NCBI GenBank assembly: GCA_023957235.1
Contig: JAMLHI010000004.1
Coordinates: forward strand, 325,422 to 389,421
Direction of reading: 5' to 3'
Origin: Chitinophagales bacterium
GTDB taxonomy: Bacteria; Bacteroidota; Bacteroidia; Chitinophagales; JADIYW01
DNA length: 64,000 bases
Made by a program: the position numbers and the translations under genes. Shown in pieces: positions 1 to 64,000 of this stretch (positions within the stretch are counted from its first letter, which is position 1; every line of letters starts with the position of its first letter). The notes beneath the pieces were generated by a model. It was not told where the DNA came from, searched no databases, and saw only the letters and a program-made list of their open reading frames with translations.

Positions 1-315
1 ACAAGTATTCGCAACATACATCTGATGTTGCCATACTTCAAGGCAAGCAAATCCCAACCACTCCCCACTTGTGGGATGAATGGCTATGACTGCCAGTCCA
101 TTAAGAATTTTATCAAAGATGTATTGTGGTGAACGAAGAGCAATCCCTGTTTGTCTCTGTTCAGAAGAGAGATTGATTTCATTAGCTATTTCTGTAGCCC
201 ACTTCAGATCTTCAGAAGTGGCTAAACGTATATTATAATTAATTGAAGGGTTCAAGGCGTTAGTTTTAAAGTGGTAAAAGTCGTTTGGAAATAAGATTGA
301 GAAATCTTGAATCAC
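1..315 (-). CDS. GNAT family N-acetyltransferase, N-terminal part (runs off left edge)
   Basis: An open minus-strand frame runs from about 380 to the left edge with no stop. It reads YNIRLATSEDLKWATEIAN, later RQTGIALRSPQYIFDK and GEWLGFACLEVWQHQMYVAN. This matches my recollection of a Bacteroidota acetyltransferase whose N-terminus reads (V/I)R.AT..DL..A..I followed by GIA.RSP.Y and W.GF...E.W....VAN. That family often opens arginine-biosynthesis operons (before argG/argC), so arg genes may continue to the left; this is inference. No ATG is present in frame after the TAA near 382. Possible starts are TTG 333, GTG 315 and TTG 255, the last falling just before the first conserved residues. The acetyl-CoA binding motif lies outside the window, so catalytic competence cannot be judged. 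Confidence 0.6.
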   Translation of the reverse strand, partial: MIQDFSILFPNDFYHFKTNALNPSINYNIRLATSEDLKWATEIANEINLSSEQRQTGIALRSPQYIFDKILNGLAVIAIHPTSGEWLGFACLEVWQHQMYVANTC

Positions 316-613
316 AAAGATGTGATTGAGCAACTCTAGCCACGCCTCAATAAAAATGAAATACAAAACACATATTTCGCTTTAATATCTTTGGGAGATA
401 TCTTAGAAAATAGTGAGAAATGGATTTTTTCTGTATTCACTTTTTAATTTGTAGAAGCAAATATAATTTTTATTGGATTCATTATTGTCATGAGAATTTC
501 ATAAATGAAGATTAAGCCAATTATATTTTATGAATTTCAATCTCATTAGATTTAGTTAGAATATAATTAAATTTTTTTTAATTAACTTTCCTACACTAAA
601 CACGCAATTAAAG

Positions 614-1471
614 ATGAATAATTTACGATTTAAGCTATTCCATATTAGTATTTTTTGTTGCCTATTAATATTGTCTTGTAAAAAAGACGATGAAGAAGGA
701 AAGAAGACTCCTCCAGTCAAAGAGCCTCCAGTTGCTAATGTTGATTTCCCAAAGTTATTTGATGATAGTCATCAGATGGTTGTTATTGCTCATCGTGGAG
801 GTGGAAGCGGTCTTGCTGAAAATACTATCGAAGCATTTGAAAGTGCGATAGCTGAAGGTGTAGATTATGTTGAGATTGACCTGAGGACGACAAAAGATAG
901 TGTTTTGGTCATTATGCATGATTCGGATATAGATGCAACGACCAATGGTACAGGAAATGTCAGAGATATGACTTGGGAAGAGTTAAGTCAATATAAGGTC
1001 AATGGAAAATATGATATTCCTAGGCTTGAAACAGTATTGAATACTTGCAAAGGAAGAGTGAATATCTATGTAGATTTTAAAGATGCTGACCCAGAGCAAA
1101 CTTATACTGTGATTAAAGCTCATAATATGGAAGCTCATTTTGTGCTGTATCTCAATAGTGTTGATAAATTAAAAGGATGGAGGGCAGTGGCTCCAAGAGT
1201 GCCAGCCATTGGGAGTATTCCATTGAATGCTAATCCTTCTGAAATAGAGAAAATTTTAGCTGACGCTGACTATGATATTATCGACAATGCATACAATCCT
1301 GCTGTTGTTCAGGCTTTACATCAAAAAGGTAAGAAAGTGTGGCTGGACATTGAAGGCCCATGGGAAAATCCAAATATGTGGAATACTATTTTAGGATTTG
1401 GAGTGGATGGACTTCAAACAGATAAATCCAAACCATTGATAGATTTTTTGATTAAGAACAATAAGAGATAG
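614..1471 (+). CDS. Glycerophosphodiester phosphodiesterase, lipoprotein
   Basis: The 285-aa protein starts with a lipoprotein signal peptide ending in the lipobox LILSC (Cys22). The residues after the cysteine are KKDDEEG, which resembles the Lys/acid-rich surface-export signal described for Bacteroidota lipoproteins, so a cell-surface location is likely. The GDPD barrel follows: IAHRGGG and AENTIEAFE near residues 58-75, VDYVEIDLRTTKD and VIMHD near 84-103. These supply the catalytic His pair and the metal-binding Glu/Asp residues of the family. It should hydrolyse glycerophosphodiesters to glycerol-3-phosphate and an alcohol, as in phosphate or lipid-headgroup scavenging. The gene stands alone and converges on the FkbM methyltransferase gene 24 nt away. 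A weak -7-like box (TAACTTTC) lies at 583-590. Confidence 0.9.
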   Translation: MNNLRFKLFHISIFCCLLILSCKKDDEEGKKTPPVKEPPVANVDFPKLFDDSHQMVVIAHRGGGSGLAENTIEAFESAIAEGVDYVEIDLRTTKDSVLVIMHDSDIDATTNGTGNVRDMTWEELSQYKVNGKYDIPRLETVLNTCKGRVNIYVDFKDADPEQTYTVIKAHNMEAHFVLYLNSVDKLKGWRAVAPRVPAIGSIPLNANPSEIEKILADADYDIIDNAYNPAVVQALHQKGKKVWLDIEGPWENPNMWNTILGFGVDGLQTDKSKPLIDFLIKNNKR

Positions 1472-1495
1472 TGAATATCCAATTTTGAGATAAAA

Positions 1496-2299
1496 TTATT
1501 TTTTGACAGCTAAGTAGTTGATAGTCATAAATATTTCATAGGTTTCCTTATAGACAGGCAACTCAAGAAGCCCGTCTTTTAAGATGCGATAAATTGTATA
1601 ATCATCTTTTAATAAATAATAGAAATCTTGGAAGTATGTCCTAGAATCTATATTACATCCTCCAAATTCAAATTGAATAAAATCTATTTTTTTATGTTTC
1701 AACGTTTCGTTGGCTCCTTTCAAAGCACTGAGTTCATGACCTTCTATATCTAATTTTAGAAAATGAATATGTGCTATTTGATTTTCAGCACAATATTTAT
1801 CAATAGTAGTCAATTTAATTTCTTCAGATTGGTTCATTTGGATACCCCAATGATCTAGTTTTCTCTGGTAAACTGATGCTAGACCTGAACCTTCTTGATC
1901 AGTAAATAATAACTGCTGGAATTCTTTATCGCTAAACCCAAAATTATTTCCTAATATGTTTTTGATGCCTTGAGTGTTTGTTTTGAAAATTTCAAAAGTA
2001 CTTTTTGAAGGTTCAAAAGAATAGATTTGAGTATTGCCATCAAAAACATTTGACAATGCTGTGGCATATTTACCTACATTAGCCCCTACATCAAAGATGA
2101 CAATAGATGGCTCGTTTTTGAGTTGTTTTTTAATATAATTGGCTACATATAACTCACCACTTTGATGGAAATATCCTCCATTGCCAAAATTCATTTGCCT
2201 GAGAGAAAGTTGAAATAATTGATCCCAGATATATTGATTGCTGATTTTATAAAGAATATTGATGACAAATTCTTGAATTATCTTTTTTAATTTTTTCAT
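1496..2299 (-). CDS. FkbM family SAM-dependent methyltransferase
   Basis: The 267-aa protein has a class I methyltransferase core: the SAM-binding loop IVIFDVGANVGKYATALS lies near residues 67-84 and LKLDIEGHELSALKGA near 180-195, both diagnostic of FkbM/Methyltransf_21 proteins. Members O-methylate sugars or other small molecules; the substrate cannot be told here. The N-terminal 50 residues are basic and hydrophobic without a clear signal peptide, so it is probably cytoplasmic or loosely membrane-associated. No glycan cluster is adjacent: the neighbours are a convergent lipoprotein phosphodiesterase gene and an FKBP gene upstream on the same strand, 62 nt away. Confidence 0.85.
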   Translation of the reverse strand: MKKLKKIIQEFVINILYKISNQYIWDQLFQLSLRQMNFGNGGYFHQSGELYVANYIKKQLKNEPSIVIFDVGANVGKYATALSNVFDGNTQIYSFEPSKSTFEIFKTNTQGIKNILGNNFGFSDKEFQQLLFTDQEGSGLASVYQRKLDHWGIQMNQSEEIKLTTIDKYCAENQIAHIHFLKLDIEGHELSALKGANETLKHKKIDFIQFEFGGCNIDSRTYFQDFYYLLKDDYTIYRILKDGLLELPVYKETYEIFMTINYLAVKK

Positions 2300-2361
2300 C
2301 AGTGCACTCTCTATTAAAAAATCTTGAAATAAGATAACTCTTGAAAAGAAAGGAATTTGGA

Positions 2362-2868
2362 TTAGAAACCATTGACAGTTACTTCAAAGTAGAGGTAAGA
2401 TTTTGCAGGAATATCACTACTTGCTTTGTCGCCATAAGCTAATGATGGAGGCAAAAATAATCTAATCTTTCCATCTCTACCTATTAATCTCACACCTTGT
2501 TGCCAGCCAGCGATATTTTGATATAACATAAATGTTGCACCTTCTCTTGAATCAAATACATTTCCATTAAAAAATCTTCCTTTGTAATCAACATTCACAC
2601 TAGAGCATGTTTCTGCCCTTTCATTGTCCCCAGGTTTTTCAATGATGTAATAAAAACCATTTGGATGTTGAACTGCTTGTTTCAATAATGTATCAGGGTC
2701 ATTATTGGCAATTCTCTGATCGATATAATTTTTGATAAAATCAATTTCTTCTTGTGGAGCTTTGGTATTGTTGTCAGTACAGTCTATCCCATATAAATTG
2801 GTGCTTTTTTTACAAGAAATCAATAATAGGCAGAATGTAATAAGATAAATAATAGGTTTCATATTCAT
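2362..2868 (-). CDS. FKBP-type peptidyl-prolyl isomerase lipoprotein
   Basis: This 168-aa protein has a short lipoprotein signal with lipobox LLISC (Cys19, or Cys17 if translation starts at the third codon). The mature N-terminus is CKKST, without the acidic run of a surface-export signal, so an inner-leaflet, periplasm-facing location is likelier. The C-terminal half is an FKBP domain: VDYKGRFFNGNVFDSRE, then GWQQGVRLI, IRLFLPPSLAYGD and the closing YLYFEVTVNGF. It should catalyse proline isomerisation in envelope proteins. A -7 promoter box (TAGTTTTG on the minus strand) ends only 10 nt before the ATG. Confidence 0.9.
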   Translation of the reverse strand: MNMKPIIYLITFCLLLISCKKSTNLYGIDCTDNNTKAPQEEIDFIKNYIDQRIANNDPDTLLKQAVQHPNGFYYIIEKPGDNERAETCSSVNVDYKGRFFNGNVFDSREGATFMLYQNIAGWQQGVRLIGRDGKIRLFLPPSLAYGDKASSDIPAKSYLYFEVTVNGF

Positions 2869-3214
2869 TTTAAAAGGACAAAACTAAAAATAATGATTGA
2901 CTTTGTATTTTTCTTTTCCAATCATTTTATGCTCTTGCTGAATTCAAGCTTGAAATATTAATTTACTGTACTATTAATATTATAAATAGTCTTTTTTGAA
3001 TTATTTTTCATACAATAGGGTAAATGTACAATTTGAATATGTAATACATTGTTTTATAGAAAATATTATATTGACATATTAAATTATGGCGTAAAAAATC
3101 AATATGATGATATTAGGAGAATATTTAGAAAATAAAAAAAATAAAAAAAATCAAAATTACCTTTGGTGAATTCAAGATTTTCGATTTACATTTATTGCCG
3201 TAAGTAAACAAGAC
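2869..3214. other. 346-bp intergenic region between divergent genes
   Basis: Very AT-rich sequence separating the divergent FKBP gene and the 131-aa acidic-tail protein gene. Apart from the FKBP -7 box at its left end I see no open frame of protein-like composition, hairpin or RNA gene. The A-rich tract near 3129-3150 lies about 65-85 nt upstream of the 3215 start and could be an upstream promoter element or simply composition. Confidence 0.5.
2879..2886 (-). promoter_or_regulatory. -7 box of the FKBP gene
   Basis: Minus-strand TAGTTTTG matches the Bacteroidota TAnnTTTG box. No clear -33 TTTG was found at 19-21 nt. The box ends 10 nt before the ATG at 2868, so the predicted transcript has a leader of only a few nucleotides. 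Confidence 0.5.
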
Positions 3215-3610
3215 ATGACAAAAAGAAAAGTAATAGTTGATTACAAGAATGTGCCTGAAGAGGTTTTGCAAAAGCTTGCTGAAAAATATCCTCATGGATA
3301 TAATAAGGCAATTATTAAATTCCAAAATGCAAAAGGTGAAACTGTCTCAGTAGTACCAATTGAGACGGATGATACCTCTTATTTGGTAAAGGTGAGCACT
3401 CAATTGCAAACAATGGTCAATAATGTAGATGTTGATGATTTTGATGATTTGGTAATTGAAGTAGATACTCCTGCGAAAGGTGCTTTTGGAGATGATGAAT
3501 TTGATAATAATGATGATGAAGATGATCGTAGCTACCGTGATGAAGAAGAAGACAGTCTTGATGATCACATGGAAGAAGCAGAAAATATAGCTGACGATTC
3601 AGATTATTAA
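3215..3610 (+). CDS. Conserved small protein with acidic tail
   Basis: 131 aa: an N-terminal domain (about residues 1-85, beginning MTKRKVIVDYKNVPEEVLQK) and a strongly acidic low-complexity tail (about 90-131) rich in Asp/Glu. I recall Bacteroidota homologues with the same opening (K-x-V-I-V-D-Y/F, PxGY, FKNAKGE, DTxYLVK). Some databases label them DNA primase, but I see no primase motif, zinc finger or Toprim signature, so that name should not be trusted. The tail could bind basic partners such as DNA-binding or ribosomal proteins (inference). It is monocistronic, with a good terminator 25 nt after its stop. Confidence 0.75.
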   Translation: MTKRKVIVDYKNVPEEVLQKLAEKYPHGYNKAIIKFQNAKGETVSVVPIETDDTSYLVKVSTQLQTMVNNVDVDDFDDLVIEVDTPAKGAFGDDEFDNNDDEDDRSYRDEEEDSLDDHMEEAENIADDSDY

Positions 3611-3634
3611 TTTTTATAAGCGTATAAATATTAT

Positions 3635-3665
3635 GGGAGAAGCGAAAACTTCTCCCTTTGTTTTT
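3635..3665 (+). terminator. Rho-independent terminator
   Basis: The 8-bp stem GGGAGAAG/CTTCTCCC with loop CGAAAA is followed by TTTGTTTTT. It ends the acidic-tail protein transcript and touches the 3' end of the convergent DUF4112 gene. Confidence 0.85.
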
Positions 3666-4152
3666 AAAATAAGTTCTGAAGAATATCGTAAATCATATAA
3701 AACAAATAAACCATCGCAACTAGGACGATTGTAAAAATGCTGAAAAGGAACAAGATAACAGGTATCAATACACTCCATGCGCTACCTTGATTTTTGCCAT
3801 ATTGGTAATGATCTAGTGCTAGTTTTAGATTTCGTTCATTAGTTTTAAAAAAGAAATCTAAAATACTACCTAAAAAAGGGATAATACTCAAAAGTATATC
3901 AATGAAAATATTGACAGACATCTTTGCAATGACCTTCCCACTACCATTGTTTTTCAATAGAGCGACCATGATACTTCCAGATATAATAAAGCCAATATAA
4001 TTACCTATTACAGGTACTAACCCAATAATAGGTTCTAAACCTATCGTTTTTCTTAAAAATGGAATTTTGATAGAACTATCCATCAATTTTACAATTCTAG
4101 AAATGTTTTGTAAATCTTTAGGAACTTTTTGATATAAGGGTTCCCCTTTCAT
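3664..4152 (-). CDS. DUF4112 membrane protein
   Basis: 162 aa. The region LMDSSIKIPFLRKTIGLEPI followed by GLVPVIGNYIGFIISG, and then LLSIIPFLGSILDFFFKTNE, is the DUF4112 pattern. I count about three hydrophobic membrane segments (residues about 45-70, 85-105, 128-155). Function is unknown. There is no lipobox or signal peptide. It lies 89 nt downstream of the 153-aa hypothetical gene on the same strand and may be co-transcribed with it. Confidence 0.8.
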   Translation of the reverse strand: MKGEPLYQKVPKDLQNISRIVKLMDSSIKIPFLRKTIGLEPIIGLVPVIGNYIGFIISGSIMVALLKNNGSGKVIAKMSVNIFIDILLSIIPFLGSILDFFFKTNERNLKLALDHYQYGKNQGSAWSVLIPVILFLFSIFTIVLVAMVYLFYMIYDILQNLF

Positions 4153-4241
4153 TTATGGTATATGATTTTATTTGTTTTTTAATTTGATACTTTATAGCTG
4201 TTTTGATTGCTCTACGTCTGCCCTTTTAAAATTGCATAATT

Positions 4242-4703
4242 CTAAAGAGAAATCATATCGAGCCCCATTAGATTTTTTTCTTCATGAGATACCGACAATC
4301 TTCCTAACAGTCCTCCAGAAGCACGGGCTACAGCTCTTGCTAGACCTCTCCAGCTCTCCAATAAGCTATGAGCATAATTTTTATTTATCTTAGAAAAGAT
4401 TTGATTGACTTTAGATAATTCTTCAGAAATTTCGTGAATGCGCTGAGTGAAATCAATATTTTTATATTTTGCCCATTCTTGTTCAAAAATATAATCATAA
4501 TCAGGTGCTACCCAATTGTAATAATCATGAACTAAAACATCCCCATGATCTTTTCTAAATTCTGTTGACAAGTGCCCTACATGAATTTCTTTTTCGTTCA
4601 AATTATTATCTGCAGAGCCTATCAAAATTGTTACTAAAGCTGGAATCTTTTTTAGAAGGGCAAATTCTTCTTCGTTCAAATCTTTTAAATGATGTAAGTT
4701 CAT
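4242..4703 (-). CDS. Hypothetical protein, TerB-like N-terminal helices
   Basis: 153 aa, soluble and mostly helical. The N-terminal part, EEEFALLKKIPALVTILIGSADN, followed by NLNEKEI, recalls the acidic metal-binding segment of TerB-like (tellurite resistance B) helical proteins, but this is only a resemblance. Residues about 115-145 carry SLLESWRGLARAVARASGG, a short amphipathic stretch. No catalytic motif is visible. It sits upstream of the DUF4112 gene on the same strand and divergent from the mutase gene. Confidence 0.6.
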   Translation of the reverse strand: MNLHHLKDLNEEEFALLKKIPALVTILIGSADNNLNEKEIHVGHLSTEFRKDHGDVLVHDYYNWVAPDYDYIFEQEWAKYKNIDFTQRIHEISEELSKVNQIFSKINKNYAHSLLESWRGLARAVARASGGLLGRLSVSHEEKNLMGLDMISL

Positions 4704-4908
4704 AGTTTTTGTCTTTTAATTTTATAAATATTTGTAGTGTATATAACAATGTATTCAATGTTTTTGTTTCAAATTTTGTACCATATAAAAGTATAGATAA
4801 AAATTATAAACCATCAAATAATTGAAATAATTGAAATTTATTTTCTTTAGTAGGAAGTTAAATTGTCAAAAGTGTTAGAATGGAATTCAAATGTTTTAAT
4901 TTTATGCT

Positions 4909-7047
4909 ATGACTACACGTTTGGATTTTTCTAATGTTGATATTGATAAGAATATAGTTCAAGATTTTGAAGTGAAAGGAGTTTGGCAAGCTCCAGAAAA
5001 TATTGTGGTTCCGACCCAAGTAAATTTATCTCAAATCAAAGAAGTTGAACATTTGAAGTATCAGGCTGCTGGCATTGCGCCCTACTTACGAGGTCCGTAT
5101 AGTACAATGTATGTTCGTCAACCTTGGACAATTCGTCAATATGCTGGTTTTTCTACTGCTGAGGCTTCCAATGCATTTTACAGAAAAAACCTTCAAGCTG
5201 GTCAGAAAGGTCTTTCGGTGGCTTTTGATTTAGCTACTCACAGAGGATATGATAGCGACCATGAAAGAGTGGTCGGAGACGTAGGAAAAGCAGGTGTAGC
5301 TATAGATTCAGTGGAAGATATGAAAGTATTGTTTCAAAATATTCCATTGGGTGATGTGTCTGTTTCTATGACGATGAATGGGGCAGTTTTGCCTATTATG
5401 GCTTTTTATATTGTAGCAGCAGAAGAGCAAAATGTAGCAGCAGAGCAATTGAGTGGGACGATACAAAATGATATTTTGAAAGAGTTTATGGTGAGAAATA
5501 CCTATATCTATCCACCTAAACCTTCAATGAGGATTATTTCTGATATTTTTCAGTTTACTTCTCAGTATATGCCCAAATTTAATTCTATAAGTATTTCAGG
5601 ATATCACATGCAGGAAGCTGGGGCAACAGCTGATTTAGAGTTGGCCTATACGCTGGCAGATGGATTGGAGTATGTGCGTACAGGTATTGATGCAGGATTA
5701 GAAATAGATAGCTTTGCCCCGCGCTTATCTTTTTTCTGGGCAATTGGGATGAATCATTTTATGGAAATTGCCAAAATGAGAGCGGCGAGAGTACTTTGGG
5801 CAGAGATGATTCAAAAATTCAATCCTAAAAACCCTAAATCTTTGGCTTTACGAGCACATTGTCAGACATCAGGATGGAGTCTTACAGAGCAAGATCCTTA
5901 TAACAATATTGCTAGAACTTGTATAGAAGCACTAGCAGCGGTGATGGGTGGAACCCAGTCTTTGCACACCAATGCACTAGATGAAGCCATTGCATTGCCT
6001 ACTGACTTCTCAGCAAGAATAGCTAGGAATACTCAAATATATCTTCAACAGGAAACTCAGGTTTGCAGAACAGTAGATCCGTGGGGAGGTTCCTATTATT
6101 TAGAATATCTTACAGATCAATTAATTCAAAAAGCTCGCAAGTTGATTGAAGAAGTTGAATCTTATGGAGGAATGGTAAAAGCCATAGAAGCAGGAATTCC
6201 TAAAATGAGAATAGAAGAAGCTGCTACGAGAAAACAAGCTAAAATAGATGGTGGAACAGATAAAATTATTGGTGTAAATCATTTTTCTGATGTTGCAGAT
6301 ATTGATTTAGAAATATTGGAAGTGGATAATACTCAAGTGCGGTTCAAGCAATTAGATAATTTGTCTAAATTAAAGTTGGAAAGAAACGCTGAACAAGTTG
6401 AAAAAGCATTGATAGCTCTCCAGAAGGCAGCCGAATCTAATACTGGTAATTTGTTGGAGCTAGCAGTGCAAGCTGCTAGAGCGAGGGCAACATTAGGAGA
6501 AATCTCTTCTGCACTCGAAAAAATTTATGGAAGATATGCTGCTCATATTAAATCTATTTCAGGAATTTATTCTTCACAGTTGAGTATGGATGATAATTTT
6601 AAAAAAGCGAGAGGTTTATCTGACCAATTTGCAAAGATTGTAGGGCGAAGACCTCGGATTTTGGTAGCCAAATTGGGTCAGGATGGACACGATAGGGGAG
6701 CCAAAGTGATTTCTACTGGTTTTGTTGATGTAGGCTTTGATGTGGATATTGGACCTTTGTTCCAAACACCAGCAGAGGCTGCTTTAATGGCAGCGGAAAA
6801 TGATGTACATGTCTTAGGTGTTTCTTCTTTAGCAGCAGGGCACAAAACTCTCGTCCCTCAAGTGATGGCAGAATTGCAGAAAATTGGTCGTTCAGATATT
6901 TTGGTGGTTTGTGGAGGTGTAATCCCTAAACAGGATTATGATTTTCTATATAGTTCAGGAGTTGTTGGAGTTTATGGACCAGGAACTAACATATCCAAAT
7001 CTGCTATAGATATATTGGAGCTGTTAATTAAAGGTTATTCAAATTAA
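4909..7047 (+). CDS. mutB: Methylmalonyl-CoA mutase, large (catalytic) subunit
   Basis: This 712-aa adenosylcobalamin enzyme interconverts succinyl-CoA and (R)-methylmalonyl-CoA. The N-terminal TIM barrel carries the substrate segment [20 protein letters not shown] (residues about 60-80) and [20 protein letters not shown]. The C-terminal B12 domain carries [11 protein letters not shown] with the cobalt-ligating His594, and GGVIP later. Length fits MutB/ScpA. Usually in this phylum a small subunit gene (mutA) abuts mutB, but none is adjacent here: upstream is a divergent hypothetical gene and downstream a convergent secreted protein gene. Either mutA lies elsewhere or the enzyme works as a homodimer like E. 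coli ScpA. Confidence 0.97.
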
Positions 7048-7113
7048 TCAGTTTGTTGAATCTTGAAGATAGAATCCGTTGTTGTTAATTATATCTCGTA
7101 TTAAATTGGATGC

Positions 7114-9084
7114 CTAAATTGATTCCTGCTGAATTTTTATGATTTGATTTTTAGCTTTAAATTTCTTTATAGTCTGAACAGATTTATCTGGCCATGTGAT
7201 TTCAATTTCAATCAACTTATTGTCTTTGGGTATAAACCATAGATTTTGACCTGCGCCATTTCCTTGACTGTCAATTGCTTGTATAATCCTCATTCTCCTT
7301 GTCTCTTGTCCTTTTATATTTTGAGTCGTCACAATAATTTTTGCTCCTAAAGCATCATTCCTTTCCTTTCCTTCTAAAATAATTTGATAGAATTTTCCTC
7401 CGAGGTTATTTTGTAGATAAGAAGCAATAGTTTCTTTTAATAAGGGGTAGTTATTCCCTCCTTTCATCCAAATGACTGGTTGTTGTGTTTTAAAATTAGG
7501 GGTGATGCCTATGCTATGAATATAATTAGGCGGGTTGTCTAATTGAAAATTTTCTGATAAAAGTTGATTATTCTGATATTGATAAAGTTGAATTGGGTAA
7601 TATTCATCCCATTCAATCCCTCCTCCAAATAAGATATAAGGTTTGCTTTCTCCATTGTCAATATTTACCGACGTTTTAGCATAAGATAATAATGGATATT
7701 GTTGTATGGGATGCTCTTGGCTCATCGTATCCAATGTCCACATTAATGGGTATTCATCGGGGCGATATTTCCCTATCAGCATATTGAAGATTATATCTTT
7801 TTTGTCAGGGGAGAAATTAGTATTAGAGATTATATTTTGAGATAAATTACCATCAAAATCGCCTACTATAAATTGCCCTCCACTATATGGATATGCTAAC
7901 TCTTTGTTTTGAGACTGATTGATAAAAAAAGGATATTGTTGTTCTATTTTTTTAAAGATATAAGCATAGTTGGGGCCTTTAAATGTACTCAATAATAAAT
8001 CCTCATTGTTATCTTGATTAATATCTGCTACCCAACAATCTACTATATGATTTGGACTTGTAATAATTCCATATAATTTTGAAGACTCTTTGAATTTCAA
8101 ATTTTCATCTTGAATAAAAAGCAGGGAGTTATAACCTTCATTGCCTATAAATATATCCAATTTTTTATCTTTATTGGCATCAAGAAAGCATACACAATTG
8201 GCACGTTGAGGAACATTGAATCCTGCTGTAGAAGAGATATCTTTGTAAGTTCCATCTTTTTGATTGATGAGAATTGAAGGATATAGATATTCTTTATTAA
8301 GGTGAATATTTTTTCTGACAATCATTAGATCTTGATATCCATCATTATTGATATCTATAGCATATAATCTGTGACCACCAGGAATGTTTTCGAGCTTTGA
8401 AGCTGATGTGACATCTTCCCATTGTCCTTTTTTGTTGAGTTCCAATAGTTGTATATTTTGCCTATATCCATTAGAAATCAATAAATTGGTGCTTAGTAGA
8501 TTTCTTTCTGTGGCTACAATAGCTCCTGGATATTGAGCAGGATTGAGTTGAGAGGGCAATAGGGTAATAGGAGTAAATAGATTATTTTTTTTGGACTTAT
8601 CTTCTAACATCTTGCTGACCCAATACCATTTCATGGCTTCATTAGGTTGACTAGAAATGCTAGTGGTTTTTAAAAAATGTAATAAATTATTTTTTTTTGT
8701 TGCACATAAGGTGCTGTCACTATTTTGTGGGCATGATTGGTAATCGATAAATAATTTTGAAGCTAATAATTCATTAGTGATAGAAGGTGCATTTTTTTGG
8801 CTGATAATAATAAGGCTATCAGCAATATCCCACTTTGATGCAAGTACTTGATACAAAAAAGTTGTTCTAAAGGCTGTATTATATTCTTCAGTATCTTGAT
8901 TAAAATAAGTATTTAATTCTTTTAAGGTTGTTTCAGCTGTCCTATTTATGTTTTCAAATTGATATAAAAATGGAAAAGTATCCTTTTGAATAATATGCCA
9001 GAGGTCTTGATGAGATTGTGCGTGAATTATATGATGATGACAAAAGGAAAACAGTAATAGAAATAAACTTAGCCACTTTTTCAT
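7114..9084 (-). CDS. Secreted FG-GAP repeat protein with UnbV/ASPIC C-terminus
   Basis: Translation is taken from the ATG at 9084 (MKKWLSLFLLLFSFCHHHII), which gives a clean signal peptide cut near HAQS. An in-frame start 63 nt further upstream would lie inside the terminator of the preceding gene. The mature protein carries at least four FG-GAP-type calcium loops: DINNDGYQDLMIV, LDANKDKKLDIFIGN, DINQDNNEDLLLST and DFDGNLSQN. It ends in an ASPIC/UnbV module (GKERNDALGAKI ... IEIEITWPDKSVQTI). Such proteins form beta-propellers and are exported or surface-held in Bacteroidota; the ligand is unknown. No sorting domain or SusCD partner is visible. Length is about 656 aa. Confidence 0.85.
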   Translation of the reverse strand: MKKWLSLFLLLFSFCHHHIIHAQSHQDLWHIIQKDTFPFLYQFENINRTAETTLKELNTYFNQDTEEYNTAFRTTFLYQVLASKWDIADSLIIISQKNAPSITNELLASKLFIDYQSCPQNSDSTLCATKKNNLLHFLKTTSISSQPNEAMKWYWVSKMLEDKSKKNNLFTPITLLPSQLNPAQYPGAIVATERNLLSTNLLISNGYRQNIQLLELNKKGQWEDVTSASKLENIPGGHRLYAIDINNDGYQDLMIVRKNIHLNKEYLYPSILINQKDGTYKDISSTAGFNVPQRANCVCFLDANKDKKLDIFIGNEGYNSLLFIQDENLKFKESSKLYGIITSPNHIVDCWVADINQDNNEDLLLSTFKGPNYAYIFKKIEQQYPFFINQSQNKELAYPYSGGQFIVGDFDGNLSQNIISNTNFSPDKKDIIFNMLIGKYRPDEYPLMWTLDTMSQEHPIQQYPLLSYAKTSVNIDNGESKPYILFGGGIEWDEYYPIQLYQYQNNQLLSENFQLDNPPNYIHSIGITPNFKTQQPVIWMKGGNNYPLLKETIASYLQNNLGGKFYQIILEGKERNDALGAKIIVTTQNIKGQETRRMRIIQAIDSQGNGAGQNLWFIPKDNKLIEIEITWPDKSVQTIKKFKAKNQIIKIQQESI

Positions 9085-9111
9085 AGAATTAAAGATAGAT
9101 GACAATTTTAT

Positions 9112-9144
9112 AAAAAAAAAGTCCCAGCCTTTACGGACTGGGAC
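9112..9144 (-). terminator. Rho-independent terminator of the LEA-like gene
   Basis: Read on the minus strand: stem GTCCCAG/CTGGGAC with a 10-nt loop followed by nine T. It lies about 40 nt past the stop of the LEA-like gene and just before the FG-GAP protein's ATG, which separates the two transcripts. Confidence 0.85.
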
Positions 9145-9185
9145 CAAACACTACGAATGTTTGAAACACGCATCTTTACTGAAAA

Positions 9186-10118
9186 TTATTCAGCTTTCTT
9201 CTTTACGTTATCTTTTAGAGCTTGAGTTTCTTCTTTCACTGCTTTAACAACTTCTTCTGCTTTTTTAGTTGCAGAATCTTTTACTTTGGTTGCTTTCTTC
9301 TTAGCAGTTTCTTTGATTTCTTTAGCTTCTTTAACAATTTCATTCACAGCTGAATCAGTATTCTTTGCCACTTTAGCTTTAGTCTCTTTAGCAATTTTTA
9401 TTGTTTTAGTAGTTTCTGCTTTTATAGTTTCATCTACTATTGCAATTGTTTCTTTAGCAGTTGCTTTAGTCGTTTTTGCTACTTCTTTAGCTGCTACCTC
9501 TACTTTATTACTTGCTTTTTTAACACCTTCTTTTGTTGTATTAGAAATATCTTTAACAACACTCTCAGCTTTTTCTAAAGTATCTTTTGCTACTTCTTCA
9601 GTTGATTTTTTAGCTTCTTTAGCAACAGCTTCTACTTTAGCAACGTTTTCTTTAACTGTGTTTGTAGTTGTTTCAACTACCTCTTTAGCAGCTGTTTCTA
9701 CATTTTTAGCAACAGTCTTAGCTTTTTGTTCAACGTTTTCTAAAGTTTCTTTGAGTTTGTCAGATGCTGTATTGGCTGTATCTTCTACTTTTTGTACAGT
9801 TTCTTTTACAATTTCTTCGGCATTGCCTAATTGTTCATGAATGAAAGCAAATGCTTTGTCTGCTCTTACTTTTAATTCATCAACAAAATTTTCAGCTTCT
9901 GCCAAAACATTAGCTTTAATGGAGTCTAAATCAACAATCCCTTGAAATCTTTCTTTGATTTTGTCTTGATAATCTTTTAAATTTTCTCTTTGACCAACAA
10001 CTTGTGTTTTTAAATCGGCAGAGATATTATCAATATTAGCTTTTAATTCTTCAATTTTTAGATTATACTCTAAAGTGAGTTTTTCAAAAGCTTCTTTAAA
10101 TTTATTTCCTTTTTCCAT
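9186..10118 (-). CDS. LEA-like / apolipoprotein-like helical protein, Lys-Ala-Glu-Thr rich
   Basis: 310 aa with two parts. Residues 1-100 are an ordinary coiled coil (EKGNKFKEAFEKLTLEYNLK, then repeated charged heptads). Residues about 100-310 are low-complexity 11-residue-like amphipathic repeats made almost only of K, A, E, T, V and D (for example ETAAKEVVETTTNTVKEN). The composition resembles group 3 LEA proteins, desiccation or stress-protective apolipoprotein-like proteins, and the Lys/Ala tails of bacterial histone-H1-like proteins. There is no signal peptide. A binding partner cannot be named. It has its own promoter with an overlapping inverted repeat and its own terminator, and lies beside lon. 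Confidence 0.8.
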   Translation of the reverse strand: MEKGNKFKEAFEKLTLEYNLKIEELKANIDNISADLKTQVVGQRENLKDYQDKIKERFQGIVDLDSIKANVLAEAENFVDELKVRADKAFAFIHEQLGNAEEIVKETVQKVEDTANTASDKLKETLENVEQKAKTVAKNVETAAKEVVETTTNTVKENVAKVEAVAKEAKKSTEEVAKDTLEKAESVVKDISNTTKEGVKKASNKVEVAAKEVAKTTKATAKETIAIVDETIKAETTKTIKIAKETKAKVAKNTDSAVNEIVKEAKEIKETAKKKATKVKDSATKKAEEVVKAVKEETQALKDNVKKKAE

Positions 10119-10152
10119 AACGCTTAGTTTTAATTTTAGTGGAATGTTTATG

Positions 10153-10173
10153 CAAAGATATAGCTTCTATATC
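10153..10173 (-). promoter_or_regulatory. -7 box with overlapping inverted repeat, LEA-like gene
   Basis: The minus-strand -7 box TATCTTTG occupies 10153-10160. A perfect inverted repeat GATATAG-CTT-CTATATC spans 10157-10173 and overlaps its upstream edge, a position where a bound regulator would block or modulate polymerase. The predicted leader is about 29 nt. No clear -33 TTTG was found at the expected distance. Confidence 0.5.
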
Positions 10174-10286
10174 TGTTAGTATTTAAGGGAGTATTAAGAA
10201 AATACGATATAAAAGTATATTGTAAATTAAGAGAGTATGTATATTGTATAATCACCTATAGCAAATGAATCCCTTTTGGCTTGAAT

Positions 10287-10320
10287 AAAAAAAGGAGATT
10301 GTTTATTCATCAATCTCCTT
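10287..10320 (-). terminator. Rho-independent terminator of the 101-aa gene
   Basis: Minus-strand stem AAGGAGATTG/CAATCTCCTT (10 bp) with a 9-nt loop followed by a run of T. It lies 24 nt past the stop of the 101-aa gene. Confidence 0.9.
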
Positions 10321-10343
10321 ATATCAATTTTAGTAGTATTTGT

Positions 10344-10649
10344 CTATTTAGCTTTTTCTATAGCGTGTTTTACAGAATCAAGCATTTTGATAACTGCAGT
10401 TTGTAATTCTACTGTTACTTTTTTAATTTGAGGTTTGAAATCTTTTTTCAACAAATTGCCATTTTGAAATTCTGCACTAATTGTTTGGAGTTGTGCTTTT
10501 GCTTGACCCAGTAACACTTGTGAGTTAGAAGCTAATTGTTCTATTGTTTCAGGGAGAACTTTAATGTCATTTTTGACACTTTCGACTTGAATTTTTACGT
10601 CAGAAATAAATAAGTCCCAATTTTTTTTGAAAGATTCTAAATTCGCCAT
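10344..10649 (-). CDS. Small all-helical hypothetical protein
   Basis: 101 aa, no signal peptide, cysteine-free, predicted to be almost wholly helical (for example LPETIEQLASNSQVLLGQAK). The opening FKKNWDLFISDVKIQVESVK and the regular hydrophobic spacing suggest a coiled-coil or phasin-like bundle. I do not recognise a family. It is flanked by the LEA-like gene and lon on the same strand but has its own -7 box (10666-10673) and terminator, so it is probably separately transcribed. A phasin-like or stress-protein role is only a guess from composition and context. Confidence 0.65.
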   Translation of the reverse strand: MANLESFKKNWDLFISDVKIQVESVKNDIKVLPETIEQLASNSQVLLGQAKAQLQTISAEFQNGNLLKKDFKPQIKKVTVELQTAVIKMLDSVKHAIEKAK

Positions 10650-10665
10650 AGCTTTGAATTTGAAG

Positions 10666-10673
10666 CAAAATTA
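10666..10673 (-). promoter_or_regulatory. -7 box of the 101-aa gene
   Basis: Minus-strand TAATTTTG matches TAnnTTTG, 16 nt before the ATG at 10649. The -33 element is not obvious. Confidence 0.45.
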
Positions 10674-10733
10674 AGATAAAATTGTTTTATTCGAGTTAAT
10701 AATATGTTATTGAATCTTGTTATTTGTGTATAT

Positions 10734-13193
10734 CTAATTTTTTATCTTGATACTATCTACTGACTTAAATTGTATTGGGTTTTTAATTGTATCTTTTTCT
10801 AATGCCAATTCTAAGACTTCATTCACTGTTTTTACATAATGAAATTTCAATCCTTTAAGAAAATCTGAATTGATTTCTTCAATATCTCTTTGGTTTTCAT
10901 GACACAAGATAATTTCTTTAAGTCCAGCTCTCTTTGCAGCCAATACTTTTTCTTTGATTCCTCCGACAGGGAGGACAGCTCCTCTAAGAGTTATCTCTCC
11001 TGACATTGCAATATATGGCTTGATTTTTCTCTGTGTATAGATGGAAGTCATTGCCGTAATCATTGCTATTCCTGCAGAAGGTCCATCTTTGGGTGTAGCT
11101 CCTTCAGGAAGGTGCAAATGAAGACTCCATTCGTTAAATGCTTCTATAGGTATTTCAAGCCTATCCATATTAGATTTTATCCAAGTATGTGCTGTGGTAA
11201 TGGATTCTTTCATCACATTGCCTAGATTGCCAGTTGTTGTAATACCACCTTTGCCTTTTGAAAGTGAAGATTCTATAAATAGGATAGTGCCACCTACACT
11301 CGTCCATGCTAGCCCTATTGATACGCCTACAGGAAGATTGGATGTATATTCATCAGAATTATATTTAGGTTTACCTAATATTTTTTCCAAATCTGTTTCT
11401 AGAATTGTAGGATTGTATTCCTCTTCCATGGCAACATTTTTAGCAATATATCTCATTATAGATGCGATATTTCTATCCAATTCTCTAACTCCTGATTCTC
11501 TTGTGTAGTCTTCAATTAATTTTTGAATTGTTTTTTTGCCAATTTTGACTTGGTCTTTTTTAAGACCATGAGCAGTTTTTTGTTTGTCAATCAGATGCTT
11601 GATAGCAATCTCAGTTTTTTCCTCAATACTATAACCATTGATATAGATAATTTCCATTCTGTCTCTCAGCGCAGATGGAATAGTGTTTAATGAGTTGGCA
11701 GTTGCAATGAACATTACTTTGGACAAATCATAATCTAATTCTAGAAAGTTATCGTAGAAAGTATTGTTTTGCTCTGGATCTAAAACTTCCAATAAAGCAC
11801 TTGAAGGGTCTCCTCTGTGGTCAGCACCGATTTTGTCGATTTCATCTAGAACAAATACTGGATTGGAGGATTGTACTTTTTTAAGATTTTGAATGATACG
11901 CCCAGGCATGGCTCCAATATATGTCTTTCTATGTCCTCGAATTTCTGACTCATCGTGTACTCCTCCTAAAGACATCCGTATATATTGACGACCCAATGCT
12001 TTGGAAATGGATTTTCCTAAAGATGTTTTTCCCACTCCCGGAGGTCCTACAAAACACAGAATAGGTGATTTTAAATCTCCTTTTAATTTGAGCACTGCAA
12101 GGTATTCTAAAATTCGATTTTTGACTTTATCTAGACCATAATGTTCTGTTTCCAAAATCCTATTGGCATTCTTTAAATTAAAGTTGTCTATTGTGATTTC
12201 GTCCCATGGCAATTCTACTAAAGTATCCAACCAGTTGAGTATGACTGAATATTCTGCTGCAGCAGGATTAATACGCTGCAATTTTGTCAATTCTTTGTCA
12301 AATGCCTCTTGAATGGTTTTTGACCACTTTTTTTGTTTAGATTTTTCTTTTAAACGATTTATTTCCTGAGTCATTGAATCTCCACCCAACTCTTCCTGAA
12401 TGGATTTGATTTGTTGATGTAAGAAGTAATCTCTTTGTTGCTTATCTATATCTTGACGAACTTTATCTTGGATACTTACTTTAAGTTCAAGTAATTGAAG
12501 TTCATTGTTGAGGTGTTCTAAAACTTTTTGAACTCTCTTTTTAATTTCATTGATTTCAAGAATTTCTTGCTTTTGGATGGTGTCCACATTTAAATTAGAG
12601 GCAATGAAATGTGTGAGAAATTTTATTCTGTTGATATTATTAAGTACAATTTTGGATTCATTAGGAATTTGTGGTGATAATTCAATGATTTTTGAAGCCA
12701 ATTCTTTCATTGTGACAATGAAGGCTTTTGACTCTTGCTTTTCAATCACATCTTCTTCTTCTAAATGAATGATTTTTCCTTCTAGATAGGGTTCACTTAC
12801 GGTGATAGTTTCAAGTTGAAATCTACTGATACCTTGGATAATGATAGTGTTTCCTCCTCCAGGCATTTTGAGGATTTTTAATACACGAGCTAATGTACCT
12901 ATTGGGTATAAATCATCTGATTCAGGTTCTTCTACCTGCATATCTTTTTGGGCTAATACTCCAATGATTTTTTGAGCCTTATATGCTTTTTTTATGGCTT
13001 TAATAGATTTTTCTCTCCCAACAGAAATAGGAATGACTACTCCTGGAAATAATACATTATTTCTTAAAGGAAGGATAGGTAGATTATCGGGGATTTCTTC
13101 TTTATTAAACTCATCATCCTCATCAATAGACAACATGGGTATCATTTCTATCTCTTCTTCAAACTCTTGGAAATTCAAATCTTTTATCATCAT
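10734..13193 (-). CDS. lon: ATP-dependent protease La (Lon)
   Basis: 819 aa. The N-terminal substrate-binding domain begins around LPILPLRNNVLFPGVVIPIS. The AAA+ module has Walker A GPPGVGKTSLG, Walker B VFVLDEIDKIG and the conserved DPSSALLEVLDPEQN. The C-terminal protease domain has the catalytic dyad Ser706 (PKDGPSAGIAM) and Lys749 (GGIKEKV). It degrades misfolded and regulatory proteins in the cytoplasm. Two consecutive Met codons open the frame; either could initiate. The intergenic region upstream contains TACACTTTG, a promoter-like box with one extra spacer base, 17 nt from a TTTG. Confidence 0.98.
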   Translation of the reverse strand: MMIKDLNFQEFEEEIEMIPMLSIDEDDEFNKEEIPDNLPILPLRNNVLFPGVVIPISVGREKSIKAIKKAYKAQKIIGVLAQKDMQVEEPESDDLYPIGTLARVLKILKMPGGGNTIIIQGISRFQLETITVSEPYLEGKIIHLEEEDVIEKQESKAFIVTMKELASKIIELSPQIPNESKIVLNNINRIKFLTHFIASNLNVDTIQKQEILEINEIKKRVQKVLEHLNNELQLLELKVSIQDKVRQDIDKQQRDYFLHQQIKSIQEELGGDSMTQEINRLKEKSKQKKWSKTIQEAFDKELTKLQRINPAAAEYSVILNWLDTLVELPWDEITIDNFNLKNANRILETEHYGLDKVKNRILEYLAVLKLKGDLKSPILCFVGPPGVGKTSLGKSISKALGRQYIRMSLGGVHDESEIRGHRKTYIGAMPGRIIQNLKKVQSSNPVFVLDEIDKIGADHRGDPSSALLEVLDPEQNNTFYDNFLELDYDLSKVMFIATANSLNTIPSALRDRMEIIYINGYSIEEKTEIAIKHLIDKQKTAHGLKKDQVKIGKKTIQKLIEDYTRESGVRELDRNIASIMRYIAKNVAMEEEYNPTILETDLEKILGKPKYNSDEYTSNLPVGVSIGLAWTSVGGTILFIESSLSKGKGGITTTGNLGNVMKESITTAHTWIKSNMDRLEIPIEAFNEWSLHLHLPEGATPKDGPSAGIAMITAMTSIYTQRKIKPYIAMSGEITLRGAVLPVGGIKEKVLAAKRAGLKEIILCHENQRDIEEINSDFLKGLKFHYVKTVNEVLELALEKDTIKNPIQFKSVDSIKIKN

Positions 13194-13436
13194 AATCTAT
13201 TTACAGACAATTTGTCTAATTTTTTTATTCTACCTATGTATTCAAGGAATATGCCATCTTTGAATAAATGACAAAGTGTATTTTTTTTGCTAAGAATCAA
13301 AATATTTTCTGTCATTTTGTATGTATTTTTAAAAATGTAAACCATTTTTTCTGTAAAAATTATCAAAAGCCAGATTGATTAAATATATTTCTCCCAAATT
13401 GTTTGCTTTAATAACCTTTCTTTAAAAAATAAAAGC

Positions 13437-14000
13437 TTAAAAAAATGTAGTCTGAAGATAAGCTTGTTCTAATTCTAACAATTTCTTTTTGGCATTTAAT
13501 CCTCCAGCATAGCCCACAAGGGCTCCATTGTTTCCTATTACTCTATGACAGGGAACGATAATGGAAATAGCATTGGCACCATTGGCACTAGCAACTGCTC
13601 GAATTGCATTTTCACTCTTGAGTCTCCTCGATAATTCAATATAAGATATGGTCTTCCCATAAGGTATATTTAATAATTCATTCCATACCTTTTTTTGGAA
13701 ATCAGTACCTGCCAAAAGCAAAGGTATATCAAATGTGATACGATTTTTTTGAAAGTATTCGTCTAATTGAGTACTTACATTTTGGAGAAAATCAGTATTT
13801 TTTTCTTGAAATTCAGCATTTATCTTTTTTCTCAATCTATCACGAATTTGTTCATGCATCTTCCTATGAAGCCAATCACAATAACATAACTTTTGATTAT
13901 ATTCACCTAGAATGATGACACCAAAGGGTGTTTTGTATTCTACAGTATAAATAAAGTGATTGGATAGAATTGTATTCATATTGGTATAAAAAGGTTTCAA
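13437..14000 (-). CDS. ogt: Methylated-DNA--[protein]-cysteine S-methyltransferase
   Basis: 187 aa. The C-terminal domain carries the alkyl-acceptor motif IIVPCHRVIG with Cys151, preceded by FQKKVWNELLNIPYGKTISY (helix-turn-helix minor-groove binder) and followed by GYAGGLNAKKKLLELE. It removes O6-methyl groups from guanine by irreversible transfer to the cysteine. The N-terminal domain is short and has no Ada-type Zn cysteines or AraC domain, so it is Ogt-like rather than Ada. It stands between lon and pdxH on the same strand, with about 65 nt to the pdxH stop and no visible terminator. Confidence 0.93.
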   Translation of the reverse strand: MKPFYTNMNTILSNHFIYTVEYKTPFGVIILGEYNQKLCYCDWLHRKMHEQIRDRLRKKINAEFQEKNTDFLQNVSTQLDEYFQKNRITFDIPLLLAGTDFQKKVWNELLNIPYGKTISYIELSRRLKSENAIRAVASANGANAISIIVPCHRVIGNNGALVGYAGGLNAKKKLLELEQAYLQTTFF

Positions 14001-14064
14001 ATGCTTTTTGGCCCCGATATATCATCAGGTCGAAATATTAGAAAACTATTTTTTAATCAATTGA

Positions 14065-14706
14065 TTAGGGTGCAAGTCTTCTTCTAGTCCAAATGCTATC
14101 TTCTAAAAGATATTCAACTCTGTCATGCATTCTATTTGGGCGACCTTGCCAAAATTCTATCAACTGAGGTTCAATGGCATATCCTCCCCAATTGTCAGAC
14201 AAAGGGATGATTGCTGTATTTTTAAATTTCTCCTCAAGTTTCCCGTAGTTCTCTATCAACGCATTTTTAGTAGTAGCTTGACTTTGATGTGAGGCTAATG
14301 CCCCAATTTGACTTCCTCTCGGACGACTGTGAAAGTATTCTTCACTCTCTGACTTGCTGATTTTGTGAGCAATACCTTCAATTCTTACCTGCCTTTCAAG
14401 TTCTTTCCACCAAAACAATAATGCTACATGGGAGTTTTTTTCGATTTGCAATCCTTTTTTTCCATCATAATGTGTGAAAAAGATAAAATGACCATCCTTG
14501 ATTTCTTTTAATAATACCATACGTGAAGAAGGCCTATTTTGATAATCTACAGTGCTGATAGCCATTGCATTTGCATCAAAGGAGATACATTCTATTGCTT
14601 CATTCATCCATTGTTCGAAAAGAACCATAGGCGATTCTGGACAAGATTGTTCTTCTAGTTCCTTAATCCCATATTTTACTCTTAAATCTGCCAACTTTTT
14701 ACTCAT
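14065..14706 (-). CDS. pdxH: Pyridoxamine 5'-phosphate oxidase
   Basis: FMN-dependent oxidase that makes pyridoxal 5'-phosphate from PNP or PMP. Start taken at ATG 14706 (MSKKLADLRVKYGIKELEEQ), giving 213 aa, the usual length. An in-frame Met at 14733 overlaps the -7 box at 14731-14738 and would lie upstream of the likely transcript start. Motifs: RMVLLKEIKDGHFIFFTHYD (FMN binding), HVALLFWWKELERQVRIEG, HSRPRGSQIGALAS, and the C-terminal FWQGRPNRMHDR...W.RRRLAP signature, complete to the last residue. Confidence 0.97.
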   Translation of the reverse strand: MSKKLADLRVKYGIKELEEQSCPESPMVLFEQWMNEAIECISFDANAMAISTVDYQNRPSSRMVLLKEIKDGHFIFFTHYDGKKGLQIEKNSHVALLFWWKELERQVRIEGIAHKISKSESEEYFHSRPRGSQIGALASHQSQATTKNALIENYGKLEEKFKNTAIIPLSDNWGGYAIEPQLIEFWQGRPNRMHDRVEYLLEDSIWTRRRLAP

Positions 14707-14730
14707 GATATATTGTGGTTGATATGTAAG

Positions 14731-14738
14731 CAAATATA
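14731..14738 (-). promoter_or_regulatory. -7 box of pdxH
   Basis: Minus-strand TATATTTG, 24 nt before the ATG at 14706. It overlaps the alternative upstream Met codon and so argues against that start. Confidence 0.5.
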
Positions 14739-14942
14739 TATCTTTCTATAATGTGCATATTGAAATTGGTAGTTAAATCATTGTTTAGAAATTTGTATTA
14801 TTCTCTCATCTATATAGGTGTTTGATACTTGAATTCAGTTTCCCTTTTCTGATTGAGTTATGGATATCAAGTTAATCTCGCAGAATGCAAAATCTGTTTA
14901 ACCCTAATTCTTCTTTTGTATATTGTGCTCAAATAGTTTGGG

Positions 14943-15611
14943 ATGTTACTTTCTAAGGATTTAGATTTTTTTCTGGAATTAAAAGCTAATAATCATCGTG
15001 AATGGTTTGCAGATAATAAATATCGCTATGATGAAATAGTGAGCAGAACTCAGTCCTTGGCAGAAAGATGGATAGTTGCCTTAGGAAGGTTTGATGAATC
15101 TATCTTGAGCAATGATCCTAAAAAATCTATTTTTAGGATATACCGAGATGTGCGATTTTCTAAAAATAAAACACCATATAAAACTCATATCGGACTTGCA
15201 ATAGGTAAAGAGGGACGTTCTTCAAAATGGGCAGGCTGGTATTTACATATCGAGCCAGGTGCTAGTTTTTTAGCAGCAGGAAAGTGGGCTCCAGATAATG
15301 ATGAATTAAAGGCTATTAGGCAAGAAATTGATTATAATTTGGAGGAATTTTTTAAAATCATTCAAAATGAGCAGGTAAAAATCAATTTTGGAGGTTTAGA
15401 TACGGAACATTCTTTAAAAAATGCTCCTAAAGATTATCCTTATGACCATCCTGCTATTAAAATTTTAAAGTTGAAAAGTTTCCTTTTTGCTAAAAATTAT
15501 ACAGATAAGGAGGTATTATCAGAAGGATTTATTTCTCAATTGATAGCTGATTCTGAATTATTGATACCTTTTGTCAAATTTTTAAATAGAGCATTGGAAG
15601 ATACTGTCTAA
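14943..15611 (+). CDS. DUF2461 (TIGR02453) family protein
   Basis: 222 aa. Typical family signature: FFLELKANNHREWFADNKYR at residues about 8-27, then IFRIYRDVRFSKNKTPYKTH, GWYLHIEPGASFLAAGKWAP and the terminal FAKNYTDKEV. The function of the family is unknown; it is widespread in Bacteroidota and also found in fungi. Soluble, no signal peptide. Its 3' end overlaps the 3' end of rpiB by 4 bp (convergent). Confidence 0.9.
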   Translation: MLLSKDLDFFLELKANNHREWFADNKYRYDEIVSRTQSLAERWIVALGRFDESILSNDPKKSIFRIYRDVRFSKNKTPYKTHIGLAIGKEGRSSKWAGWYLHIEPGASFLAAGKWAPDNDELKAIRQEIDYNLEEFFKIIQNEQVKINFGGLDTEHSLKNAPKDYPYDHPAIKILKLKSFLFAKNYTDKEVLSEGFISQLIADSELLIPFVKFLNRALEDTV

Positions 15612-16051
15612 CAACAAGCTATCTTATTAACTCTATTCTGGTGTCTTCCCCCTTCAAAATCAGTTGACAAAAATGTATTGACGATTTCTTTGGCATGCTC
15701 AAGGGTAATAAATCTAGCAGGAATACAGACGATATTAGCATCGTTATGTTGCCTAGCTAATAAGGATATTTCATTGTCCCAACATAATGCTGCTCTGATT
15801 TTTTGATGTTTATTAGCTGTCATTGCGACACCATTTGCACTTCCACAGATTAATATTCCGAATTCACAATGCCCATCTTCAATATATTTACAGGCAGGGT
15901 GGACATAATCTGGATAATCTACTGAGTCTTTGCTGTAAGTGCCAAAATCTGTTACTTCTATATTTAATTCTTGCAAATAAAGAATAAGTGAAGATTTGAA
16001 TTCAAATCCTGCATGGTCTGCACCTATTGCGATTGTCTTAGGAAACTGCAT
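15608..16051 (-). CDS. rpiB: Ribose 5-phosphate isomerase B
   Basis: 147 aa, RpiB/LacAB family: IAIGADHAGFEFKSSL at the N-terminus, VTDFGTYSKDSVDYPDYVHP, then GILICGSANGVAMTANKH (phosphate-binding loop with the active-site Cys region) and RAALCWDN. It interconverts ribose 5-phosphate and ribulose 5-phosphate. The promoter has both boxes and its -7 box ends 4 nt before the ATG, so the mRNA is probably leaderless. It is divergent from the flavodoxin-like gene and convergent with the DUF2461 gene. Confidence 0.95.
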   Translation of the reverse strand: MQFPKTIAIGADHAGFEFKSSLILYLQELNIEVTDFGTYSKDSVDYPDYVHPACKYIEDGHCEFGILICGSANGVAMTANKHQKIRAALCWDNEISLLARQHNDANIVCIPARFITLEHAKEIVNTFLSTDFEGGRHQNRVNKIACC

Positions 16052-16055
16052 GATT

Positions 16056-16088
16056 CAAATTTATGAAATTACTGAATAGGATATCAAA
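16056..16088 (-). promoter_or_regulatory. rpiB promoter (TTTG-N21-TAAATTTG)
   Basis: On the minus strand the -33 TTTG (16085-16088) and -7 TAAATTTG (16056-16063) are separated by 21 nt, a good fit to the Bacteroidota primary sigma consensus. The ATG starts 4 nt after the -7 box. Confidence 0.65.
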
Positions 16089-16218
16089 TATTTTACAAAA
16101 ATCACGAAAGAATAATCTGAACTTATAAATGCTGAATCCATCAATTATTGTGAAAAATGAATGAATATTTAATAGAAGATGATGAAATATATAATTGTTG
16201 AATTTTTACAAAATTAAA

Positions 16219-16250
16219 TTTGGATAAATTTGTCTTATTTCTAAGTTTTG
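16219..16250 (+). promoter_or_regulatory. Promoter of the flavodoxin-like gene
   Basis: TTTG at 16219-16222, 19 nt, then TAAGTTTTG at 16242-16250 (one spacer base longer than TAnnTTTG). The ATG at 16255 begins 4 nt downstream, implying a leaderless transcript. Confidence 0.5.
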
Positions 16251-16254
16251 CATT

Positions 16255-16710
16255 ATGAATCATATTTTAATCATTTATCACTCCCAAAAGGGGCATACAG
16301 AAAAGCTTGTAGATGCTTGTTATCAAGGTATTTTGTTGGAAAGCAATGTACAAGTCAGAATGAAGAAGGCTTTGGATGCAACATTGGAAGATATTTTATG
16401 GGCAAATGGTGTTGTTATTGCGACACCTGAATATTTTGGAAACATGAGTGGGGCTGTGAAAGATTTCTTTGACAAGACATATTATCCTGCTAGAGGTCAG
16501 AATGTCAATATCCCTTATGTGCTGATTATCTCTTGCGATAATGATGGATCTGGTGCTGAACGCAACGTACAATCGATAGCTTCGAGTTATACATTACGTA
16601 AATCTTTAGAAACATTAAATGTAAAGACTAATGCATTTGAAGAGGGATTGGAACAAGCAAAAGTTCTAGGCCAGACATTTGCAGCAGGATTAGATATGGG
16701 GATTTTTTAG
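16255..16710 (+). CDS. Flavodoxin-like NAD(P)H-dependent oxidoreductase
   Basis: 151 aa with a flavodoxin fold: the FMN phosphate loop IIYHSQKGHTEKLVDA at residues 6-21 and the isoalloxazine loop VVIATPEYFGNMSGAVKDFF near 54-73. This resembles WrbA/NAD(P)H-dependent FMN reductase proteins, though it is shorter than WrbA (about 200 aa). Likely a cytoplasmic FMN-binding reductase; substrate unknown. It is divergent from rpiB and its last 4 bp overlap the end of the convergent lolA gene. An overlapping short frame starting 7 nt earlier is a shadow. Confidence 0.85.
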   Translation: MNHILIIYHSQKGHTEKLVDACYQGILLESNVQVRMKKALDATLEDILWANGVVIATPEYFGNMSGAVKDFFDKTYYPARGQNVNIPYVLIISCDNDGSGAERNVQSIASSYTLRKSLETLNVKTNAFEEGLEQAKVLGQTFAAGLDMGIF

Positions 16711-17375
16711 AATCTCAAATCTTCAATTCGCACTCCTGGATAGAGGTTCTTTTCAAAATTGAATACTGAATCTTCCAATTTTACATTGTTGTTGACAGAC
16801 AATATAGTATAGGTATAACGATATCCGTTTTTATCAAATATTTTAATTCTGCTTAAGATATTTGTCTGCTTATTGATCCATAGCCTGACTTTGAAATAAG
16901 ATCTATTCTTGTCTTTAGGAGTTAAATCTATCACATTACAACTTTGTCCATTTACCACCTCATCTTGTATTTTGATATAGTAAAAGTCTTTTTGGTAGAT
17001 GTTAAACATATTTGAAGGGCTGATGTCTGATGGATCTGGTTCATAGTCATTCACCTGCACCTCATTCACATCTTTCAGATATGTCCAAACAGATTTCTCA
17101 TTGCAATAAATTTCTTGTTCGCTTAATTTAATTTTGAATTTATTCCCCTTTAAAAATATTTCTCCGTTTTTGATGCTAGTCTTACTAGCAGGAGTTTCTA
17201 TTTCTTGTTTGAATTTTGCGTGGATACCTATGCTCTGTTTATAAATCTCACTGGCTTTGTCCATGACCAACTTAGCTTTAGGGTCATTCATTGACGCAGA
17301 GGACTGTTCTGTTTTTGCAAAAGTATTTGTGATAAAAAAGATAAAACAAGTATATAGTGTAATTTTCTTCAGCAT
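16707..17375 (-). CDS. lolA: LolA-like outer-membrane lipoprotein carrier
   Basis: 222 aa with a signal peptide cut near TFA-KTE. The mature protein matches LolA: ASEIYKQSIGIHAKFKQEIE, GEIFLKGNKFKIKL, SVWTYLKDVNEVQVNDYEPD (residues about 105-125), and KVRLWINKQTNILSRIKIFD. LolA is a periplasmic chaperone that ferries lipoproteins from the inner to the outer membrane; Bacteroidota have no recognised LolB. It lies 9 nt after ftsK on the same strand, a pairing I know from other Bacteroidota genomes, so the two are surely co-transcribed. Confidence 0.9.
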   Translation of the reverse strand: MLKKITLYTCFIFFITNTFAKTEQSSASMNDPKAKLVMDKASEIYKQSIGIHAKFKQEIETPASKTSIKNGEIFLKGNKFKIKLSEQEIYCNEKSVWTYLKDVNEVQVNDYEPDPSDISPSNMFNIYQKDFYYIKIQDEVVNGQSCNVIDLTPKDKNRSYFKVRLWINKQTNILSRIKIFDKNGYRYTYTILSVNNNVKLEDSVFNFEKNLYPGVRIEDLRF

Positions 17376-17384
17376 ATCAAATAA

Positions 17385-19883
17385 TTATTTAAGACCTCGC
17401 AAAATCTGTTCCAATTCTTCTGAAGATTTTACATAGACCTCTCTTGCTCTACTTCCTTGATTGGGACCTACAATATTTGCAGCTTCTAATTGATCCATCA
17501 ATCGACCAGATCTATTATATCCTAAAGACATTTTTCTTTGTATCAGTGAAGTAGAGCCCACTTGATTTAAAACAATCAGTCGAGCTGCGTCTTCAAACAT
17601 AGGATCTCTGTCTGAAAGGAAATCTTCATCAAATCCATCACTTCCTTTCTCTTTAGGGTCAATATATTCAGGTAGCTCGTATGTATCGCTAGGTAAAATT
17701 TGGTTTTCGATAAAAGATGCAATTTCTTCAATCTCTGGGGTGTCCACAAAAGCACATTGTAGTCGTATGATATCACTGTTGAGTGATAAAAGCAAATCTC
17801 CTCGCCCAATTAATTGCTCGGCTCCACCTGTGTCTAAAATGGTTCTAGAGTCAATTTTTGATGCTACTTTGAAAGCAATTCTGCCTGGAAAATTGGCTTT
17901 GATGATACCTGTTATAATATTGACAGATGGACGCTGTGTGGCTATGACTAAATGGATACCTACAGCTCTTGCCAATTGAGCCAATCTAGCAATAGGCATT
18001 TCAATCTCTTTACCAGCAGTCATCATCAAATCAGCAAACTCGTCTATTATTAAAACGATATAAGGAAGGAATTTATGTCCATTCAATGGATTGAGATGGT
18101 AAGAATTGAATTTGCTATTATATTCTTTAATATTTCTTACCATTGCAGATTTCAACAAGTCATATCGCTGATCCATTTCGATACACAATGCATTCAGCGT
18201 ATTGATTACTTTTTTGGTATCAGTGATAATGGCTTCATCCTCATTGGGTATTCTTGCCAAATAATATTTTTCTATCTTTTTGTATAGTGAAAGTTCAACC
18301 TTTTTAGGGTCTATTAAAACAAATTTAAGTTCAGTTGGATTTTTCTTATATAATAGTGAAACTAAAATGGCATTTAATCCTACAGACTTTCCTTGTCCAG
18401 TTGCTCCTGCCATCAGTAAATGGGGCATCTTGGATAAATCTGTTACGTAATATTCATTGGAAATGGTTTTACCTATTGCAATAGGTAAGTCCATATCAGA
18501 GTTTTGAAATTTTTCAGAAGCAATCATTGATTTCATAGAAACGACTGCTTTTTTAATATTAGGCACTTCAATTCCTATTGTACCTTTTCCTGGTATTGGA
18601 GCGATAATCCTAATTCCCAATGCAGCTAGACTTAAAGCGATATCATCTTCAAGGTTTTTTATTTTGCTGATTCTGATTCCTGCACTAGGAACTATTTCAT
18701 AAAGTGTTACAGTTGGACCGACTGTTGCTTTAATTTTTTCTATATTGATATTATAGTTGAGTAAGGTAGATACAATCTGATTTTTTTTATCTTCTAAATC
18801 TTCTTTATCTATTGAAATTCCTCCATCTCCATGCTCAACCAATATATCTATAGGTGGGAATTGGTATTTGCACATGATACCATGCTCGCAGTCAGGACCA
18901 GCAGATTGAACTGCAATTTCTTTCTCTTCGATAGGTTGCTCTACTTCAAATGTCAGTTCTTCACTAGAGGTTTTAGAAACTTTCTTTTTTGTCTCAGTTG
19001 ACAATTCAAAATCATTATCATCAGAAATAGGTAAAGTTTTGACAACTTCATCCTGAGTATTGCCTATTGTCTTTATTTCAAAAGTAGTGTTATCAGGTTC
19101 TTCATAGTGAGTCAACTCTTCCACTTTTTCATCTTCCTCAGAAAGAAATCCTTTTTCTTTTTCGGTAGTATTCAGAATATCAAACTGTGGATCATTAAAA
19201 TGAGGAACAACTGCTTCTTTTTCTTCAGGAATGATGGATTCCATCTCTATTTTTTCCTGTCTTCTCATCTCAGCATTTTCACGATATTTCAACCATGCTG
19301 CATAAATTGAGTGCCTAAATCTCAGCAACAAATACGCAACGAGTCCTCCGAAAAGCAATAACCCCAACCCTAATCTTCCTAGAAGTGTTGATAGCCATAA
19401 ATACAACATATTGCCCATTCCACCACCTACGGAAAATTCTGCATGAGGAAATAGGTAGATGCCGAATAGAGGAATTAGTGTAAGTCCAAAAGCTAAGTTC
19501 AGTGCAATTTTTATAGTTTTGAAAATCCTTTTTGAGAAAGTAATATTGACTCCTAAAGCAAAAGGAAAATAAGGGACTAAGAAAGCTCCCACTCCAAATA
19601 AAGTATAAATGAGGACATGGCTGATATATGCCCCCAAACGACCCATTATATTATGAACATTAGCTTGTTGACTAAAAAAGATTTTCCAAGCAGGATCTAC
19701 AATATTTCCTTGGTCTTCTTTCCAATTAAAACAATAAGAAATCAGTGCAATGAAAGTAAAAATAGAGAAGAATATAATAGATAAGCCTATAAATCTTTTT
19801 ATCCTATTCAGTGTAAAAAAATTAGGCACTTCATTTTGAGCCTCGTCTATCTTAGTATTTTGAGTATTCTTTGGTTTAGACAT
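17385..19883 (-). CDS. ftsK: DNA translocase FtsK
   Basis: 832 aa. About four membrane segments lie in residues 30-185, followed by an acidic linker (about 200-330), the alpha/beta RecA-like motor and a C-terminal winged-helix gamma domain. Walker A is GATGQGKSVGLN, Walker B VLIIDEFADLM, followed by RAVGIHLVIATQRPSVNIIT. The gamma domain is SLGYNRSGRLMDQLEAANIV, then GPNQGSRAREVYV; it reads KOPS-type polar sequences. The protein couples chromosome segregation and dif recombination to septation. A -7 box lies at 19919-19926. First gene of an ftsK-lolA operon. Confidence 0.97.
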   Translation of the reverse strand: MSKPKNTQNTKIDEAQNEVPNFFTLNRIKRFIGLSIIFFSIFTFIALISYCFNWKEDQGNIVDPAWKIFFSQQANVHNIMGRLGAYISHVLIYTLFGVGAFLVPYFPFALGVNITFSKRIFKTIKIALNLAFGLTLIPLFGIYLFPHAEFSVGGGMGNMLYLWLSTLLGRLGLGLLLFGGLVAYLLLRFRHSIYAAWLKYRENAEMRRQEKIEMESIIPEEKEAVVPHFNDPQFDILNTTEKEKGFLSEEDEKVEELTHYEEPDNTTFEIKTIGNTQDEVVKTLPISDDNDFELSTETKKKVSKTSSEELTFEVEQPIEEKEIAVQSAGPDCEHGIMCKYQFPPIDILVEHGDGGISIDKEDLEDKKNQIVSTLLNYNINIEKIKATVGPTVTLYEIVPSAGIRISKIKNLEDDIALSLAALGIRIIAPIPGKGTIGIEVPNIKKAVVSMKSMIASEKFQNSDMDLPIAIGKTISNEYYVTDLSKMPHLLMAGATGQGKSVGLNAILVSLLYKKNPTELKFVLIDPKKVELSLYKKIEKYYLARIPNEDEAIITDTKKVINTLNALCIEMDQRYDLLKSAMVRNIKEYNSKFNSYHLNPLNGHKFLPYIVLIIDEFADLMMTAGKEIEMPIARLAQLARAVGIHLVIATQRPSVNIITGIIKANFPGRIAFKVASKIDSRTILDTGGAEQLIGRGDLLLSLNSDIIRLQCAFVDTPEIEEIASFIENQILPSDTYELPEYIDPKEKGSDGFDEDFLSDRDPMFEDAARLIVLNQVGSTSLIQRKMSLGYNRSGRLMDQLEAANIVGPNQGSRAREVYVKSSEELEQILRGLK

Positions 19884-19918
19884 GTTTTTGTATAATAAGA
19901 AAAGATTGTGCCAAGTGT

Positions 19919-19926
19919 CAAAAGTA
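19919..19926 (-). promoter_or_regulatory. -7 box of ftsK-lolA
   Basis: Minus-strand TACTTTTG, 35 nt before the ftsK ATG. No TTTG at the ideal -33 distance. Confidence 0.45.
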
Positions 19927-20042
19927 ACAAAATTAAAATTTCTTAGAGGTGTTTATTCAATTACAAGTATATAAAATTGAGTAAGATTTTAAAAATTATT
20001 TGCATTGTGTTATCTTGTGGGGCTTAATTTAATTAATAAAAA

Positions 20043-21218
20043 ATGAGAGAAGTATATATTGTATCGGTAGCAAGAACACCTATAGGTAGTTTTAATGGGG
20101 CATTAGCCTCTCTAGGTGCTTTAGAATTGGGTAAGGTAGCCATTACTAAGGCTTTGGAAAAGGCAAATATTTCAGGAGAGCAAGTAGATGAAGTCATCTT
20201 TGGAAATGTTTTATCTGCAAATGTTGGACAAGCACCAGCAAGACAAGTTTCAATTGCTGCTGGTATTGCTCAATCTGCCAGAGCCACTACAATTAATAAA
20301 GTTTGTGCTTCTGGTTTAAAAGCTATTACACTAGCTACTCAATCTATTCTATTAGGAGATAGTGATATAGTTGTTGCTGGAGGAATGGAGAGTATGTCCA
20401 ATGCGCCTTTCTATTTACCTAGTGGAAGAACAGGAATCCGTTATGGTAATGGTGAAATTGTTGATGCAATTGTCAGAGATGGTCTTCAGGATCCTTATAA
20501 AAAATATATGATGGGTAATACTGCTGAACTATGTGCTAGTCAATATAATTTCACTAGAGAGCAGCAAGATGCTTATGCTATTGAATCATATAAAAGAGCC
20601 GCAAATGCGTATGCTAATGGATATTTTAATGATGAGTTGGCGCCTGTGACTATTTCATCTAAGAAAGGAGATGTTGTGATAGCAGAAGATGAAGAGTATA
20701 AAAAAATTGATTTTTCTAAAGTATCTTCTTTACGTCCAGCATTTGATAAAAATGGAACTGTGACTGCAATTAATTCTTCCAAAATTAATGATGGAGCAGC
20801 AGCAGTGGTGTTGATGAGTAAGGAGAAGGCAGAAGAGTTGGGAGTGAAACCTTTAGCAAAAGTTTTGGCTTATGCTGATGCAGAACAATCTCCAGACTGG
20901 TTCACGACCACACCTGCTATCGCTATACCCAAAGCTATTGCTAAAGCGGGTATAAAGATTGAAGATATTGATGCATTTGAAATCAATGAAGCCTTTGCAG
21001 TAGTTGCATTAGCCAATATAGAAGAAATGAAACTAGACCCTGCTAAGGTAAATACTTTAGGTGGTGCAGTCTCATTAGGGCACCCTATTGGAATGAGTGG
21101 AGCAAGAATTGTTTGCACATTAATCTCTGCCCTCAATGCAAATGGTGGTCAATTAGGAGCTGCTGGTATTTGCAATGGTGGTGGTGGTGCTAGTGCAATT
21201 GTAATAGAGAAAATCTAA
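20043..21218 (+). CDS. atoB: Acetyl-CoA C-acetyltransferase (thiolase)
   Basis: 391 aa, full-length thiolase II: VARTPIGSFNGALASL at the N-terminus; INKVCASGLKAITLATQSI with nucleophile Cys at about residue 88; GGMESMSNAPFYL; INEAFAVVALA; GGAVSLGHPIGMSGARI (active-site His) and the terminal GICNGGGGASAIVIE with the second Cys. It condenses two acetyl-CoA to acetoacetyl-CoA or cleaves 3-ketoacyl-CoA. Stands alone with a strong terminator. Whether it is degradative or biosynthetic cannot be told; the mutB gene nearby fits acyl-CoA metabolism but is not linked. Confidence 0.95.
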   Translation: MREVYIVSVARTPIGSFNGALASLGALELGKVAITKALEKANISGEQVDEVIFGNVLSANVGQAPARQVSIAAGIAQSARATTINKVCASGLKAITLATQSILLGDSDIVVAGGMESMSNAPFYLPSGRTGIRYGNGEIVDAIVRDGLQDPYKKYMMGNTAELCASQYNFTREQQDAYAIESYKRAANAYANGYFNDELAPVTISSKKGDVVIAEDEEYKKIDFSKVSSLRPAFDKNGTVTAINSSKINDGAAAVVLMSKEKAEELGVKPLAKVLAYADAEQSPDWFTTTPAIAIPKAIAKAGIKIEDIDAFEINEAFAVVALANIEEMKLDPAKVNTLGGAVSLGHPIGMSGARIVCTLISALNANGGQLGAAGICNGGGGASAIVIEKI

Positions 21219-21240
21219 AAAAAATATTGTTTTTTTCATA

Positions 21241-21269
21241 AAAGGAGAGTGTTCAACTCTCCTTTTTTT
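21241..21269 (+). terminator. Rho-independent terminator of the thiolase gene
   Basis: Stem AAAGGAGAGT/ACTCTCCTTT with loop GTTCA, followed by seven T. Confidence 0.92.
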
Positions 21270-21354
21270 GCTCATGCTATTAGTGATTATTGACTGCATA
21301 GATTAATTATAGAATATTAAATTTTGCATCTTATTTTTATTTGTGTTTATATTG

Positions 21355-21362
21355 TAATTTTG
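21355..21362 (+). promoter_or_regulatory. -7 box of lepA
   Basis: TAATTTTG, ending 4 nt before the lepA ATG at 21367. TTTG elements upstream are at unfavourable spacing (11 and 28 nt), so the -33 element is uncertain. Confidence 0.45.
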
Positions 21363-21366
21363 CCAC

Positions 21367-23157
21367 ATGGAAAACATCCGTAATTTTTGTATTATCGCCC
21401 ATATAGATCATGGGAAATCGACTCTCGCAGACAGGCTATTAGAACATACTAAAACAATTTCTGAAAGAGATCTTCAAGCCCAGACTTTAGATGATATGGA
21501 TTTGGAAAGAGAACGCGGTATAACTATCAAAAGCCATGCGATCCAAATGACATATAATATAAAAGGTAAAGATTATGTTTTTAATTTGATAGACACTCCT
21601 GGACACGTAGATTTTTCGTATGAAGTGTCTAGATCTTTAGCAGCATGTGAAGGAGCTTTATTATTAGTAGATGCTACCCAAGGCATTCAAGCTCAGACTA
21701 TCTCCAATATGTATTTAGCTCTAGAAAATGGATTGGAGATTATCCCTGTAGTCAATAAAATAGACATGGATGGAGCTATGATTGATGAAGTAAAAGATCA
21801 GATTGTTGAGTTGCTTGGATGTGATTATGAAGAAATTTTGGAGGCAAGTGGTAAATCAGGAATTGGAATTGAAGAAATTTTGCTGGCAGTTATTGATAGA
21901 ATACCTTCCCCCAAAGGAGATATACAAGCTCCACTTCAGGCATTGATTTTCGATTCTGTTTTTAATTCTTTCAGAGGAGTAATTGCCTATTTTAGAATTA
22001 TTAATGGAAGTCTTAAAAAAGGAGATAAAATCAAATTCTTAGCTACTAATAAAGTATATGAAGCAGATGAAGTAGGTATTTTGAATATGGATCTAGTACC
22101 TAGAGATGAGCTGTTTGCAGGAAATGTTGGCTATGTGATTACCGGAATTAAAAATTCAAAAGATATTAAAGTCGGTGATACAATGACACTCTCTAATCAC
22201 CCATGTACGGAGGCCATCAAAGGTTTTGAAAATGTTAAACCTATGGTTTTTGCTGGAATTTATCCAATTGATACTGATGATTTTCAGGAACTAAGAGAGT
22301 CTTTGGAAAAGCTACAATTGAATGATGCATCTTTAGTGTGGGAACCAGAAACCTCCTTAGCCCTTGGTTTTGGATTTAGATGTGGTTTTTTAGGTTTGTT
22401 GCATCTTGAAATCGTTCAAGAACGATTAGATAGAGAATTTGATATGGCTGTGATTACTACTGTCCCCAATGTTACATATCATGCCTATTTAAAGGATGGT
22501 TCTGAGATGATTTTGAATAACCCTTCTGATATGCCTGACCCTACTTCATTGGATAGAATAGAAGAACCATATATTAAAGCTCAAATCATTACAAAACCTG
22601 AGTATATCGGAGCTATTATGAAGCTATGTATGGATAAAAGAGGTCAGTTAATCAATCAAGTATATCTTTCAACGAACAAAATTGAATTGCAATTTGAAAT
22701 GCCATTAGCAGAGATTGTATTTGATTTTTATGACCAATTGAAATCTATTTCAAAGGGATATGCAAGTTTTGACTATTTTATGATAGATTTTAGAGCAAGT
22801 GATTTGGTGAAACTGGACATTAAATTAAATAGTGAAAATGTTGATGCCTTATCTGCCTTGATACATAGGAGTAAAGCCTATGATTTTGGTAAAAGATTAT
22901 GTGAAAAATTAAAAGAGCTGATTCCTCGTCAACAATTTGTTATTGCAATTCAAGCGGCTATAGGGATGAAAATAATTGCCAGAGAAACAATTTCTGCTTT
23001 GCGTAAAGATGTGACTGCAAAATGTTATGGTGGTGATATTTCTCGTAAAAGAAAATTATTGGAAAAACAAAAGAAAGGCAAGAAACGAATGAGGCAAGTT
23101 GGCAATGTTGAGGTGCCTCAACAAGCATTCATGGCAGTTTTGAAATTGAATAGTTAG
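21367..23157 (+). CDS. lepA: Elongation factor 4 (LepA), ribosome back-translocating GTPase
   Basis: 596 aa. G1 is [18 protein letters not shown] at residues 11-28, the switch region contains [14 protein letters not shown]3 is [16 protein letters not shown] and G4 NKIDMDGA. The LepA-specific C-terminal domain follows ([20 protein letters not shown], then [19 protein letters not shown]). It acts on stalled or mistranslocated ribosomes. A -7 box ends 4 nt before the ATG. Confidence 0.98.
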
Positions 23158-23282
23158 TGATATTTCTAAGATTATAGTCTAAAATCTTTATGAGTAATGG
23201 TTTAAAAAACTTATCAATTTTTCTTTTCTGTGATTTTGAATATTCTTTTTAACAACAGATAATTTATTGTGTTACAGATTCG

Positions 23283-23314
23283 TTTGTAAAAATGCAGTAT
23301 AAACAATACCTTTG
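23283..23314 (+). promoter_or_regulatory. Promoter of the bamD operon (TTTG-N20-TACCTTTG)
   Basis: TTTG at 23283-23286 and TACCTTTG at 23307-23314 with 20 nt between them, an exact fit to the Bacteroidota consensus. The ATG at 23322 begins 7 nt after the -7 box. The promoter lies inside the alternative upstream reading-frame extension, ruling out the Met at 23292. Confidence 0.75.
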
Positions 23315-23321
23315 TAGGCTT

Positions 23322-24161
23322 ATGAAAAAAAGGGTTATATTCCCATTGATATGTGTTCTTTTTTTAGGAACGATGGCTTGTAATAGATCGTATAATAAAG
23401 TCATGAAAAATCCTGACCCCAAATTTCGATTGGAGAAGGCTCATGAATACTACAATCAAGGTAAATATGAAAAAGCACAGCCACTCTTTGAAGAGCATTT
23501 GACAATGAATAAAGGGATTAAAAACTCTGAAGAGGTATTGTTTTTATATGCTTATTGCTTCTATTATTTAAAAGATTATTCTATGGGTGCTTTCTATTTT
23601 AGAAATTTCACCACGAGTTATCCAACGAGCAAACGTGCTGAAGAGTCTGCTTTTATGATGGCAAAATGTTATGAAAAAGAATCTCCAAGATATCAGCTCG
23701 ATCAGACAAATACACTTAAAGCTATAGACCAATATCAAAACTTTGCTAGTAGATATCCTAATAGTACTAGAATAGCAGATGCTAATAAAGCAATTGATGA
23801 ATTAAGAGCCAAGCTCCAGAAAAAAGCGTATGAAAGCGCATATCTATATTATAAGATTAAGCAATATCAAGCGGCTTCTGTATCTATGAAAGCACTATTG
23901 AAAGATTATCCTGATATTGCAGATAAAGATAAGATTCAATATTTTGTGGTCAAATCCAACAAGTTTTATGCTGATAATAGTACTACTTCAAAAAAAATGG
24001 AGCGTTATGAAGAAACAGCTAAAGAATGTGCAACTTTTAAAGAATTATATCCAAGTAGCCTTTATTTGAAAGAGATTGAGGATATTTATGCTAAATCAAT
24101 AGAACAAATTAAAATATTTCAAAATTCCGAACATAATGGAAAAGAAAAAAGAAGAAGTTAA
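23322..24161 (+). CDS. bamD: Outer membrane assembly lipoprotein BamD
   Basis: About 279 aa from the ATG at 23322 (MKKRVIFPLICVLFLGTMAC; lipobox Cys20). An in-frame Met 30 nt upstream is excluded because the promoter covers it. The body is TPR-like helical repeats of the YfiO/BamD family: KAHEYYNQGKYEKAQPLFEE, LYAYCFYYLKDYSMGAFYF, SYPTSKRAEESAFMMAKCYE and AIDQYQNFASRYPNSTRIAD. BamD is the essential lipoprotein of the BAM complex that inserts outer-membrane beta-barrels. First gene of the bamD-rpoZ-coaBC-DUF4835 operon; its 3' end overlaps rpoZ by 26 nt. Confidence 0.93.
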   Translation: MKKRVIFPLICVLFLGTMACNRSYNKVMKNPDPKFRLEKAHEYYNQGKYEKAQPLFEEHLTMNKGIKNSEEVLFLYAYCFYYLKDYSMGAFYFRNFTTSYPTSKRAEESAFMMAKCYEKESPRYQLDQTNTLKAIDQYQNFASRYPNSTRIADANKAIDELRAKLQKKAYESAYLYYKIKQYQAASVSMKALLKDYPDIADKDKIQYFVVKSNKFYADNSTTSKKMERYEETAKECATFKELYPSSLYLKEIEDIYAKSIEQIKIFQNSEHNGKEKRRS

Positions 24162-24474
24162 AAGTGTCTCTCCATTTATTGAGACTAGAGATTTGAACCA
24201 ATTGGCAAAAAAATCAGGTAACTTATATAAGTCTATCAATATTATTTCCAAAAGGTCTTCTCAATTGAATTCATCTTTGAAAGAAGAATTACATAAGAAA
24301 TTAGAAGAATTTGCATCATCAACTGATAATCTAGAAGAAGTATTTGAAAACAGAGAACAAATAGAAATCTCCAAATACTATGAAAGATTACCCAAAGTGA
24401 CTCTTCAAGCTTTGAATGAATTTCAAAATGACGAAATTTATATCAAAGATGCTGATGCTTCTATCACTAAATAG
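24136..24474 (+). CDS. rpoZ: RNA polymerase omega subunit (Rpb6/RpoZ-like)
   Basis: 112 aa, small helical protein of the Bacteroidota omega type: IETRDLNQLAKKSGNLYKSI, IISKRSSQLNSSLKEELHKK and LPKVTLQALNEFQNDEIYI. It binds and stabilises the beta' subunit. Identification rests on the conserved position between bamD and coaBC and on the ISKR.......EL pattern; sequence similarity to proteobacterial omega is low. It overlaps bamD by 26 nt and is followed 8 nt later by coaBC, so expression is coupled. Confidence 0.85.
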   Translation: MEKKKEEVKSVSPFIETRDLNQLAKKSGNLYKSINIISKRSSQLNSSLKEELHKKLEEFASSTDNLEEVFENREQIEISKYYERLPKVTLQALNEFQNDEIYIKDADASITK

Positions 24475-24482
24475 TTTTTCAA

Positions 24483-25688
24483 TTGAGTGGGTTTTTGAAA
24501 AATAAAAAAATCCTTTTAGGCGTATGTGGAAGTATTTCTGCATATAAAGCTGTTTTTTTGACTAGATTATTGGTGAAAAATGGGGCAGAAGTAAAAGTCA
24601 TTTTGACTCCTTCGGCTACAGATTTTATTCAACCATTGACTTTTAGTACTTTGTCTAAAAATGAGTGCCTTGTATCCTATACTCGGTCGGATGGTCAATG
24701 GAATAACCATGTAGATTTAGCATTGTGGGCTGACCTAATGTTGATAGCTCCTGCTACTGTAAGCACTATCTCCAAGATGGCTAATGCTCATTGTGATAAT
24801 CTTCTGATAGGAACATATCTTTCTGCTCGTTGCCCTGTTTTTATTGCCCCAGCTATGGATGAAGATATGTATCATCATCCTGCCAATCAGCAAAATATTA
24901 AGAAACTACTTGAATTAGGACATCAGATTATTCCTGTTGATGAGGGCGAATTGGCATCTGGATTGTTTGGGAAAGGTCGTTTGGCAGAACCTGAAATGAT
25001 TGTAGATTTTCTAGAGCATTTTTTCACTCCTCACAATTCTGTGTTAATTAATAAGAAGGTAGTGATTACCGCAGGTCCTACTTATGAGCATATTGATCCT
25101 GTTCGTTTTATAGGAAATCATTCATCTGGTAAAATGGGAATTGCTTTAGCAATAGCACTTGCAGATAAAGGAGCAGATGTTAAATTGATATTAGGTCCAT
25201 CATCTATTCAGGTTCAACACTCTAAAATTCAAGTGATTCCTGTGGTTTCTGCAAATGAAATGTACGAGGAAGCTCAAAAATATTTTGACAATCTTGATAT
25301 TATTGTCTTTGCTGCAGCTGTTGCTGACTATAGGCCTATCAGTTCTGTAGATCATAAGATAAAAAAACAAGATGATCATTTGACTATTCAGTTGAAGAAG
25401 AATGTGGACATAGCAGCTTCTTTCGGAAGCTTTAAAAAAGATAGACAAATCTCAGTAGGCTTCGCATTAGAAACTAGAAATGAGGAAGAGTACGCTAAAG
25501 AAAAATTAAAAAAGAAAAATTTTGATATCGTCATATTGAATTCTCTAGCAGAGGAAGGTGCAGGATTTAAGTATGACACCAATAAGATTAAAATTATTGA
25601 TAAAAATTTTCAGATAGCTTCTTTTGAAATGAAATCTAAAACAGAAGTTGCTAACGATATTGTTCATGCTATTGAAAATTTATTATGA
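24483..25688 (+). CDS. coaBC: Bifunctional phosphopantothenoylcysteine decarboxylase / phosphopantothenate-cysteine ligase
   Basis: 401 aa, start codon TTG. The N-terminal flavoprotein (CoaC, about 1-185) has ILLGVCGSISAYKAVFLTRL, WADLMLIAPATVSTISKMAN and PAMDEDMYHHPANQQNIKKL. The C-terminal ligase (CoaB) has VVITAGPTYEHIDPVRFIGN, HSSGKMGIALA and AAAVADYRP. It makes 4'-phosphopantetheine for CoA. In the decarboxylase substrate clamp the usual Cys of the ACG-type motif is Ser (LASGLFGKGRL); I believe other Bacteroidota show this too but cannot confirm. Its stop overlaps the DUF4835 start (ATGA). Confidence 0.95.
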   Translation: MSGFLKNKKILLGVCGSISAYKAVFLTRLLVKNGAEVKVILTPSATDFIQPLTFSTLSKNECLVSYTRSDGQWNNHVDLALWADLMLIAPATVSTISKMANAHCDNLLIGTYLSARCPVFIAPAMDEDMYHHPANQQNIKKLLELGHQIIPVDEGELASGLFGKGRLAEPEMIVDFLEHFFTPHNSVLINKKVVITAGPTYEHIDPVRFIGNHSSGKMGIALAIALADKGADVKLILGPSSIQVQHSKIQVIPVVSANEMYEEAQKYFDNLDIIVFAAAVADYRPISSVDHKIKKQDDHLTIQLKKNVDIAASFGSFKKDRQISVGFALETRNEEEYAKEKLKKKNFDIVILNSLAEEGAGFKYDTNKIKIIDKNFQIASFEMKSKTEVANDIVHAIENLL

Positions 25689-26593
25689 TGAGATTTTTAG
25701 GTGCTCTGATAATATTTTTTTCATTTCTTTTCAGCATGAATGCGCAGGAATTAGACTGTTCAGTGAGGGTAGAAGCTATTAAGGCACAAAATATTGATCC
25801 TAAGGTTTTTAAAACATTAGAAACTTCGGTATATCAATTCATGAATAGTAGAAAATGGACAAATGATAAATTTGAACCATTTGAAAAGATAAAGTGTGCG
25901 ATAATAATAAATATCACAGAGTCTCCAACTGAGGGAGATTATAAAGCATCATTTATTATTCAATCGCAAAGACCTGTTTATAATTCTAGTTATCAATCTC
26001 CAGTTTTTAGCCAAAACGACAAAGAGTGTGATTTTGAATATTTTGAATTTCAACAATTGGATTATATCGCTAATGGTTATACAAATAACCTGACTTCTCT
26101 TCTAGCATTTTATGCTTATGTAATCATTGGATATGATTATGCTTCTTTTCAATCCAATGGCGGAGAGCCTTATTTTAAGTTAGCAAAGTCAGTGATAGAT
26201 GCTATACCTCAAAGTGCCCGTTCCAAATATAAAGGTTGGTCTGCATTTGATGGCTCAAATAATAGGTATCAATTGATAGATGCCTTACTCAATCCAAGGT
26301 TTAAGATTTTTAATCATGTTATATATTCTTATCATTATTCTGGAATGGATAGAATGTATAATGATGTCACTACAGCCAGACAGGCAGTTTTATCTGCTAT
26401 TAAAGATTTGGAAAAATTCAATGAAGACTCTCCTAATAATATTTTATTACGGACATTTTTTATTGCAAAATCGGATGAATTATTTAATGTGCTGAAGGGA
26501 GCGACCCCTATGGAAAAAGGACCAATGGTGGATGTGTTAAGTAAACTCGACCCTTTGAATAGTGAAAAATACAGAGGGCTATTGAAGTTCTAA
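25685..26593 (+). CDS. DUF4835 family secreted protein
   Basis: 302 aa with a signal peptide cut near MNA-QELDCSV. The DUF4835 pattern is clear: CSVRVEAIKAQNIDPKVFKT, FMNSRKWTNDKFEPFEKIKC, QRPVYNSSYQSPVF and LLAFYAYVIIGYDYASF. Function unknown; it is a phylum-specific periplasmic or outer-membrane protein that regularly follows coaBC. Translationally coupled to coaBC by a 4-nt overlap. In many relatives recN follows; here the cluster stops and a sigma54 regulator gene comes 300 nt later. Confidence 0.9.
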   Translation: MMRFLGALIIFFSFLFSMNAQELDCSVRVEAIKAQNIDPKVFKTLETSVYQFMNSRKWTNDKFEPFEKIKCAIIINITESPTEGDYKASFIIQSQRPVYNSSYQSPVFSQNDKECDFEYFEFQQLDYIANGYTNNLTSLLAFYAYVIIGYDYASFQSNGGEPYFKLAKSVIDAIPQSARSKYKGWSAFDGSNNRYQLIDALLNPRFKIFNHVIYSYHYSGMDRMYNDVTTARQAVLSAIKDLEKFNEDSPNNILLRTFFIAKSDELFNVLKGATPMEKGPMVDVLSKLDPLNSEKYRGLLKF

Positions 26594-26892
26594 TTAGAGG
26601 TTCTTTGGACTTTGATTTTTTTCAATTTACATCTATTAGATATCTTGGAATATTCTGAAATTATTACTCGCCTTTGATACCCATATTTAATGCAATACAT
26701 TGTGATATATAATGGTTCATTATTGTATCCGAAAATTTGAATTTTATTGGGTGGTGTACTCTTCTTTATACGATTGTTCTATACATCAGTAGGGATAGAT
26801 TTTTTTTATTATCTCTACTTTCTCTTCTTCATTTTCTAATAATGTTATGAATACAGGAGTAATTTTAATAATTTGGCACTAAATATATTGAT
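26594..26892 (+). other. 299-bp intergenic region
   Basis: AT-rich sequence between the DUF4835 gene and the sigma54 regulator gene. I see no convincing open frame, terminator hairpin or sigma54-type -24/-12 element. The sequence TAATAATTTG near 26866-26875 is only a distorted -7 box. Confidence 0.4.
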
Positions 26893-28251
26893 ATGCCTCG
26901 TATTTTATTGGTAGATGATGAAAGACCCAATCGAAGAGTTCTTAGGGAAATTTTTGAATTTGAAAAATTTGAAGTTGAGGAGGCTGAAGATGGCGAAATT
27001 GGATTGACAAAAATTTTAAGTACAGATTATGATGTCATTCTTTTGGATATTAAGATGCCCAAGAAGGATGGTATGGAAGTCTTGGACGGTATGAGAGCTG
27101 CTGGAAAAGATACTCCAGTAGTTGTCTTGTCTGGACATGGTAATATAGAAACTGCAATTGAAGCAGTAAAAAAAGGAGCTTATGATTATGTTCCTAAGCC
27201 ACCTGATTTGAATCGCATTCTTATTACAGTGAGAAATGCAATGGAAAAGTCTTCTTTAGTGACAGAAACGAAGACTTTGCGCAAGAAAATATCTAGTTCT
27301 AAGACTAGAGAAATGGTTGGTTCCTCACTTCCTATGTTGAAAATCAAAGAAATGATTGACAAGGTGGGACCTACAGAAGCGAGAGTGTTGATTACTGGAG
27401 ATAATGGTTCGGGTAAAGAATTGGTTGCCAGATGGTTACATGAGAAGAGCAATAGGGCTAATGGACCATTGATAGAGGTAAATTGTGCAGCAATTCCTTC
27501 TGAACTGATAGAAAGTGAATTGTTTGGTCATGAAAAAGGGGCTTTTACTTCAGCTGTGAAGACTCGTCTAGGGAAGTTTGAACAAGCCGAAGGAGGCACA
27601 TTATTTCTAGATGAGATAGGAGATATGAGTCTCAATGCTCAAGCCAAAGTATTGAGGGCATTACAAGAAAATACAATAACCAAAGTCGGTGGTGAAAAGG
27701 ACATCAAAGTCAATGTAAGAGTTCTAGCAGCTACCAATAAGGATTTACATAAAGAGATTGAGGCTGGACGTTTTAGAATGGACCTTTATCACCGATTATC
27801 TGTCATTGAAATCAAAGTGCCTTCCTTAAATCAAAGGAAAGAGGATATTCCTTTACTTGCAAAATATTTTCTGACTGATATCTGTAATGAATATGCTATG
27901 CCTGAAAAAGAATTTGATGAAGATGCATTAGAGTTGCTAAAGAATAGAAATTGGACTGGTAATATAAGAGAATTGAGAAATATTGTTGAAAGATTGATTA
28001 TTATGTCTGGTAAATCAATTACCGTTGACGATGTCAAGGATTATGTTAGTTCATTTTCGCTTTCAACAGTAGGTGTAGATTTTGACAAATTTAATGGTTT
28101 GAATCAGTTCTCAGATTATATGAAAAGGATGTTTATTGAGAATTTTTTGGAAAAGGAAAGTTGGAATGTTACCAAAACTGCTGAAAGACTACTCATCTCT
28201 AAAGTAGAGTTGAACGAACTGATGACTAATTATGGATTAATAAAGCGGTAG
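26893..28251 (+). CDS. Sigma54-dependent response regulator (NtrC/AtoC type)
   Basis: 452 aa with three domains: a receiver (1-120; acidic pair Asp8-Asp9, phospho-acceptor Asp52 in [16 protein letters not shown]), an AAA+ sigma54 activation domain (about 140-380; Walker [11 protein letters not shown], Walker [13 protein letters not shown]) and a C-terminal Fis-type HTH ([20 protein letters not shown]). The sigma54-contact loop reads GAFTSA instead of GAFTGA. No histidine kinase lies nearby, so the partner is elsewhere. It is followed 4 nt later by a secreted hypothetical protein gene, probably the same transcript. Confidence 0.95.
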
Positions 28252-28255
28252 TTAT

Positions 28256-29359
28256 TTGATAAGATATATAGGTATATGGGTGTTTTTCTTCTGTATTGCT
28301 GTTTTCAATTTGAAGGCACAAGAAGAGATTTTAGTTCCGATACAAAATCATCAAGTATTTTCACTAGATGCCAAAGGGAGTTCCTTTTTTACTGGTAAAT
28401 ACACGACTGTATTAGAAATAGAATTGCCAGTCAATACAATACGATGGTATTATAGATATTATAACCTAATTAAAAAGGAAAATATTTCAAAATTCAGTGG
28501 AGAAAATGCTTTTTTGGAATCCTTAGATAAAAAAATAAATAGCAAACGTTTTTATCCTAATGACTTACCTTCAATACCGTCCAATCTGACACAAAAATTA
28601 AATTTTTATTTATTAAAATCCTCTGAACAGTCAATCATATTTCAAAAACAATTTACCACTGCAAAATTTGAATTTGTAGATGAATTTTCCTCCTTGAATC
28701 TTTCTTCAGCTTGGAAAGAGGTTTGCGACCCAGAGTATATTTTTGGTAAGCAATTTATTGGAATTGAGAATTTAGGAATCTTTTCAGGGACAAATATTGT
28801 TGTAGATATAGTTGCTATATGCAAAAAAAGGTCTTTAAGTGAAAGTGGTTGGAGTGAAGAATTTTTAAAGAATATTGAAGATTCATTAATGGATAATATG
28901 GCATTAAGAACTGATATCCCAACTTTATCTTACTCCAAAGTATCTGATTGTTTTATGAATACCCTGCAGCAAAAATTTGATTTTAAAGTGTTTCAAAATT
29001 TTTCTTCAGACATCAAAAGCTCTGTCCAGTCATCCATATTTGATAATTGCTTCAACAATAGGATGGCTAAAATTGGAAATGATACTATTACTGCACTCAG
29101 CCCATATATGATTATTGGCAAATGGAAGACAGAAAAAGGTGAAGTGTTGGAGTTTAAATTTTCAAAAGTATTGAACTTGACAAGAAAAGATGGGCAGTCT
29201 ATTAAAGGCAGTTGGTATTTGGCTGATAATGGTTTGTATTTGAGATTTGAAGGTTATAAAACACAAAAATACCTTCCAATAATTCTTACATCTTCAAAAT
29301 ATGTATGGAAAAACCCTGCCACTGGTAACTATTTAAGATATACTAAAATTGTACAATAG
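28256..29359 (+). CDS. Secreted hypothetical protein
   Basis: 367 aa from a TTG start, 4 nt after the sigma54 regulator stop. Signal peptide IGIWVFFFCIAVFNLKA cut before QEE. The mature protein has no family I recognise; residues about 280-365 (IIGKWKTEKGEVLEFKFSKV ... GSWYLADNGLYLRF) look like a small beta-barrel of the lipocalin-like sort in which GKW opens the barrel and a late turn reads G-x-W. The N-terminal two thirds contains five or so cysteines spread widely. It may be the envelope-side product of the same operon as the regulator, but no function is supported. Confidence 0.7.
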   Translation: MIRYIGIWVFFFCIAVFNLKAQEEILVPIQNHQVFSLDAKGSSFFTGKYTTVLEIELPVNTIRWYYRYYNLIKKENISKFSGENAFLESLDKKINSKRFYPNDLPSIPSNLTQKLNFYLLKSSEQSIIFQKQFTTAKFEFVDEFSSLNLSSAWKEVCDPEYIFGKQFIGIENLGIFSGTNIVVDIVAICKKRSLSESGWSEEFLKNIEDSLMDNMALRTDIPTLSYSKVSDCFMNTLQQKFDFKVFQNFSSDIKSSVQSSIFDNCFNNRMAKIGNDTITALSPYMIIGKWKTEKGEVLEFKFSKVLNLTRKDGQSIKGSWYLADNGLYLRFEGYKTQKYLPIILTSSKYVWKNPATGNYLRYTKIVQ

Positions 29360-29433
29360 GCATTGATTCACAATATCAATTTGCCCCCAATTAAATTGCT
29401 GTGTGAATAGAGGCGAAATGTATAGCCTATGAG

Positions 29434-29462
29434 AGGCAAAGAAATATGATTTCTCTTTGCCT
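29434..29462. repeat. Inverted repeat between convergent genes
   Basis: AGGCAAAG and CTTTGCCT (8-bp stem, 13-nt loop) between the secreted hypothetical gene and clpC, which converge. There is no T-run on either side, so it may be a weak or factor-assisted terminator rather than a classical one. Confidence 0.4.
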
Positions 29463-29482
29463 ACTCAATCGACCTTAATTTA

Positions 29483-32023
29483 TTATACTGATTTTTTTAT
29501 AGAATTACTAGTTTTAAAAGTCAACTTATCTTTGCTGTCTTCCTGAAGGTCAACAAAAATATGATCTCCAACCTCAATGTTTTGATTTAATATCTCTTCT
29601 GCCAATGGGTCTTCAATGTATTTTTGTATAGCTCTGTGAAGAGGTCTAGCTCCAAACTGTGGATCATAACCTTTTTCAGTTAAGAAATCTTTAGCAGCTT
29701 CAGTTAATTCTATCTCATAACCCAAATCTGACAATCTCTTGAATACTGATACTAATATAATATCTATAATCTTGTGAATTTGCTCCTTTTCAAGGCTATT
29801 AAAGATGATGATATCATCTATTCTGTTTAAAAACTCTGGTGAAAATGTTTTTGATAAAGCTTTTTGGATGATGCCTTTAGAATTTTCTTCCTCACTCAAT
29901 ACTCTTGCATTGGTAGAGAAACCTACACCTGTTCCAAAATCTTTAAGTTGTCTAGCCCCAATATTAGAGGTCATGATAATAATGGTATTTTTAAAATCGA
30001 CTTTTCTTCCTAAGCCATCCGTTAATTGACCATCGTCAAGTACTTGCAATAGGATATTATAAATATCTGGATGAGCCTTTTCAATTTCATCTAATAATAT
30101 AACTGAGTATGGTTTACGGCGAACTTTTTCTGTCAACTGCCCACCTTCTTCATATCCTACATATCCTGGAGGTGCGCCTATCAATCTGGAAATACTGAAT
30201 TTCTCCATATATTCACTCATGTCTATTCTGACAAGAGCATCTTCAGTATCAAACATATATCTAGCTAATGCTCTAGCTAATTCAGTTTTTCCTACACCGG
30301 TAGGGCCAAGGAAAATAAAAGAACCTATTGGTTTTTTAGGATCTTTTAAGCCTACTCGATTTCTTTGAATAGCTTTTGTGATTTTTGAAGCAGCCTCATC
30401 CTGTCCGATTACTTGCTTTTTTAAATCATCTACCATAGTTACTAATCTCTTACTCTCAGACTGTGCAACTTTGCTGGTAGGGATGCCAGTCATCATTGCG
30501 ACTACCTCAGCAATATCTTCTTCAGAAACAGGATATCTCTGATTTTTCGCATCTTCTTCCCATTGTATTTTTGCTTGCTCAAGTTGTTCTTGAAGTCGTT
30601 TTTCTTGATCTCTTAACTTTGCAGCATCTTCATATTTTTGACTTTTTACAACTTGATTTTTCTCATTTTTGACTTGTTCAATTTCTTGTTCAAGTTGCGT
30701 TATTTCTTCTGGAACAAAAATATTTTTCAAATGTACTCTAGCTCCAACTTCATCCATCACATCAATGGCTTTGTCTGGAAGGAATCTATCTGTAATGTAT
30801 CTATTACTAAGATGTACACAAGCTTTTATAGCTTCTGGGCTATAATTGACATTATGATATTCTTCGTATTTGGGTCTGATATTATTGATGATTTCAATTG
30901 TTTCTTCGATTGAAGGTGGATCGACAATCACTTTTTGAAATCTTCTGTCTAAAGCCCCATCTTTTTCAATATGCTGGCGATATTCATCTAAAGTAGATGC
31001 TCCAATACATTGTAGTTCTCCTCGTGCCAATGCTGGTTTGAAAATATTAGAAGCATCTAAAGAACCAGTTGCCCCTCCAGCTCCTACGATAGTATGAATC
31101 TCATCAATGAATAGAATAACATCCCTATTTTTTTCAAGTTCATTCATAATAGCTTTGATTCGCTCTTCAAATTGCCCTCTATATTTTGTACCAGCTACCA
31201 ATGCTGCTAAATCTAACATGACAATTCGCTTATTGAACAACACTCTTGATACTTTTCGTTGAATAATTCTCAAAGCAAGCCCCTCTACTATTGCAGTTTT
31301 TCCAACACCTGGTTCTCCTATTAAGATTGGATTGTTCTTTTTTCTTCTGCTGAGTATCTGGGAGACTCTTTCAATCTCACTTTCTCTTCCTACAATAGGA
31401 TCGAGCTTGTCTTCTTCAGCAAGTTTAGTAATATCTCTACCAAAATTATCTAAAACTGGAGTAGTCGATTTGTTACTTGGTTTTCTAGAAAAAGAAGTTT
31501 GTGATTTTGCTCTTTCCTCATCTTCAAATGGATCTGAATCTGCTGACATTTCGGCAGATGAATTGTTTTCCTCTTGTTTGCTTTCTTCTAAAATATACTC
31601 CAATTCTGTTTTGAAAATTTGATAATCAACTTCCATTTTACTCATAATATGAGTAGTGATATTTTCTTGATTTTTTAAAATTGATAGCATAAGATGCTCA
31701 GTACTGATGGTGTCGCTTTTCATTTGTTTAGCTTCAATAACTGTAATTCGCAATACTTTTTCAGCTTGCTTTGTCAAGGGTAAGCTAGCAGAATTAACAG
31801 CAGTTGCACTGATTTTATCTCTTATAGCATCTTCTATCTTTTTTCTTAATAGCTGAATATCTATATCTAAAGATTTTAAAACCTTTATTGCTATTCCGTC
31901 ACCTTCTCTTACCAAGCCTAGCATCAAATGTTCAATGCCAATTTGATCGTGATTAAGCCTTAAAGCTTCTTCACGACTGTAGGAGATGACTTCTTTGACT
32001 TTAGGTGAAAATTTTGCTTCCAT
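29483..32023 (-). CDS. clpC: ATP-dependent Clp protease ATP-binding subunit ClpC
   Basis: About 846 aa from [20 protein letters not shown], the start typical of ClpC; in-frame Met codons at 32053 and 32065 would add 10-14 residues and cannot be excluded. Order: N-terminal double Clp-N repeat (to about 150), acidic linker, D1 AAA+ (Walker [14 protein letters not shown]), UVR-type coiled middle region ([20 protein letters not shown]), D2 AAA+ (Walker [14 protein letters not shown]), ClpP-contact and C-terminal D2-small domain. It unfolds substrates for ClpP. No mcsAB or ctsR neighbours are seen. Confidence 0.95.
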
Positions 32024-32251
32024 ATATTCTTTAGTTTTCAAAAAATCTGCCATTTTTATTTTCATGACAGAATTACTTCAATCAAATTACAATCTTAGCA
32101 TCTTTTAAACAATTTTTTGGAATTAAAAATTTTATCTTCGTATGATATTGAGGCATCTTTTGCATTATTTTATAATAATCTCAATTTGCTCTAAATAAAT
32201 GGAAGTAAATTTGATTACTTTGAACTATTAAAATGATTAAATAGAAAGGAT

Positions 32252-32620
32252 ATGAAATTCATAATTGATAAGAAGGAGTTTTACGTTATTATTGAGTTGC
32301 TGACTGAAAAATTAATGTCAACAAATGCACCTATGCTTAAATCGGAATTTGCCATTATTGGTGCTGAAGGATATAGAAATTTAATTATTGATTTGAAGAA
32401 TGTATCTTTTGTCGATTCATCTGGATTAAGTTCTATTCTTTTGGCAAATAGAATGTGTAATGATGAAGGTGGAGTTTTGGCCATTAGTAATATTGGAACA
32501 CAAGTCAAATCATTAATCAAAATATCCCAACTTGAAGATGTACTAAATATTTTTTCCACCCTTCAAGATGCAGAAGAGTTTGTGAAAATTCATGAATTGA
32601 ATTCTAAAATAAAAGAGTAA
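32252..32620 (+). CDS. STAS-domain protein (anti-sigma-factor antagonist type)
   Basis: 122 aa, single STAS domain with the phospho-acceptor loop NVSFVDSSGLSSILLANRMC, the serine pair being at about residues 55-56. In SpoIIAA/RsbV proteins a partner kinase phosphorylates this serine. No RsbW-like kinase or sigma gene is adjacent, so the partner is unknown. Purine-rich GAAAGG lies just upstream of the ATG. RNase Z starts on the very next base after the TAA stop, so the two are translationally coupled. Confidence 0.9.
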   Translation: MKFIIDKKEFYVIIELLTEKLMSTNAPMLKSEFAIIGAEGYRNLIIDLKNVSFVDSSGLSSILLANRMCNDEGGVLAISNIGTQVKSLIKISQLEDVLNIFSTLQDAEEFVKIHELNSKIKE

Positions 32621-33547
32621 TTGAGCTTTGAAGTTCAAATATTAGGCTCCAATTCTGCTGTGGCGGCTCATGGCAGACATCCAAGTAGCCAATGTATAAA
32701 AATTCACCATCATGTTTTTCTGGTGGATTGTGGAGAAGGGACTCAATTTCAACTTCAAAAATTCAAATTGAAGTTTTTTAAAATTGAGAATATTTTTATC
32801 AGCCATCTGCATGGAGATCATTATTTTGGTCTTATAGGTCTATTAACAACTTATCAGCTATTGAGAAGAGAATCTCAAATCACAATTTTTGGACCGCCTC
32901 AGTTGGAAGAAATTATTCGACTACAATTAGAGGTTTCTGATTCTAAATTGGCATTTCCCTTAAAATTTGTTTCGACACAAGTTGAAAATACAGAAGTGAT
33001 TTTTGAGGATGAGCAAGTACAAGTTTTGAGTTTTCCTGTCAAACATAGAATTCCATGTACTGGTTTTTTATTTAAAGAAAAGGTCTTTCCTCGTAAAATT
33101 AATTCAGAGGCAGTAAAAGGTTTAAGTTTAAATGCTGAGCATTTTCATCTATTAAGAAAAGGAGAAGATATTCAGATTTCTGAAGATAGTATATATCAGA
33201 ATGAGCAATTGACCTTGCCTAATGTACCTCCGCGTTCATACGCATATTGTACAGATACATTATTCTTGCCTTCTTTAATACCTATTATTAAGGGTGTTGA
33301 TTTGTTGTATCACGAAAGCACCTTTCTTCATGAGTTGGAGGAGAGGGCGAAAGAGACATTTCATTCAACTGCTTATCAGGCTGCTCAGATAGCCCATGAA
33401 GCAAATGTTGGTCAATTGATTATCGGCCATTTTTCTTCTAAATATTCAGACTTATCGCCACTTCTTGACGAGGCGCAATCATTATTTCCCAATACTTTTA
33501 TCGCTAAAGAAGGAACAATTTTCAGTGTTTTTAAGCGGAGTGTTTAA
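32621..33547 (+). CDS. rnz: Ribonuclease Z
   Basis: 308 aa starting at TTG, which follows the STAS stop with no spacer. Metallo-beta-lactamase fold: ILGSNSAVAAHGRHPSSQCI at the N-terminus, FISHLHGDHYFGLIGLLTTY with the HxHxDH zinc motif, YCTDTLF (metal Asp) and IIGHFSSKYSD (last His). It processes the 3' ends of tRNA precursors lacking encoded CCA, which fits the presence of a CCA-adding enzyme in the window. The length (about 300) is that of short-form RNase Z. Confidence 0.95.
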   Translation: MSFEVQILGSNSAVAAHGRHPSSQCIKIHHHVFLVDCGEGTQFQLQKFKLKFFKIENIFISHLHGDHYFGLIGLLTTYQLLRRESQITIFGPPQLEEIIRLQLEVSDSKLAFPLKFVSTQVENTEVIFEDEQVQVLSFPVKHRIPCTGFLFKEKVFPRKINSEAVKGLSLNAEHFHLLRKGEDIQISEDSIYQNEQLTLPNVPPRSYAYCTDTLFLPSLIPIIKGVDLLYHESTFLHELEERAKETFHSTAYQAAQIAHEANVGQLIIGHFSSKYSDLSPLLDEAQSLFPNTFIAKEGTIFSVFKRSV

Positions 33548-33668
33548 GGAAATTCAATTGTAGATTACCAATTCATTATTATTGGGTAGGTTTTTTCTCT
33601 TTTTTTTATTTTATCATTTAGAAAATATTAAAAAAAAGAGTTAACTTCATGGCAATCAAAATATAATA

Positions 33669-35300
33669 ATGAAAAATCTTCTACACTTAATTCTATTTAC
33701 ATTATTGATAAGTGGTGTAAATGCTCAAGATTTACTTAGAGGACCTTATCAGCAGAGTGGTACTCCAAATTCAGTAAAAGTGATGTGGCGCACCTCAACT
33801 GCAACTACTGGTTGGGTAAAAATTGGTGATTCTCCAAATAATCTTGACAAAACCTTTACAGAAAGTTCTGCTTTGGTGGATCATAATGTATTGGTATCTG
33901 GATTGACTCCATATACCAAGTATTATTATGCCATTGGTTATGATGATGTGACACTTTCTTCAGGAGATGATCACTATATCACTACTAATAAATCTTATGG
34001 TGATACAACTGGTCTTTCTTTTTGGGCGATTGGTGATTTTGGAAAGGCAAATGAACCTCAAAAGCTTGCGAGAAATGCATTTATGGAGTTTTCAAAGACT
34101 CATCCAGTTGATTTTATGTTGATGTTAGGAGATAATGCATATCAAAATGGATTTGATTATGAATATCAAGATAAAGTATTTAGTAAAGAGTATGGATATG
34201 ACTCTATCATGAGATATTTACATTATTATCCTACACCTGGTAATCATGATTATAACAGTATCAGAGGCGATAATATTCTCAATTGGGTTGTTCCTGATTT
34301 GGATACAGGAGCTTATTACGAAATTCATGATATTCCTAAAAATGGTGAGGCAGGTGGTTTCCCTTCAGGAACAGAAATATATTATTCGTTTGATTATGGT
34401 CATGTGCATTTTATAGTATTGAATTCTGAGACTTTTGCATGGACAAGCAATAAGCCCTCTCCAATGAAAACATGGTTGGCTAAAGATTTGGAAGCTAATA
34501 AGTTGCCTTGGACGGTTTGCTTTTTCCATCAACCTCCTTTTACAGCAGGCTCTCACTCTTCTGATACAGGATATGAGGTGATGATGGCAAATATGAAGAA
34601 ATTCATGATTCCTATTTTAGAAGCTGCAGGCGTGGATTTAGTACTGTCTGGACACTCTCATGTTTATGAGCGTTCTTATTTGATCAATGGATTTTATGAA
34701 AAAGCATGGGCTTTTGATCCTGCAAAACATATTGTAGATGGTTCAAGTGGTAATCCTGATTTAGGGGAAGCTTATGTCAAAGGAACTGATGGTAAAGGAA
34801 CAGTATATTCAGTAATTGGAAATAGTGGTAACTATACGAGCGATGATGATATACCACAAACTATGTATCCAACATTCTTTATAAGAGATGGTGGTACAGG
34901 CGTAACGGGCAGTATTGTTGTAGATGTTGTTGGTGGTCAAATGACAGTTCAGTATATCAATAGATTTGGTGATATTTTGGACAAATATTCAATTGTTAAG
35001 ACAATAGAGGCTGTTCCTACTGGTGTTAAAGACAATTATTCAGATATTTATGAAATGTCTGCATTTCCTAATCCGAGCAGTGATAAACTATCAATTCAAT
35101 TTAACAATCCTTCAATGGCAAAAACTAATTTGATAGTAACTGATTTGAGTGGAAAACAAGTGTTGGCTCAAGAAGTAACTGGTTTTGGTCAATCTACTGT
35201 TCAAGTAGCAGGATGGAAGCAATTGGCAGCTGGATCATACATTGTTAGTATTGATGTCGAGGGAAGGGCTGGTTCTATTAATGTTGTAAAAGCAAAATAG
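33669..35300 (+). CDS. T9SS-exported purple-acid-phosphatase-like metallophosphoesterase
   Basis: 543 aa with a signal peptide (LLISGVNA-QDL), a fibronectin-like purple acid phosphatase N-domain (NSVKVMWRTSTATTGWVKIG ... GLTPYTKYYYAIG), then the metal-binding phosphoesterase core: AIGDFGK, LMLGDNAYQNGF, TPGNHDYN, CFFHQPPF and LSGHSHVYERS. The C-terminal about 75 residues are a Por secretion-tail domain (AFPNPSSDKLSIQF ... GSYIVSIDVEGR). It should be a secreted or surface phosphatase. Monocistronic with a strong terminator. No other T9SS gene is in the window. Confidence 0.93.
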   Translation: MKNLLHLILFTLLISGVNAQDLLRGPYQQSGTPNSVKVMWRTSTATTGWVKIGDSPNNLDKTFTESSALVDHNVLVSGLTPYTKYYYAIGYDDVTLSSGDDHYITTNKSYGDTTGLSFWAIGDFGKANEPQKLARNAFMEFSKTHPVDFMLMLGDNAYQNGFDYEYQDKVFSKEYGYDSIMRYLHYYPTPGNHDYNSIRGDNILNWVVPDLDTGAYYEIHDIPKNGEAGGFPSGTEIYYSFDYGHVHFIVLNSETFAWTSNKPSPMKTWLAKDLEANKLPWTVCFFHQPPFTAGSHSSDTGYEVMMANMKKFMIPILEAAGVDLVLSGHSHVYERSYLINGFYEKAWAFDPAKHIVDGSSGNPDLGEAYVKGTDGKGTVYSVIGNSGNYTSDDDIPQTMYPTFFIRDGGTGVTGSIVVDVVGGQMTVQYINRFGDILDKYSIVKTIEAVPTGVKDNYSDIYEMSAFPNPSSDKLSIQFNNPSMAKTNLIVTDLSGKQVLAQEVTGFGQSTVQVAGWKQLAAGSYIVSIDVEGRAGSINVVKAK

Positions 35301-35326
35301 AGTACGTTCTATAAAAATTATATAAG

Positions 35327-35357
35327 AGGCTATTCATTTTTGAATAGCCTTTTTTTG
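35327..35357 (+). terminator. Rho-independent terminator
   Basis: Stem AGGCTATTCA/TGAATAGCCT with loop TTTT, followed by seven T. It ends the metallophosphoesterase gene. Confidence 0.92.
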
Positions 35358-35426
35358 TTTAATTTTGACTAACAAGTCAATTTTTTGTATATTGAACTAT
35401 TAATAAATTAGAATAAATATTTCGTT

Positions 35427-36281
35427 ATGAGCCAAATAAAAAATGCAAATGTTTTGATAACCGGCGGTGCTCAAGGAATCGGAAAGTTACTTGGTGAAAA
35501 ATGTCTTAAAGAGGGGGCTAAGTGTCTTATTATTTGGGATATTAATGATAAAAATATTGAGAATACGCTATCTGATTTTTCGCGTAAAGGATATCAAAAT
35601 GTATATGCTTTTAATGTAGATGTTTCTGATAGTAATGATATAGAAAGAGCGGCAACAGAGGTGTTACTTGAAATAGGGAATGTAGATATATTAGTCAATA
35701 ATGCTGGAGTAGTTGCAGGAGGAATGTTTTGGGAGCATTCAGCAAAAGATATTGACAGAGTATTACAAATTAATATTAATGGAGTTCTGCACACAACTCG
35801 AGTGTTTGTAAAAGAGATGATTAAGCAAAAAAGAGGACATATAGTGAATATTGCTTCTGCTGCTGGTATTATCAGTAATAAGAGGATGTCAGCTTATGTC
35901 GCTAGCAAATGGGCGGTCAAGGGCTGGTCGGATTCTTTAAGGATGGAATTAGAAAGCCTTGAGGGAGATCTTCATGTTACAACAGTTTGTCCAAGCTATA
36001 TAAATACAGGAATGTTTAAAGGAGTAAAAGCTCCTTTGTTATTTCCATTGTTAGAGCCAGAAGATATTACAGATAGTATTATCAGAGCCATTAAAATAAA
36101 TGAGTTATTTGTATTAGCTCCCGATTTGCTTAAATTAATTCCATTTTTAAAAGGCGTATTTCCAACAAGAATTTTTGATTTTGTTGCAGATTTTCTAGGA
36201 GTGTATTCTTCAATGAATGACTTTGAAGGGAGGAGTAGAAAAGAAGCAATGCCAGATAAAAAAACTAAACAAACATTATAA
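35427..36281 (+). CDS. Short-chain dehydrogenase/reductase
   Basis: 284 aa classical SDR: cofactor loop TGGAQGIGKLLGE at residues 12-24, NNAGV near 89-93, catalytic Ser in VNIASAAGII and Tyr/Lys in YVASKWAVKG. The Asp at the end of strand 2 (IIWDINDKN) predicts NAD(H) preference. The hydrophobic C-terminal segment (LLFPLLEPE, LLKLIPFLKGV) recalls retinol/fatty-alcohol-type 17-beta-HSD11-like SDRs that act at membranes. The aldehyde dehydrogenase gene begins 2 nt after the stop, so an alcohol-to-aldehyde-to-acid pathway on a lipophilic substrate is a reasonable inference. Confidence 0.9.
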   Translation: MSQIKNANVLITGGAQGIGKLLGEKCLKEGAKCLIIWDINDKNIENTLSDFSRKGYQNVYAFNVDVSDSNDIERAATEVLLEIGNVDILVNNAGVVAGGMFWEHSAKDIDRVLQININGVLHTTRVFVKEMIKQKRGHIVNIASAAGIISNKRMSAYVASKWAVKGWSDSLRMELESLEGDLHVTTVCPSYINTGMFKGVKAPLLFPLLEPEDITDSIIRAIKINELFVLAPDLLKLIPFLKGVFPTRIFDFVADFLGVYSSMNDFEGRSRKEAMPDKKTKQTL

Positions 36282-36282
36282 T

Positions 36283-37668
36283 ATGAATACAACAGCAGAA
36301 ACTATCGGTGCTGCTGAACTTGTAGCCAAGCAGAGAACATATTTTGATTCAGGAGCTACTCGTTCAGTCAATTTTCGAATAGAGCAACTCAAGAAATTTA
36401 AAGCTGCATTTATTCAAAATGAAGAAAAAATTTATGAAGCTTTGAAACGGGATTTTAATAAACCTGTTTTTGAAACCTATACGACTGAATTGGGTATGAT
36501 TCATGAAGAAATTGGGGCGATGATTAAAAATGTTAGCAAATGGGCTACTCCTCAGCTTGTGGGAACTGCTTTAGGGAATCTTCCTGCAAAGAGTTATATC
36601 TACCCAGATCCTTATGGTGTTGTTTTGGTGATTGGTGCTTGGAACTATCCTTTGCAATTGACTTTGCTTCCTGTTGTGGGAGCTATTGCTGCTGGTAACA
36701 CAGTGGTAATTAAACCACCGAGAGTTGCCAAGCATACTTACAAGGTGATAGTTGATTTGATTGCCAATTGCTTTGAAGAACGTTATGTGAGTTGCTTAGA
36801 TGTCAATGTGGATAATAGTGAAATGTTGGAGCAGCGATATGATTATATCTTTTTTACGGGAGGGATTGCTGTTGGTAAAGTCATTGCTCGTGCGGCTGCA
36901 GAACATTTGACTCCTACTACATTGGAACTTGGAGGGAAAAGTCCTTGTATTGTAGATGAGACGGCTTCAATTGAAGTTGCTGCTAGAAGAATAATGTGGG
37001 GAAAATCTATGAATGCAGGTCAAACTTGTGTTGCTCCAGATTATTTATTAGTTCATGAGAAAGTAAAAGATAAACTCTTCCAAGCCATGAAAAAAGTGGT
37101 TCATGAGTTCTATGGTGACGATGCTTCTAAAAGTGTTGATTATGCGTCAATCATCAATGACAAGCATTTTGATCGACTATCTTCAATGTTAAAAGATGGT
37201 CGTATTGTATTAGGAGGTAAAGTGGATAGTGCTAAAAGACATATATCTCCAACAGTGATTACGGATATTGATCTAGATCATCCATTGATGGCTGATGAAA
37301 TTTTTGGGCCTATTTTGCCTGCTTTTACTTTCAATCATTTAGATGATGCTTTTAAAATTGTAAAATCTTATGAAAAGCCATTAGCCTTTTATATTTTTTC
37401 CAATAGTTATAAAAATCAACAAAGGTGTATGAATGAAATTCAATTTGGTGGTGGATGTATTAATGATACTGTTGCCCATTTGTTGAATGAAGAGTTGCCT
37501 TTTGGTGGAGTTGGTCATAGTGGTATTGGAGCTTATCATGGCAAGCACAGTTTTGATACATTTACCCACTTTAAAGGAGTGATGAATAAAGTAACCTGGC
37601 CAGATATTCCATTGAGATACCCTCCTTATCATTCTAAACTTGGGATTATAAAGAAAGTAATCAATTAA
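36283..37668 (+). CDS. Aldehyde dehydrogenase (ALDH3-like)
   Basis: About 461 aa from ATG 36283; the open frame extends 66 nt upstream into the SDR gene but that part is a shadow. Signature elements: VLVIGAWNYPLQLTLLPVVG (residues 113-132), NTVVIKPPRVAKHT, catalytic Glu215 in TLELGGKSPCIVD and nucleophile Cys249 in NAGQTCVAPDYLLV, then FGGGCINDTV near the end. The short length and lack of an N-terminal extension place it in the class 3 fatty-aldehyde dehydrogenase group. Operon with the SDR; likely oxidises a long-chain aldehyde to a fatty acid with NAD(P). Confidence 0.95.
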   Translation: MNTTAETIGAAELVAKQRTYFDSGATRSVNFRIEQLKKFKAAFIQNEEKIYEALKRDFNKPVFETYTTELGMIHEEIGAMIKNVSKWATPQLVGTALGNLPAKSYIYPDPYGVVLVIGAWNYPLQLTLLPVVGAIAAGNTVVIKPPRVAKHTYKVIVDLIANCFEERYVSCLDVNVDNSEMLEQRYDYIFFTGGIAVGKVIARAAAEHLTPTTLELGGKSPCIVDETASIEVAARRIMWGKSMNAGQTCVAPDYLLVHEKVKDKLFQAMKKVVHEFYGDDASKSVDYASIINDKHFDRLSSMLKDGRIVLGGKVDSAKRHISPTVITDIDLDHPLMADEIFGPILPAFTFNHLDDAFKIVKSYEKPLAFYIFSNSYKNQQRCMNEIQFGGGCINDTVAHLLNEELPFGGVGHSGIGAYHGKHSFDTFTHFKGVMNKVTWPDIPLRYPPYHSKLGIIKKVIN

Positions 37669-37673
37669 ATTAT

Positions 37674-37699
37674 AGAGAGGTCAAAAGCCTCTCTTTTTT
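37674..37699 (+). terminator. Rho-independent terminator of SDR-ALDH
   Basis: Stem AGAGAGG/CCTCTCT with a 7-nt loop and six T. The end overlaps the last codon of the convergent pabB gene. Confidence 0.8.
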
Positions 37700-38972
37700 A
37701 TTGAAAGAATTGCAGAATTTTTTCTGCTTTCAAATGTGACTCTTTCCATTCAGCTTCAGCGACAGATGCTGTAGTGATGGCTCCTCCTGCACGGACATAG
37801 CTTTTATTGTTTTGACTGAAATGTATAAGGCTCCTTATGATAACATTGAAATCAAAATCTCCATTAGGCTGAAAATATCCTACTGAGCCAGAATAGATAT
37901 CCCTATGCATAGTTTCAAGTTTTTCAGAGAGATTCATAGCATTAATTTTAGGAGCGCCAGTCATGCTTCCCATAGGAAATGTAGCTTTCAGAATATCTGA
38001 AAATTGAGTTTGAGGAGGGATTTGACATTCAATAGATGATACCAACTGATGGACTTGCTTAAAGCTATGTGTTGCAGCAATTTCAGTAGTTTTCACACTA
38101 CCTTTTAAGGCAATTTTAGACAAATCATTTCTGACCAAGTCTATAGTCATTATATTTTCACTTCTATCTTTCTCGTTATTCAGACTTTCCTTGCTTTTTC
38201 TGTCTAATTCGGGATGTTCAAATCTTGAACTTGTCCCTTTAATTGGTTGGGAGATCAAAGTATTTCCATCTTTCTTTAAAAATCGCTCAGGGCTATTGCA
38301 TAGTAGATGGATATTATTGAGCTTGAAATAACAAGAAAAAGGGGCTTCCATTTCTTTTTTTAAATGGAAATAAGACATTGAGGGTAGAGGTAGTTCTTTG
38401 TCTGATTGCCACTCTATGCAGTAATTGATTTCATACAAGTCACCTTTTTCTATATGAGATATCAATTGATGGATGCGATCGATATATTCATGATGAGTAA
38501 TCTGTAATGCAAAATTTAATTGGGGGCGTATATAATCCTTTTCTTCAGCAGAAAATGAAGGTATAGTTGTATGAGGGTAGTGATGTGCCTCTACCCAATG
38601 CTCTCTAGCGACAAATAAAATTTCAGGTATAAAAAAATATACCCAATCACTTTGTAATTGGTTGGTATTTTTTTGAAGAAGTATAGGTTCAATTTGGTTT
38701 TTAAGATCATAATTGATATATCCCATTTTCCAATCTTGGTGACTATTTAACCAATTATCAAATTGTGAAAATGAATTAGGTACACTTTCTGACCATATAA
38801 ACTGATCTAATTTTCCCCAGCCTAGCATCCATTGAATACCTTTTTGAGACAATTGCCAATTGTCAAAAAGAAGATAATCAGTTGAAGAATTTTGTGAAAG
38901 GATGTTTTTTCTAAACTCTTCAGTATTTGTGTTGATTATAGTAATTATCCTCTTACTACCACAATGTATCAT
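37698..38972 (-). CDS. pabB: Aminodeoxychorismate synthase component I
   Basis: 424 aa of the chorismate-binding (TrpE/PabB) family: GDLYEINYCIEW, KGTSSRFEHPELDRKS, SENIMTIDLVRNDLSKIA, PMGSMTGAPKINAMNLSEKL, DIYSGSVGYFQPNGDFDFNV and VRAGGAITTASVAEAEWKES. With glutamine amidotransferase PabA it makes aminodeoxychorismate for folate. No pabA or pabC is adjacent. The N-terminal lid domain is short. It follows purA with only 2 nt spacing, which ties folate and purine synthesis in one transcript. TrpE is less likely because trp genes are absent. Confidence 0.88.
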   Translation of the reverse strand: MIHCGSKRIITIINTNTEEFRKNILSQNSSTDYLLFDNWQLSQKGIQWMLGWGKLDQFIWSESVPNSFSQFDNWLNSHQDWKMGYINYDLKNQIEPILLQKNTNQLQSDWVYFFIPEILFVAREHWVEAHHYPHTTIPSFSAEEKDYIRPQLNFALQITHHEYIDRIHQLISHIEKGDLYEINYCIEWQSDKELPLPSMSYFHLKKEMEAPFSCYFKLNNIHLLCNSPERFLKKDGNTLISQPIKGTSSRFEHPELDRKSKESLNNEKDRSENIMTIDLVRNDLSKIALKGSVKTTEIAATHSFKQVHQLVSSIECQIPPQTQFSDILKATFPMGSMTGAPKINAMNLSEKLETMHRDIYSGSVGYFQPNGDFDFNVIIRSLIHFSQNNKSYVRAGGAITTASVAEAEWKESHLKAEKILQFFQ

Positions 38973-38974
38973 GA

Positions 38975-40237
<1,263 letters not shown>

Positions 40238-40273
40238 TTAACTTAAATTCAGTGATAACGAATAGTTTTTAAA

Positions 40274-40735
40274 TCATTTAGTTTCACACCCACAGTTGAG
40301 ACTATCAACGTAAAAGGTTAAAGAATGATTTTTTATTTTGATACCAAGAAGTTGCTCTTGGGTTGATTTTATTAAATGAATTCTTGGATCGCAAAATTCA
40401 ATAACTTTACCACAATTACTACAAATGATATGGTCATGTTGCTTGAAACCATAAGCTCGTTCATATTGTGCATGATTTTGCCCAAATTGATGTTTGGTGA
40501 CTAAATCACAATTGACTAACAATTCTAAAGTGTTATAGACTGTAGCTCTGCTGACATTATACTCTTTTTTTTTCATTTGCAGGTATAAATCTTCTGCATC
40601 AAAATGGGTATGTCTGCTGTAGATTTCTTCAAGAATGGAGAATCTTTCCGGAGTTTTTCTTTGTTTATGTTGCTCTAAGTATGCAGTAAAAATCATTTTT
40701 ACATCATTGATGAGCTTGGTATCCACTGTAGTCAT
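40274..40735 (-). CDS. Fur family transcriptional regulator
   Basis: 153 aa. N-terminal winged helix (RKTPERFSILEEIYSRHTHF; SRATVYNTLELLVNCDLV with recognition helix), then the metal-sensing domain HDHIICSNCGKVIEFCD with a CxxC zinc pair and a second CGC near the C-terminus (DSLNCGCETK). Fur or PerR cannot be separated from this alone. Its promoter -7 box is embedded in a 12-bp palindrome, consistent with autoregulation. It heads a fur-purA-pabB run; the fur-purA pairing is frequent in Bacteroidota as far as I recall. Confidence 0.92.
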   Translation of the reverse strand: MTTVDTKLINDVKMIFTAYLEQHKQRKTPERFSILEEIYSRHTHFDAEDLYLQMKKKEYNVSRATVYNTLELLVNCDLVTKHQFGQNHAQYERAYGFKQHDHIICSNCGKVIEFCDPRIHLIKSTQEQLLGIKIKNHSLTFYVDSLNCGCETK

Positions 40736-40755
40736 AGTGAAGTGTTCTGCATTAT

Positions 40756-40767
40756 TTACAAATGTAA
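40756..40767 (-). promoter_or_regulatory. fur -7 box embedded in palindrome
   Basis: The minus-strand TTACATTTGTAA (5-2-5 palindrome TTACA-TT-TGTAA) contains the -7 box TACATTTG (40759-40766), 23 nt before the ATG at 40735. An operator covering the -7 box would allow autorepression by the Fur-family product (inference). Confidence 0.5.
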
Positions 40768-40883
40768 GGCTTTATATAGTTTAATCGAATTTATTGTCTT
40801 TAATTTTTCAACATATCAGAAGATGAATTGTTGAATTCATGAAATAATGAGGTGACTCATCATTATTGTCGGATGTTACTATT

Positions 40884-41639
40884 TTATTTTTTTGAGTGAA
40901 TCTTGAAAGTTTGTGATACACCTAATCTAAAGAAATGGCTGAGTAAGTTTTCTTTCATCCACAATTGGTAGCCTGTCTCTATGTTGGTAGATGGAGATAC
41001 ATCTATTGTAATACTAGTTGAAAATCTGTTATGGTCAAAGATATTGTCTATGGATTTTCCTAAGAATTTCAAATGTACTTCGTCAGCCACTTTTAATTGG
41101 ACTTTCTGATTTTCTTTCCATGTAAATAGTGGAATATTAATTGCAAATTGATATCGGAAGCGTAGATTTTTATAATAATATCCATTCGCCAATTCCTTTT
41201 TATCAACTGTGGTGTGATGATAAAATCTAGATTCTAATCGAAATCTATGTTGAAAAGTTATTTTTGATAGCTTTTGTCTGCCATTCAATTCTATCTGTGG
41301 TCTAATTTCAGGAATGATTAATGTATTTTCTCGATAGGGGGTTTGTGGTGTACTTTGAAATGAAAATCCTATTCCTGGAGAAATATCCCAAAGTTTTTTT
41401 TCTCCTAGTGTTCTCGATATTTTGATTTTATAAACAACTTGGTTTTGAGCAATTGGGCTCATGAATAAACGTTCTGTGATTTCATTATTAATACTCCATT
41501 TTTGATTGAATTTAATCGTATTGGAATAACTTAACCAAGCAAGGTTTCGATTTTCTATGGCGTTGGATGAAAATGTATGACAGAGAAAAATGATAATAAA
41601 TATACTTTTAATTATAGGCTGTATCTTCTTTATTGTCAT
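40884..41639 (-). CDS. DUF2490 outer-membrane beta-barrel protein
   Basis: 251 aa with an N-terminal signal (FIIIFLCHTFSSNA). The mature protein shows alternating aromatic strands of an outer-membrane barrel: NLAWLSYSNTIKFNQKWSIN, NQVVYKIKISRTLGEKKLWD, RPQIELNGRQKLSKITFQHR and FRLGVSQTFKI at the end. DUF2490 members are of unknown function. It follows the Rrf2 regulator gene by 30 nt on the same strand and may be regulated with it. Confidence 0.8.
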   Translation of the reverse strand: MTIKKIQPIIKSIFIIIFLCHTFSSNAIENRNLAWLSYSNTIKFNQKWSINNEITERLFMSPIAQNQVVYKIKISRTLGEKKLWDISPGIGFSFQSTPQTPYRENTLIIPEIRPQIELNGRQKLSKITFQHRFRLESRFYHHTTVDKKELANGYYYKNLRFRYQFAINIPLFTWKENQKVQLKVADEVHLKFLGKSIDNIFDHNRFSTSITIDVSPSTNIETGYQLWMKENLLSHFFRLGVSQTFKIHSKK

Positions 41640-41669
41640 TACTGATAAGTGAATATTAAAAATGAAAAT

Positions 41670-42116
41670 TTAATGAGGATGTTCTAATTTCAATAAGTTC
41701 TCTTCTCTACGGATGATATCTTCAAGGGTAGATTTTTTAAGTATTTCTACCGTTTCATTGCGGATTTCCATAAATACATCTCTGACACCACAAGAAAACT
41801 CATCCTGACATTCAACACAAGGTTCATAAAACCGGTGTGTCACACAAGGCAATAATGCAATAGCTCCTTCAAAAAGTCTGACAACATCAGCCAAATTGAT
41901 ATCTGAAGGTGATTTGATAAGATAATAGCCTCCTCCTTTTCCTTTTTTACTATTCAAAATGCCTGAATTTCGTAAGTCCAGTAATATTGTCTCTAGAAAT
42001 TTTTTGGGGATATGCTGAGTTTCAGAGATTTCACTGATAAGTATAGGGCCTTTTTCATACTTTTTGGCTAAGTAAACTAAAGCATGAATTGCATATTTGG
42101 ATTTCTTTGAAAGCAT
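41670..42116 (-). CDS. Rrf2 family transcriptional regulator with cysteine cluster
   Basis: 148 aa. N-terminal winged helix LSKKSKYAIHALVYLAKKYE, then SEISETQHIPKKFLETILLD, GILNSKKGKGGGYYLIKSPS and the Rrf2 acidic segment VVRLFEGAIALLPC. Four cysteines follow with spacing C-x8-C-x2-C-x5-C (CVTHRFYEPCVECQDEFSC), so it likely binds an Fe-S cluster and senses redox or Fe-S status in the way IscR or NsrR do. It is upstream of DUF2490 on the same strand. No isc/suf genes are nearby, so the target is unknown. Confidence 0.92.
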   Translation of the reverse strand: MLSKKSKYAIHALVYLAKKYEKGPILISEISETQHIPKKFLETILLDLRNSGILNSKKGKGGGYYLIKSPSDINLADVVRLFEGAIALLPCVTHRFYEPCVECQDEFSCGVRDVFMEIRNETVEILKKSTLEDIIRREENLLKLEHPH

Positions 42117-42204
42117 TATTCTAACAAGATACGTTATTTATTCTATATGGTCAATAGATTTTAAGGAGTATTTTAAAAGGTTATCTATAATTAACATCAA
42201 AGAT

Positions 42205-43353
42205 TTAATTGTAACGGCTGAAGGCCTTTTCCCATTTTTCTGGAATTTCATTATTGACAGCAGTGAGATAATCGCTATAAGAACAAGGAATCATTTTATA
42301 GATTTTCTTTTTTGTATTACCAGTGTTGATGATAGGAATATGGAACCACCACCTATCACTTTTTTTACTTTTTAAGAAAATGATTTCATTGACACTACTT
42401 TCTAGATTGATAATAAATTTTTGAAAGTTTTTTTCACTGACAATTGGATAATCTTGCTTGCGAATACTGATACCTTCTATGAAATACCAAATCATTTGAG
42501 CAATACCTATAGAGGTGATATTTCTATTATCTAATTCAGGATTGTAATTATAAATTCCTATTGAAGATAATTTATCTGACGCTCCCGCAAATCGCATAAT
42601 TTGGCAGGCTTCATCTGAGAAAAAACCATTGGGATTGGCTAAGATATACCCTGGGGCATCAGAGGATTTGATGGCACTGATATTAAAGGATAACATATCT
42701 GCATCTCTTATTAGTGGCTCTGCACTCATCATGTCATCTCTTAATTCTCCAAGTCTGAATGCACCCATTTGCATTTCTTCCAATATATCTATATCTCTTC
42801 CATGATTAAAATATGTTTGATAGCCTAATAGTTTAAAATCATTGATATGGTTGGGTCTCTCAGTGAAAATTTTATACAGATAATTGGATTCGTGAGTTTC
42901 AGCATCTTCTTTTGGCTCTGAAATAACAATTCTTTCATCAACAACAACAAGATCTATGGGTCTGTCTTGTTGGCAGAGTCCCTGATATTGACCTAATGTG
43001 ATACTCATGTCTCCACCTAAGACAATACTAATGATATTTTTGCTATTTAAGACTTTCACGACTTCTTTGAGAGCTACCAGTGTATCTGAAAATTTTTCTC
43101 CGGGAAGAATATTGCCTAGATCAATAATGGGAAGTTGAACCTCAAAGTGATGGAGTTGGTATAACTGTTTTCGAATGCTATTGGGTCCTAATTCACAGCC
43201 ACAATTTTCAATATGCCCTCTATAGTCTAATACGCCTATAATGGCAATCTTGAAATTTTCAAGTTCATCATCATTCCCAGTATAGAAATAGATAGGTTTG
43301 CCTTGAACCTGATAGTCTTCAGAATAGATAGGTTGTATGTAGTCAGTTAGCAT
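42205..43353 (-). CDS. Arginase/formimidoylglutamase-fold protein, metal site degenerate
   Basis: 382 aa with a ureohydrolase fold (IAIIGVLDYRGHIENCGCEL, ISIVLGGDMSITLGQ, DMLSFNISAIKSSDAPG, FYIEGIS-like C-terminus). The usual Mn ligands are largely missing: the GGDHS site is GGDMS, the DAHxD site is DERIV, and the SFDxD site is SFNIS. The subgroup keeps NPNGFFSDEACQIMRFAGAS, which I recall from a Bacteroidota formimidoylglutamase-like clade whose members also lack part of the ligands. It is therefore probably not a working arginase; binding or scaffold role is inference. Separated by 91 nt from the PAS-LytTR gene. Confidence 0.85.
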   Translation of the reverse strand: MLTDYIQPIYSEDYQVQGKPIYFYTGNDDELENFKIAIIGVLDYRGHIENCGCELGPNSIRKQLYQLHHFEVQLPIIDLGNILPGEKFSDTLVALKEVVKVLNSKNIISIVLGGDMSITLGQYQGLCQQDRPIDLVVVDERIVISEPKEDAETHESNYLYKIFTERPNHINDFKLLGYQTYFNHGRDIDILEEMQMGAFRLGELRDDMMSAEPLIRDADMLSFNISAIKSSDAPGYILANPNGFFSDEACQIMRFAGASDKLSSIGIYNYNPELDNRNITSIGIAQMIWYFIEGISIRKQDYPIVSEKNFQKFIINLESSVNEIIFLKSKKSDRWWFHIPIINTGNTKKKIYKMIPCSYSDYLTAVNNEIPEKWEKAFSRYN

Positions 43354-43444
43354 TTTTTAATCATCTATGGGATAAAAATAGAGAATGAAAAGCTTATTTT
43401 AATGATATTTTATACACAGGTCGTCTATCAAATGTATAGATAGC

Positions 43445-44584
43445 TTATTTATTAATTTTCTGTTTGATATTCGTTTTATAATTTCTGCTAATTGGAAAAT
43501 TTAATTTACCTACTGTCACAATATTAGTACTTAATTTTTCAATATATTGAACATTGATAATGTGAGAACGGTGAATCTGCACAAAAATATCAATAGGTAA
43601 TTTTTCTTTAAACTTATACAGTGTAGCATAATGGATATAAGGGGTAAGTTTATCCTTGGTATAGATTTGTATATAATCTCTCATGGAACTTATAGCGATA
43701 ATATCTTTGACTGGAACACTAATATATTGTTGGTTTTGCTTGATAAAGATAGAATCATTGATATCATAAGTCCTATCAAGATGGGTTTGGCTTGAACCTA
43801 TATTAATATTTTTTGCATCATCTAATAAGTCGATAACATTACCACTGATAGAAATTAGTTTTTTGTTGCTATCAGTAATAGGATATAAAATGGCTAGCAA
43901 ATATCTAGTAGATTGGTCATTTTTCCTGTAGATGCTATAAATAGTCTGATATCCATTTTTGCTATTCAAGACTTTACTGATGAGTTCATTAGGACTGAAC
44001 TTGTCTTTACTATTAATCATTTTCCCTAATTCTTCGAGACTTGGTTCTGGCAAGCCTTCGTATCCATGGATTTTTTTTGTCTCATCAGACCAGTGCAAGG
44101 AGTTTTTTGCTATGTCAAAATAAAATGTTCCAACTTGACCATAGTTGTATGCAACATTTAAAATATTATTAGTATGACCTTTATTTTCCCCAAATACTAT
44201 GGCTGTAACAGATTCAGTATATCCGATATAGTTGATTTTATCTTCCTTTTCATCTTTATAAGCTGTGCCAGAAGTTTTTACAAAGATAGGATAGCCGTTC
44301 TTATGGACAAGGATAGTCTCAAATGAAAATTGCGTAGGTAGAGGCAGGTTTCTATAGCTATCTAAAATAGAACCATTATCCTTTGAGTTAAAGATAATAC
44401 TGCTGTTATTAGCTTTCATTTGCCCAAACTCTTCTGGGGTATATCCCAATATATCTTTTACGCTATCGTCTATATAGGTAATCTTGAGATGATTATCTTT
44501 TAATTCCATCTGATAAAAAAATCGAGTTGATTTTTTGGGATGGAGGCCTGATGCCTTTAAGTATGCAATTTCAAAAATATTCAT
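43445..44584 (-). CDS. PAS-PAS-LytTR DNA-binding regulator
   Basis: 379 aa. Two PAS-like sensory domains (about 20-130 with ITYIDDSVKDILGYTPEEFG, and about 150-250 with DIAKNSLHWSDETKKIHGYE and a PAC-like YRKNDQSTRYLLAILYPI) are followed by a LytTR DNA-binding domain (about 280-375; VPVKDIIAISSMRDYIQIYT, FVQIHRSHIINVQYIEKL and FPISRNYKTNIKQ). It lacks receiver and kinase domains, so it acts as a one-component sensor or with a separate partner. It overlaps the upstream YfcE-like gene by 4 nt (ATGA), making it the last gene of a tRNA-processing operon. Confidence 0.92.
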   Translation of the reverse strand: MNIFEIAYLKASGLHPKKSTRFFYQMELKDNHLKITYIDDSVKDILGYTPEEFGQMKANNSSIIFNSKDNGSILDSYRNLPLPTQFSFETILVHKNGYPIFVKTSGTAYKDEKEDKINYIGYTESVTAIVFGENKGHTNNILNVAYNYGQVGTFYFDIAKNSLHWSDETKKIHGYEGLPEPSLEELGKMINSKDKFSPNELISKVLNSKNGYQTIYSIYRKNDQSTRYLLAILYPITDSNKKLISISGNVIDLLDDAKNINIGSSQTHLDRTYDINDSIFIKQNQQYISVPVKDIIAISSMRDYIQIYTKDKLTPYIHYATLYKFKEKLPIDIFVQIHRSHIINVQYIEKLSTNIVTVGKLNFPISRNYKTNIKQKINK

Positions 44585-45093
44585 GATAATATTCTTCCTC
44601 TCTTTCCTAATTCAATTAATTGTATATTTTCAATTTTGTCATGATGGATATCCATTTTTAAGGCAGTTCTGACATGATGAAATCCATGATGTCCTGCTGC
44701 ACCGGGGTTGATATACCAAAGCTGAAATTTTATATCAAATTTAATTTTTAAAATATGAGAATGTCCACAAATTAAGCATGAAATATCTTTGTTTTGTTCC
44801 AATATTTTACGAATTTTTACATTATAAGTTCCTAATGAACCAGCAATGTGGATGATTAGGATTTTTACTTGTTCTATTTGAATGATTTGAAATTCAGGAA
44901 AAGTTAATCTAATTTGTTGATCATCAATGTTTCCATATACTGCTCTTATTTTACCCCAGGTAGCTAATTCATCGGTTACACTTCTATTGCCAATATCTCC
45001 AGCATGCCAAATTTCATCACAATCAGAAAAGAAATTTTTCAAATTGGAATCCAAATAACTATGTGTATCCGAAAGAAGACCAATTCTTTTCAC
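44581..45093 (-). CDS. YfcE/MJ0936-type metallophosphodiesterase
   Basis: 170 aa calcineurin-like phosphoesterase with the five motifs: GLLSDTHSYLD, IWHAGDIGN, VYGNIDD (a GNxD instead of GNHD), LIIHIAG and CGHSHILK, then INPGAAGHHGF. Members hydrolyse phosphodiesters such as bis-pNPP or cyclic nucleotides; the biological substrate is not known. It lies 10 nt after miaA and overlaps the PAS-LytTR gene by 4 nt. Confidence 0.9.
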   Translation of the reverse strand: MKRIGLLSDTHSYLDSNLKNFFSDCDEIWHAGDIGNRSVTDELATWGKIRAVYGNIDDQQIRLTFPEFQIIQIEQVKILIIHIAGSLGTYNVKIRKILEQNKDISCLICGHSHILKIKFDIKFQLWYINPGAAGHHGFHHVRTALKMDIHHDKIENIQLIELGKRGRILS

Positions 45094-45103
45094 AAACTTA
45101 AAA

Positions 45104-46003
45104 TTAATTGAATTTTATTAACTTGTATATTTCTTCAATGTTTTTCACCCAATGGTATCTTTTATCTCTTCTAAACCAAGTGAGTTGCCTTTTGGCATAT
45201 TGTTGAGTATGGAGGGTAATGGTATGAACCATTTCTTGATAAGTAATTTTCTGATCCAAATAGTCAAAAATCTCTCTATATCCTAATGTTTGGAGGGCTT
45301 TGAAATGGCGATATGGCAATAAGGAAATACATTCTTCTACCCATCCTTCTTGTAGCATTTTCAACACTCTGGCTTCTATATTTTTTCTAATCATCTCTCT
45401 CTCGTCAAAAAGGCAAAAGAAAATAGGTTCAAAATTTCGCTGGATAGATAATCCCTTCCTGAATGATGAATATTTTTCTTGAGTCTGTTGCATGACTTCT
45501 ACAGCTCTGATGAGTCGTTTAGGATTGTTAATATCTATAAAAGCTAGTGTTTCTGGGTCATTTTTGCGAATATATTCTTGAAGAAATTCTATTCCCTCCT
45601 TTTCATATTGCTGATTTAGCTTATGCCTGATTTCAGGTTGTATGGTCGGCATATTATCAATGCCATCGCATAAGGTCTGAATGTAGAGCCCTGTTCCTCC
45701 ACACACAATTGCCACATCTTTTTTCAGATATAAATTATCTAAAATTTGCAAAGCGTCTCTTTCAAAGTCTGCAGTATGATAGTGTTGGTGAATATCTATA
45801 CAAGCAATGAGATGATGTTTTATTTGGCTGAGCTCTATTGGGCTGGGTCTTCCGACACCGATATTCAGCTGTTTGTATATTTGTCTAGAGTCTGCTGAAA
45901 TAATTTCAGTATTGAATTTTTGAGCTAGTTCTATGGCAAGACTAGTTTTGCCTATTGCAGTTGGTCCACCAATAATAATGAGCTTTGGGAGATTATTTTG
46001 CAT
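45104..46003 (-). CDS. miaA: tRNA dimethylallyltransferase
   Basis: 299 aa. P-loop IIGGPTAIGKTSLAIELAQK at residues about 10-29, IISADSRQIYKQLNIGVGRP with the catalytic Asp and Arg, VCGGTGLYIQTLCDGI, LIRAVEVMQ and the C-terminal YAKRQLTWFRRDKRYHW. It transfers dimethylallyl from DMAPP to A37 of tRNAs reading UNN codons. Its start overlaps the cca stop by 11 nt, so the two tRNA-modifying genes are coupled. Confidence 0.97.
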   Translation of the reverse strand: MQNNLPKLIIIGGPTAIGKTSLAIELAQKFNTEIISADSRQIYKQLNIGVGRPSPIELSQIKHHLIACIDIHQHYHTADFERDALQILDNLYLKKDVAIVCGGTGLYIQTLCDGIDNMPTIQPEIRHKLNQQYEKEGIEFLQEYIRKNDPETLAFIDINNPKRLIRAVEVMQQTQEKYSSFRKGLSIQRNFEPIFFCLFDEREMIRKNIEARVLKMLQEGWVEECISLLPYRHFKALQTLGYREIFDYLDQKITYQEMVHTITLHTQQYAKRQLTWFRRDKRYHWVKNIEEIYKLIKFN

Positions 46004-47432
46004 AGTCAGAGGCTTGATTGACTGCTTGTAAGTTAATTTCTGCTCCCTTTTTTAAAATATAATTGATAGAAGCATCATATTCATTAGGTATTTCTCCTTC
46101 CAATACAGCTTCTTTGAGTTGGTTTTTCAATATTCCAACCTCTCTCCCTGGTTTTATTTGAAATATATACATGATCATTTCTCCATCTACTAAAGGTTGC
46201 CAGTTTCTGATTCTGTCTCTTTCTTCTACTACTTTGATTTTTTGTTTGACGAATTGAAGATTTTCAGTATATCGTTGAACTTTTTTTGGATTTTTAGAAG
46301 TAATATCTGCTTCACATAGTATCATCAAAGATTCCAAATCATCTCCTGCTTCAAAAATTAATCTTCTAATAGCGGAGTCAGTGATATTTTCTTTGGTGAG
46401 AGAAATTGGTCTAAGATGTAAATAGACTAGCTTTTGAACAAATTTCATTTTTTCGTTCAAAGGAAGTTTGAGTCTTTTGAAAATTTTAGGCACCCATTTT
46501 GCACCTAATACTTCGTGACCATGAAATGTCCATCCGTGTCCTTCTTCAAATTTTTGAGTAGGAGGTTTGGCGATATCATGCAATATAGCTGCCCATCTTA
46601 ACCAAAGGTCATCTGATACTTTTGCAACATTATCTAATACCTGAATTGTATGAAAAAAATTATCTTTATGAGCATAGTTTTCTATCATTTTTATTCCATG
46701 AAGAGCTACCATCTCGGGAAAAAAATATTGCAATAACTGAGTTTCAAACAAGAGGTTAAAACCAATGGATGGCTGGGGTGACAAGATGATTTTGTTAAGT
46801 TCGTCTGTTATTCTCTCCTGAGAAATAATCTGCAATCTTTTTGAGAGAGGAGCAATAGCTTTTAGCGTATTGGATTCGATTTCAAATCCAAGTTGGCTGG
46901 CAAATCTGATAGCTCTCATCATTCTCAATGGGTCATCATTGAAAGTTAAATTTGCGTCTAATGGTGTTTTGATGATTTTGTTTTTTAAATCTTCAATTCC
47001 ATTAAAAGGGTCTATGAGTTGTCCGAAATTTTCAGGACTTAAATCAATTGCAAGTGTATTAATTGTAAAATCTCTACGCACTTGATCTTCTTCCATAGAG
47101 CCTGCTTCAACGATTGGATTTCTACTATCTGAGCGGTATGATTCTTTTCTGGCACCAACAAATTCAATATCCCAACCGTAAATTTTAAACATTGCTGTCC
47201 CAAAATTTTTATACACATTAACCTTTATATGCGGATGAAAAATTTTAGCAGCTTTCAGCGCTAATTCAATTCCACTCCCTACACAGGTGATATCTATATC
47301 TTTAGAAGGTCGGTTTAATATTTTATCTCTTACATATCCTCCGACTGCATAAGCTTGAATTCCCAATTCTGATGCAGCCTTAGAAACTGTTTCTAAGATT
47401 TTTTTTTCTTTATCTTGAAAAACAAATAACAT
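45993..47432 (-). CDS. cca: CCA tRNA nucleotidyltransferase with HD domain
   Basis: 479 aa. The class II nucleotidyltransferase head has AYAVGGYVRDKILNRPSKDI with the DxD (SKDIDITCVG), RRDFTINTLAIDL, DDPLRMMRAIRFASQLGFEI and ERITDELNKII. A C-terminal HD domain follows (HTIQVLDNVAK, WAAILHDIAKPPTQKFEEGH and WTFHGHEVLGAK). It adds or repairs the 3' CCA of tRNAs; the HD part has phosphohydrolase potential. The first gene of a cca-miaA-phosphodiesterase-PAS/LytTR operon. The near-match TATCTTTT just upstream resembles a -7 box. Confidence 0.93.
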   Translation of the reverse strand: MLFVFQDKEKKILETVSKAASELGIQAYAVGGYVRDKILNRPSKDIDITCVGSGIELALKAAKIFHPHIKVNVYKNFGTAMFKIYGWDIEFVGARKESYRSDSRNPIVEAGSMEEDQVRRDFTINTLAIDLSPENFGQLIDPFNGIEDLKNKIIKTPLDANLTFNDDPLRMMRAIRFASQLGFEIESNTLKAIAPLSKRLQIISQERITDELNKIILSPQPSIGFNLLFETQLLQYFFPEMVALHGIKMIENYAHKDNFFHTIQVLDNVAKVSDDLWLRWAAILHDIAKPPTQKFEEGHGWTFHGHEVLGAKWVPKIFKRLKLPLNEKMKFVQKLVYLHLRPISLTKENITDSAIRRLIFEAGDDLESLMILCEADITSKNPKKVQRYTENLQFVKQKIKVVEERDRIRNWQPLVDGEMIMYIFQIKPGREVGILKNQLKEAVLEGEIPNEYDASINYILKKGAEINLQAVNQASDYAK

Positions 47433-47538
47433 GGGTCGCTAAGTTAAAAAAAGATAAGCATACCTATTCTATTGATAGGCTACAAAAGGAACTTATCGTT
47501 TATTTTTCAAAGTTACTTTATCAAAAAACAGATATTAT

Positions 47539-48624
47539 CTACAAGAATGCTTCTCTTTCTTTATTGTTTTTGATGTCTTGAGTAAATTCTTTTATTTTTT
47601 GCTCATGATCTTTATTACAAATAAGAAGGACATCTTTGGTGTCAACAATAATATAGTTATCAAGTCCTTCTATCACCACCAATTTTTCTTTGGGGACATT
47701 TATTATGTTATTAGAAGAATCATAAATTACTACTTGATTGCCAGATACAGCGTTTTGTAAATAATCTTTATCTTTTTCAGCATATAGTGAAGCCCAAGTG
47801 CCTAAGTCACTCCATCCAAAATTGGCAGGGATGACAAAAACATTTTCCGCTTTTTCCATAATTCCAAAGTCAATTGAAATGTTTGGACATTCTGAAAATG
47901 CTTTTTCTATAGCGAGATTTTCCTTTTCAGTGCCAATAAATGATTTCACTTCTTCAAAAGCATCACTTACTTCATGTAGATATTGTTGAAATGAATGAAT
48001 GATACTCTTGACATTCCAGATGAATATTCCAGCATTCCACAAGAAATCACCACTTTTAATAAATTGCTTGGCAGTTTCGAGATTGGGTTTTTCTGTAAAA
48101 GTTTTCACTTTATATACTTCATCATGTGTAGCAGTATCTTCTCTGTATTGAATGTATCCATAACCTGTATCGGGGCGAGTAGGTAAAATTCCTAGCGTGC
48201 ATAGTGCCTGATTTTGACTGACAAAATCAAAAGCTTCCTTGACAATGCGAACAAATTCATCTTCATTAGAAATGATATGGTCAGAAGGAGCAACAATTAT
48301 ATTTGCATTGGGTTCTATCTGTTCAATTTTGTAAGATGCATAAGCGATACAGGGGGCAGTGTTTTTTCTTGCTGGCTCAGCTAGTATCTGAAAGTCTTGG
48401 ATATCAGGTAGTTGTTCTTTGACTAAGTCAATATAATGTTCATTAGTAAGGATGAAAATATTTTCTTTATTACATACTTTGAGAAAACGTTTGTAAGTAG
48501 CTTGCAATAAAGATTCACCAGTGCCTAATATATCTAAAAATTGTTTAGGTTTATTTGTACGGCTTGCTGGCCAAAATCTACTTCCAATTCCACCAGCCAT
48601 GATAGCCGCATAGTTTTTTTGCAT
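47539..48624 (-). CDS. manC: Mannose-1-phosphate guanylyltransferase
   Basis: About 361 aa from ATG 48624 (MQKNYAAIMAGGIGSRFWPA); an in-frame Met 48 nt upstream would reach past the -7 box at 48653-48660 and is rejected. Nucleotidyltransferase signature GGIGSRFWPASRTNKPKQFL, then EPARKNTAPCIAYA, IIVAPSDHII, YGYIQYRE, FTEKPN and WNAGIFIW. It makes GDP-mannose for mannose, fucose or rhamnose glycans. There is no fused PMI domain. It is divergent from recQ. Confidence 0.93.
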   Translation of the reverse strand: MQKNYAAIMAGGIGSRFWPASRTNKPKQFLDILGTGESLLQATYKRFLKVCNKENIFILTNEHYIDLVKEQLPDIQDFQILAEPARKNTAPCIAYASYKIEQIEPNANIIVAPSDHIISNEDEFVRIVKEAFDFVSQNQALCTLGILPTRPDTGYGYIQYREDTATHDEVYKVKTFTEKPNLETAKQFIKSGDFLWNAGIFIWNVKSIIHSFQQYLHEVSDAFEEVKSFIGTEKENLAIEKAFSECPNISIDFGIMEKAENVFVIPANFGWSDLGTWASLYAEKDKDYLQNAVSGNQVVIYDSSNNIINVPKEKLVVIEGLDNYIIVDTKDVLLICNKDHEQKIKEFTQDIKNNKEREAFL

Positions 48625-48652
48625 TTCAGTTTTACCTTTTGATGATTGTTGG

Positions 48653-48660
48653 CAAAAATA
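48653..48660 (-). promoter_or_regulatory. -7 box of the guanylyltransferase gene
   Basis: Minus-strand TATTTTTG, 28 nt before the ATG at 48624. Divergent from the recQ box. Confidence 0.5.
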
Positions 48661-48719
48661 GTCACAATTCATTAAAGCTTTATTAAAATCACCAAATATT
48701 TAAACCTTTTCATTTTGGT

Positions 48720-48727
48720 TATTTTTG
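48720..48727 (+). promoter_or_regulatory. -7 box of recQ
   Basis: TATTTTTG, 80 nt upstream of the recQ ATG. Divergent with the guanylyltransferase promoter. Confidence 0.4.
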
Positions 48728-48807
48728 TAGTTTATAAATTTATTGTACTATTAAATACAAATTGATTATTTTTAAGTAATCGATATAATAATTTTTAACA
48801 AAGAAGT

Positions 48808-51009
48808 ATGTCCAAATCTCTTGGTGACTTAAATCAGTCCCTAAAAACATTTTTTGGTTTTGACCAATTTAGAGGGCAACAGCTATCTATTATTGAAAGT
48901 ATTTTAAATGGTCAAGATACTTTTGTCATCATGCCTACAGGTGGCGGAAAGTCTTTGTGCTATCAATTGCCTGCACTAGTGTCAGAAGGGACAGCAGTTG
49001 TTATTTCACCATTAATCGCCTTGATGAAAAATCAGGTGGATTTGATTAGATCATATTCAAGTGTGGAGAATATTGCCCATTTTTTAAACTCTTCACTCAA
49101 CAAAACCCAAATAAAAAATGTCAAGGATGATATCGTTAAGGGGCATACTAAAATCTTATATGTCGCCCCAGAATCATTGGTGAAGGACGAAAATTTAGAT
49201 TTTCTAAAAACAATTAAAGTATCTTTTGTTGCTGTTGATGAGGCACATTGTATATCTGAATGGGGACATGATTTTAGACCTGAATATAGAAGGATAAGAA
49301 AAATGATTGATGCTATTGATGTCAATATTCCTCTTTTAGCACTTACAGCGACTGCTACGCCAAAAGTTCAGATTGATATAGTTAAAACGCTGAACATGAG
49401 GAGTCCTAATATTTATAAGGATTCATTTATGAGACACAATCTTTTTTATGAATTAAGGCCTAAGGTAAGCAAAGAAGCAGCACAGAAGGAGATAGTGAAA
49501 TTTGTCAAAAAAGAAGGTGGCAAATCTGGCATTGTTTATTGTTTAAATAGAAAAAGTACAGAAGAGATTGCTGAATTTTTACGTGTAAATGGTATTAAAG
49601 CAGCACCTTATCATGCAGGTTTGGAATCAGCTATAAGGAATGAAACTCAAGATGCCTTTTTGATGGAAAACTTGGATGTGATTGTTGCTACAATTGCGTT
49701 TGGCATGGGAATAGACAAACCCGATGTGCGTTTTGTTATTCATTATGATGTTCCAAAAAGTTTAGAAAATTATTATCAAGAGACAGGTAGGGCAGGTAGA
49801 GATGGTTTGGAAGGAAAATGTATTACTTTTTTCAGCCAGAAAGATATTGATAAAATGGAAAAGCTCCTTCGTGATAAGTCGGTAGCAGAAAAGGAAATTG
49901 GTATGCAACACATTGCTGAAATGGAAGCATATAGTGTAAGTGCAGAATGTAGGAAAAAATTTGTTCTTCATTATTTTGGAGAAGAAATGAAAGGTGATCA
50001 ATGTCAAGGAATGTGTGACAATTGCAAGAATCCAAAACCCAAATTAGACGCTTCTAAAGAAATTGACTTGTTACTGAAATTAGTGGAGGAAACAAATGAA
50101 CAACATAATTTCAATCATCTGTTGAATATTTTATTAGGAAAATTAACGAGTGATATCAAAAATTATCAGCAAAATCTGAGTAAGTATTTTGAAACTGGTA
50201 AAAATAAGGATAATCTATATTGGGAATCAGTATTTAGGAAAGGAATTTTAGAAGGGTTAATTTATAAAGACATTGAGCAGTATGGTGTCGTGAAGTTGTC
50301 AACAAAAGGTAAGGAGTTTATTAAAAATCCGTATCCTTTTGAAGTCAGTATTAACCAGGTGTTTGAATCTGTCGAAGATGATGAAGAGTCTAATTCTGGT
50401 AAATCTCAAGCGCTTGATAATGAATTGTTTTTATTGCTAAAATCTATCAGGCATCAAGAAGCAAAACGTAAAAATCTAATGCCTTGGGTGATATTTATGG
50501 ACCCATCTTTAGAGGAAATGGCCACTTTGTATCCTATGACGATTGAAGAGCTATCTAAAATATCTGGTGTAAGTTTGGGAAAAGCACAAAAATTTGGTCG
50601 TCCATTTATAGATGCTATCAATAAGTATGTGGAAGAAAACGAAATTGAAAGAGCAGATGATTTTATTGGAATTAAAAATGTTGCTAATAAACTAAATAAT
50701 AAAATATCAATCATTGGTCTTATTGACAGAAAGTTGCCACTGAAAGATATTGCAAAATCAAGGCAAATAGATATTTCTGAACTGATTCATGATTTGGAAA
50801 GTATTGTCCAGTCTGGAACAAAAGTAAATATCAGATACCATTTGGATGAAGAAATCGATGAAGATATTCAGGAAACTATTTTTGATTATTTTTCAGAGGC
50901 AGAAACGGATAATATAGATATTGCGTATAAAGAATTGAAAGAGGAAGATATCGAGATAGATGAAATCAGACTTTGTCGAATCACTTATATCAGTGAAAAG
51001 GCCTTATAA
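48808..51009 (+). CDS. recQ: ATP-dependent DNA helicase RecQ
   Basis: 733 aa. Motif I TGGGKSLCYQLPAL (Lys48), DEAH at residues 144-147 followed by the RecQ aromatic loop SEWGHDFRPEYRRI, motif III ALTATATP, motifs V-VI (VATIAFGMGIDKPDVRFVIH, YYQETGRAGRDG), zinc-binding cysteines (CRKKF...CQGMCDNC), RQC winged helix and HRDC domain (PWVIFMDPSLEEMATLYPMT ...). A further C-terminal 100 residues of acidic, helical character extend beyond HRDC. It unwinds DNA in recombination and replication restart. Monocistronic. Confidence 0.97.
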   Translation: MSKSLGDLNQSLKTFFGFDQFRGQQLSIIESILNGQDTFVIMPTGGGKSLCYQLPALVSEGTAVVISPLIALMKNQVDLIRSYSSVENIAHFLNSSLNKTQIKNVKDDIVKGHTKILYVAPESLVKDENLDFLKTIKVSFVAVDEAHCISEWGHDFRPEYRRIRKMIDAIDVNIPLLALTATATPKVQIDIVKTLNMRSPNIYKDSFMRHNLFYELRPKVSKEAAQKEIVKFVKKEGGKSGIVYCLNRKSTEEIAEFLRVNGIKAAPYHAGLESAIRNETQDAFLMENLDVIVATIAFGMGIDKPDVRFVIHYDVPKSLENYYQETGRAGRDGLEGKCITFFSQKDIDKMEKLLRDKSVAEKEIGMQHIAEMEAYSVSAECRKKFVLHYFGEEMKGDQCQGMCDNCKNPKPKLDASKEIDLLLKLVEETNEQHNFNHLLNILLGKLTSDIKNYQQNLSKYFETGKNKDNLYWESVFRKGILEGLIYKDIEQYGVVKLSTKGKEFIKNPYPFEVSINQVFESVEDDEESNSGKSQALDNELFLLLKSIRHQEAKRKNLMPWVIFMDPSLEEMATLYPMTIEELSKISGVSLGKAQKFGRPFIDAINKYVEENEIERADDFIGIKNVANKLNNKISIIGLIDRKLPLKDIAKSRQIDISELIHDLESIVQSGTKVNIRYHLDEEIDEDIQETIFDYFSEAETDNIDIAYKELKEEDIEIDEIRLCRITYISEKAL

Positions 51010-51102
51010 TTCTCAATCCTATTGTTTTATATTTTGTTGATTGAGAAGGTAGATAAGTTAAATCATTGATTTTTTTTCTTTATAATTAAAGTGACCATAC
51101 TT

Positions 51103-52428
51103 TTAATTATTCATTTTAATAAAAGTCTTTTGAACAGTCAAATCTTCTGTATGTACTTGTAAGAGGTATATACCTTGAGGAAGATCGAATATAGAGATAG
51201 AGTAGTTTCTCTGGGTCGAATTATTATATTGATTTGACCATATTTTTTCACCATTCATATTAAAGATGCTAATGTTTTGAACCCTATCAGAATTGAGAAG
51301 GTGTACATTTATACTTGAATTTGAAGGATTAGGATAAATGTTTAGTGAATTTGCAATAATAGATTCCTTTATTGACGTAGGATTTTCTAATGTATAAACA
51401 CGGATAAGGGTAAATAGCCCTTGATCGTATTCTTTGTTGGCTGCAGTTTCCCTAACATCTACAACTTTCATACCTCCACCAATGGTACGTACAGAATAAT
51501 TCATATTTCTATGCACATGACCTGCAATCCACAAAGCTAGATTATCCTTGTATTTCATTAAATCTTTTGTCATTTTATCATTATCTACAAGAGGCAGTCC
51601 GTTGAAGATAGCTGTGATATCTCTATGGGGAGGTTGGTGTGTCATAAGGATAAGGTTTTTATCCCTCTTATAAGGATAGTTCTCCAAAGTGTTTAAAAGC
51701 CAAGGATATGTTCCTCCAGCAAAATCATTTAATCTAGCTTCCGCTCCAACTCCTGGCTCATCTTTTCTTACATGATATCTTGGATTGAAATCAAAAGCCA
51801 AAAAACCTACATTTTGGTAGGCGAAGCTAAAATTTTGATGGTAATGTTCTTTGAGAGATTCTGGATTATAAACTCTTGTAAGTCGTGTGCCATCGTCCCA
51901 ATGGTCAAAGAATAGTGCAGCCTTGTCATAAGTATCTTTAAAAACTTCAGCCATTACTGAATCTCCATAAGCGTATTCTGCTTCTTGTTGAAATTTGACA
52001 TATGGCCAAATATCATGATTGCCTATTGTGGGTACATAAGGGATTTTCAAATCGTCTAAAATTTCTTTTGCCTTTTCAAACTCTGATCTTTCACCACTAT
52101 CAGTGATATCTCCTGTGACCATTACAAATCTAATATCTTGCTCCTTTGCATGTTCATTGATCCAATCTACTGATTTTCGAAGGCGTATAGCAGAATATCC
52201 AACATCTCCATTAGGCATAGTGTCGTTTAAAAAACCAGGAGTGCCATAATCTCCTTGCCCTTCACCGATATGTATATCCGTCATATGCACAAATGTAAAT
52301 CCGTAAACAGCGTTGGGCTCGTCTCTATTGACAAAGTATTCCCTTACTTGAGTTGTGTCCTGTGCTGATAATGATGAAAAAAGGAATAGCGACAAGAGGA
52401 TTAGAATATTAGGAAGTGAAATTTTCAT
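51103..52428 (-). CDS. T9SS-exported metallophosphoesterase
   Basis: About 441 aa from ATG 52428 (MKISLPNILILLSLFLFSSL, signal peptide cut near LSA-QDT); a Met 7 codons upstream is less likely because the signal would be displaced. Calcineurin core: VHMTDIHIGEGQG, VTGDITDSGERSEF, TIGNHDIW, LMTHQPPH and WIAGHVHRN. C-terminal Por sorting tail IYPNPSNSSINVHL, then FDLPQGIYLLQVHT. Substrate unknown; together with the 33669 gene and the GPDP lipoprotein it suggests extracellular phosphate-ester scavenging (inference). Confidence 0.9.
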   Translation of the reverse strand: MKISLPNILILLSLFLFSSLSAQDTTQVREYFVNRDEPNAVYGFTFVHMTDIHIGEGQGDYGTPGFLNDTMPNGDVGYSAIRLRKSVDWINEHAKEQDIRFVMVTGDITDSGERSEFEKAKEILDDLKIPYVPTIGNHDIWPYVKFQQEAEYAYGDSVMAEVFKDTYDKAALFFDHWDDGTRLTRVYNPESLKEHYHQNFSFAYQNVGFLAFDFNPRYHVRKDEPGVGAEARLNDFAGGTYPWLLNTLENYPYKRDKNLILMTHQPPHRDITAIFNGLPLVDNDKMTKDLMKYKDNLALWIAGHVHRNMNYSVRTIGGGMKVVDVRETAANKEYDQGLFTLIRVYTLENPTSIKESIIANSLNIYPNPSNSSINVHLLNSDRVQNISIFNMNGEKIWSNQYNNSTQRNYSISIFDLPQGIYLLQVHTEDLTVQKTFIKMNN

Positions 52429-52590
52429 GACGATGTTTGACTTGAACAATAAAGATACAACTGTATAAGGTTTTATTAAAGGAATAAATATTTTTTAAAA
52501 TAGATTTTTAACAGTTTTTTTGTATATGCCCTATTGTTTATCTAACCATTTATAGTGATATTTGACTTAATTAAGATTAAAAGATAGAAT

Positions 52591-53172
52591 ATGAGATTTT
52601 TGTTTTGTGTTTTCTTAGTGCTTTTTAGCCTTCAAATGAGTGATGCTCAACAGCATGATTTTGATGTCATTCTTATGAATAAAAAGATAGGAGAGATGAG
52701 TGTGTCTAAAGTTCATAATGGCAATAATGAACGTTATACGCTTAATAGTGAAAGTAGCGCAAAAGTCTTATTCATTAAGCAAGATTCAAAAGTGAACTTC
52801 AATGTTTTATATAATGGAGGAGTGATGGTGGAATCTTTTTACAAGAGTGAGAAGAAAGATGATAATATTATTACAAAAGTATTGAAAGAAGGAAGTTTAT
52901 ATCAGGTTTATAACAACAATCAAAAATCATTAGTGAAGGATCAAATCGGTTATTCTAGCATCATGATGTATTTTAAAGAGCCAATAGGAATTACAAAAGT
53001 TTTTGTTGAAAGATTTGGAGGGTTTTTGCCTTTGAAGAAAACAGCTTCTAATACTTATGAATATTCACAACCTGATGGAACTACTAGTATCTATAAATAT
53101 TTTCAGGGTGTATTGAAAGAAATTGAATTGAAAAGAACAATGGGTTCTATTTTTATTAGAAGAACCTTATAG
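52591..53172 (+). CDS. DUF6134-like secreted protein
   Basis: 193 aa with signal peptide (FLVLFSLQMSDA-QQH). The mature protein is a small beta-rich domain: DFDVILMNKKIGEMSVSKVH, KVLFIKQDSKVNFNVLYNGG and SIMMYFKEPIGITKVFVERF. It recalls DUF6134 proteins, which have YDV.....IG-type strands and a conserved central FNGG-like turn. Function unknown. It is preceded by TATTTGAC-like promoter sequence but not an exact box. Confidence 0.75.
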   Translation: MRFLFCVFLVLFSLQMSDAQQHDFDVILMNKKIGEMSVSKVHNGNNERYTLNSESSAKVLFIKQDSKVNFNVLYNGGVMVESFYKSEKKDDNIITKVLKEGSLYQVYNNNQKSLVKDQIGYSSIMMYFKEPIGITKVFVERFGGFLPLKKTASNTYEYSQPDGTTSIYKYFQGVLKEIELKRTMGSIFIRRTL

Positions 53173-53194
53173 TATATAAGTGTTTGTGTTATTT

Positions 53195-53231
53195 AAAAAA
53201 GGAGAGGCTGTCTAATATTTTAGACAGCCTC
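53195..53231 (-). terminator. Rho-independent-like terminator on minus strand
   Basis: Stem GAGGCTGTCTA/TAGACAGCCTC (53204-53214 and 53221-53231) with loop of 6, followed on the minus strand by CTCC and then six T. On the plus strand there is no T-run, so the intended transcript is the minus-strand one, possibly the broken gene at 53276-53426 or the oxidoreductase gene beyond it. Confidence 0.6.
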
Positions 53232-53275
53232 ATTCATAAAATATAATGACATCAGATGTTTACTGCAAGATATCC

Positions 53276-53426
53276 TTATTTCATTAAGCCTTTTTCTATC
53301 TCTTTTTTTACAATAGTTTCAAGCCGATTTGTCAACCATTTTTCAGTACATTGCCAATTTTAATGATTTAGCTGATATACTTGTGATAGTTAGGACAATG
53401 AGAAGTTGACTGAAAATATATTTCAT
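53276..53426 (-). pseudogene. Possible broken small secreted-peptide gene
   Basis: An ATG at 53426 opens a 27-codon frame, MKYIFSQLLIVLTITSISAK, that looks like a signal peptide with cleavage after ISA. It stops at 53343, but a +1 shift just after SLK continues as WQCTEKWLTNRLETIVKKEI and ends EKGLMK at 53278. The joined product would be about 50 residues. A minus-strand hairpin with T-run follows 45 nt downstream, the position expected for its terminator. Either a frameshifted remnant or a sequencing error; the peptide family is unknown to me. Confidence 0.3.
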
Positions 53427-53450
53427 TGCAATTATTGAGCAAATACAAAT

Positions 53451-54695
53451 TTAAGAGGCTCTTAATCTACTAGGCAATCTCTTAAAAATACGTATTTGGG
53501 GAATGACTATTCTGAAAAAAGATAATAAAGGTGATTCATTAGGTTGAGGAGCATTACCTTTTCCTATTCTTCTTAATTGTCCAGAATACCAAGAAACTTC
53601 CATTACAGCCATTTTGTCAATGAGTGAGATGCCTGTTTTAATAGGCTTGACTGAATATTTTGCTTTCTGCCCATTCAATAATTTATTAGGCAAATCTGGT
53701 TCAATAGCCATTGAACGGGCAACTCCTACAAAGTCCACAGCACCCGAAGAAATAGCTTGTGCCATCCCTTCGGCAGTTTGGAATCCACCAGTCACTACGA
53801 GAGGGTTTTTAAATATTTTTCTAGCCTTTTCAGCAAATTCAATAAAATAAGCTTCTCTCAATCGCGTACTTTCTTTTATCTTAATACCCGTCATAGCTGG
53901 AGCTTCATAGGTGCCTCCAGAAATTTCTATTAAATCTATCCCATGTTCTGATAATGCCTTTAGAGTGTCTAATGATTCTTCTTCAGTAAAACCTCCTCTT
54001 TGAAAATCTGCGGAATTGAGTTTAATACCTATAGGGAAATTTTCTCCTACATTTTGACGCATAGCTTTATAAACTTCAATAACAAAACGCCTTCTGTTTT
54101 CAGGAGAGCCTCCCCATTGATCTGTACGAATATTATGGTGAGGAGATAAAAACTGACTGACAAGATATCCATGTGCACCATGTATTTGCACCCCTGTAAA
54201 TCCTGCCTTTTTGACTATTCCTGCCGATCTTCCAAATCTTTGGATGATATCCAATATTTCTTCATGGGTTAATTCTCTAGGAGTAGAAAAAAATGCTTGC
54301 ATTTCAGGCTTAAAAGGAATGGCAGAAGGAGCAACATTATATTCATTAAGTCTTTTTGGAGATTGTTTGCCCGGATGATTGAGTTGTACCCAACATTGGG
54401 TATCGTTGTTTGTAGCAGCTTGTGCCCACTGCTTTAATTTTTCCAAATGGGATTCATCTTCAATCACCACATTCCCAGGCTCTCCTAAAAATCTTCTGTC
54501 CACCATGACATTGCCTGTGATGTTAATTCCTATGCCTCCATTTGCCCATGTTTGATATAATGTAATGAGCTCTTGAGTAGGTGCATTTTGTTTGTTGCCT
54601 AACCCTTCACTCATCGCTGATTTTAAAATTCTATTTTTTACGATTACTCCTTTCTTTATTGAAAATGATTGAGCGAGAATATCTTTTGCTAACAT
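53451..54695 (-). CDS. NADH:flavin oxidoreductase (old yellow enzyme family)
   Basis: 414 aa TIM-barrel flavoenzyme: IKKGVIVKNRILKSAMSEG at the N-terminus, CWVQLNHPGKQSPK, GVQIHGAHGYLVSQFLSPHH with catalytic His and FMN-contacting residues, RTDQWGGSPENRRRFVIEV, IKLNSADFQRGGFTEEES and PLVVTGGF, AVDFVGVARSMAIEPDLPN. It has no C-terminal NADPH/Fe-S domain, so it is the short OYE form rather than 2,4-dienoyl-CoA reductase. Substrates are alpha,beta-unsaturated carbonyls in general; none can be named. Confidence 0.93.
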   Translation of the reverse strand: MLAKDILAQSFSIKKGVIVKNRILKSAMSEGLGNKQNAPTQELITLYQTWANGGIGINITGNVMVDRRFLGEPGNVVIEDESHLEKLKQWAQAATNNDTQCWVQLNHPGKQSPKRLNEYNVAPSAIPFKPEMQAFFSTPRELTHEEILDIIQRFGRSAGIVKKAGFTGVQIHGAHGYLVSQFLSPHHNIRTDQWGGSPENRRRFVIEVYKAMRQNVGENFPIGIKLNSADFQRGGFTEEESLDTLKALSEHGIDLIEISGGTYEAPAMTGIKIKESTRLREAYFIEFAEKARKIFKNPLVVTGGFQTAEGMAQAISSGAVDFVGVARSMAIEPDLPNKLLNGQKAKYSVKPIKTGISLIDKMAVMEVSWYSGQLRRIGKGNAPQPNESPLLSFFRIVIPQIRIFKRLPSRLRAS

Positions 54696-54956
54696 ATCTA
54701 AAGATTTTAAAACAAAATAGTTCTTATTATTTGGGTTTCCAATTTAATTTCAAATACTTGATTTTTTCTGATGTTAATTATCTTTCTTAATTGAAAGAAT
54801 TTTTATTGATAATCAAGTGATGAGAAAAATCAATAGTATATAGATGAGTGTGCTGTTTTTTCTCTTTTTAAAAAGACTTATTGACAAATTGGATTAAAGT
54901 AATTTTAACCCATTCTAAATATTGAATTAGTTATATTTACGCACAAAATTTTTAAA

Positions 54957-56639
54957 ATGTCAGAACATCTAAATAAATATAGCAGAAAGATTACTCAAGA
55001 TCCTTCTTTACCAGCTGCTCAAGCCATGTTCCACGCAATAGGCCTTACTGATGAAGATTTAAAAAAGCCTCAAGTCGGCATTGTGAGTTCCGGATGGGAT
55101 GGTAATCCTTGTAATATGCATTTGAATATTTTTTCAGCTCAAGTCAAAGCCAAAGTTTGGGAATTGGGTATGGTTGGTTTGAATTTTTATACGATAGGAG
55201 TGAGTGATGGTATTTCAATGGGTACAGAAGGGATGAGATATTCTTTAGTGTCTAGAGAGGTGATTGCCGATTCTATTGAGACCAATGCTGGAGCAGAATG
55301 GTATGATAGTCTGATTGCTTTAGTAGGTTGCGATAAAAATATGCCAGGAGCGGCGATTGGATTAGGTCGTCTGAACCGTCCATCTTTGATTATTTATGGA
55401 GGTACCATTGCACCTGGATATTACAAAGGTGAAAAATTAGATGTGGTTTCAGCTTTTGAAGCCTTGGGAAAGAAGATTGCTGGATCGATTTCAGAACAAG
55501 ATTATAAGCAAGTGATAGAAAATGCTTGTCCTGGTGAGGGTGCTTGTGGAGGGATGTACACAGCTAATACCATGGCTTCTGCTTTAGAAGCATTAGGGAT
55601 GAGTTTGCCATATACTGCTTCTAATCCAGCAAACAGTAATGCAAAGAAGGCTGAAATGGCTCAGGCTGCTGCTGCTATCAAAGTGTTGATGCAGAAAGAT
55701 ATTAAGCCTAGAGATATCATGACTAAAAAAGCATTTGAAAATGCCATTCGTTTAGTGATTGTTCTTGGTGGTTCGACCAATGCCGTCATGCATTTGATTG
55801 CAATGGCAAAAGCAGTAGATGTAGATATTTCTCTTGATGATTTTATCCGTCTAGGAGAGATTACTCCGATGTTGGCTGATTTTAGACCAAGTGGAAAATA
55901 TGTGATGGAAGATATTGAGAAAGAAGGAGGTATTCCTGCAGTATTAAAATACATGTTTGAAAAAGGGATGATACATGGAGAATGTCTGACTGTAACTGGT
56001 AAGACAATGGCTGAAAATTTAGCAGAAATCCCTGGCTTAGCAGAAAATCAGGAAATTATTCATCCGGTAGAAAATCCAATTAAGAAAACTAGCCATATTC
56101 GCATTTTGTTTGGCAATTTAGCTTCTGAGGGTGCTGTTGCTAAAATTACAGGAAAAGAAGGTGAGTTTTTTGAAGGTCCAGCAAAAGTATTTGAAAATGA
56201 ACCAGATGCTATTGAAGCTATGATGGCAAAAAATGTGAATAAAGGAGATGTTGTTATCATCAGATATGTAGGTCCCAAAGGTGGCCCAGGTATGCCTGAA
56301 ATGCTCAAGCCAACTTCTGCTTTAATGGGCGCAGGTCTAGGTAAAGATGTAGCGTTGATTACAGATGGTCGTTTTTCTGGAGGTTCTCATGGATTTGTTG
56401 TAGGACATGTAACACCTGAAGCCCAAGTAGGTGGAAATATCGCTTTAGTTAAAGATGGTGATATTGTACGTATTGATGCTGTGAAAAATACAATAGATAT
56501 TTTAGTGTCTGAAGAAGTGTTGTCTGAAAGGAGAACAAAATGGATAGCACCACCATTGAAAGCTAAAAAAGGAATTTTATACAAATTTGCAAAGAATGTA
56601 TCGTCTGCTTCCCAAGGTTGCGTGACTGATCAAGATTAA
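54957..56639 (+). CDS. ilvD: Dihydroxy-acid dehydratase
   Basis: 560 aa IlvD/Edd family. Fe-S and Mg ligands are visible: [81 protein letters not shown]-like [20 protein letters not shown], and [20 protein letters not shown]. It dehydrates dihydroxyisovalerate and dihydroxymethylvalerate in branched-chain amino acid synthesis. No other ilv/leu gene is near. A TATATTTA near-match to the -7 box lies 17 nt before the ATG, and a terminator 38 nt after the stop. Confidence 0.97.
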
Positions 56640-56676
56640 AATAAAATTCTTTTTGAAAAACACTAATAACTTAGAA

Positions 56677-56704
56677 AGTTGCAAGTGTTTTTGCAACTCT
56701 TTTT
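56677..56704 (+). terminator. Rho-independent terminator of ilvD
   Basis: Stem AGTTGCAA/TTGCAACT with a 6-nt loop, followed by a C/T run ending in five T (56700-56704). It lies inside the upstream frame extension of the glycosyltransferase gene, which is why that gene is taken to start later, at 56716. Confidence 0.8.
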
Positions 56705-56715
56705 ATATTAGAAAG

Positions 56716-57711
56716 GTGAAGAAGATTCTTTTTATACGTCTGAGTTCTATTGGCGATATTGTATTGTCATCTTTGGCTATAAGATGTTTTAAAAAGCATT
56801 ATCCTGAAACTCAAGTAGATTTTCTTACAAAACCTGAATATGTTCATCTCGTTCAATATCATTTAGGTATCACTCAAGTCTTGTGTTTAAATGATAGCCT
56901 ATTTAATACTGCAAAAGAAATAATAGAAAACGATTATGATTATGTGGTGGATTTACATGATAATCTGAGGACAAATTTTTTAAAACAACTTTTGCCTGAA
57001 TCAATTTCGTTTTTAAAGTATAGAAAGAAATCAATAAAGCGCATATTAAGTGTATGGTTTAAAAAGAATCTTTATGGTGATAGTTTTGTGTCTGAGCAAT
57101 ACCTTCATGCATTAAAACCTCTTGGGGTAAAGAATGATCATCAAGGATTATTTTTTATTATACCAAAAGATGATTGGATTTATTCATCGCAACTTCCTTT
57201 GACTCATAGGCTAGGATATATTGTAATTTCATTAGGAGCCAAACATTTTACTAAGAGAATGCCAATAGAAAAATGGAATGAATTGATAGCTAAATTATCA
57301 TTTCCAATTATTTTGATTGGTGGTCAAGAAGATTTTTTGATAGGAGAACAGTTAGAACGGATGGATGATTTGAAATGCATCAATAAATGTGGGCAATATA
57401 CTTTGGGGCAATCTGCCAGTGTGATAGCTCAATCCAAGTTTGTGATTACTCATGATACTGGTATGATGCATATTGCGGCTGCTCTTCAGAAAAAGACAAT
57501 TTCTATATGGGGAGGGACAGTACCTTATCTAGGATTTCAGCCTTATGTCATAGATAAGACAAAATCTTTTATTATAGAAAATAACCAATTAAATTGTCGC
57601 CCATGTTCAAAACATGGGAGGTCAGATTGTCCTAAAGGGCATTTTAAATGTATGAGAGAAATTAATACTGATGCTATTGTAGAAATCGTAAGCACTCAAA
57701 AAGAAAGATAA
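56716..57711 (+). CDS. Glycosyltransferase family 9 (heptosyltransferase-like)
   Basis: About 331 aa from GTG 56716 (KKILFIRLSSIGDIVLSSLA), preceded by purine-rich GAAAG. The frame stays open from a TTG at 56653, but that part contains the ilvD terminator. GT9 signature: the N-terminal (I/L)RLSSIGD loop, then VVDLHDNLRTNFL, YIVISLGAKHFTKRMPIEKW, FPIILIGGQEDFLIGEQLER, SVIAQSKFVITHDTGMMHIA and KKTISIWGGTVPYLGFQPY. It probably adds a heptose or hexose to LPS core; cytoplasmic face of the inner membrane. Substrate not determinable. Confidence 0.92.
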   Translation: MKKILFIRLSSIGDIVLSSLAIRCFKKHYPETQVDFLTKPEYVHLVQYHLGITQVLCLNDSLFNTAKEIIENDYDYVVDLHDNLRTNFLKQLLPESISFLKYRKKSIKRILSVWFKKNLYGDSFVSEQYLHALKPLGVKNDHQGLFFIIPKDDWIYSSQLPLTHRLGYIVISLGAKHFTKRMPIEKWNELIAKLSFPIILIGGQEDFLIGEQLERMDDLKCINKCGQYTLGQSASVIAQSKFVITHDTGMMHIAAALQKKTISIWGGTVPYLGFQPYVIDKTKSFIIENNQLNCRPCSKHGRSDCPKGHFKCMREINTDAIVEIVSTQKER

Positions 57712-57813
57712 ATTTTTGACCCTAGAACAACCATTTTTAAGCTATTTCACCTGTTTATTGATTGTATTTGTATTTTAAATTTGTGTCAATAGATTTTTTA
57801 TCACAGAAATTTG

Positions 57814-57821
57814 TATCTTTG
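57814..57821 (+). promoter_or_regulatory. -7 box of rpsO
   Basis: TATCTTTG, 34 nt before the rpsO ATG; the -33 element is unclear. The leader that follows (ACGAAATAATTAGACGAAA) has no obvious SD. Confidence 0.5.
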
Positions 57822-57855
57822 CACGGAAATTAATAGACGAAATAATTAGACGAAA

Positions 57856-58122
57856 ATGCTGACAGCAGAAAGAAAAAAAGAAATTTTTAAAGAATTTGGA
57901 GGTTCAGAAACAAATACAGGTTCTGTTGAATCTCAAGTAGCTATGATTACAGCACGCATTGCGTTGCTTTCAGATCATTTGAAAACACATAGAAAGGATT
58001 TTTCAACTACACGTTCTTTGTATAAATTGGTAGGACAAAGAAAAAAAATGTTGAAATATCTATCTAATACAGATATTCAACGTTATAGAGCTTTGATTGA
58101 AAAGCTTAACTTACGTAAATAA
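57856..58122 (+). CDS. rpsO: 30S ribosomal protein S15
   Basis: 88 aa with the full S15 signature: KKEIFKEFGGSETNTGSVES, ITARIALLSDHLKTHRKDFS, RSLYKLVGQRKKMLKYLSNT and DIQRYRALIEKLNLRK. It binds 16S rRNA helix 22. Followed by a terminator and then pnp, the same order as in E. coli, where S15 also represses its own translation. Confidence 0.98.
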   Translation: MLTAERKKEIFKEFGGSETNTGSVESQVAMITARIALLSDHLKTHRKDFSTTRSLYKLVGQRKKMLKYLSNTDIQRYRALIEKLNLRK

Positions 58123-58140
58123 GCCCAATGAAAAAATAAG

Positions 58141-58172
58141 AAGCGAGGACTGTAAATTAGCCTCGCTTTTTT
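58141..58172 (+). terminator. Terminator between rpsO and pnp
   Basis: Stem AAGCGAGG/CCTCGCTT with a 12-nt loop, followed by TTTT. It ends 26 nt before the pnp ATG and overlaps the extra 5' codons of the pnp frame (Met at 58171), which are rejected as coding. Confidence 0.85.
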
Positions 58173-58197
58173 GTATTATATAAAATGTAGTAATAAA

Positions 58198-60342
58198 ATG
58201 AACTTTAATATATTTTCAAAAACATTTGACATCGGGAATGGTGAAAATGTAACCATTGAGACTGGCAAATTGGCTAGACAAGCAGATGGAAGTGTTGTTG
58301 TAAAATGTGGCAATACTATGGTATTAGCTACTGTTGTAGCTGCTAAAGAGGCAAAACCTGGGCAGGGTTTCTTTCCTCTTTCAGTAGATTATCAAGAAAA
58401 ATTTGCTTCTAGTGGACGTATTCCTGGATCCTTTCAAAGAAGGGAAACTAGACTGACTGACCCTGAAATATTAGTGAGTAGATTGGTGGACAGAGCTATT
58501 CGTCCTTTGTTTCCTGAAGGATTTTTGAATGAGACTCAAATTTTAATTTCTGTTATCTCTCAAGATCCTGAAATTCCAGGTGAAAATATAGCTGGCCTTG
58601 CTGCATCCGCTGCACTTGCTGTTTCTGATATTCCATTCTTAGAACCGATTTCTGAGGTTAGAGTTTGTAAGATAGACGGTGAATATATCGTCAATCCGAA
58701 AAATTCAGATGCTTTAAGAGCGACTTTGGATATTATGTTGGGAGCTACTGAAGAGAATATCTTGATGGTAGAGGGTGAAGGCCTTGAAGTACAAGAAGAA
58801 GAATTGATTGAAGCAATTTTGGCTGGACATAAGGCTATCAAAATTCATTGTCAGATGCAACGTGCATTGACTCAAGAAATTGGAGTGGTCAAAAGAGAAT
58901 TTGTTGCTGAAAGCCTTCCTGAAGATTTAGAAAATAGAGTTGCTGCTGCTTGTGAGGCTGGAATTACCAAAGTGGCGCAGTCTGCACTAAGTAAACAAGA
59001 TAGAAAAGCGCAATTAACAGCGGTTAAAAATGCATTTTTAGATAGTCTTTCTGAAGAAGAAAAAGAGACATTTGATTATAAGTCTTTCGAAGAAATTTAT
59101 AGTAATCTTGAATGGTCCACAATCAGAAATGTTGTATTGAAGGATAGAGTGAGACTTGATGGTCGTCAGTTGGATGAGATTCGTCCACTAGCTATGGAAA
59201 TAGATTATCTTCCTTCTCCTCATGGCTCTTCTTTATTTACTAGAGGTGAAACGCAATCTTTGACGACAGTGACTCTTGGCTCTAAGCAAGATGAGCAGTT
59301 GGTAGATAAAGCTGCAGGTGTTGAATATAAAAAATTTATGTTGCATTATAATTTCCCTCCTTTTTGTACTGGCGAAGTGAAACCACAACGTGGTCCATCA
59401 AGAAGAGAAGTAGGTCACGCCAATCTTGCATGGAGATCTTTGAAAAATATGTTGCCTCCTAATGGAGAGAATCCTTATACTATCAGAGTTGTTTCAGATA
59501 TCTTAGAGTCTAATGGTTCTTCTTCTATGGCAACTGTTTGTGCTGGTTCATTAGCATTGATGGATGCAGGGCTTCAAGTGAAAAAGCATGTTTCCGGTAT
59601 TGCAATGGGGATGATTTCCAAAGGTAGTGATTATGCGATTTTGTCTGACATCTTGGGTGATGAAGATCATTTAGGCGATATGGACTTTAAGGTGACAGGT
59701 ACTAGAGAAGGTATCACTGGTTGTCAAATGGATATCAAAGTTGATGGGCTTTCTATGGATGTATTGCGTGAAGCATTAGAGCAAGCTAAGCGTGGTAGAA
59801 TGCATATCCTCAATCATATGTATGCTTGTATTGATGCTCCTAGACCTGAATTGAAACCTCATACACCTAGAGCACATGTAATGGAAATTCCTAAAGAATT
59901 TATTGGAGCTGTAATTGGCCCTGGTGGAAAAATAATTCAAGGTATGCAGGAAGAAACCAATACAGAGATTACGATAGAAGAAATCAAAGAATTGGGCATT
60001 GGTCGCATCATTATATTGTCTAATAATAAAGACAATATGGAAAAGGCTATCAGAAAAATTAAAGGGATAGTTGCAGTGCCAGAGGTTGGTGAAGTATATG
60101 ATGCAGAGGTGAAAAGTATTGTTGCTTTTGGTGCTTTTGTAGAATTTATGCCAGGAAAACAAGGTTTATTGCATATTTCGGAAATATCTCATTCTAGATT
60201 AGAAACAATGGAAGGAGTGTTGAAAGAAGGTCAGCAAATACAGGTGAAATTAATAGGTACAGATCCTAAAACTGGTAAGTTTAAACTTAGCCATAAAGTG
60301 CTAATTCCAAAACCAGAAAGAAAAAAACCAGAAGGAGAATAG
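58198..60342 (+). CDS. pnp: Polyribonucleotide nucleotidyltransferase (PNPase)
   Basis: About 714 aa from ATG 58198. Two RNase PH domains (GGLARQ-like N-domain with RIPGSFQRRETRLTDPEILV and RLVDRAIRPLFPEGF; second domain with RGETQSLTTVTLGS, GPSRREVGHANLAWRSL and MDFKVTGTREGITGCQMDIK), then KH (AVIGPGGKIIQGMQEETNTE) and S1 (VYDAEVKSIVAFGAFVEFMP). 3'-5' phosphorolytic exonuclease and part of the RNA degradosome. Confidence 0.98.
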   Translation: MNFNIFSKTFDIGNGENVTIETGKLARQADGSVVVKCGNTMVLATVVAAKEAKPGQGFFPLSVDYQEKFASSGRIPGSFQRRETRLTDPEILVSRLVDRAIRPLFPEGFLNETQILISVISQDPEIPGENIAGLAASAALAVSDIPFLEPISEVRVCKIDGEYIVNPKNSDALRATLDIMLGATEENILMVEGEGLEVQEEELIEAILAGHKAIKIHCQMQRALTQEIGVVKREFVAESLPEDLENRVAAACEAGITKVAQSALSKQDRKAQLTAVKNAFLDSLSEEEKETFDYKSFEEIYSNLEWSTIRNVVLKDRVRLDGRQLDEIRPLAMEIDYLPSPHGSSLFTRGETQSLTTVTLGSKQDEQLVDKAAGVEYKKFMLHYNFPPFCTGEVKPQRGPSRREVGHANLAWRSLKNMLPPNGENPYTIRVVSDILESNGSSSMATVCAGSLALMDAGLQVKKHVSGIAMGMISKGSDYAILSDILGDEDHLGDMDFKVTGTREGITGCQMDIKVDGLSMDVLREALEQAKRGRMHILNHMYACIDAPRPELKPHTPRAHVMEIPKEFIGAVIGPGGKIIQGMQEETNTEITIEEIKELGIGRIIILSNNKDNMEKAIRKIKGIVAVPEVGEVYDAEVKSIVAFGAFVEFMPGKQGLLHISEISHSRLETMEGVLKEGQQIQVKLIGTDPKTGKFKLSHKVLIPKPERKKPEGE

Positions 60343-60368
60343 TCTTTTTAGAAGAATAAATAAAAATG

Positions 60369-60395
60369 AAAGGTTGTCAATTGACAACCTTTTTT
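60369..60395 (+). terminator. Bidirectional terminator between pnp and NRDE gene
   Basis: Perfect 24-bp palindrome AAAGGTTGTCAA/TTGACAACCTTT with T-run on the plus strand and A-run (ATAAAAATG) that gives a T-rich run on the minus strand. It serves both convergent genes. Confidence 0.9.
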
Positions 60396-61140
60396 ATTGG
60401 ATTTGATATTGGACTACGGTTTTTAATAAAGTATCTTTTTCAAGAATATTCATTTTGCCCTGTGCATCTTGACTAATGATAGTATGTACTCTAGTTCCAT
60501 AAATTGGAGAATGAATACAGATAGGAGATAAAATTTTTTCCATCTCTATTCCTACTCCAGTATGAGGTAAATCTTCAACGGGATACTGTGATGGATTTTC
60601 TAAAACATTCAAAAAATCTTCTATATTCAATGCGTTTCTCTGAATAAGTGATTGAAGAGAAGTTTTTATCTTCACTACTTTAGGCCATGGGGTATCCAAG
60701 AAAGCATTACTAAGTCCATACAAACCAGATGCTAATTTTTGAATTTCTTTGGAAATATTGGAATAATAATAGGTGTCTTTCCCATTATGATAGATGAGGT
60801 TGAAACCATTCATTTTATTCCAGTAGCTTTGTTGCGAAGTAGCATACTCTTCAAAATTAGATGAAGCATAATTCAATACATTGATTGGGATAGCACCTCT
60901 GCTAGGAGAATCTAGTCGCATTGATTTGGGGTCTCTATAATTAGTCACTAAGGCAAAATGCTTCTGAGCATTTATTGCTATCCAGGTTCCTCCACCTTGT
61001 AGATCTTTTCCTGCAAGTATTTGATTGCCTTCCCACCAGTGCATGGATAGTGCTTTCCTATTGTAAAATTCATCTCTATTAGCAAGAAGAACAATTGGAT
61101 ATTGTTGGCTCTGACGAATGGCTAATACAATTAAACACAT
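60394..61140 (-). CDS. NRDE/TANGO2 family protein
   Basis: About 248 aa from ATG 61140 (MCLIVLAIRQ...); a TTG 9 nt earlier is unnecessary. The NRDE signature is ANRDEFYNRKALSMHWWEGN, then GKDLQGGGTWIAINAQ, ALVTNYRDP, RGAIPINVL and the late THTIISQ-like segment. The N-terminal cysteine (Cys2) is the conserved position. Members include human TANGO2 and bacterial homologues proposed to help heme handling; substrate here unknown. Its stop sits in the pnp terminator. Confidence 0.9.
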   Translation of the reverse strand: MCLIVLAIRQSQQYPIVLLANRDEFYNRKALSMHWWEGNQILAGKDLQGGGTWIAINAQKHFALVTNYRDPKSMRLDSPSRGAIPINVLNYASSNFEEYATSQQSYWNKMNGFNLIYHNGKDTYYYSNISKEIQKLASGLYGLSNAFLDTPWPKVVKIKTSLQSLIQRNALNIEDFLNVLENPSQYPVEDLPHTGVGIEMEKILSPICIHSPIYGTRVHTIISQDAQGKMNILEKDTLLKTVVQYQIQ

Positions 61141-61303
61141 GGTATCCAAGATAAATTTTAATCAACATATTTCAAATATTATAGGGTTAAAATCAAATAT
61201 TAGTTATTGAAATTTTAAAACTATTAAGGAATAAATCGCCTTTGATCACTGCCAAATTTATTATCAGATGCTAATATTTCTATTTATTGTTTGGAATATA
61301 AAT

Positions 61304-61323
61304 TTACAATGCATACATTGTAA
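61304..61323 (+). promoter_or_regulatory. 20-bp palindromic operator upstream of PF10118 copy A
   Basis: TTACAATG-CATA-CATTGTAA, perfect 8-4-8 inverted repeat, ending 39 nt before the ATG. A TTTG at 61290-61293 stands 20 nt before TACATTGT (61314-61321), so the palindrome covers the putative -7 element. A 17/20 identical sequence lies at the same relative place before copy B. Confidence 0.65.
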
Positions 61324-61362
61324 GCTAAGAATTGCTATTTTTAATATAAGTAAAAGGTCAAA

Positions 61363-62226
61363 ATGAATGCTTTTAAGAGTAATATAAAAGTTAGAAATGT
61401 AAAGTTTGAATTTAGTGATGTACCGAAGCATTGGATTTTAAACAATCCTTTTGCTACTCATTTTGTCAATAGTATGCATGTTGTATTCCCAGAGGGGGAA
61501 AAGTTTTTTGTCCGCAGTGTTAAGAGATTTGAAAAGGAAGTTAAAGATCAACAATTAAAAAGTGATATTAAAGGATTTTGTGGACAAGAAGGAATACATG
61601 CTCGTGAACATCAAAGGTTTTGGGATGTAATGAATGAGCAAGGATTGAATCCAGAAAAATTTGCTCGCTTTTTGAATACCTATATGTTTAAGAAAAAGTA
61701 TAGTGTTGAAGGATTAATTGTCAATAGCCTTAATCAAATTGCTCCTCGACTTGGAGATAAAATGGCATTGTCTATTACGACAGGATTAGAACATTATACA
61801 GCAATTATAGCAAAAGCAGTTTTTGAAGAACCTATTTTATCAAATAAAAATATTGCCCCTCAGTTATTAGAACTGTTGCACTGGCATGCTTGTGAAGAAA
61901 TTGAACATAAAGCTGTATGTTTTGATGTGTTAAAAGAAATTGATGATGATTATATATTAAGGGTGACTGGAATGTTGATTGCATCTTTATTATTGTTTGG
62001 AAATCTAGGTATTGGAACAGCATATTTTCTTTGGAATGATAAAGACTTAAATAGAGATAAGCTAAAGGGACAAGCCTCAGAATTCAAAAACTCTATTCTT
62101 CTTAATAAAATAGGAAGAGGTTTTACAGAAAATTTGAAAAAATACTTTGATAGAAATTTTCATCCTAATGATATAGATGAAACTGAAATTGTTAGAAGAT
62201 TTTTTTCAGATAAATCTTATGCATAA
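61363..62226 (+). CDS. PF10118 'metal-dependent hydrolase' family protein, copy A
   Basis: 287 aa, cytoplasmic start then one hydrophobic segment (about 205-222, LIASLLLFGNLGIGTAYFLW). Family core: VRNVKFEFSDVPKHWILNNP, FCGQEGIHAREHQRFWDVMN, GLEHYTAIIAKAVFEE and WHACEEIEHKAVCFDVLKEI, then FDRNFHPND. The spaced ExxH pairs (QEGIH, EEIEH) with an intervening GLEH look like a carboxylate-bridged di-iron site in a helix bundle; the family name hydrolase is a database label without tested activity as far as I know. First of three tandem paralogues. Confidence 0.85.
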   Translation: MNAFKSNIKVRNVKFEFSDVPKHWILNNPFATHFVNSMHVVFPEGEKFFVRSVKRFEKEVKDQQLKSDIKGFCGQEGIHAREHQRFWDVMNEQGLNPEKFARFLNTYMFKKKYSVEGLIVNSLNQIAPRLGDKMALSITTGLEHYTAIIAKAVFEEPILSNKNIAPQLLELLHWHACEEIEHKAVCFDVLKEIDDDYILRVTGMLIASLLLFGNLGIGTAYFLWNDKDLNRDKLKGQASEFKNSILLNKIGRGFTENLKKYFDRNFHPNDIDETEIVRRFFSDKSYA

Positions 62227-62239
62227 TAGAAATTGAATC

Positions 62240-62257
62240 ATCATTATTAATAATGAT
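62240..62257 (+). repeat. 18-bp perfect palindrome between copies A and B
   Basis: ATCATTATT/AATAATGAT, 13 nt past the stop of copy A and 16 nt before the copy B operator. No T-run follows, so it is more likely a protein-binding or structural site than a terminator. Confidence 0.4.
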
Positions 62258-62273
62258 TTATATAAACTTAATA

Positions 62274-62293
62274 TTGCAATGCATGCATAGTAA
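62274..62293 (+). promoter_or_regulatory. 20-bp operator upstream of PF10118 copy B
   Basis: TTGCAATGCATGCATAGTAA, 17 of 20 positions identical to the copy A operator and ending 42 nt before the ATG. The central part ATGCATGCAT is itself palindromic. TAATATTG at 62269-62276 overlaps as a one-mismatch -7 box. Confidence 0.6.
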
Positions 62294-62335
62294 ATAAATA
62301 ATAAGTAAATTTAGATTAAACTAAACTATTTAAAT

Positions 62336-63241
62336 ATGGCAACGTCAACAAAAAAAGCAACCACAAACGCTTCTGTTGGTCAAAACGAAAAGGAGACTAA
62401 AAAGTATGACCATGAAGAAGTGAAAGTGAGAAGAGTGAATTTTTCTTTTGATAAAGAAACTCCTCGTTTTTACTACAAAAACAATCCATTTAGCACGCAT
62501 TTTATTAATACTCTTCATATTCTTTTTCCTACTGGAGAACGTTTTTTTGTAAATGCAACATTAAAACATCAGAAAGCTATAAAAGATGAAAAGTTGAAAA
62601 AGCAAGTCAGGAATTTTTGTGGTCAAGAAGGCATTCATTCATCAATGCATGAAAGATTTTGGAATATATTGAAGAGTGGAGGTTATAATTTTCAGGGATA
62701 TGAAGATCATATAGACTTTTTATTACATAAAATTGTTACTAAGATTGAAATAGAAGGTACTAAGATTAATAATATCGACTTGGTGGCTACTGTGTGCTTA
62801 GAGCATTTTACCGCTTTATTTGGTCATGCCATCTTCCAGCATATTGATGTGACACCAGAAGCCGCTCCAGAAGATATAGCTGAGTTGTTCCAATGGCATG
62901 CTGCTGAAGAAATTGAGCATAAGCATGTTGCTTTTGATGTTCTTAATCTTGTTGATAAAGATGCATATATTAAGAAAATTGCACTAATGCCTATTGTGAC
63001 TGCTGTTTTATATTTCTATTTGGGCATTGGTACAACTATTTTAATGTATCAAGATAGAAAAAGATTAGAGTTGACTAAGTTACCTAAGCAGTTCTATGAA
63101 TTTGCAACTGGCCTATTTACAGAATTACATGGTGATATGGTGAGCGATTTCTTTAAATTCTTCAAACGTGATTTTCACCCTTCTGATGTGAATGATTATT
63201 ATTTGGCTGAAGAATTTTTTAAAGATAAAGCATACGCATAA
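62336..63241 (+). CDS. PF10118 'metal-dependent hydrolase' family protein, copy B
   Basis: 301 aa with an extra 35-residue polar, lysine-rich N-terminus (ATSTKKATTNASVGQNEKET) not present in copies A and C. Core motifs match: FCGQEGIHSSMHERFWNILK, CLEHFTALFGHAIF and WHAAEEIEHKHVAFDVLNLV, hydrophobic segment MPIVTAVLYFYLGIGTTILM, FKRDFHPSDV. It is the most divergent of the three (lacks the RLGDKM segment before the GLEH-equivalent). A large terminator hairpin follows its stop. Confidence 0.85.
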   Translation: MATSTKKATTNASVGQNEKETKKYDHEEVKVRRVNFSFDKETPRFYYKNNPFSTHFINTLHILFPTGERFFVNATLKHQKAIKDEKLKKQVRNFCGQEGIHSSMHERFWNILKSGGYNFQGYEDHIDFLLHKIVTKIEIEGTKINNIDLVATVCLEHFTALFGHAIFQHIDVTPEAAPEDIAELFQWHAAEEIEHKHVAFDVLNLVDKDAYIKKIALMPIVTAVLYFYLGIGTTILMYQDRKRLELTKLPKQFYEFATGLFTELHGDMVSDFFKFFKRDFHPSDVNDYYLAEEFFKDKAYA

Positions 63242-63270
63242 TAGTTTTTTAAATAAATATTTAAGCAATG

Positions 63271-63329
63271 TAGCTAAGTAGAGAAATGATATTAAAATTA
63301 ATATTTTTCTTGACTTAGCTATTTTTTTT
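63271..63329 (+). terminator. Large hairpin terminator after copy B
   Basis: Imperfect 16-bp stem (63271-63286 TAGCTAAGTAGAGAAA with 63306-63321) and a 19-nt AT-rich loop, followed by eight T. It separates copy B from copy C; the copy C ATG is only 20 nt beyond. Confidence 0.7.
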
Positions 63330-63348
63330 GCACTTTAAACCTATTCTC

Positions 63349-64000
63349 ATGAAAAACAATAATGAAATAAAAGTTAGGAATATTACCTTTTCGTTTGATA
63401 AGGTTCCTAAACATTGGGTATTGGATAATCCTATTATGACTCATTTTTCCAATAGTATGCATATTGTTTTTCCGAGTGGAGAAAAGTTTTTTATTCGAAG
63501 TGTTAGAAAATTTGCTAAAGAGATAAAAGATAATAAGCTATCAAAAGATATTAAAGGATTTTGTGGTCAGGAAGGAATCCATTCAAGAGAGCATGAACGT
63601 TTTTGGGATATCATGGAAGACCAAGGTCTGAATCCTGGTAGGTTTGAAAAATTTCTCAATAAAGTGGCTTTTTCAGGAAAGTTGAGTATGGAAAATGTTC
63701 TGGTGAAAGGCCTCAATAAGTTATCACCTAGATTAGGAGATAAAATGTCTCTTTCTGTGACAGCTGGATTAGAACATTATACAGCAATTTTGGCCAATGC
63801 ATTATTTAATGAGCCTTTTTCTATTAATGATAAAATTGCTCCACAGATGTTGGAATTGATGTTTTGGCATGCGTCAGAAGAGATTGAGCATAAAGCGGTG
63901 TGTTTTGATGTATTAAGAGAAGTAGATGATAGTTATATTTTGAGAATATCTGGTTATAGTATAGCGTCTGTAGTACTATGGTTGTTTTTGGGTGTAGGAC
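63349..64000 (+). CDS. PF10118 family protein, copy C (cut by right edge)
   Basis: At least 217 codons, open to the window end. The N-terminus MKNNNEIKVRNITFSFDKVP is very like copy A, with HWVLDNPIMTHFSNSMHIVF, FCGQEGIHSREHERFWDIME, LGDKMSLSVTAGLEHYTAIL and WHASEEIEHKAVCFDVLREV. The hydrophobic segment has just begun (GYSIASVVLWLFLGVG) when the window ends. Copies A and C share RLGDKM..S.T.GLEHYTAI and are clearly closer to each other than to B. The -33/-7 signal before it is weak. Confidence 0.9.
   Translation, partial: MKNNNEIKVRNITFSFDKVPKHWVLDNPIMTHFSNSMHIVFPSGEKFFIRSVRKFAKEIKDNKLSKDIKGFCGQEGIHSREHERFWDIMEDQGLNPGRFEKFLNKVAFSGKLSMENVLVKGLNKLSPRLGDKMSLSVTAGLEHYTAILANALFNEPFSINDKIAPQMLELMFWHASEEIEHKAVCFDVLREVDDSYILRISGYSIASVVLWLFLGVG

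Follow-up and report, generated by a model that had tools for sequence, protein, structure and literature searches.

What controls the tandem PF10118 genes of a Chitinophagales bacterium, and what do their products do? The window (the whole stretch of DNA analysed here, 64,000 nucleotides from a genome of 3.0 Mb) carries three such genes head to tail at its right end, two of which are preceded by versions of one palindrome. The features of this region are the following:

61304..61323, no strand assigned: operator-like palindrome TTACAATGCATACATTGTAA before copy A (equivalent in sister species G001: ATACAATGCATACATTGTAA, at -53)
61363..62226, forward strand: PF10118 copy A, 287 aa, a predicted diiron ferritin-like oxidase/oxygenase
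62274..62293, no strand assigned: second operator-like site, TTGCAATGCATGCATAGTAA, before copy B, 17/20 (equivalent in G001: TTACTATGCATGCATTGTAA, at -56)
62336..63241, forward strand: PF10118 copy B, 301 aa, of a separate old subfamily, 37% identical to A
63270..63330, forward strand: long hairpin followed by a T run, terminator-like (-23.3 kcal/mol, z -5.0)
63349..64000, forward strand: PF10118 copy C, cut by the end of the window (in the contig the gene ends at about 64209), no operator

The tandem triplet described in the first-pass annotation is clearly real, as all three head-to-tail genes score far above the curated PF10118 cut-off of 33.2 bits (258, 228 and 220 bits for A, B and C, with E-values of 1e-76, 1.4e-67 and 6.5e-65, respectively). 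Copies A and B cover the full profile, copy C is matched over its in-window part, and the three are the sole PF10118 genes of the genome. The term "amplified family" applied to them is apt in that they are paralogues, but A and B, being only 37% identical, are old paralogues travelling together.

The site before copy A has the structure TTACAATG-CATA-CATTGTAA, with perfect 8+8 arms around the CATA centre; as this centre is not self-complementary, the site matches its own reverse strand with 2 mismatches. The site before copy B differs from it at 3 positions, and the gaps between the end of the site and the ATG are 39 nt (copy A) and 42 nt (copy B), in agreement with the 17/20 repeat about 40 nt before the ATG that had been noticed initially. 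Four matches were found in the window against a chance expectation of 0.04, and this number was reached by none of the dinucleotide shuffles. No site was found upstream of copy C, for which the lack of a clear site had also been recorded. The putative -7 box that the site of copy A was said to cover is a tentative assignment, as sigma-70 scans give no useful signal here and the fit to the Bacteroidota -7/-33 pattern was assessed by eye.

To see how far this arrangement extends, we read up to 260 bases upstream of all PF10118 genes detected in 13 family genomes. Eight PF10118 genes, distributed over the genome studied here (G000), G001, G002 and G005, carry the site. In seven of these, counting A and B of G000, the site begins at -52 to -62 relative to the ATG; in the A1 copy of G002, whose start is apparently disrupted, the distance to the first in-frame ATG is greater (-152). 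Sister species G001 has the site before both A and B, sister species G002 before two A-type copies, and G005, which belongs to a different genus, before each of two unlinked PF10118 copies. A frameshift disrupts the second A-type copy of G002 (C5:80471-81281), a genome that has no B-type copy. The comparison of PF10118 promoters thus finds the site kept in sister species G001 and G002 as well as in a second genus, and the persistence of an operator-like element before each of A and B in relatives agrees with the early suggestion that the two are controlled separately. None of the PF10118 genes read in G003 and genus g3 has the site, nor does copy C in any of the three genomes of genus g1. Since the g3 pairs are without it although g3 uses the palindrome elsewhere, regulon membership of PF10118 genes is not universal.

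In a maximum-likelihood tree, copy B falls in a clade of its own with G005_C77 and the second copies of g3 (100/100), and A and C fall in another clade; the G005 branches are long, and their exact placement is unsure. With A and B belonging to different old subfamilies, and with sites at unlinked places, the shared site is not the relic of a recent duplication. Sequence comparison therefore supports the palindrome as a real, conserved operator-like element before A and B.

The same element recurs throughout the genome. Searching it for CAATGYAWRCATTG with at most one mismatch returned 18 forward and 14 reverse matches, where the reversed control gave 0 and 3. Roughly half of the near-matches lie inside genes, so that single weak sites are not to be trusted alone. 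Besides copies A and B, the genes with an intergenic, promoter-proximal site encode two flavin monooxygenases of FMO-like type, an acyl-CoA dehydrogenase (followed by another of its kind), a CoA-transferase of family III, a cholesterol-oxidase-like protein (2.6e-155 to the model, under the model's cut-off), a 2Fe-2S ferredoxin (adjoining a 4HBT thioesterase) and a secreted T9SS esterase of the BD-FAE type (with another esterase following), the functions of several of these genes being assigned by reading their sequences. Of the best 27 loci of a family-wide search, we read about 22 as promoter sites and 5 as lying within genes. Five of these promoter loci are PF10118 genes, and most of the others belong to thiolases/FadI, FadE-type ACADs, FadH/BaiCD-like OYE flavoenzymes (which have a nitrilase-like neighbour), a KshA-like Rieske oxygenase and a ferredoxin. 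Outside the family, in f12 and f22, an exact CAATGCATGCATTG precedes genes that read as FadE-like in G460, G037 and G039, and in G039 also one that reads as FadJ-like.

A shared operator-like site is thus found before several lipid-oxidation genes and is conserved across species, the pattern looked for in a lipid regulon. Given the functional coherence of the genes that it precedes, the palindrome (core CAATGCAWRCATTG) most likely serves a lipid-oxidation regulon as its operator, and copies A and B probably belong to a lipid-breakdown programme. The search through this genome and its relatives recovered the sites of A and B and also placed the palindrome before lipid-oxidation genes, so that it is not private to the tandem. 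The notion of a "dedicated" operator and regulator has to be abandoned, as the same palindrome precedes genes dispersed over the genome.

PF10118 bears the family label Metal_hydrol, "predicted metal-dependent hydrolase". An alignment of 24 PF10118 sequences reveals eight invariant residues (E46, E76, H79, E143, E178, E179, E181 and H182), a set that fits the E...ExxH...E...ExxH pattern of carboxylate-bridged diiron proteins; E46, E76/H79, E143 and E179/H182 map to four predicted helices (29-54, 63-92, 130-155 and 166-181) or to their edges. The AF2 model of the protein (pLDDT 88, pTM 0.88) has as its best VIA structural matches CmlI (Z 14.1 over 241 residues, 4.7 A), AurF (13.2) and R2lox (12.7), values to be read knowing that helical bundles easily reach about 13. 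Ribonucleotide reductase R2 and methane monooxygenase follow, and nearly all of the top 50 rows are dimetal enzymes. Foldseek puts the same families on top with weak E-values (best 0.01). The diiron N-oxygenases CmlI and AurF and R2lox share the E/ExxH/E/ExxH ligand pattern with PF10118 and may resemble it in fold, as predicted by the model, but identity is about 8-15% and no homology was detected at the sequence level; a search of PDB sequences with the PF10118 profile likewise returned no solved relative, and a full-text literature search for PF10118, COG3687 or Metal_hydrol found only a passing mention. From the ligand set, the predicted fold and the regulon together, PF10118 proteins most likely function as diiron oxidases or oxygenases of a lipid-derived substrate. 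While these genes do match the profile, the modelled fold and the invariant residues point to a ferritin-like diiron oxidase/oxygenase as the most likely identity of PF10118, for which the hydrolase label is probably a misnomer. An uncharacterised family labelled as hydrolases would thereby gain a concrete alternative, that of a diiron oxidase in lipid oxidation.

We put at about two in three the probability of the following model. A dimeric transcription factor would bind the CAATGCAWRCATTG-core site, its predicted binding site, at dispersed genes of fatty-acid/sterol-type oxidation; copies A and B, encoding PF10118 diiron enzymes, would be two separately controlled targets of that factor; and copy C would be left outside. 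We infer that the factor acts as a repressor released by an acyl-CoA-type ligand. The substrate of the PF10118 proteins would be a lipid or derive from one, and its oxidation would precede beta-oxidation. The reality and conservation of the site are the best supported part of this model, followed by the lipid-oxidation regulon, the diiron-like nature of PF10118 and, last, the assignment of the regulator to the MarR family.

The position of copy C is clarified by the terminator-like hairpin between B and C. Sister species G001 has a hairpin of different sequence but equal strength in the same place (z -6.8), and this conservation, together with the T run, suggests that C is probably a transcription unit separate from B. 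Having no site and being cut off from B readthrough by the hairpin, copy C would escape control through the palindrome.

Whether the palindrome acts as DNA at all could be questioned, as its arms can pair into an 8-bp hairpin (-6.8 kcal/mol, z -2.5) that might function as a short 5' UTR hairpin, with no DNA operator involved. We regard this as extremely improbable: the sequence itself, beyond its pairing, is conserved at unlinked genes, sites located between divergent genes serve both orientations, and the second copy (site B) folds in its context no better than shuffles (z -0.1). Only marginally better placed is the model of the first-pass annotation, a TetR-like repressor dedicated to A and B. 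The only sites in the window are indeed those before A and B, and one TetR gene (on C16) lies in the same intergenic region as a site, the one before the ferredoxin gene. However, at least seven other functionally coherent genes of this genome are preceded by the palindrome, the gene after the C16 TetR reads as a large transporter of the RND type (1050 aa), with its partner next to it, and the G002 orthologue of this TetR has no site. The C16 gene was rejected as a candidate because of this company of RND-type transport genes, despite the intergenic region that it has in common with a site. The TetR gene looked for just to the right of the window fared no better: the nearest one (C12:394860) lies 5.4 kb from the tandem, beside efflux genes and without a site, and was discarded as a dedicated regulator.

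A TetR protein of the PKQKV type (C11:83751 in this genome) was our first choice as the reader of the palindrome, in the role of a fatty-acid regulator. It is found in 13/13 family genomes and in 7/7 genomes of the order with an exact palindrome (45/79 overall), and three g3 genomes have a perfect palindrome about 100-120 nt upstream of its gene. Nearly every readable orthologue, including those three, nevertheless has ACCAAACnnnCGTTTGGT, a palindrome of other sequence, about 50-85 nt upstream, whereas the CAATG palindrome is found there in only 3/13 family genomes and genus g1 has no CAATG site at this gene. The candidate was dropped once this ACCAAAC box of its own appeared. As ACCAAACnnnCGTTTGGT is the autoregulatory box to be expected of such a protein, the PKQKV-type TetR probably reads something else and is probably at most a target of the palindrome regulon; that it reads the palindrome seems unlikely, though less so than the two proposals above. 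The TetR-like regulator first envisaged is probably not the reader of the palindrome, and a MarR protein fits better.

The lipid-oxidation regulon that we favour has its best candidate regulator in a MarR protein (PF01047) encoded near the palindrome-bearing fadE in six genomes of g3, a sister genus. In five of the six, a 12-13/14 match to the palindrome lies at -68/-69 from the start of the MarR gene (1/3000 random AT-rich 200-nt sequences reached 12/14); the sixth has no site there. Two of the five matches, that of G011 and, judging from its near-identical sequence, that of G012, lie over the start of a divergent gene, and coding constraint may contribute to them. No MarR gene was found in the stretches of G000 that were read. 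We infer that the factor is this MarR protein. Two genes lie between fadE and the MarR gene at some of these loci (L217, L220, L213), coding for 212 and 283-285 aa and read as a nucleotidyltransferase/abortive-infection-type pair, which some g3 genomes have and others lack (L238, L239).

Beta-oxidation regulons of the FadR, PsrA and FadP type are built in a similar way, with a single palindromic operator recurring at beta-oxidation and lipid genes. Their regulators belong to the GntR or TetR families, come from other phyla and use other operators, whereas the best candidate here is a MarR protein in Bacteroidota. FabT, a MarR-family fatty-acid regulator of streptococci, controls synthesis and not oxidation; compared by description, it resembles the present case in being a MarR protein found at lipid genes with a short palindrome, but its operator differs. 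In mycobacteria, a large regulon for lipid and cholesterol degradation is placed under one operator, that of KstR (PMC1995591). KstR is a TetR regulator from another phylum, and sterol use is here only suggested by the cholesterol-oxidase-like and KshA-like genes. A full-text literature search on a fatty-acid regulon in Bacteroidota yielded nothing relevant; no described regulon having been found there, the palindrome and the MarR gene provide a testable candidate operator and regulator for fatty-acid catabolism in this phylum.

The distribution of PF10118 adds a historical dimension. The family is present in 13/13 genomes of this Chitinophagales family, in 0/47 genomes from other families of the order and in no other genome among 395 sampled across Bacteroidota, and it occurs elsewhere (as in the Caulobacter control). 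Confinement to one family among the sampled genomes of the phylum suggests lateral acquisition, which is the simplest reading. More tentatively, and at somewhat less than even odds, PF10118 could be an uncharacterised family of diiron oxygenases in lipid/sterol breakdown that was acquired from outside, diversified and was wired into an undescribed MarR-controlled beta-oxidation regulon with the operator CAATGCATGCATTG.

Other upstream elements were encountered along the way. The ACCAAACnnnCGTTTGGT box is nearly invariant about 50-85 nt upstream of the G000 gene at C11:83751 (L140) and its orthologues (L141-L203) across many Chitinophagales families, which suggests that it marks a second, separate TetR regulon, yet to be mapped. 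A PF10118 gene of G004 (C13:931617) has no CAATG site; upstream of it lies a palindrome of another kind, GGTCGGTGTGTACACCGACC, which may be the site of another regulator. Lastly, a stretch resembling AATTATCTATTGTTTA recurs before the first PF10118 gene of the g3 pairs (e.g. L021, L018 and L015), genes that are without the palindrome.
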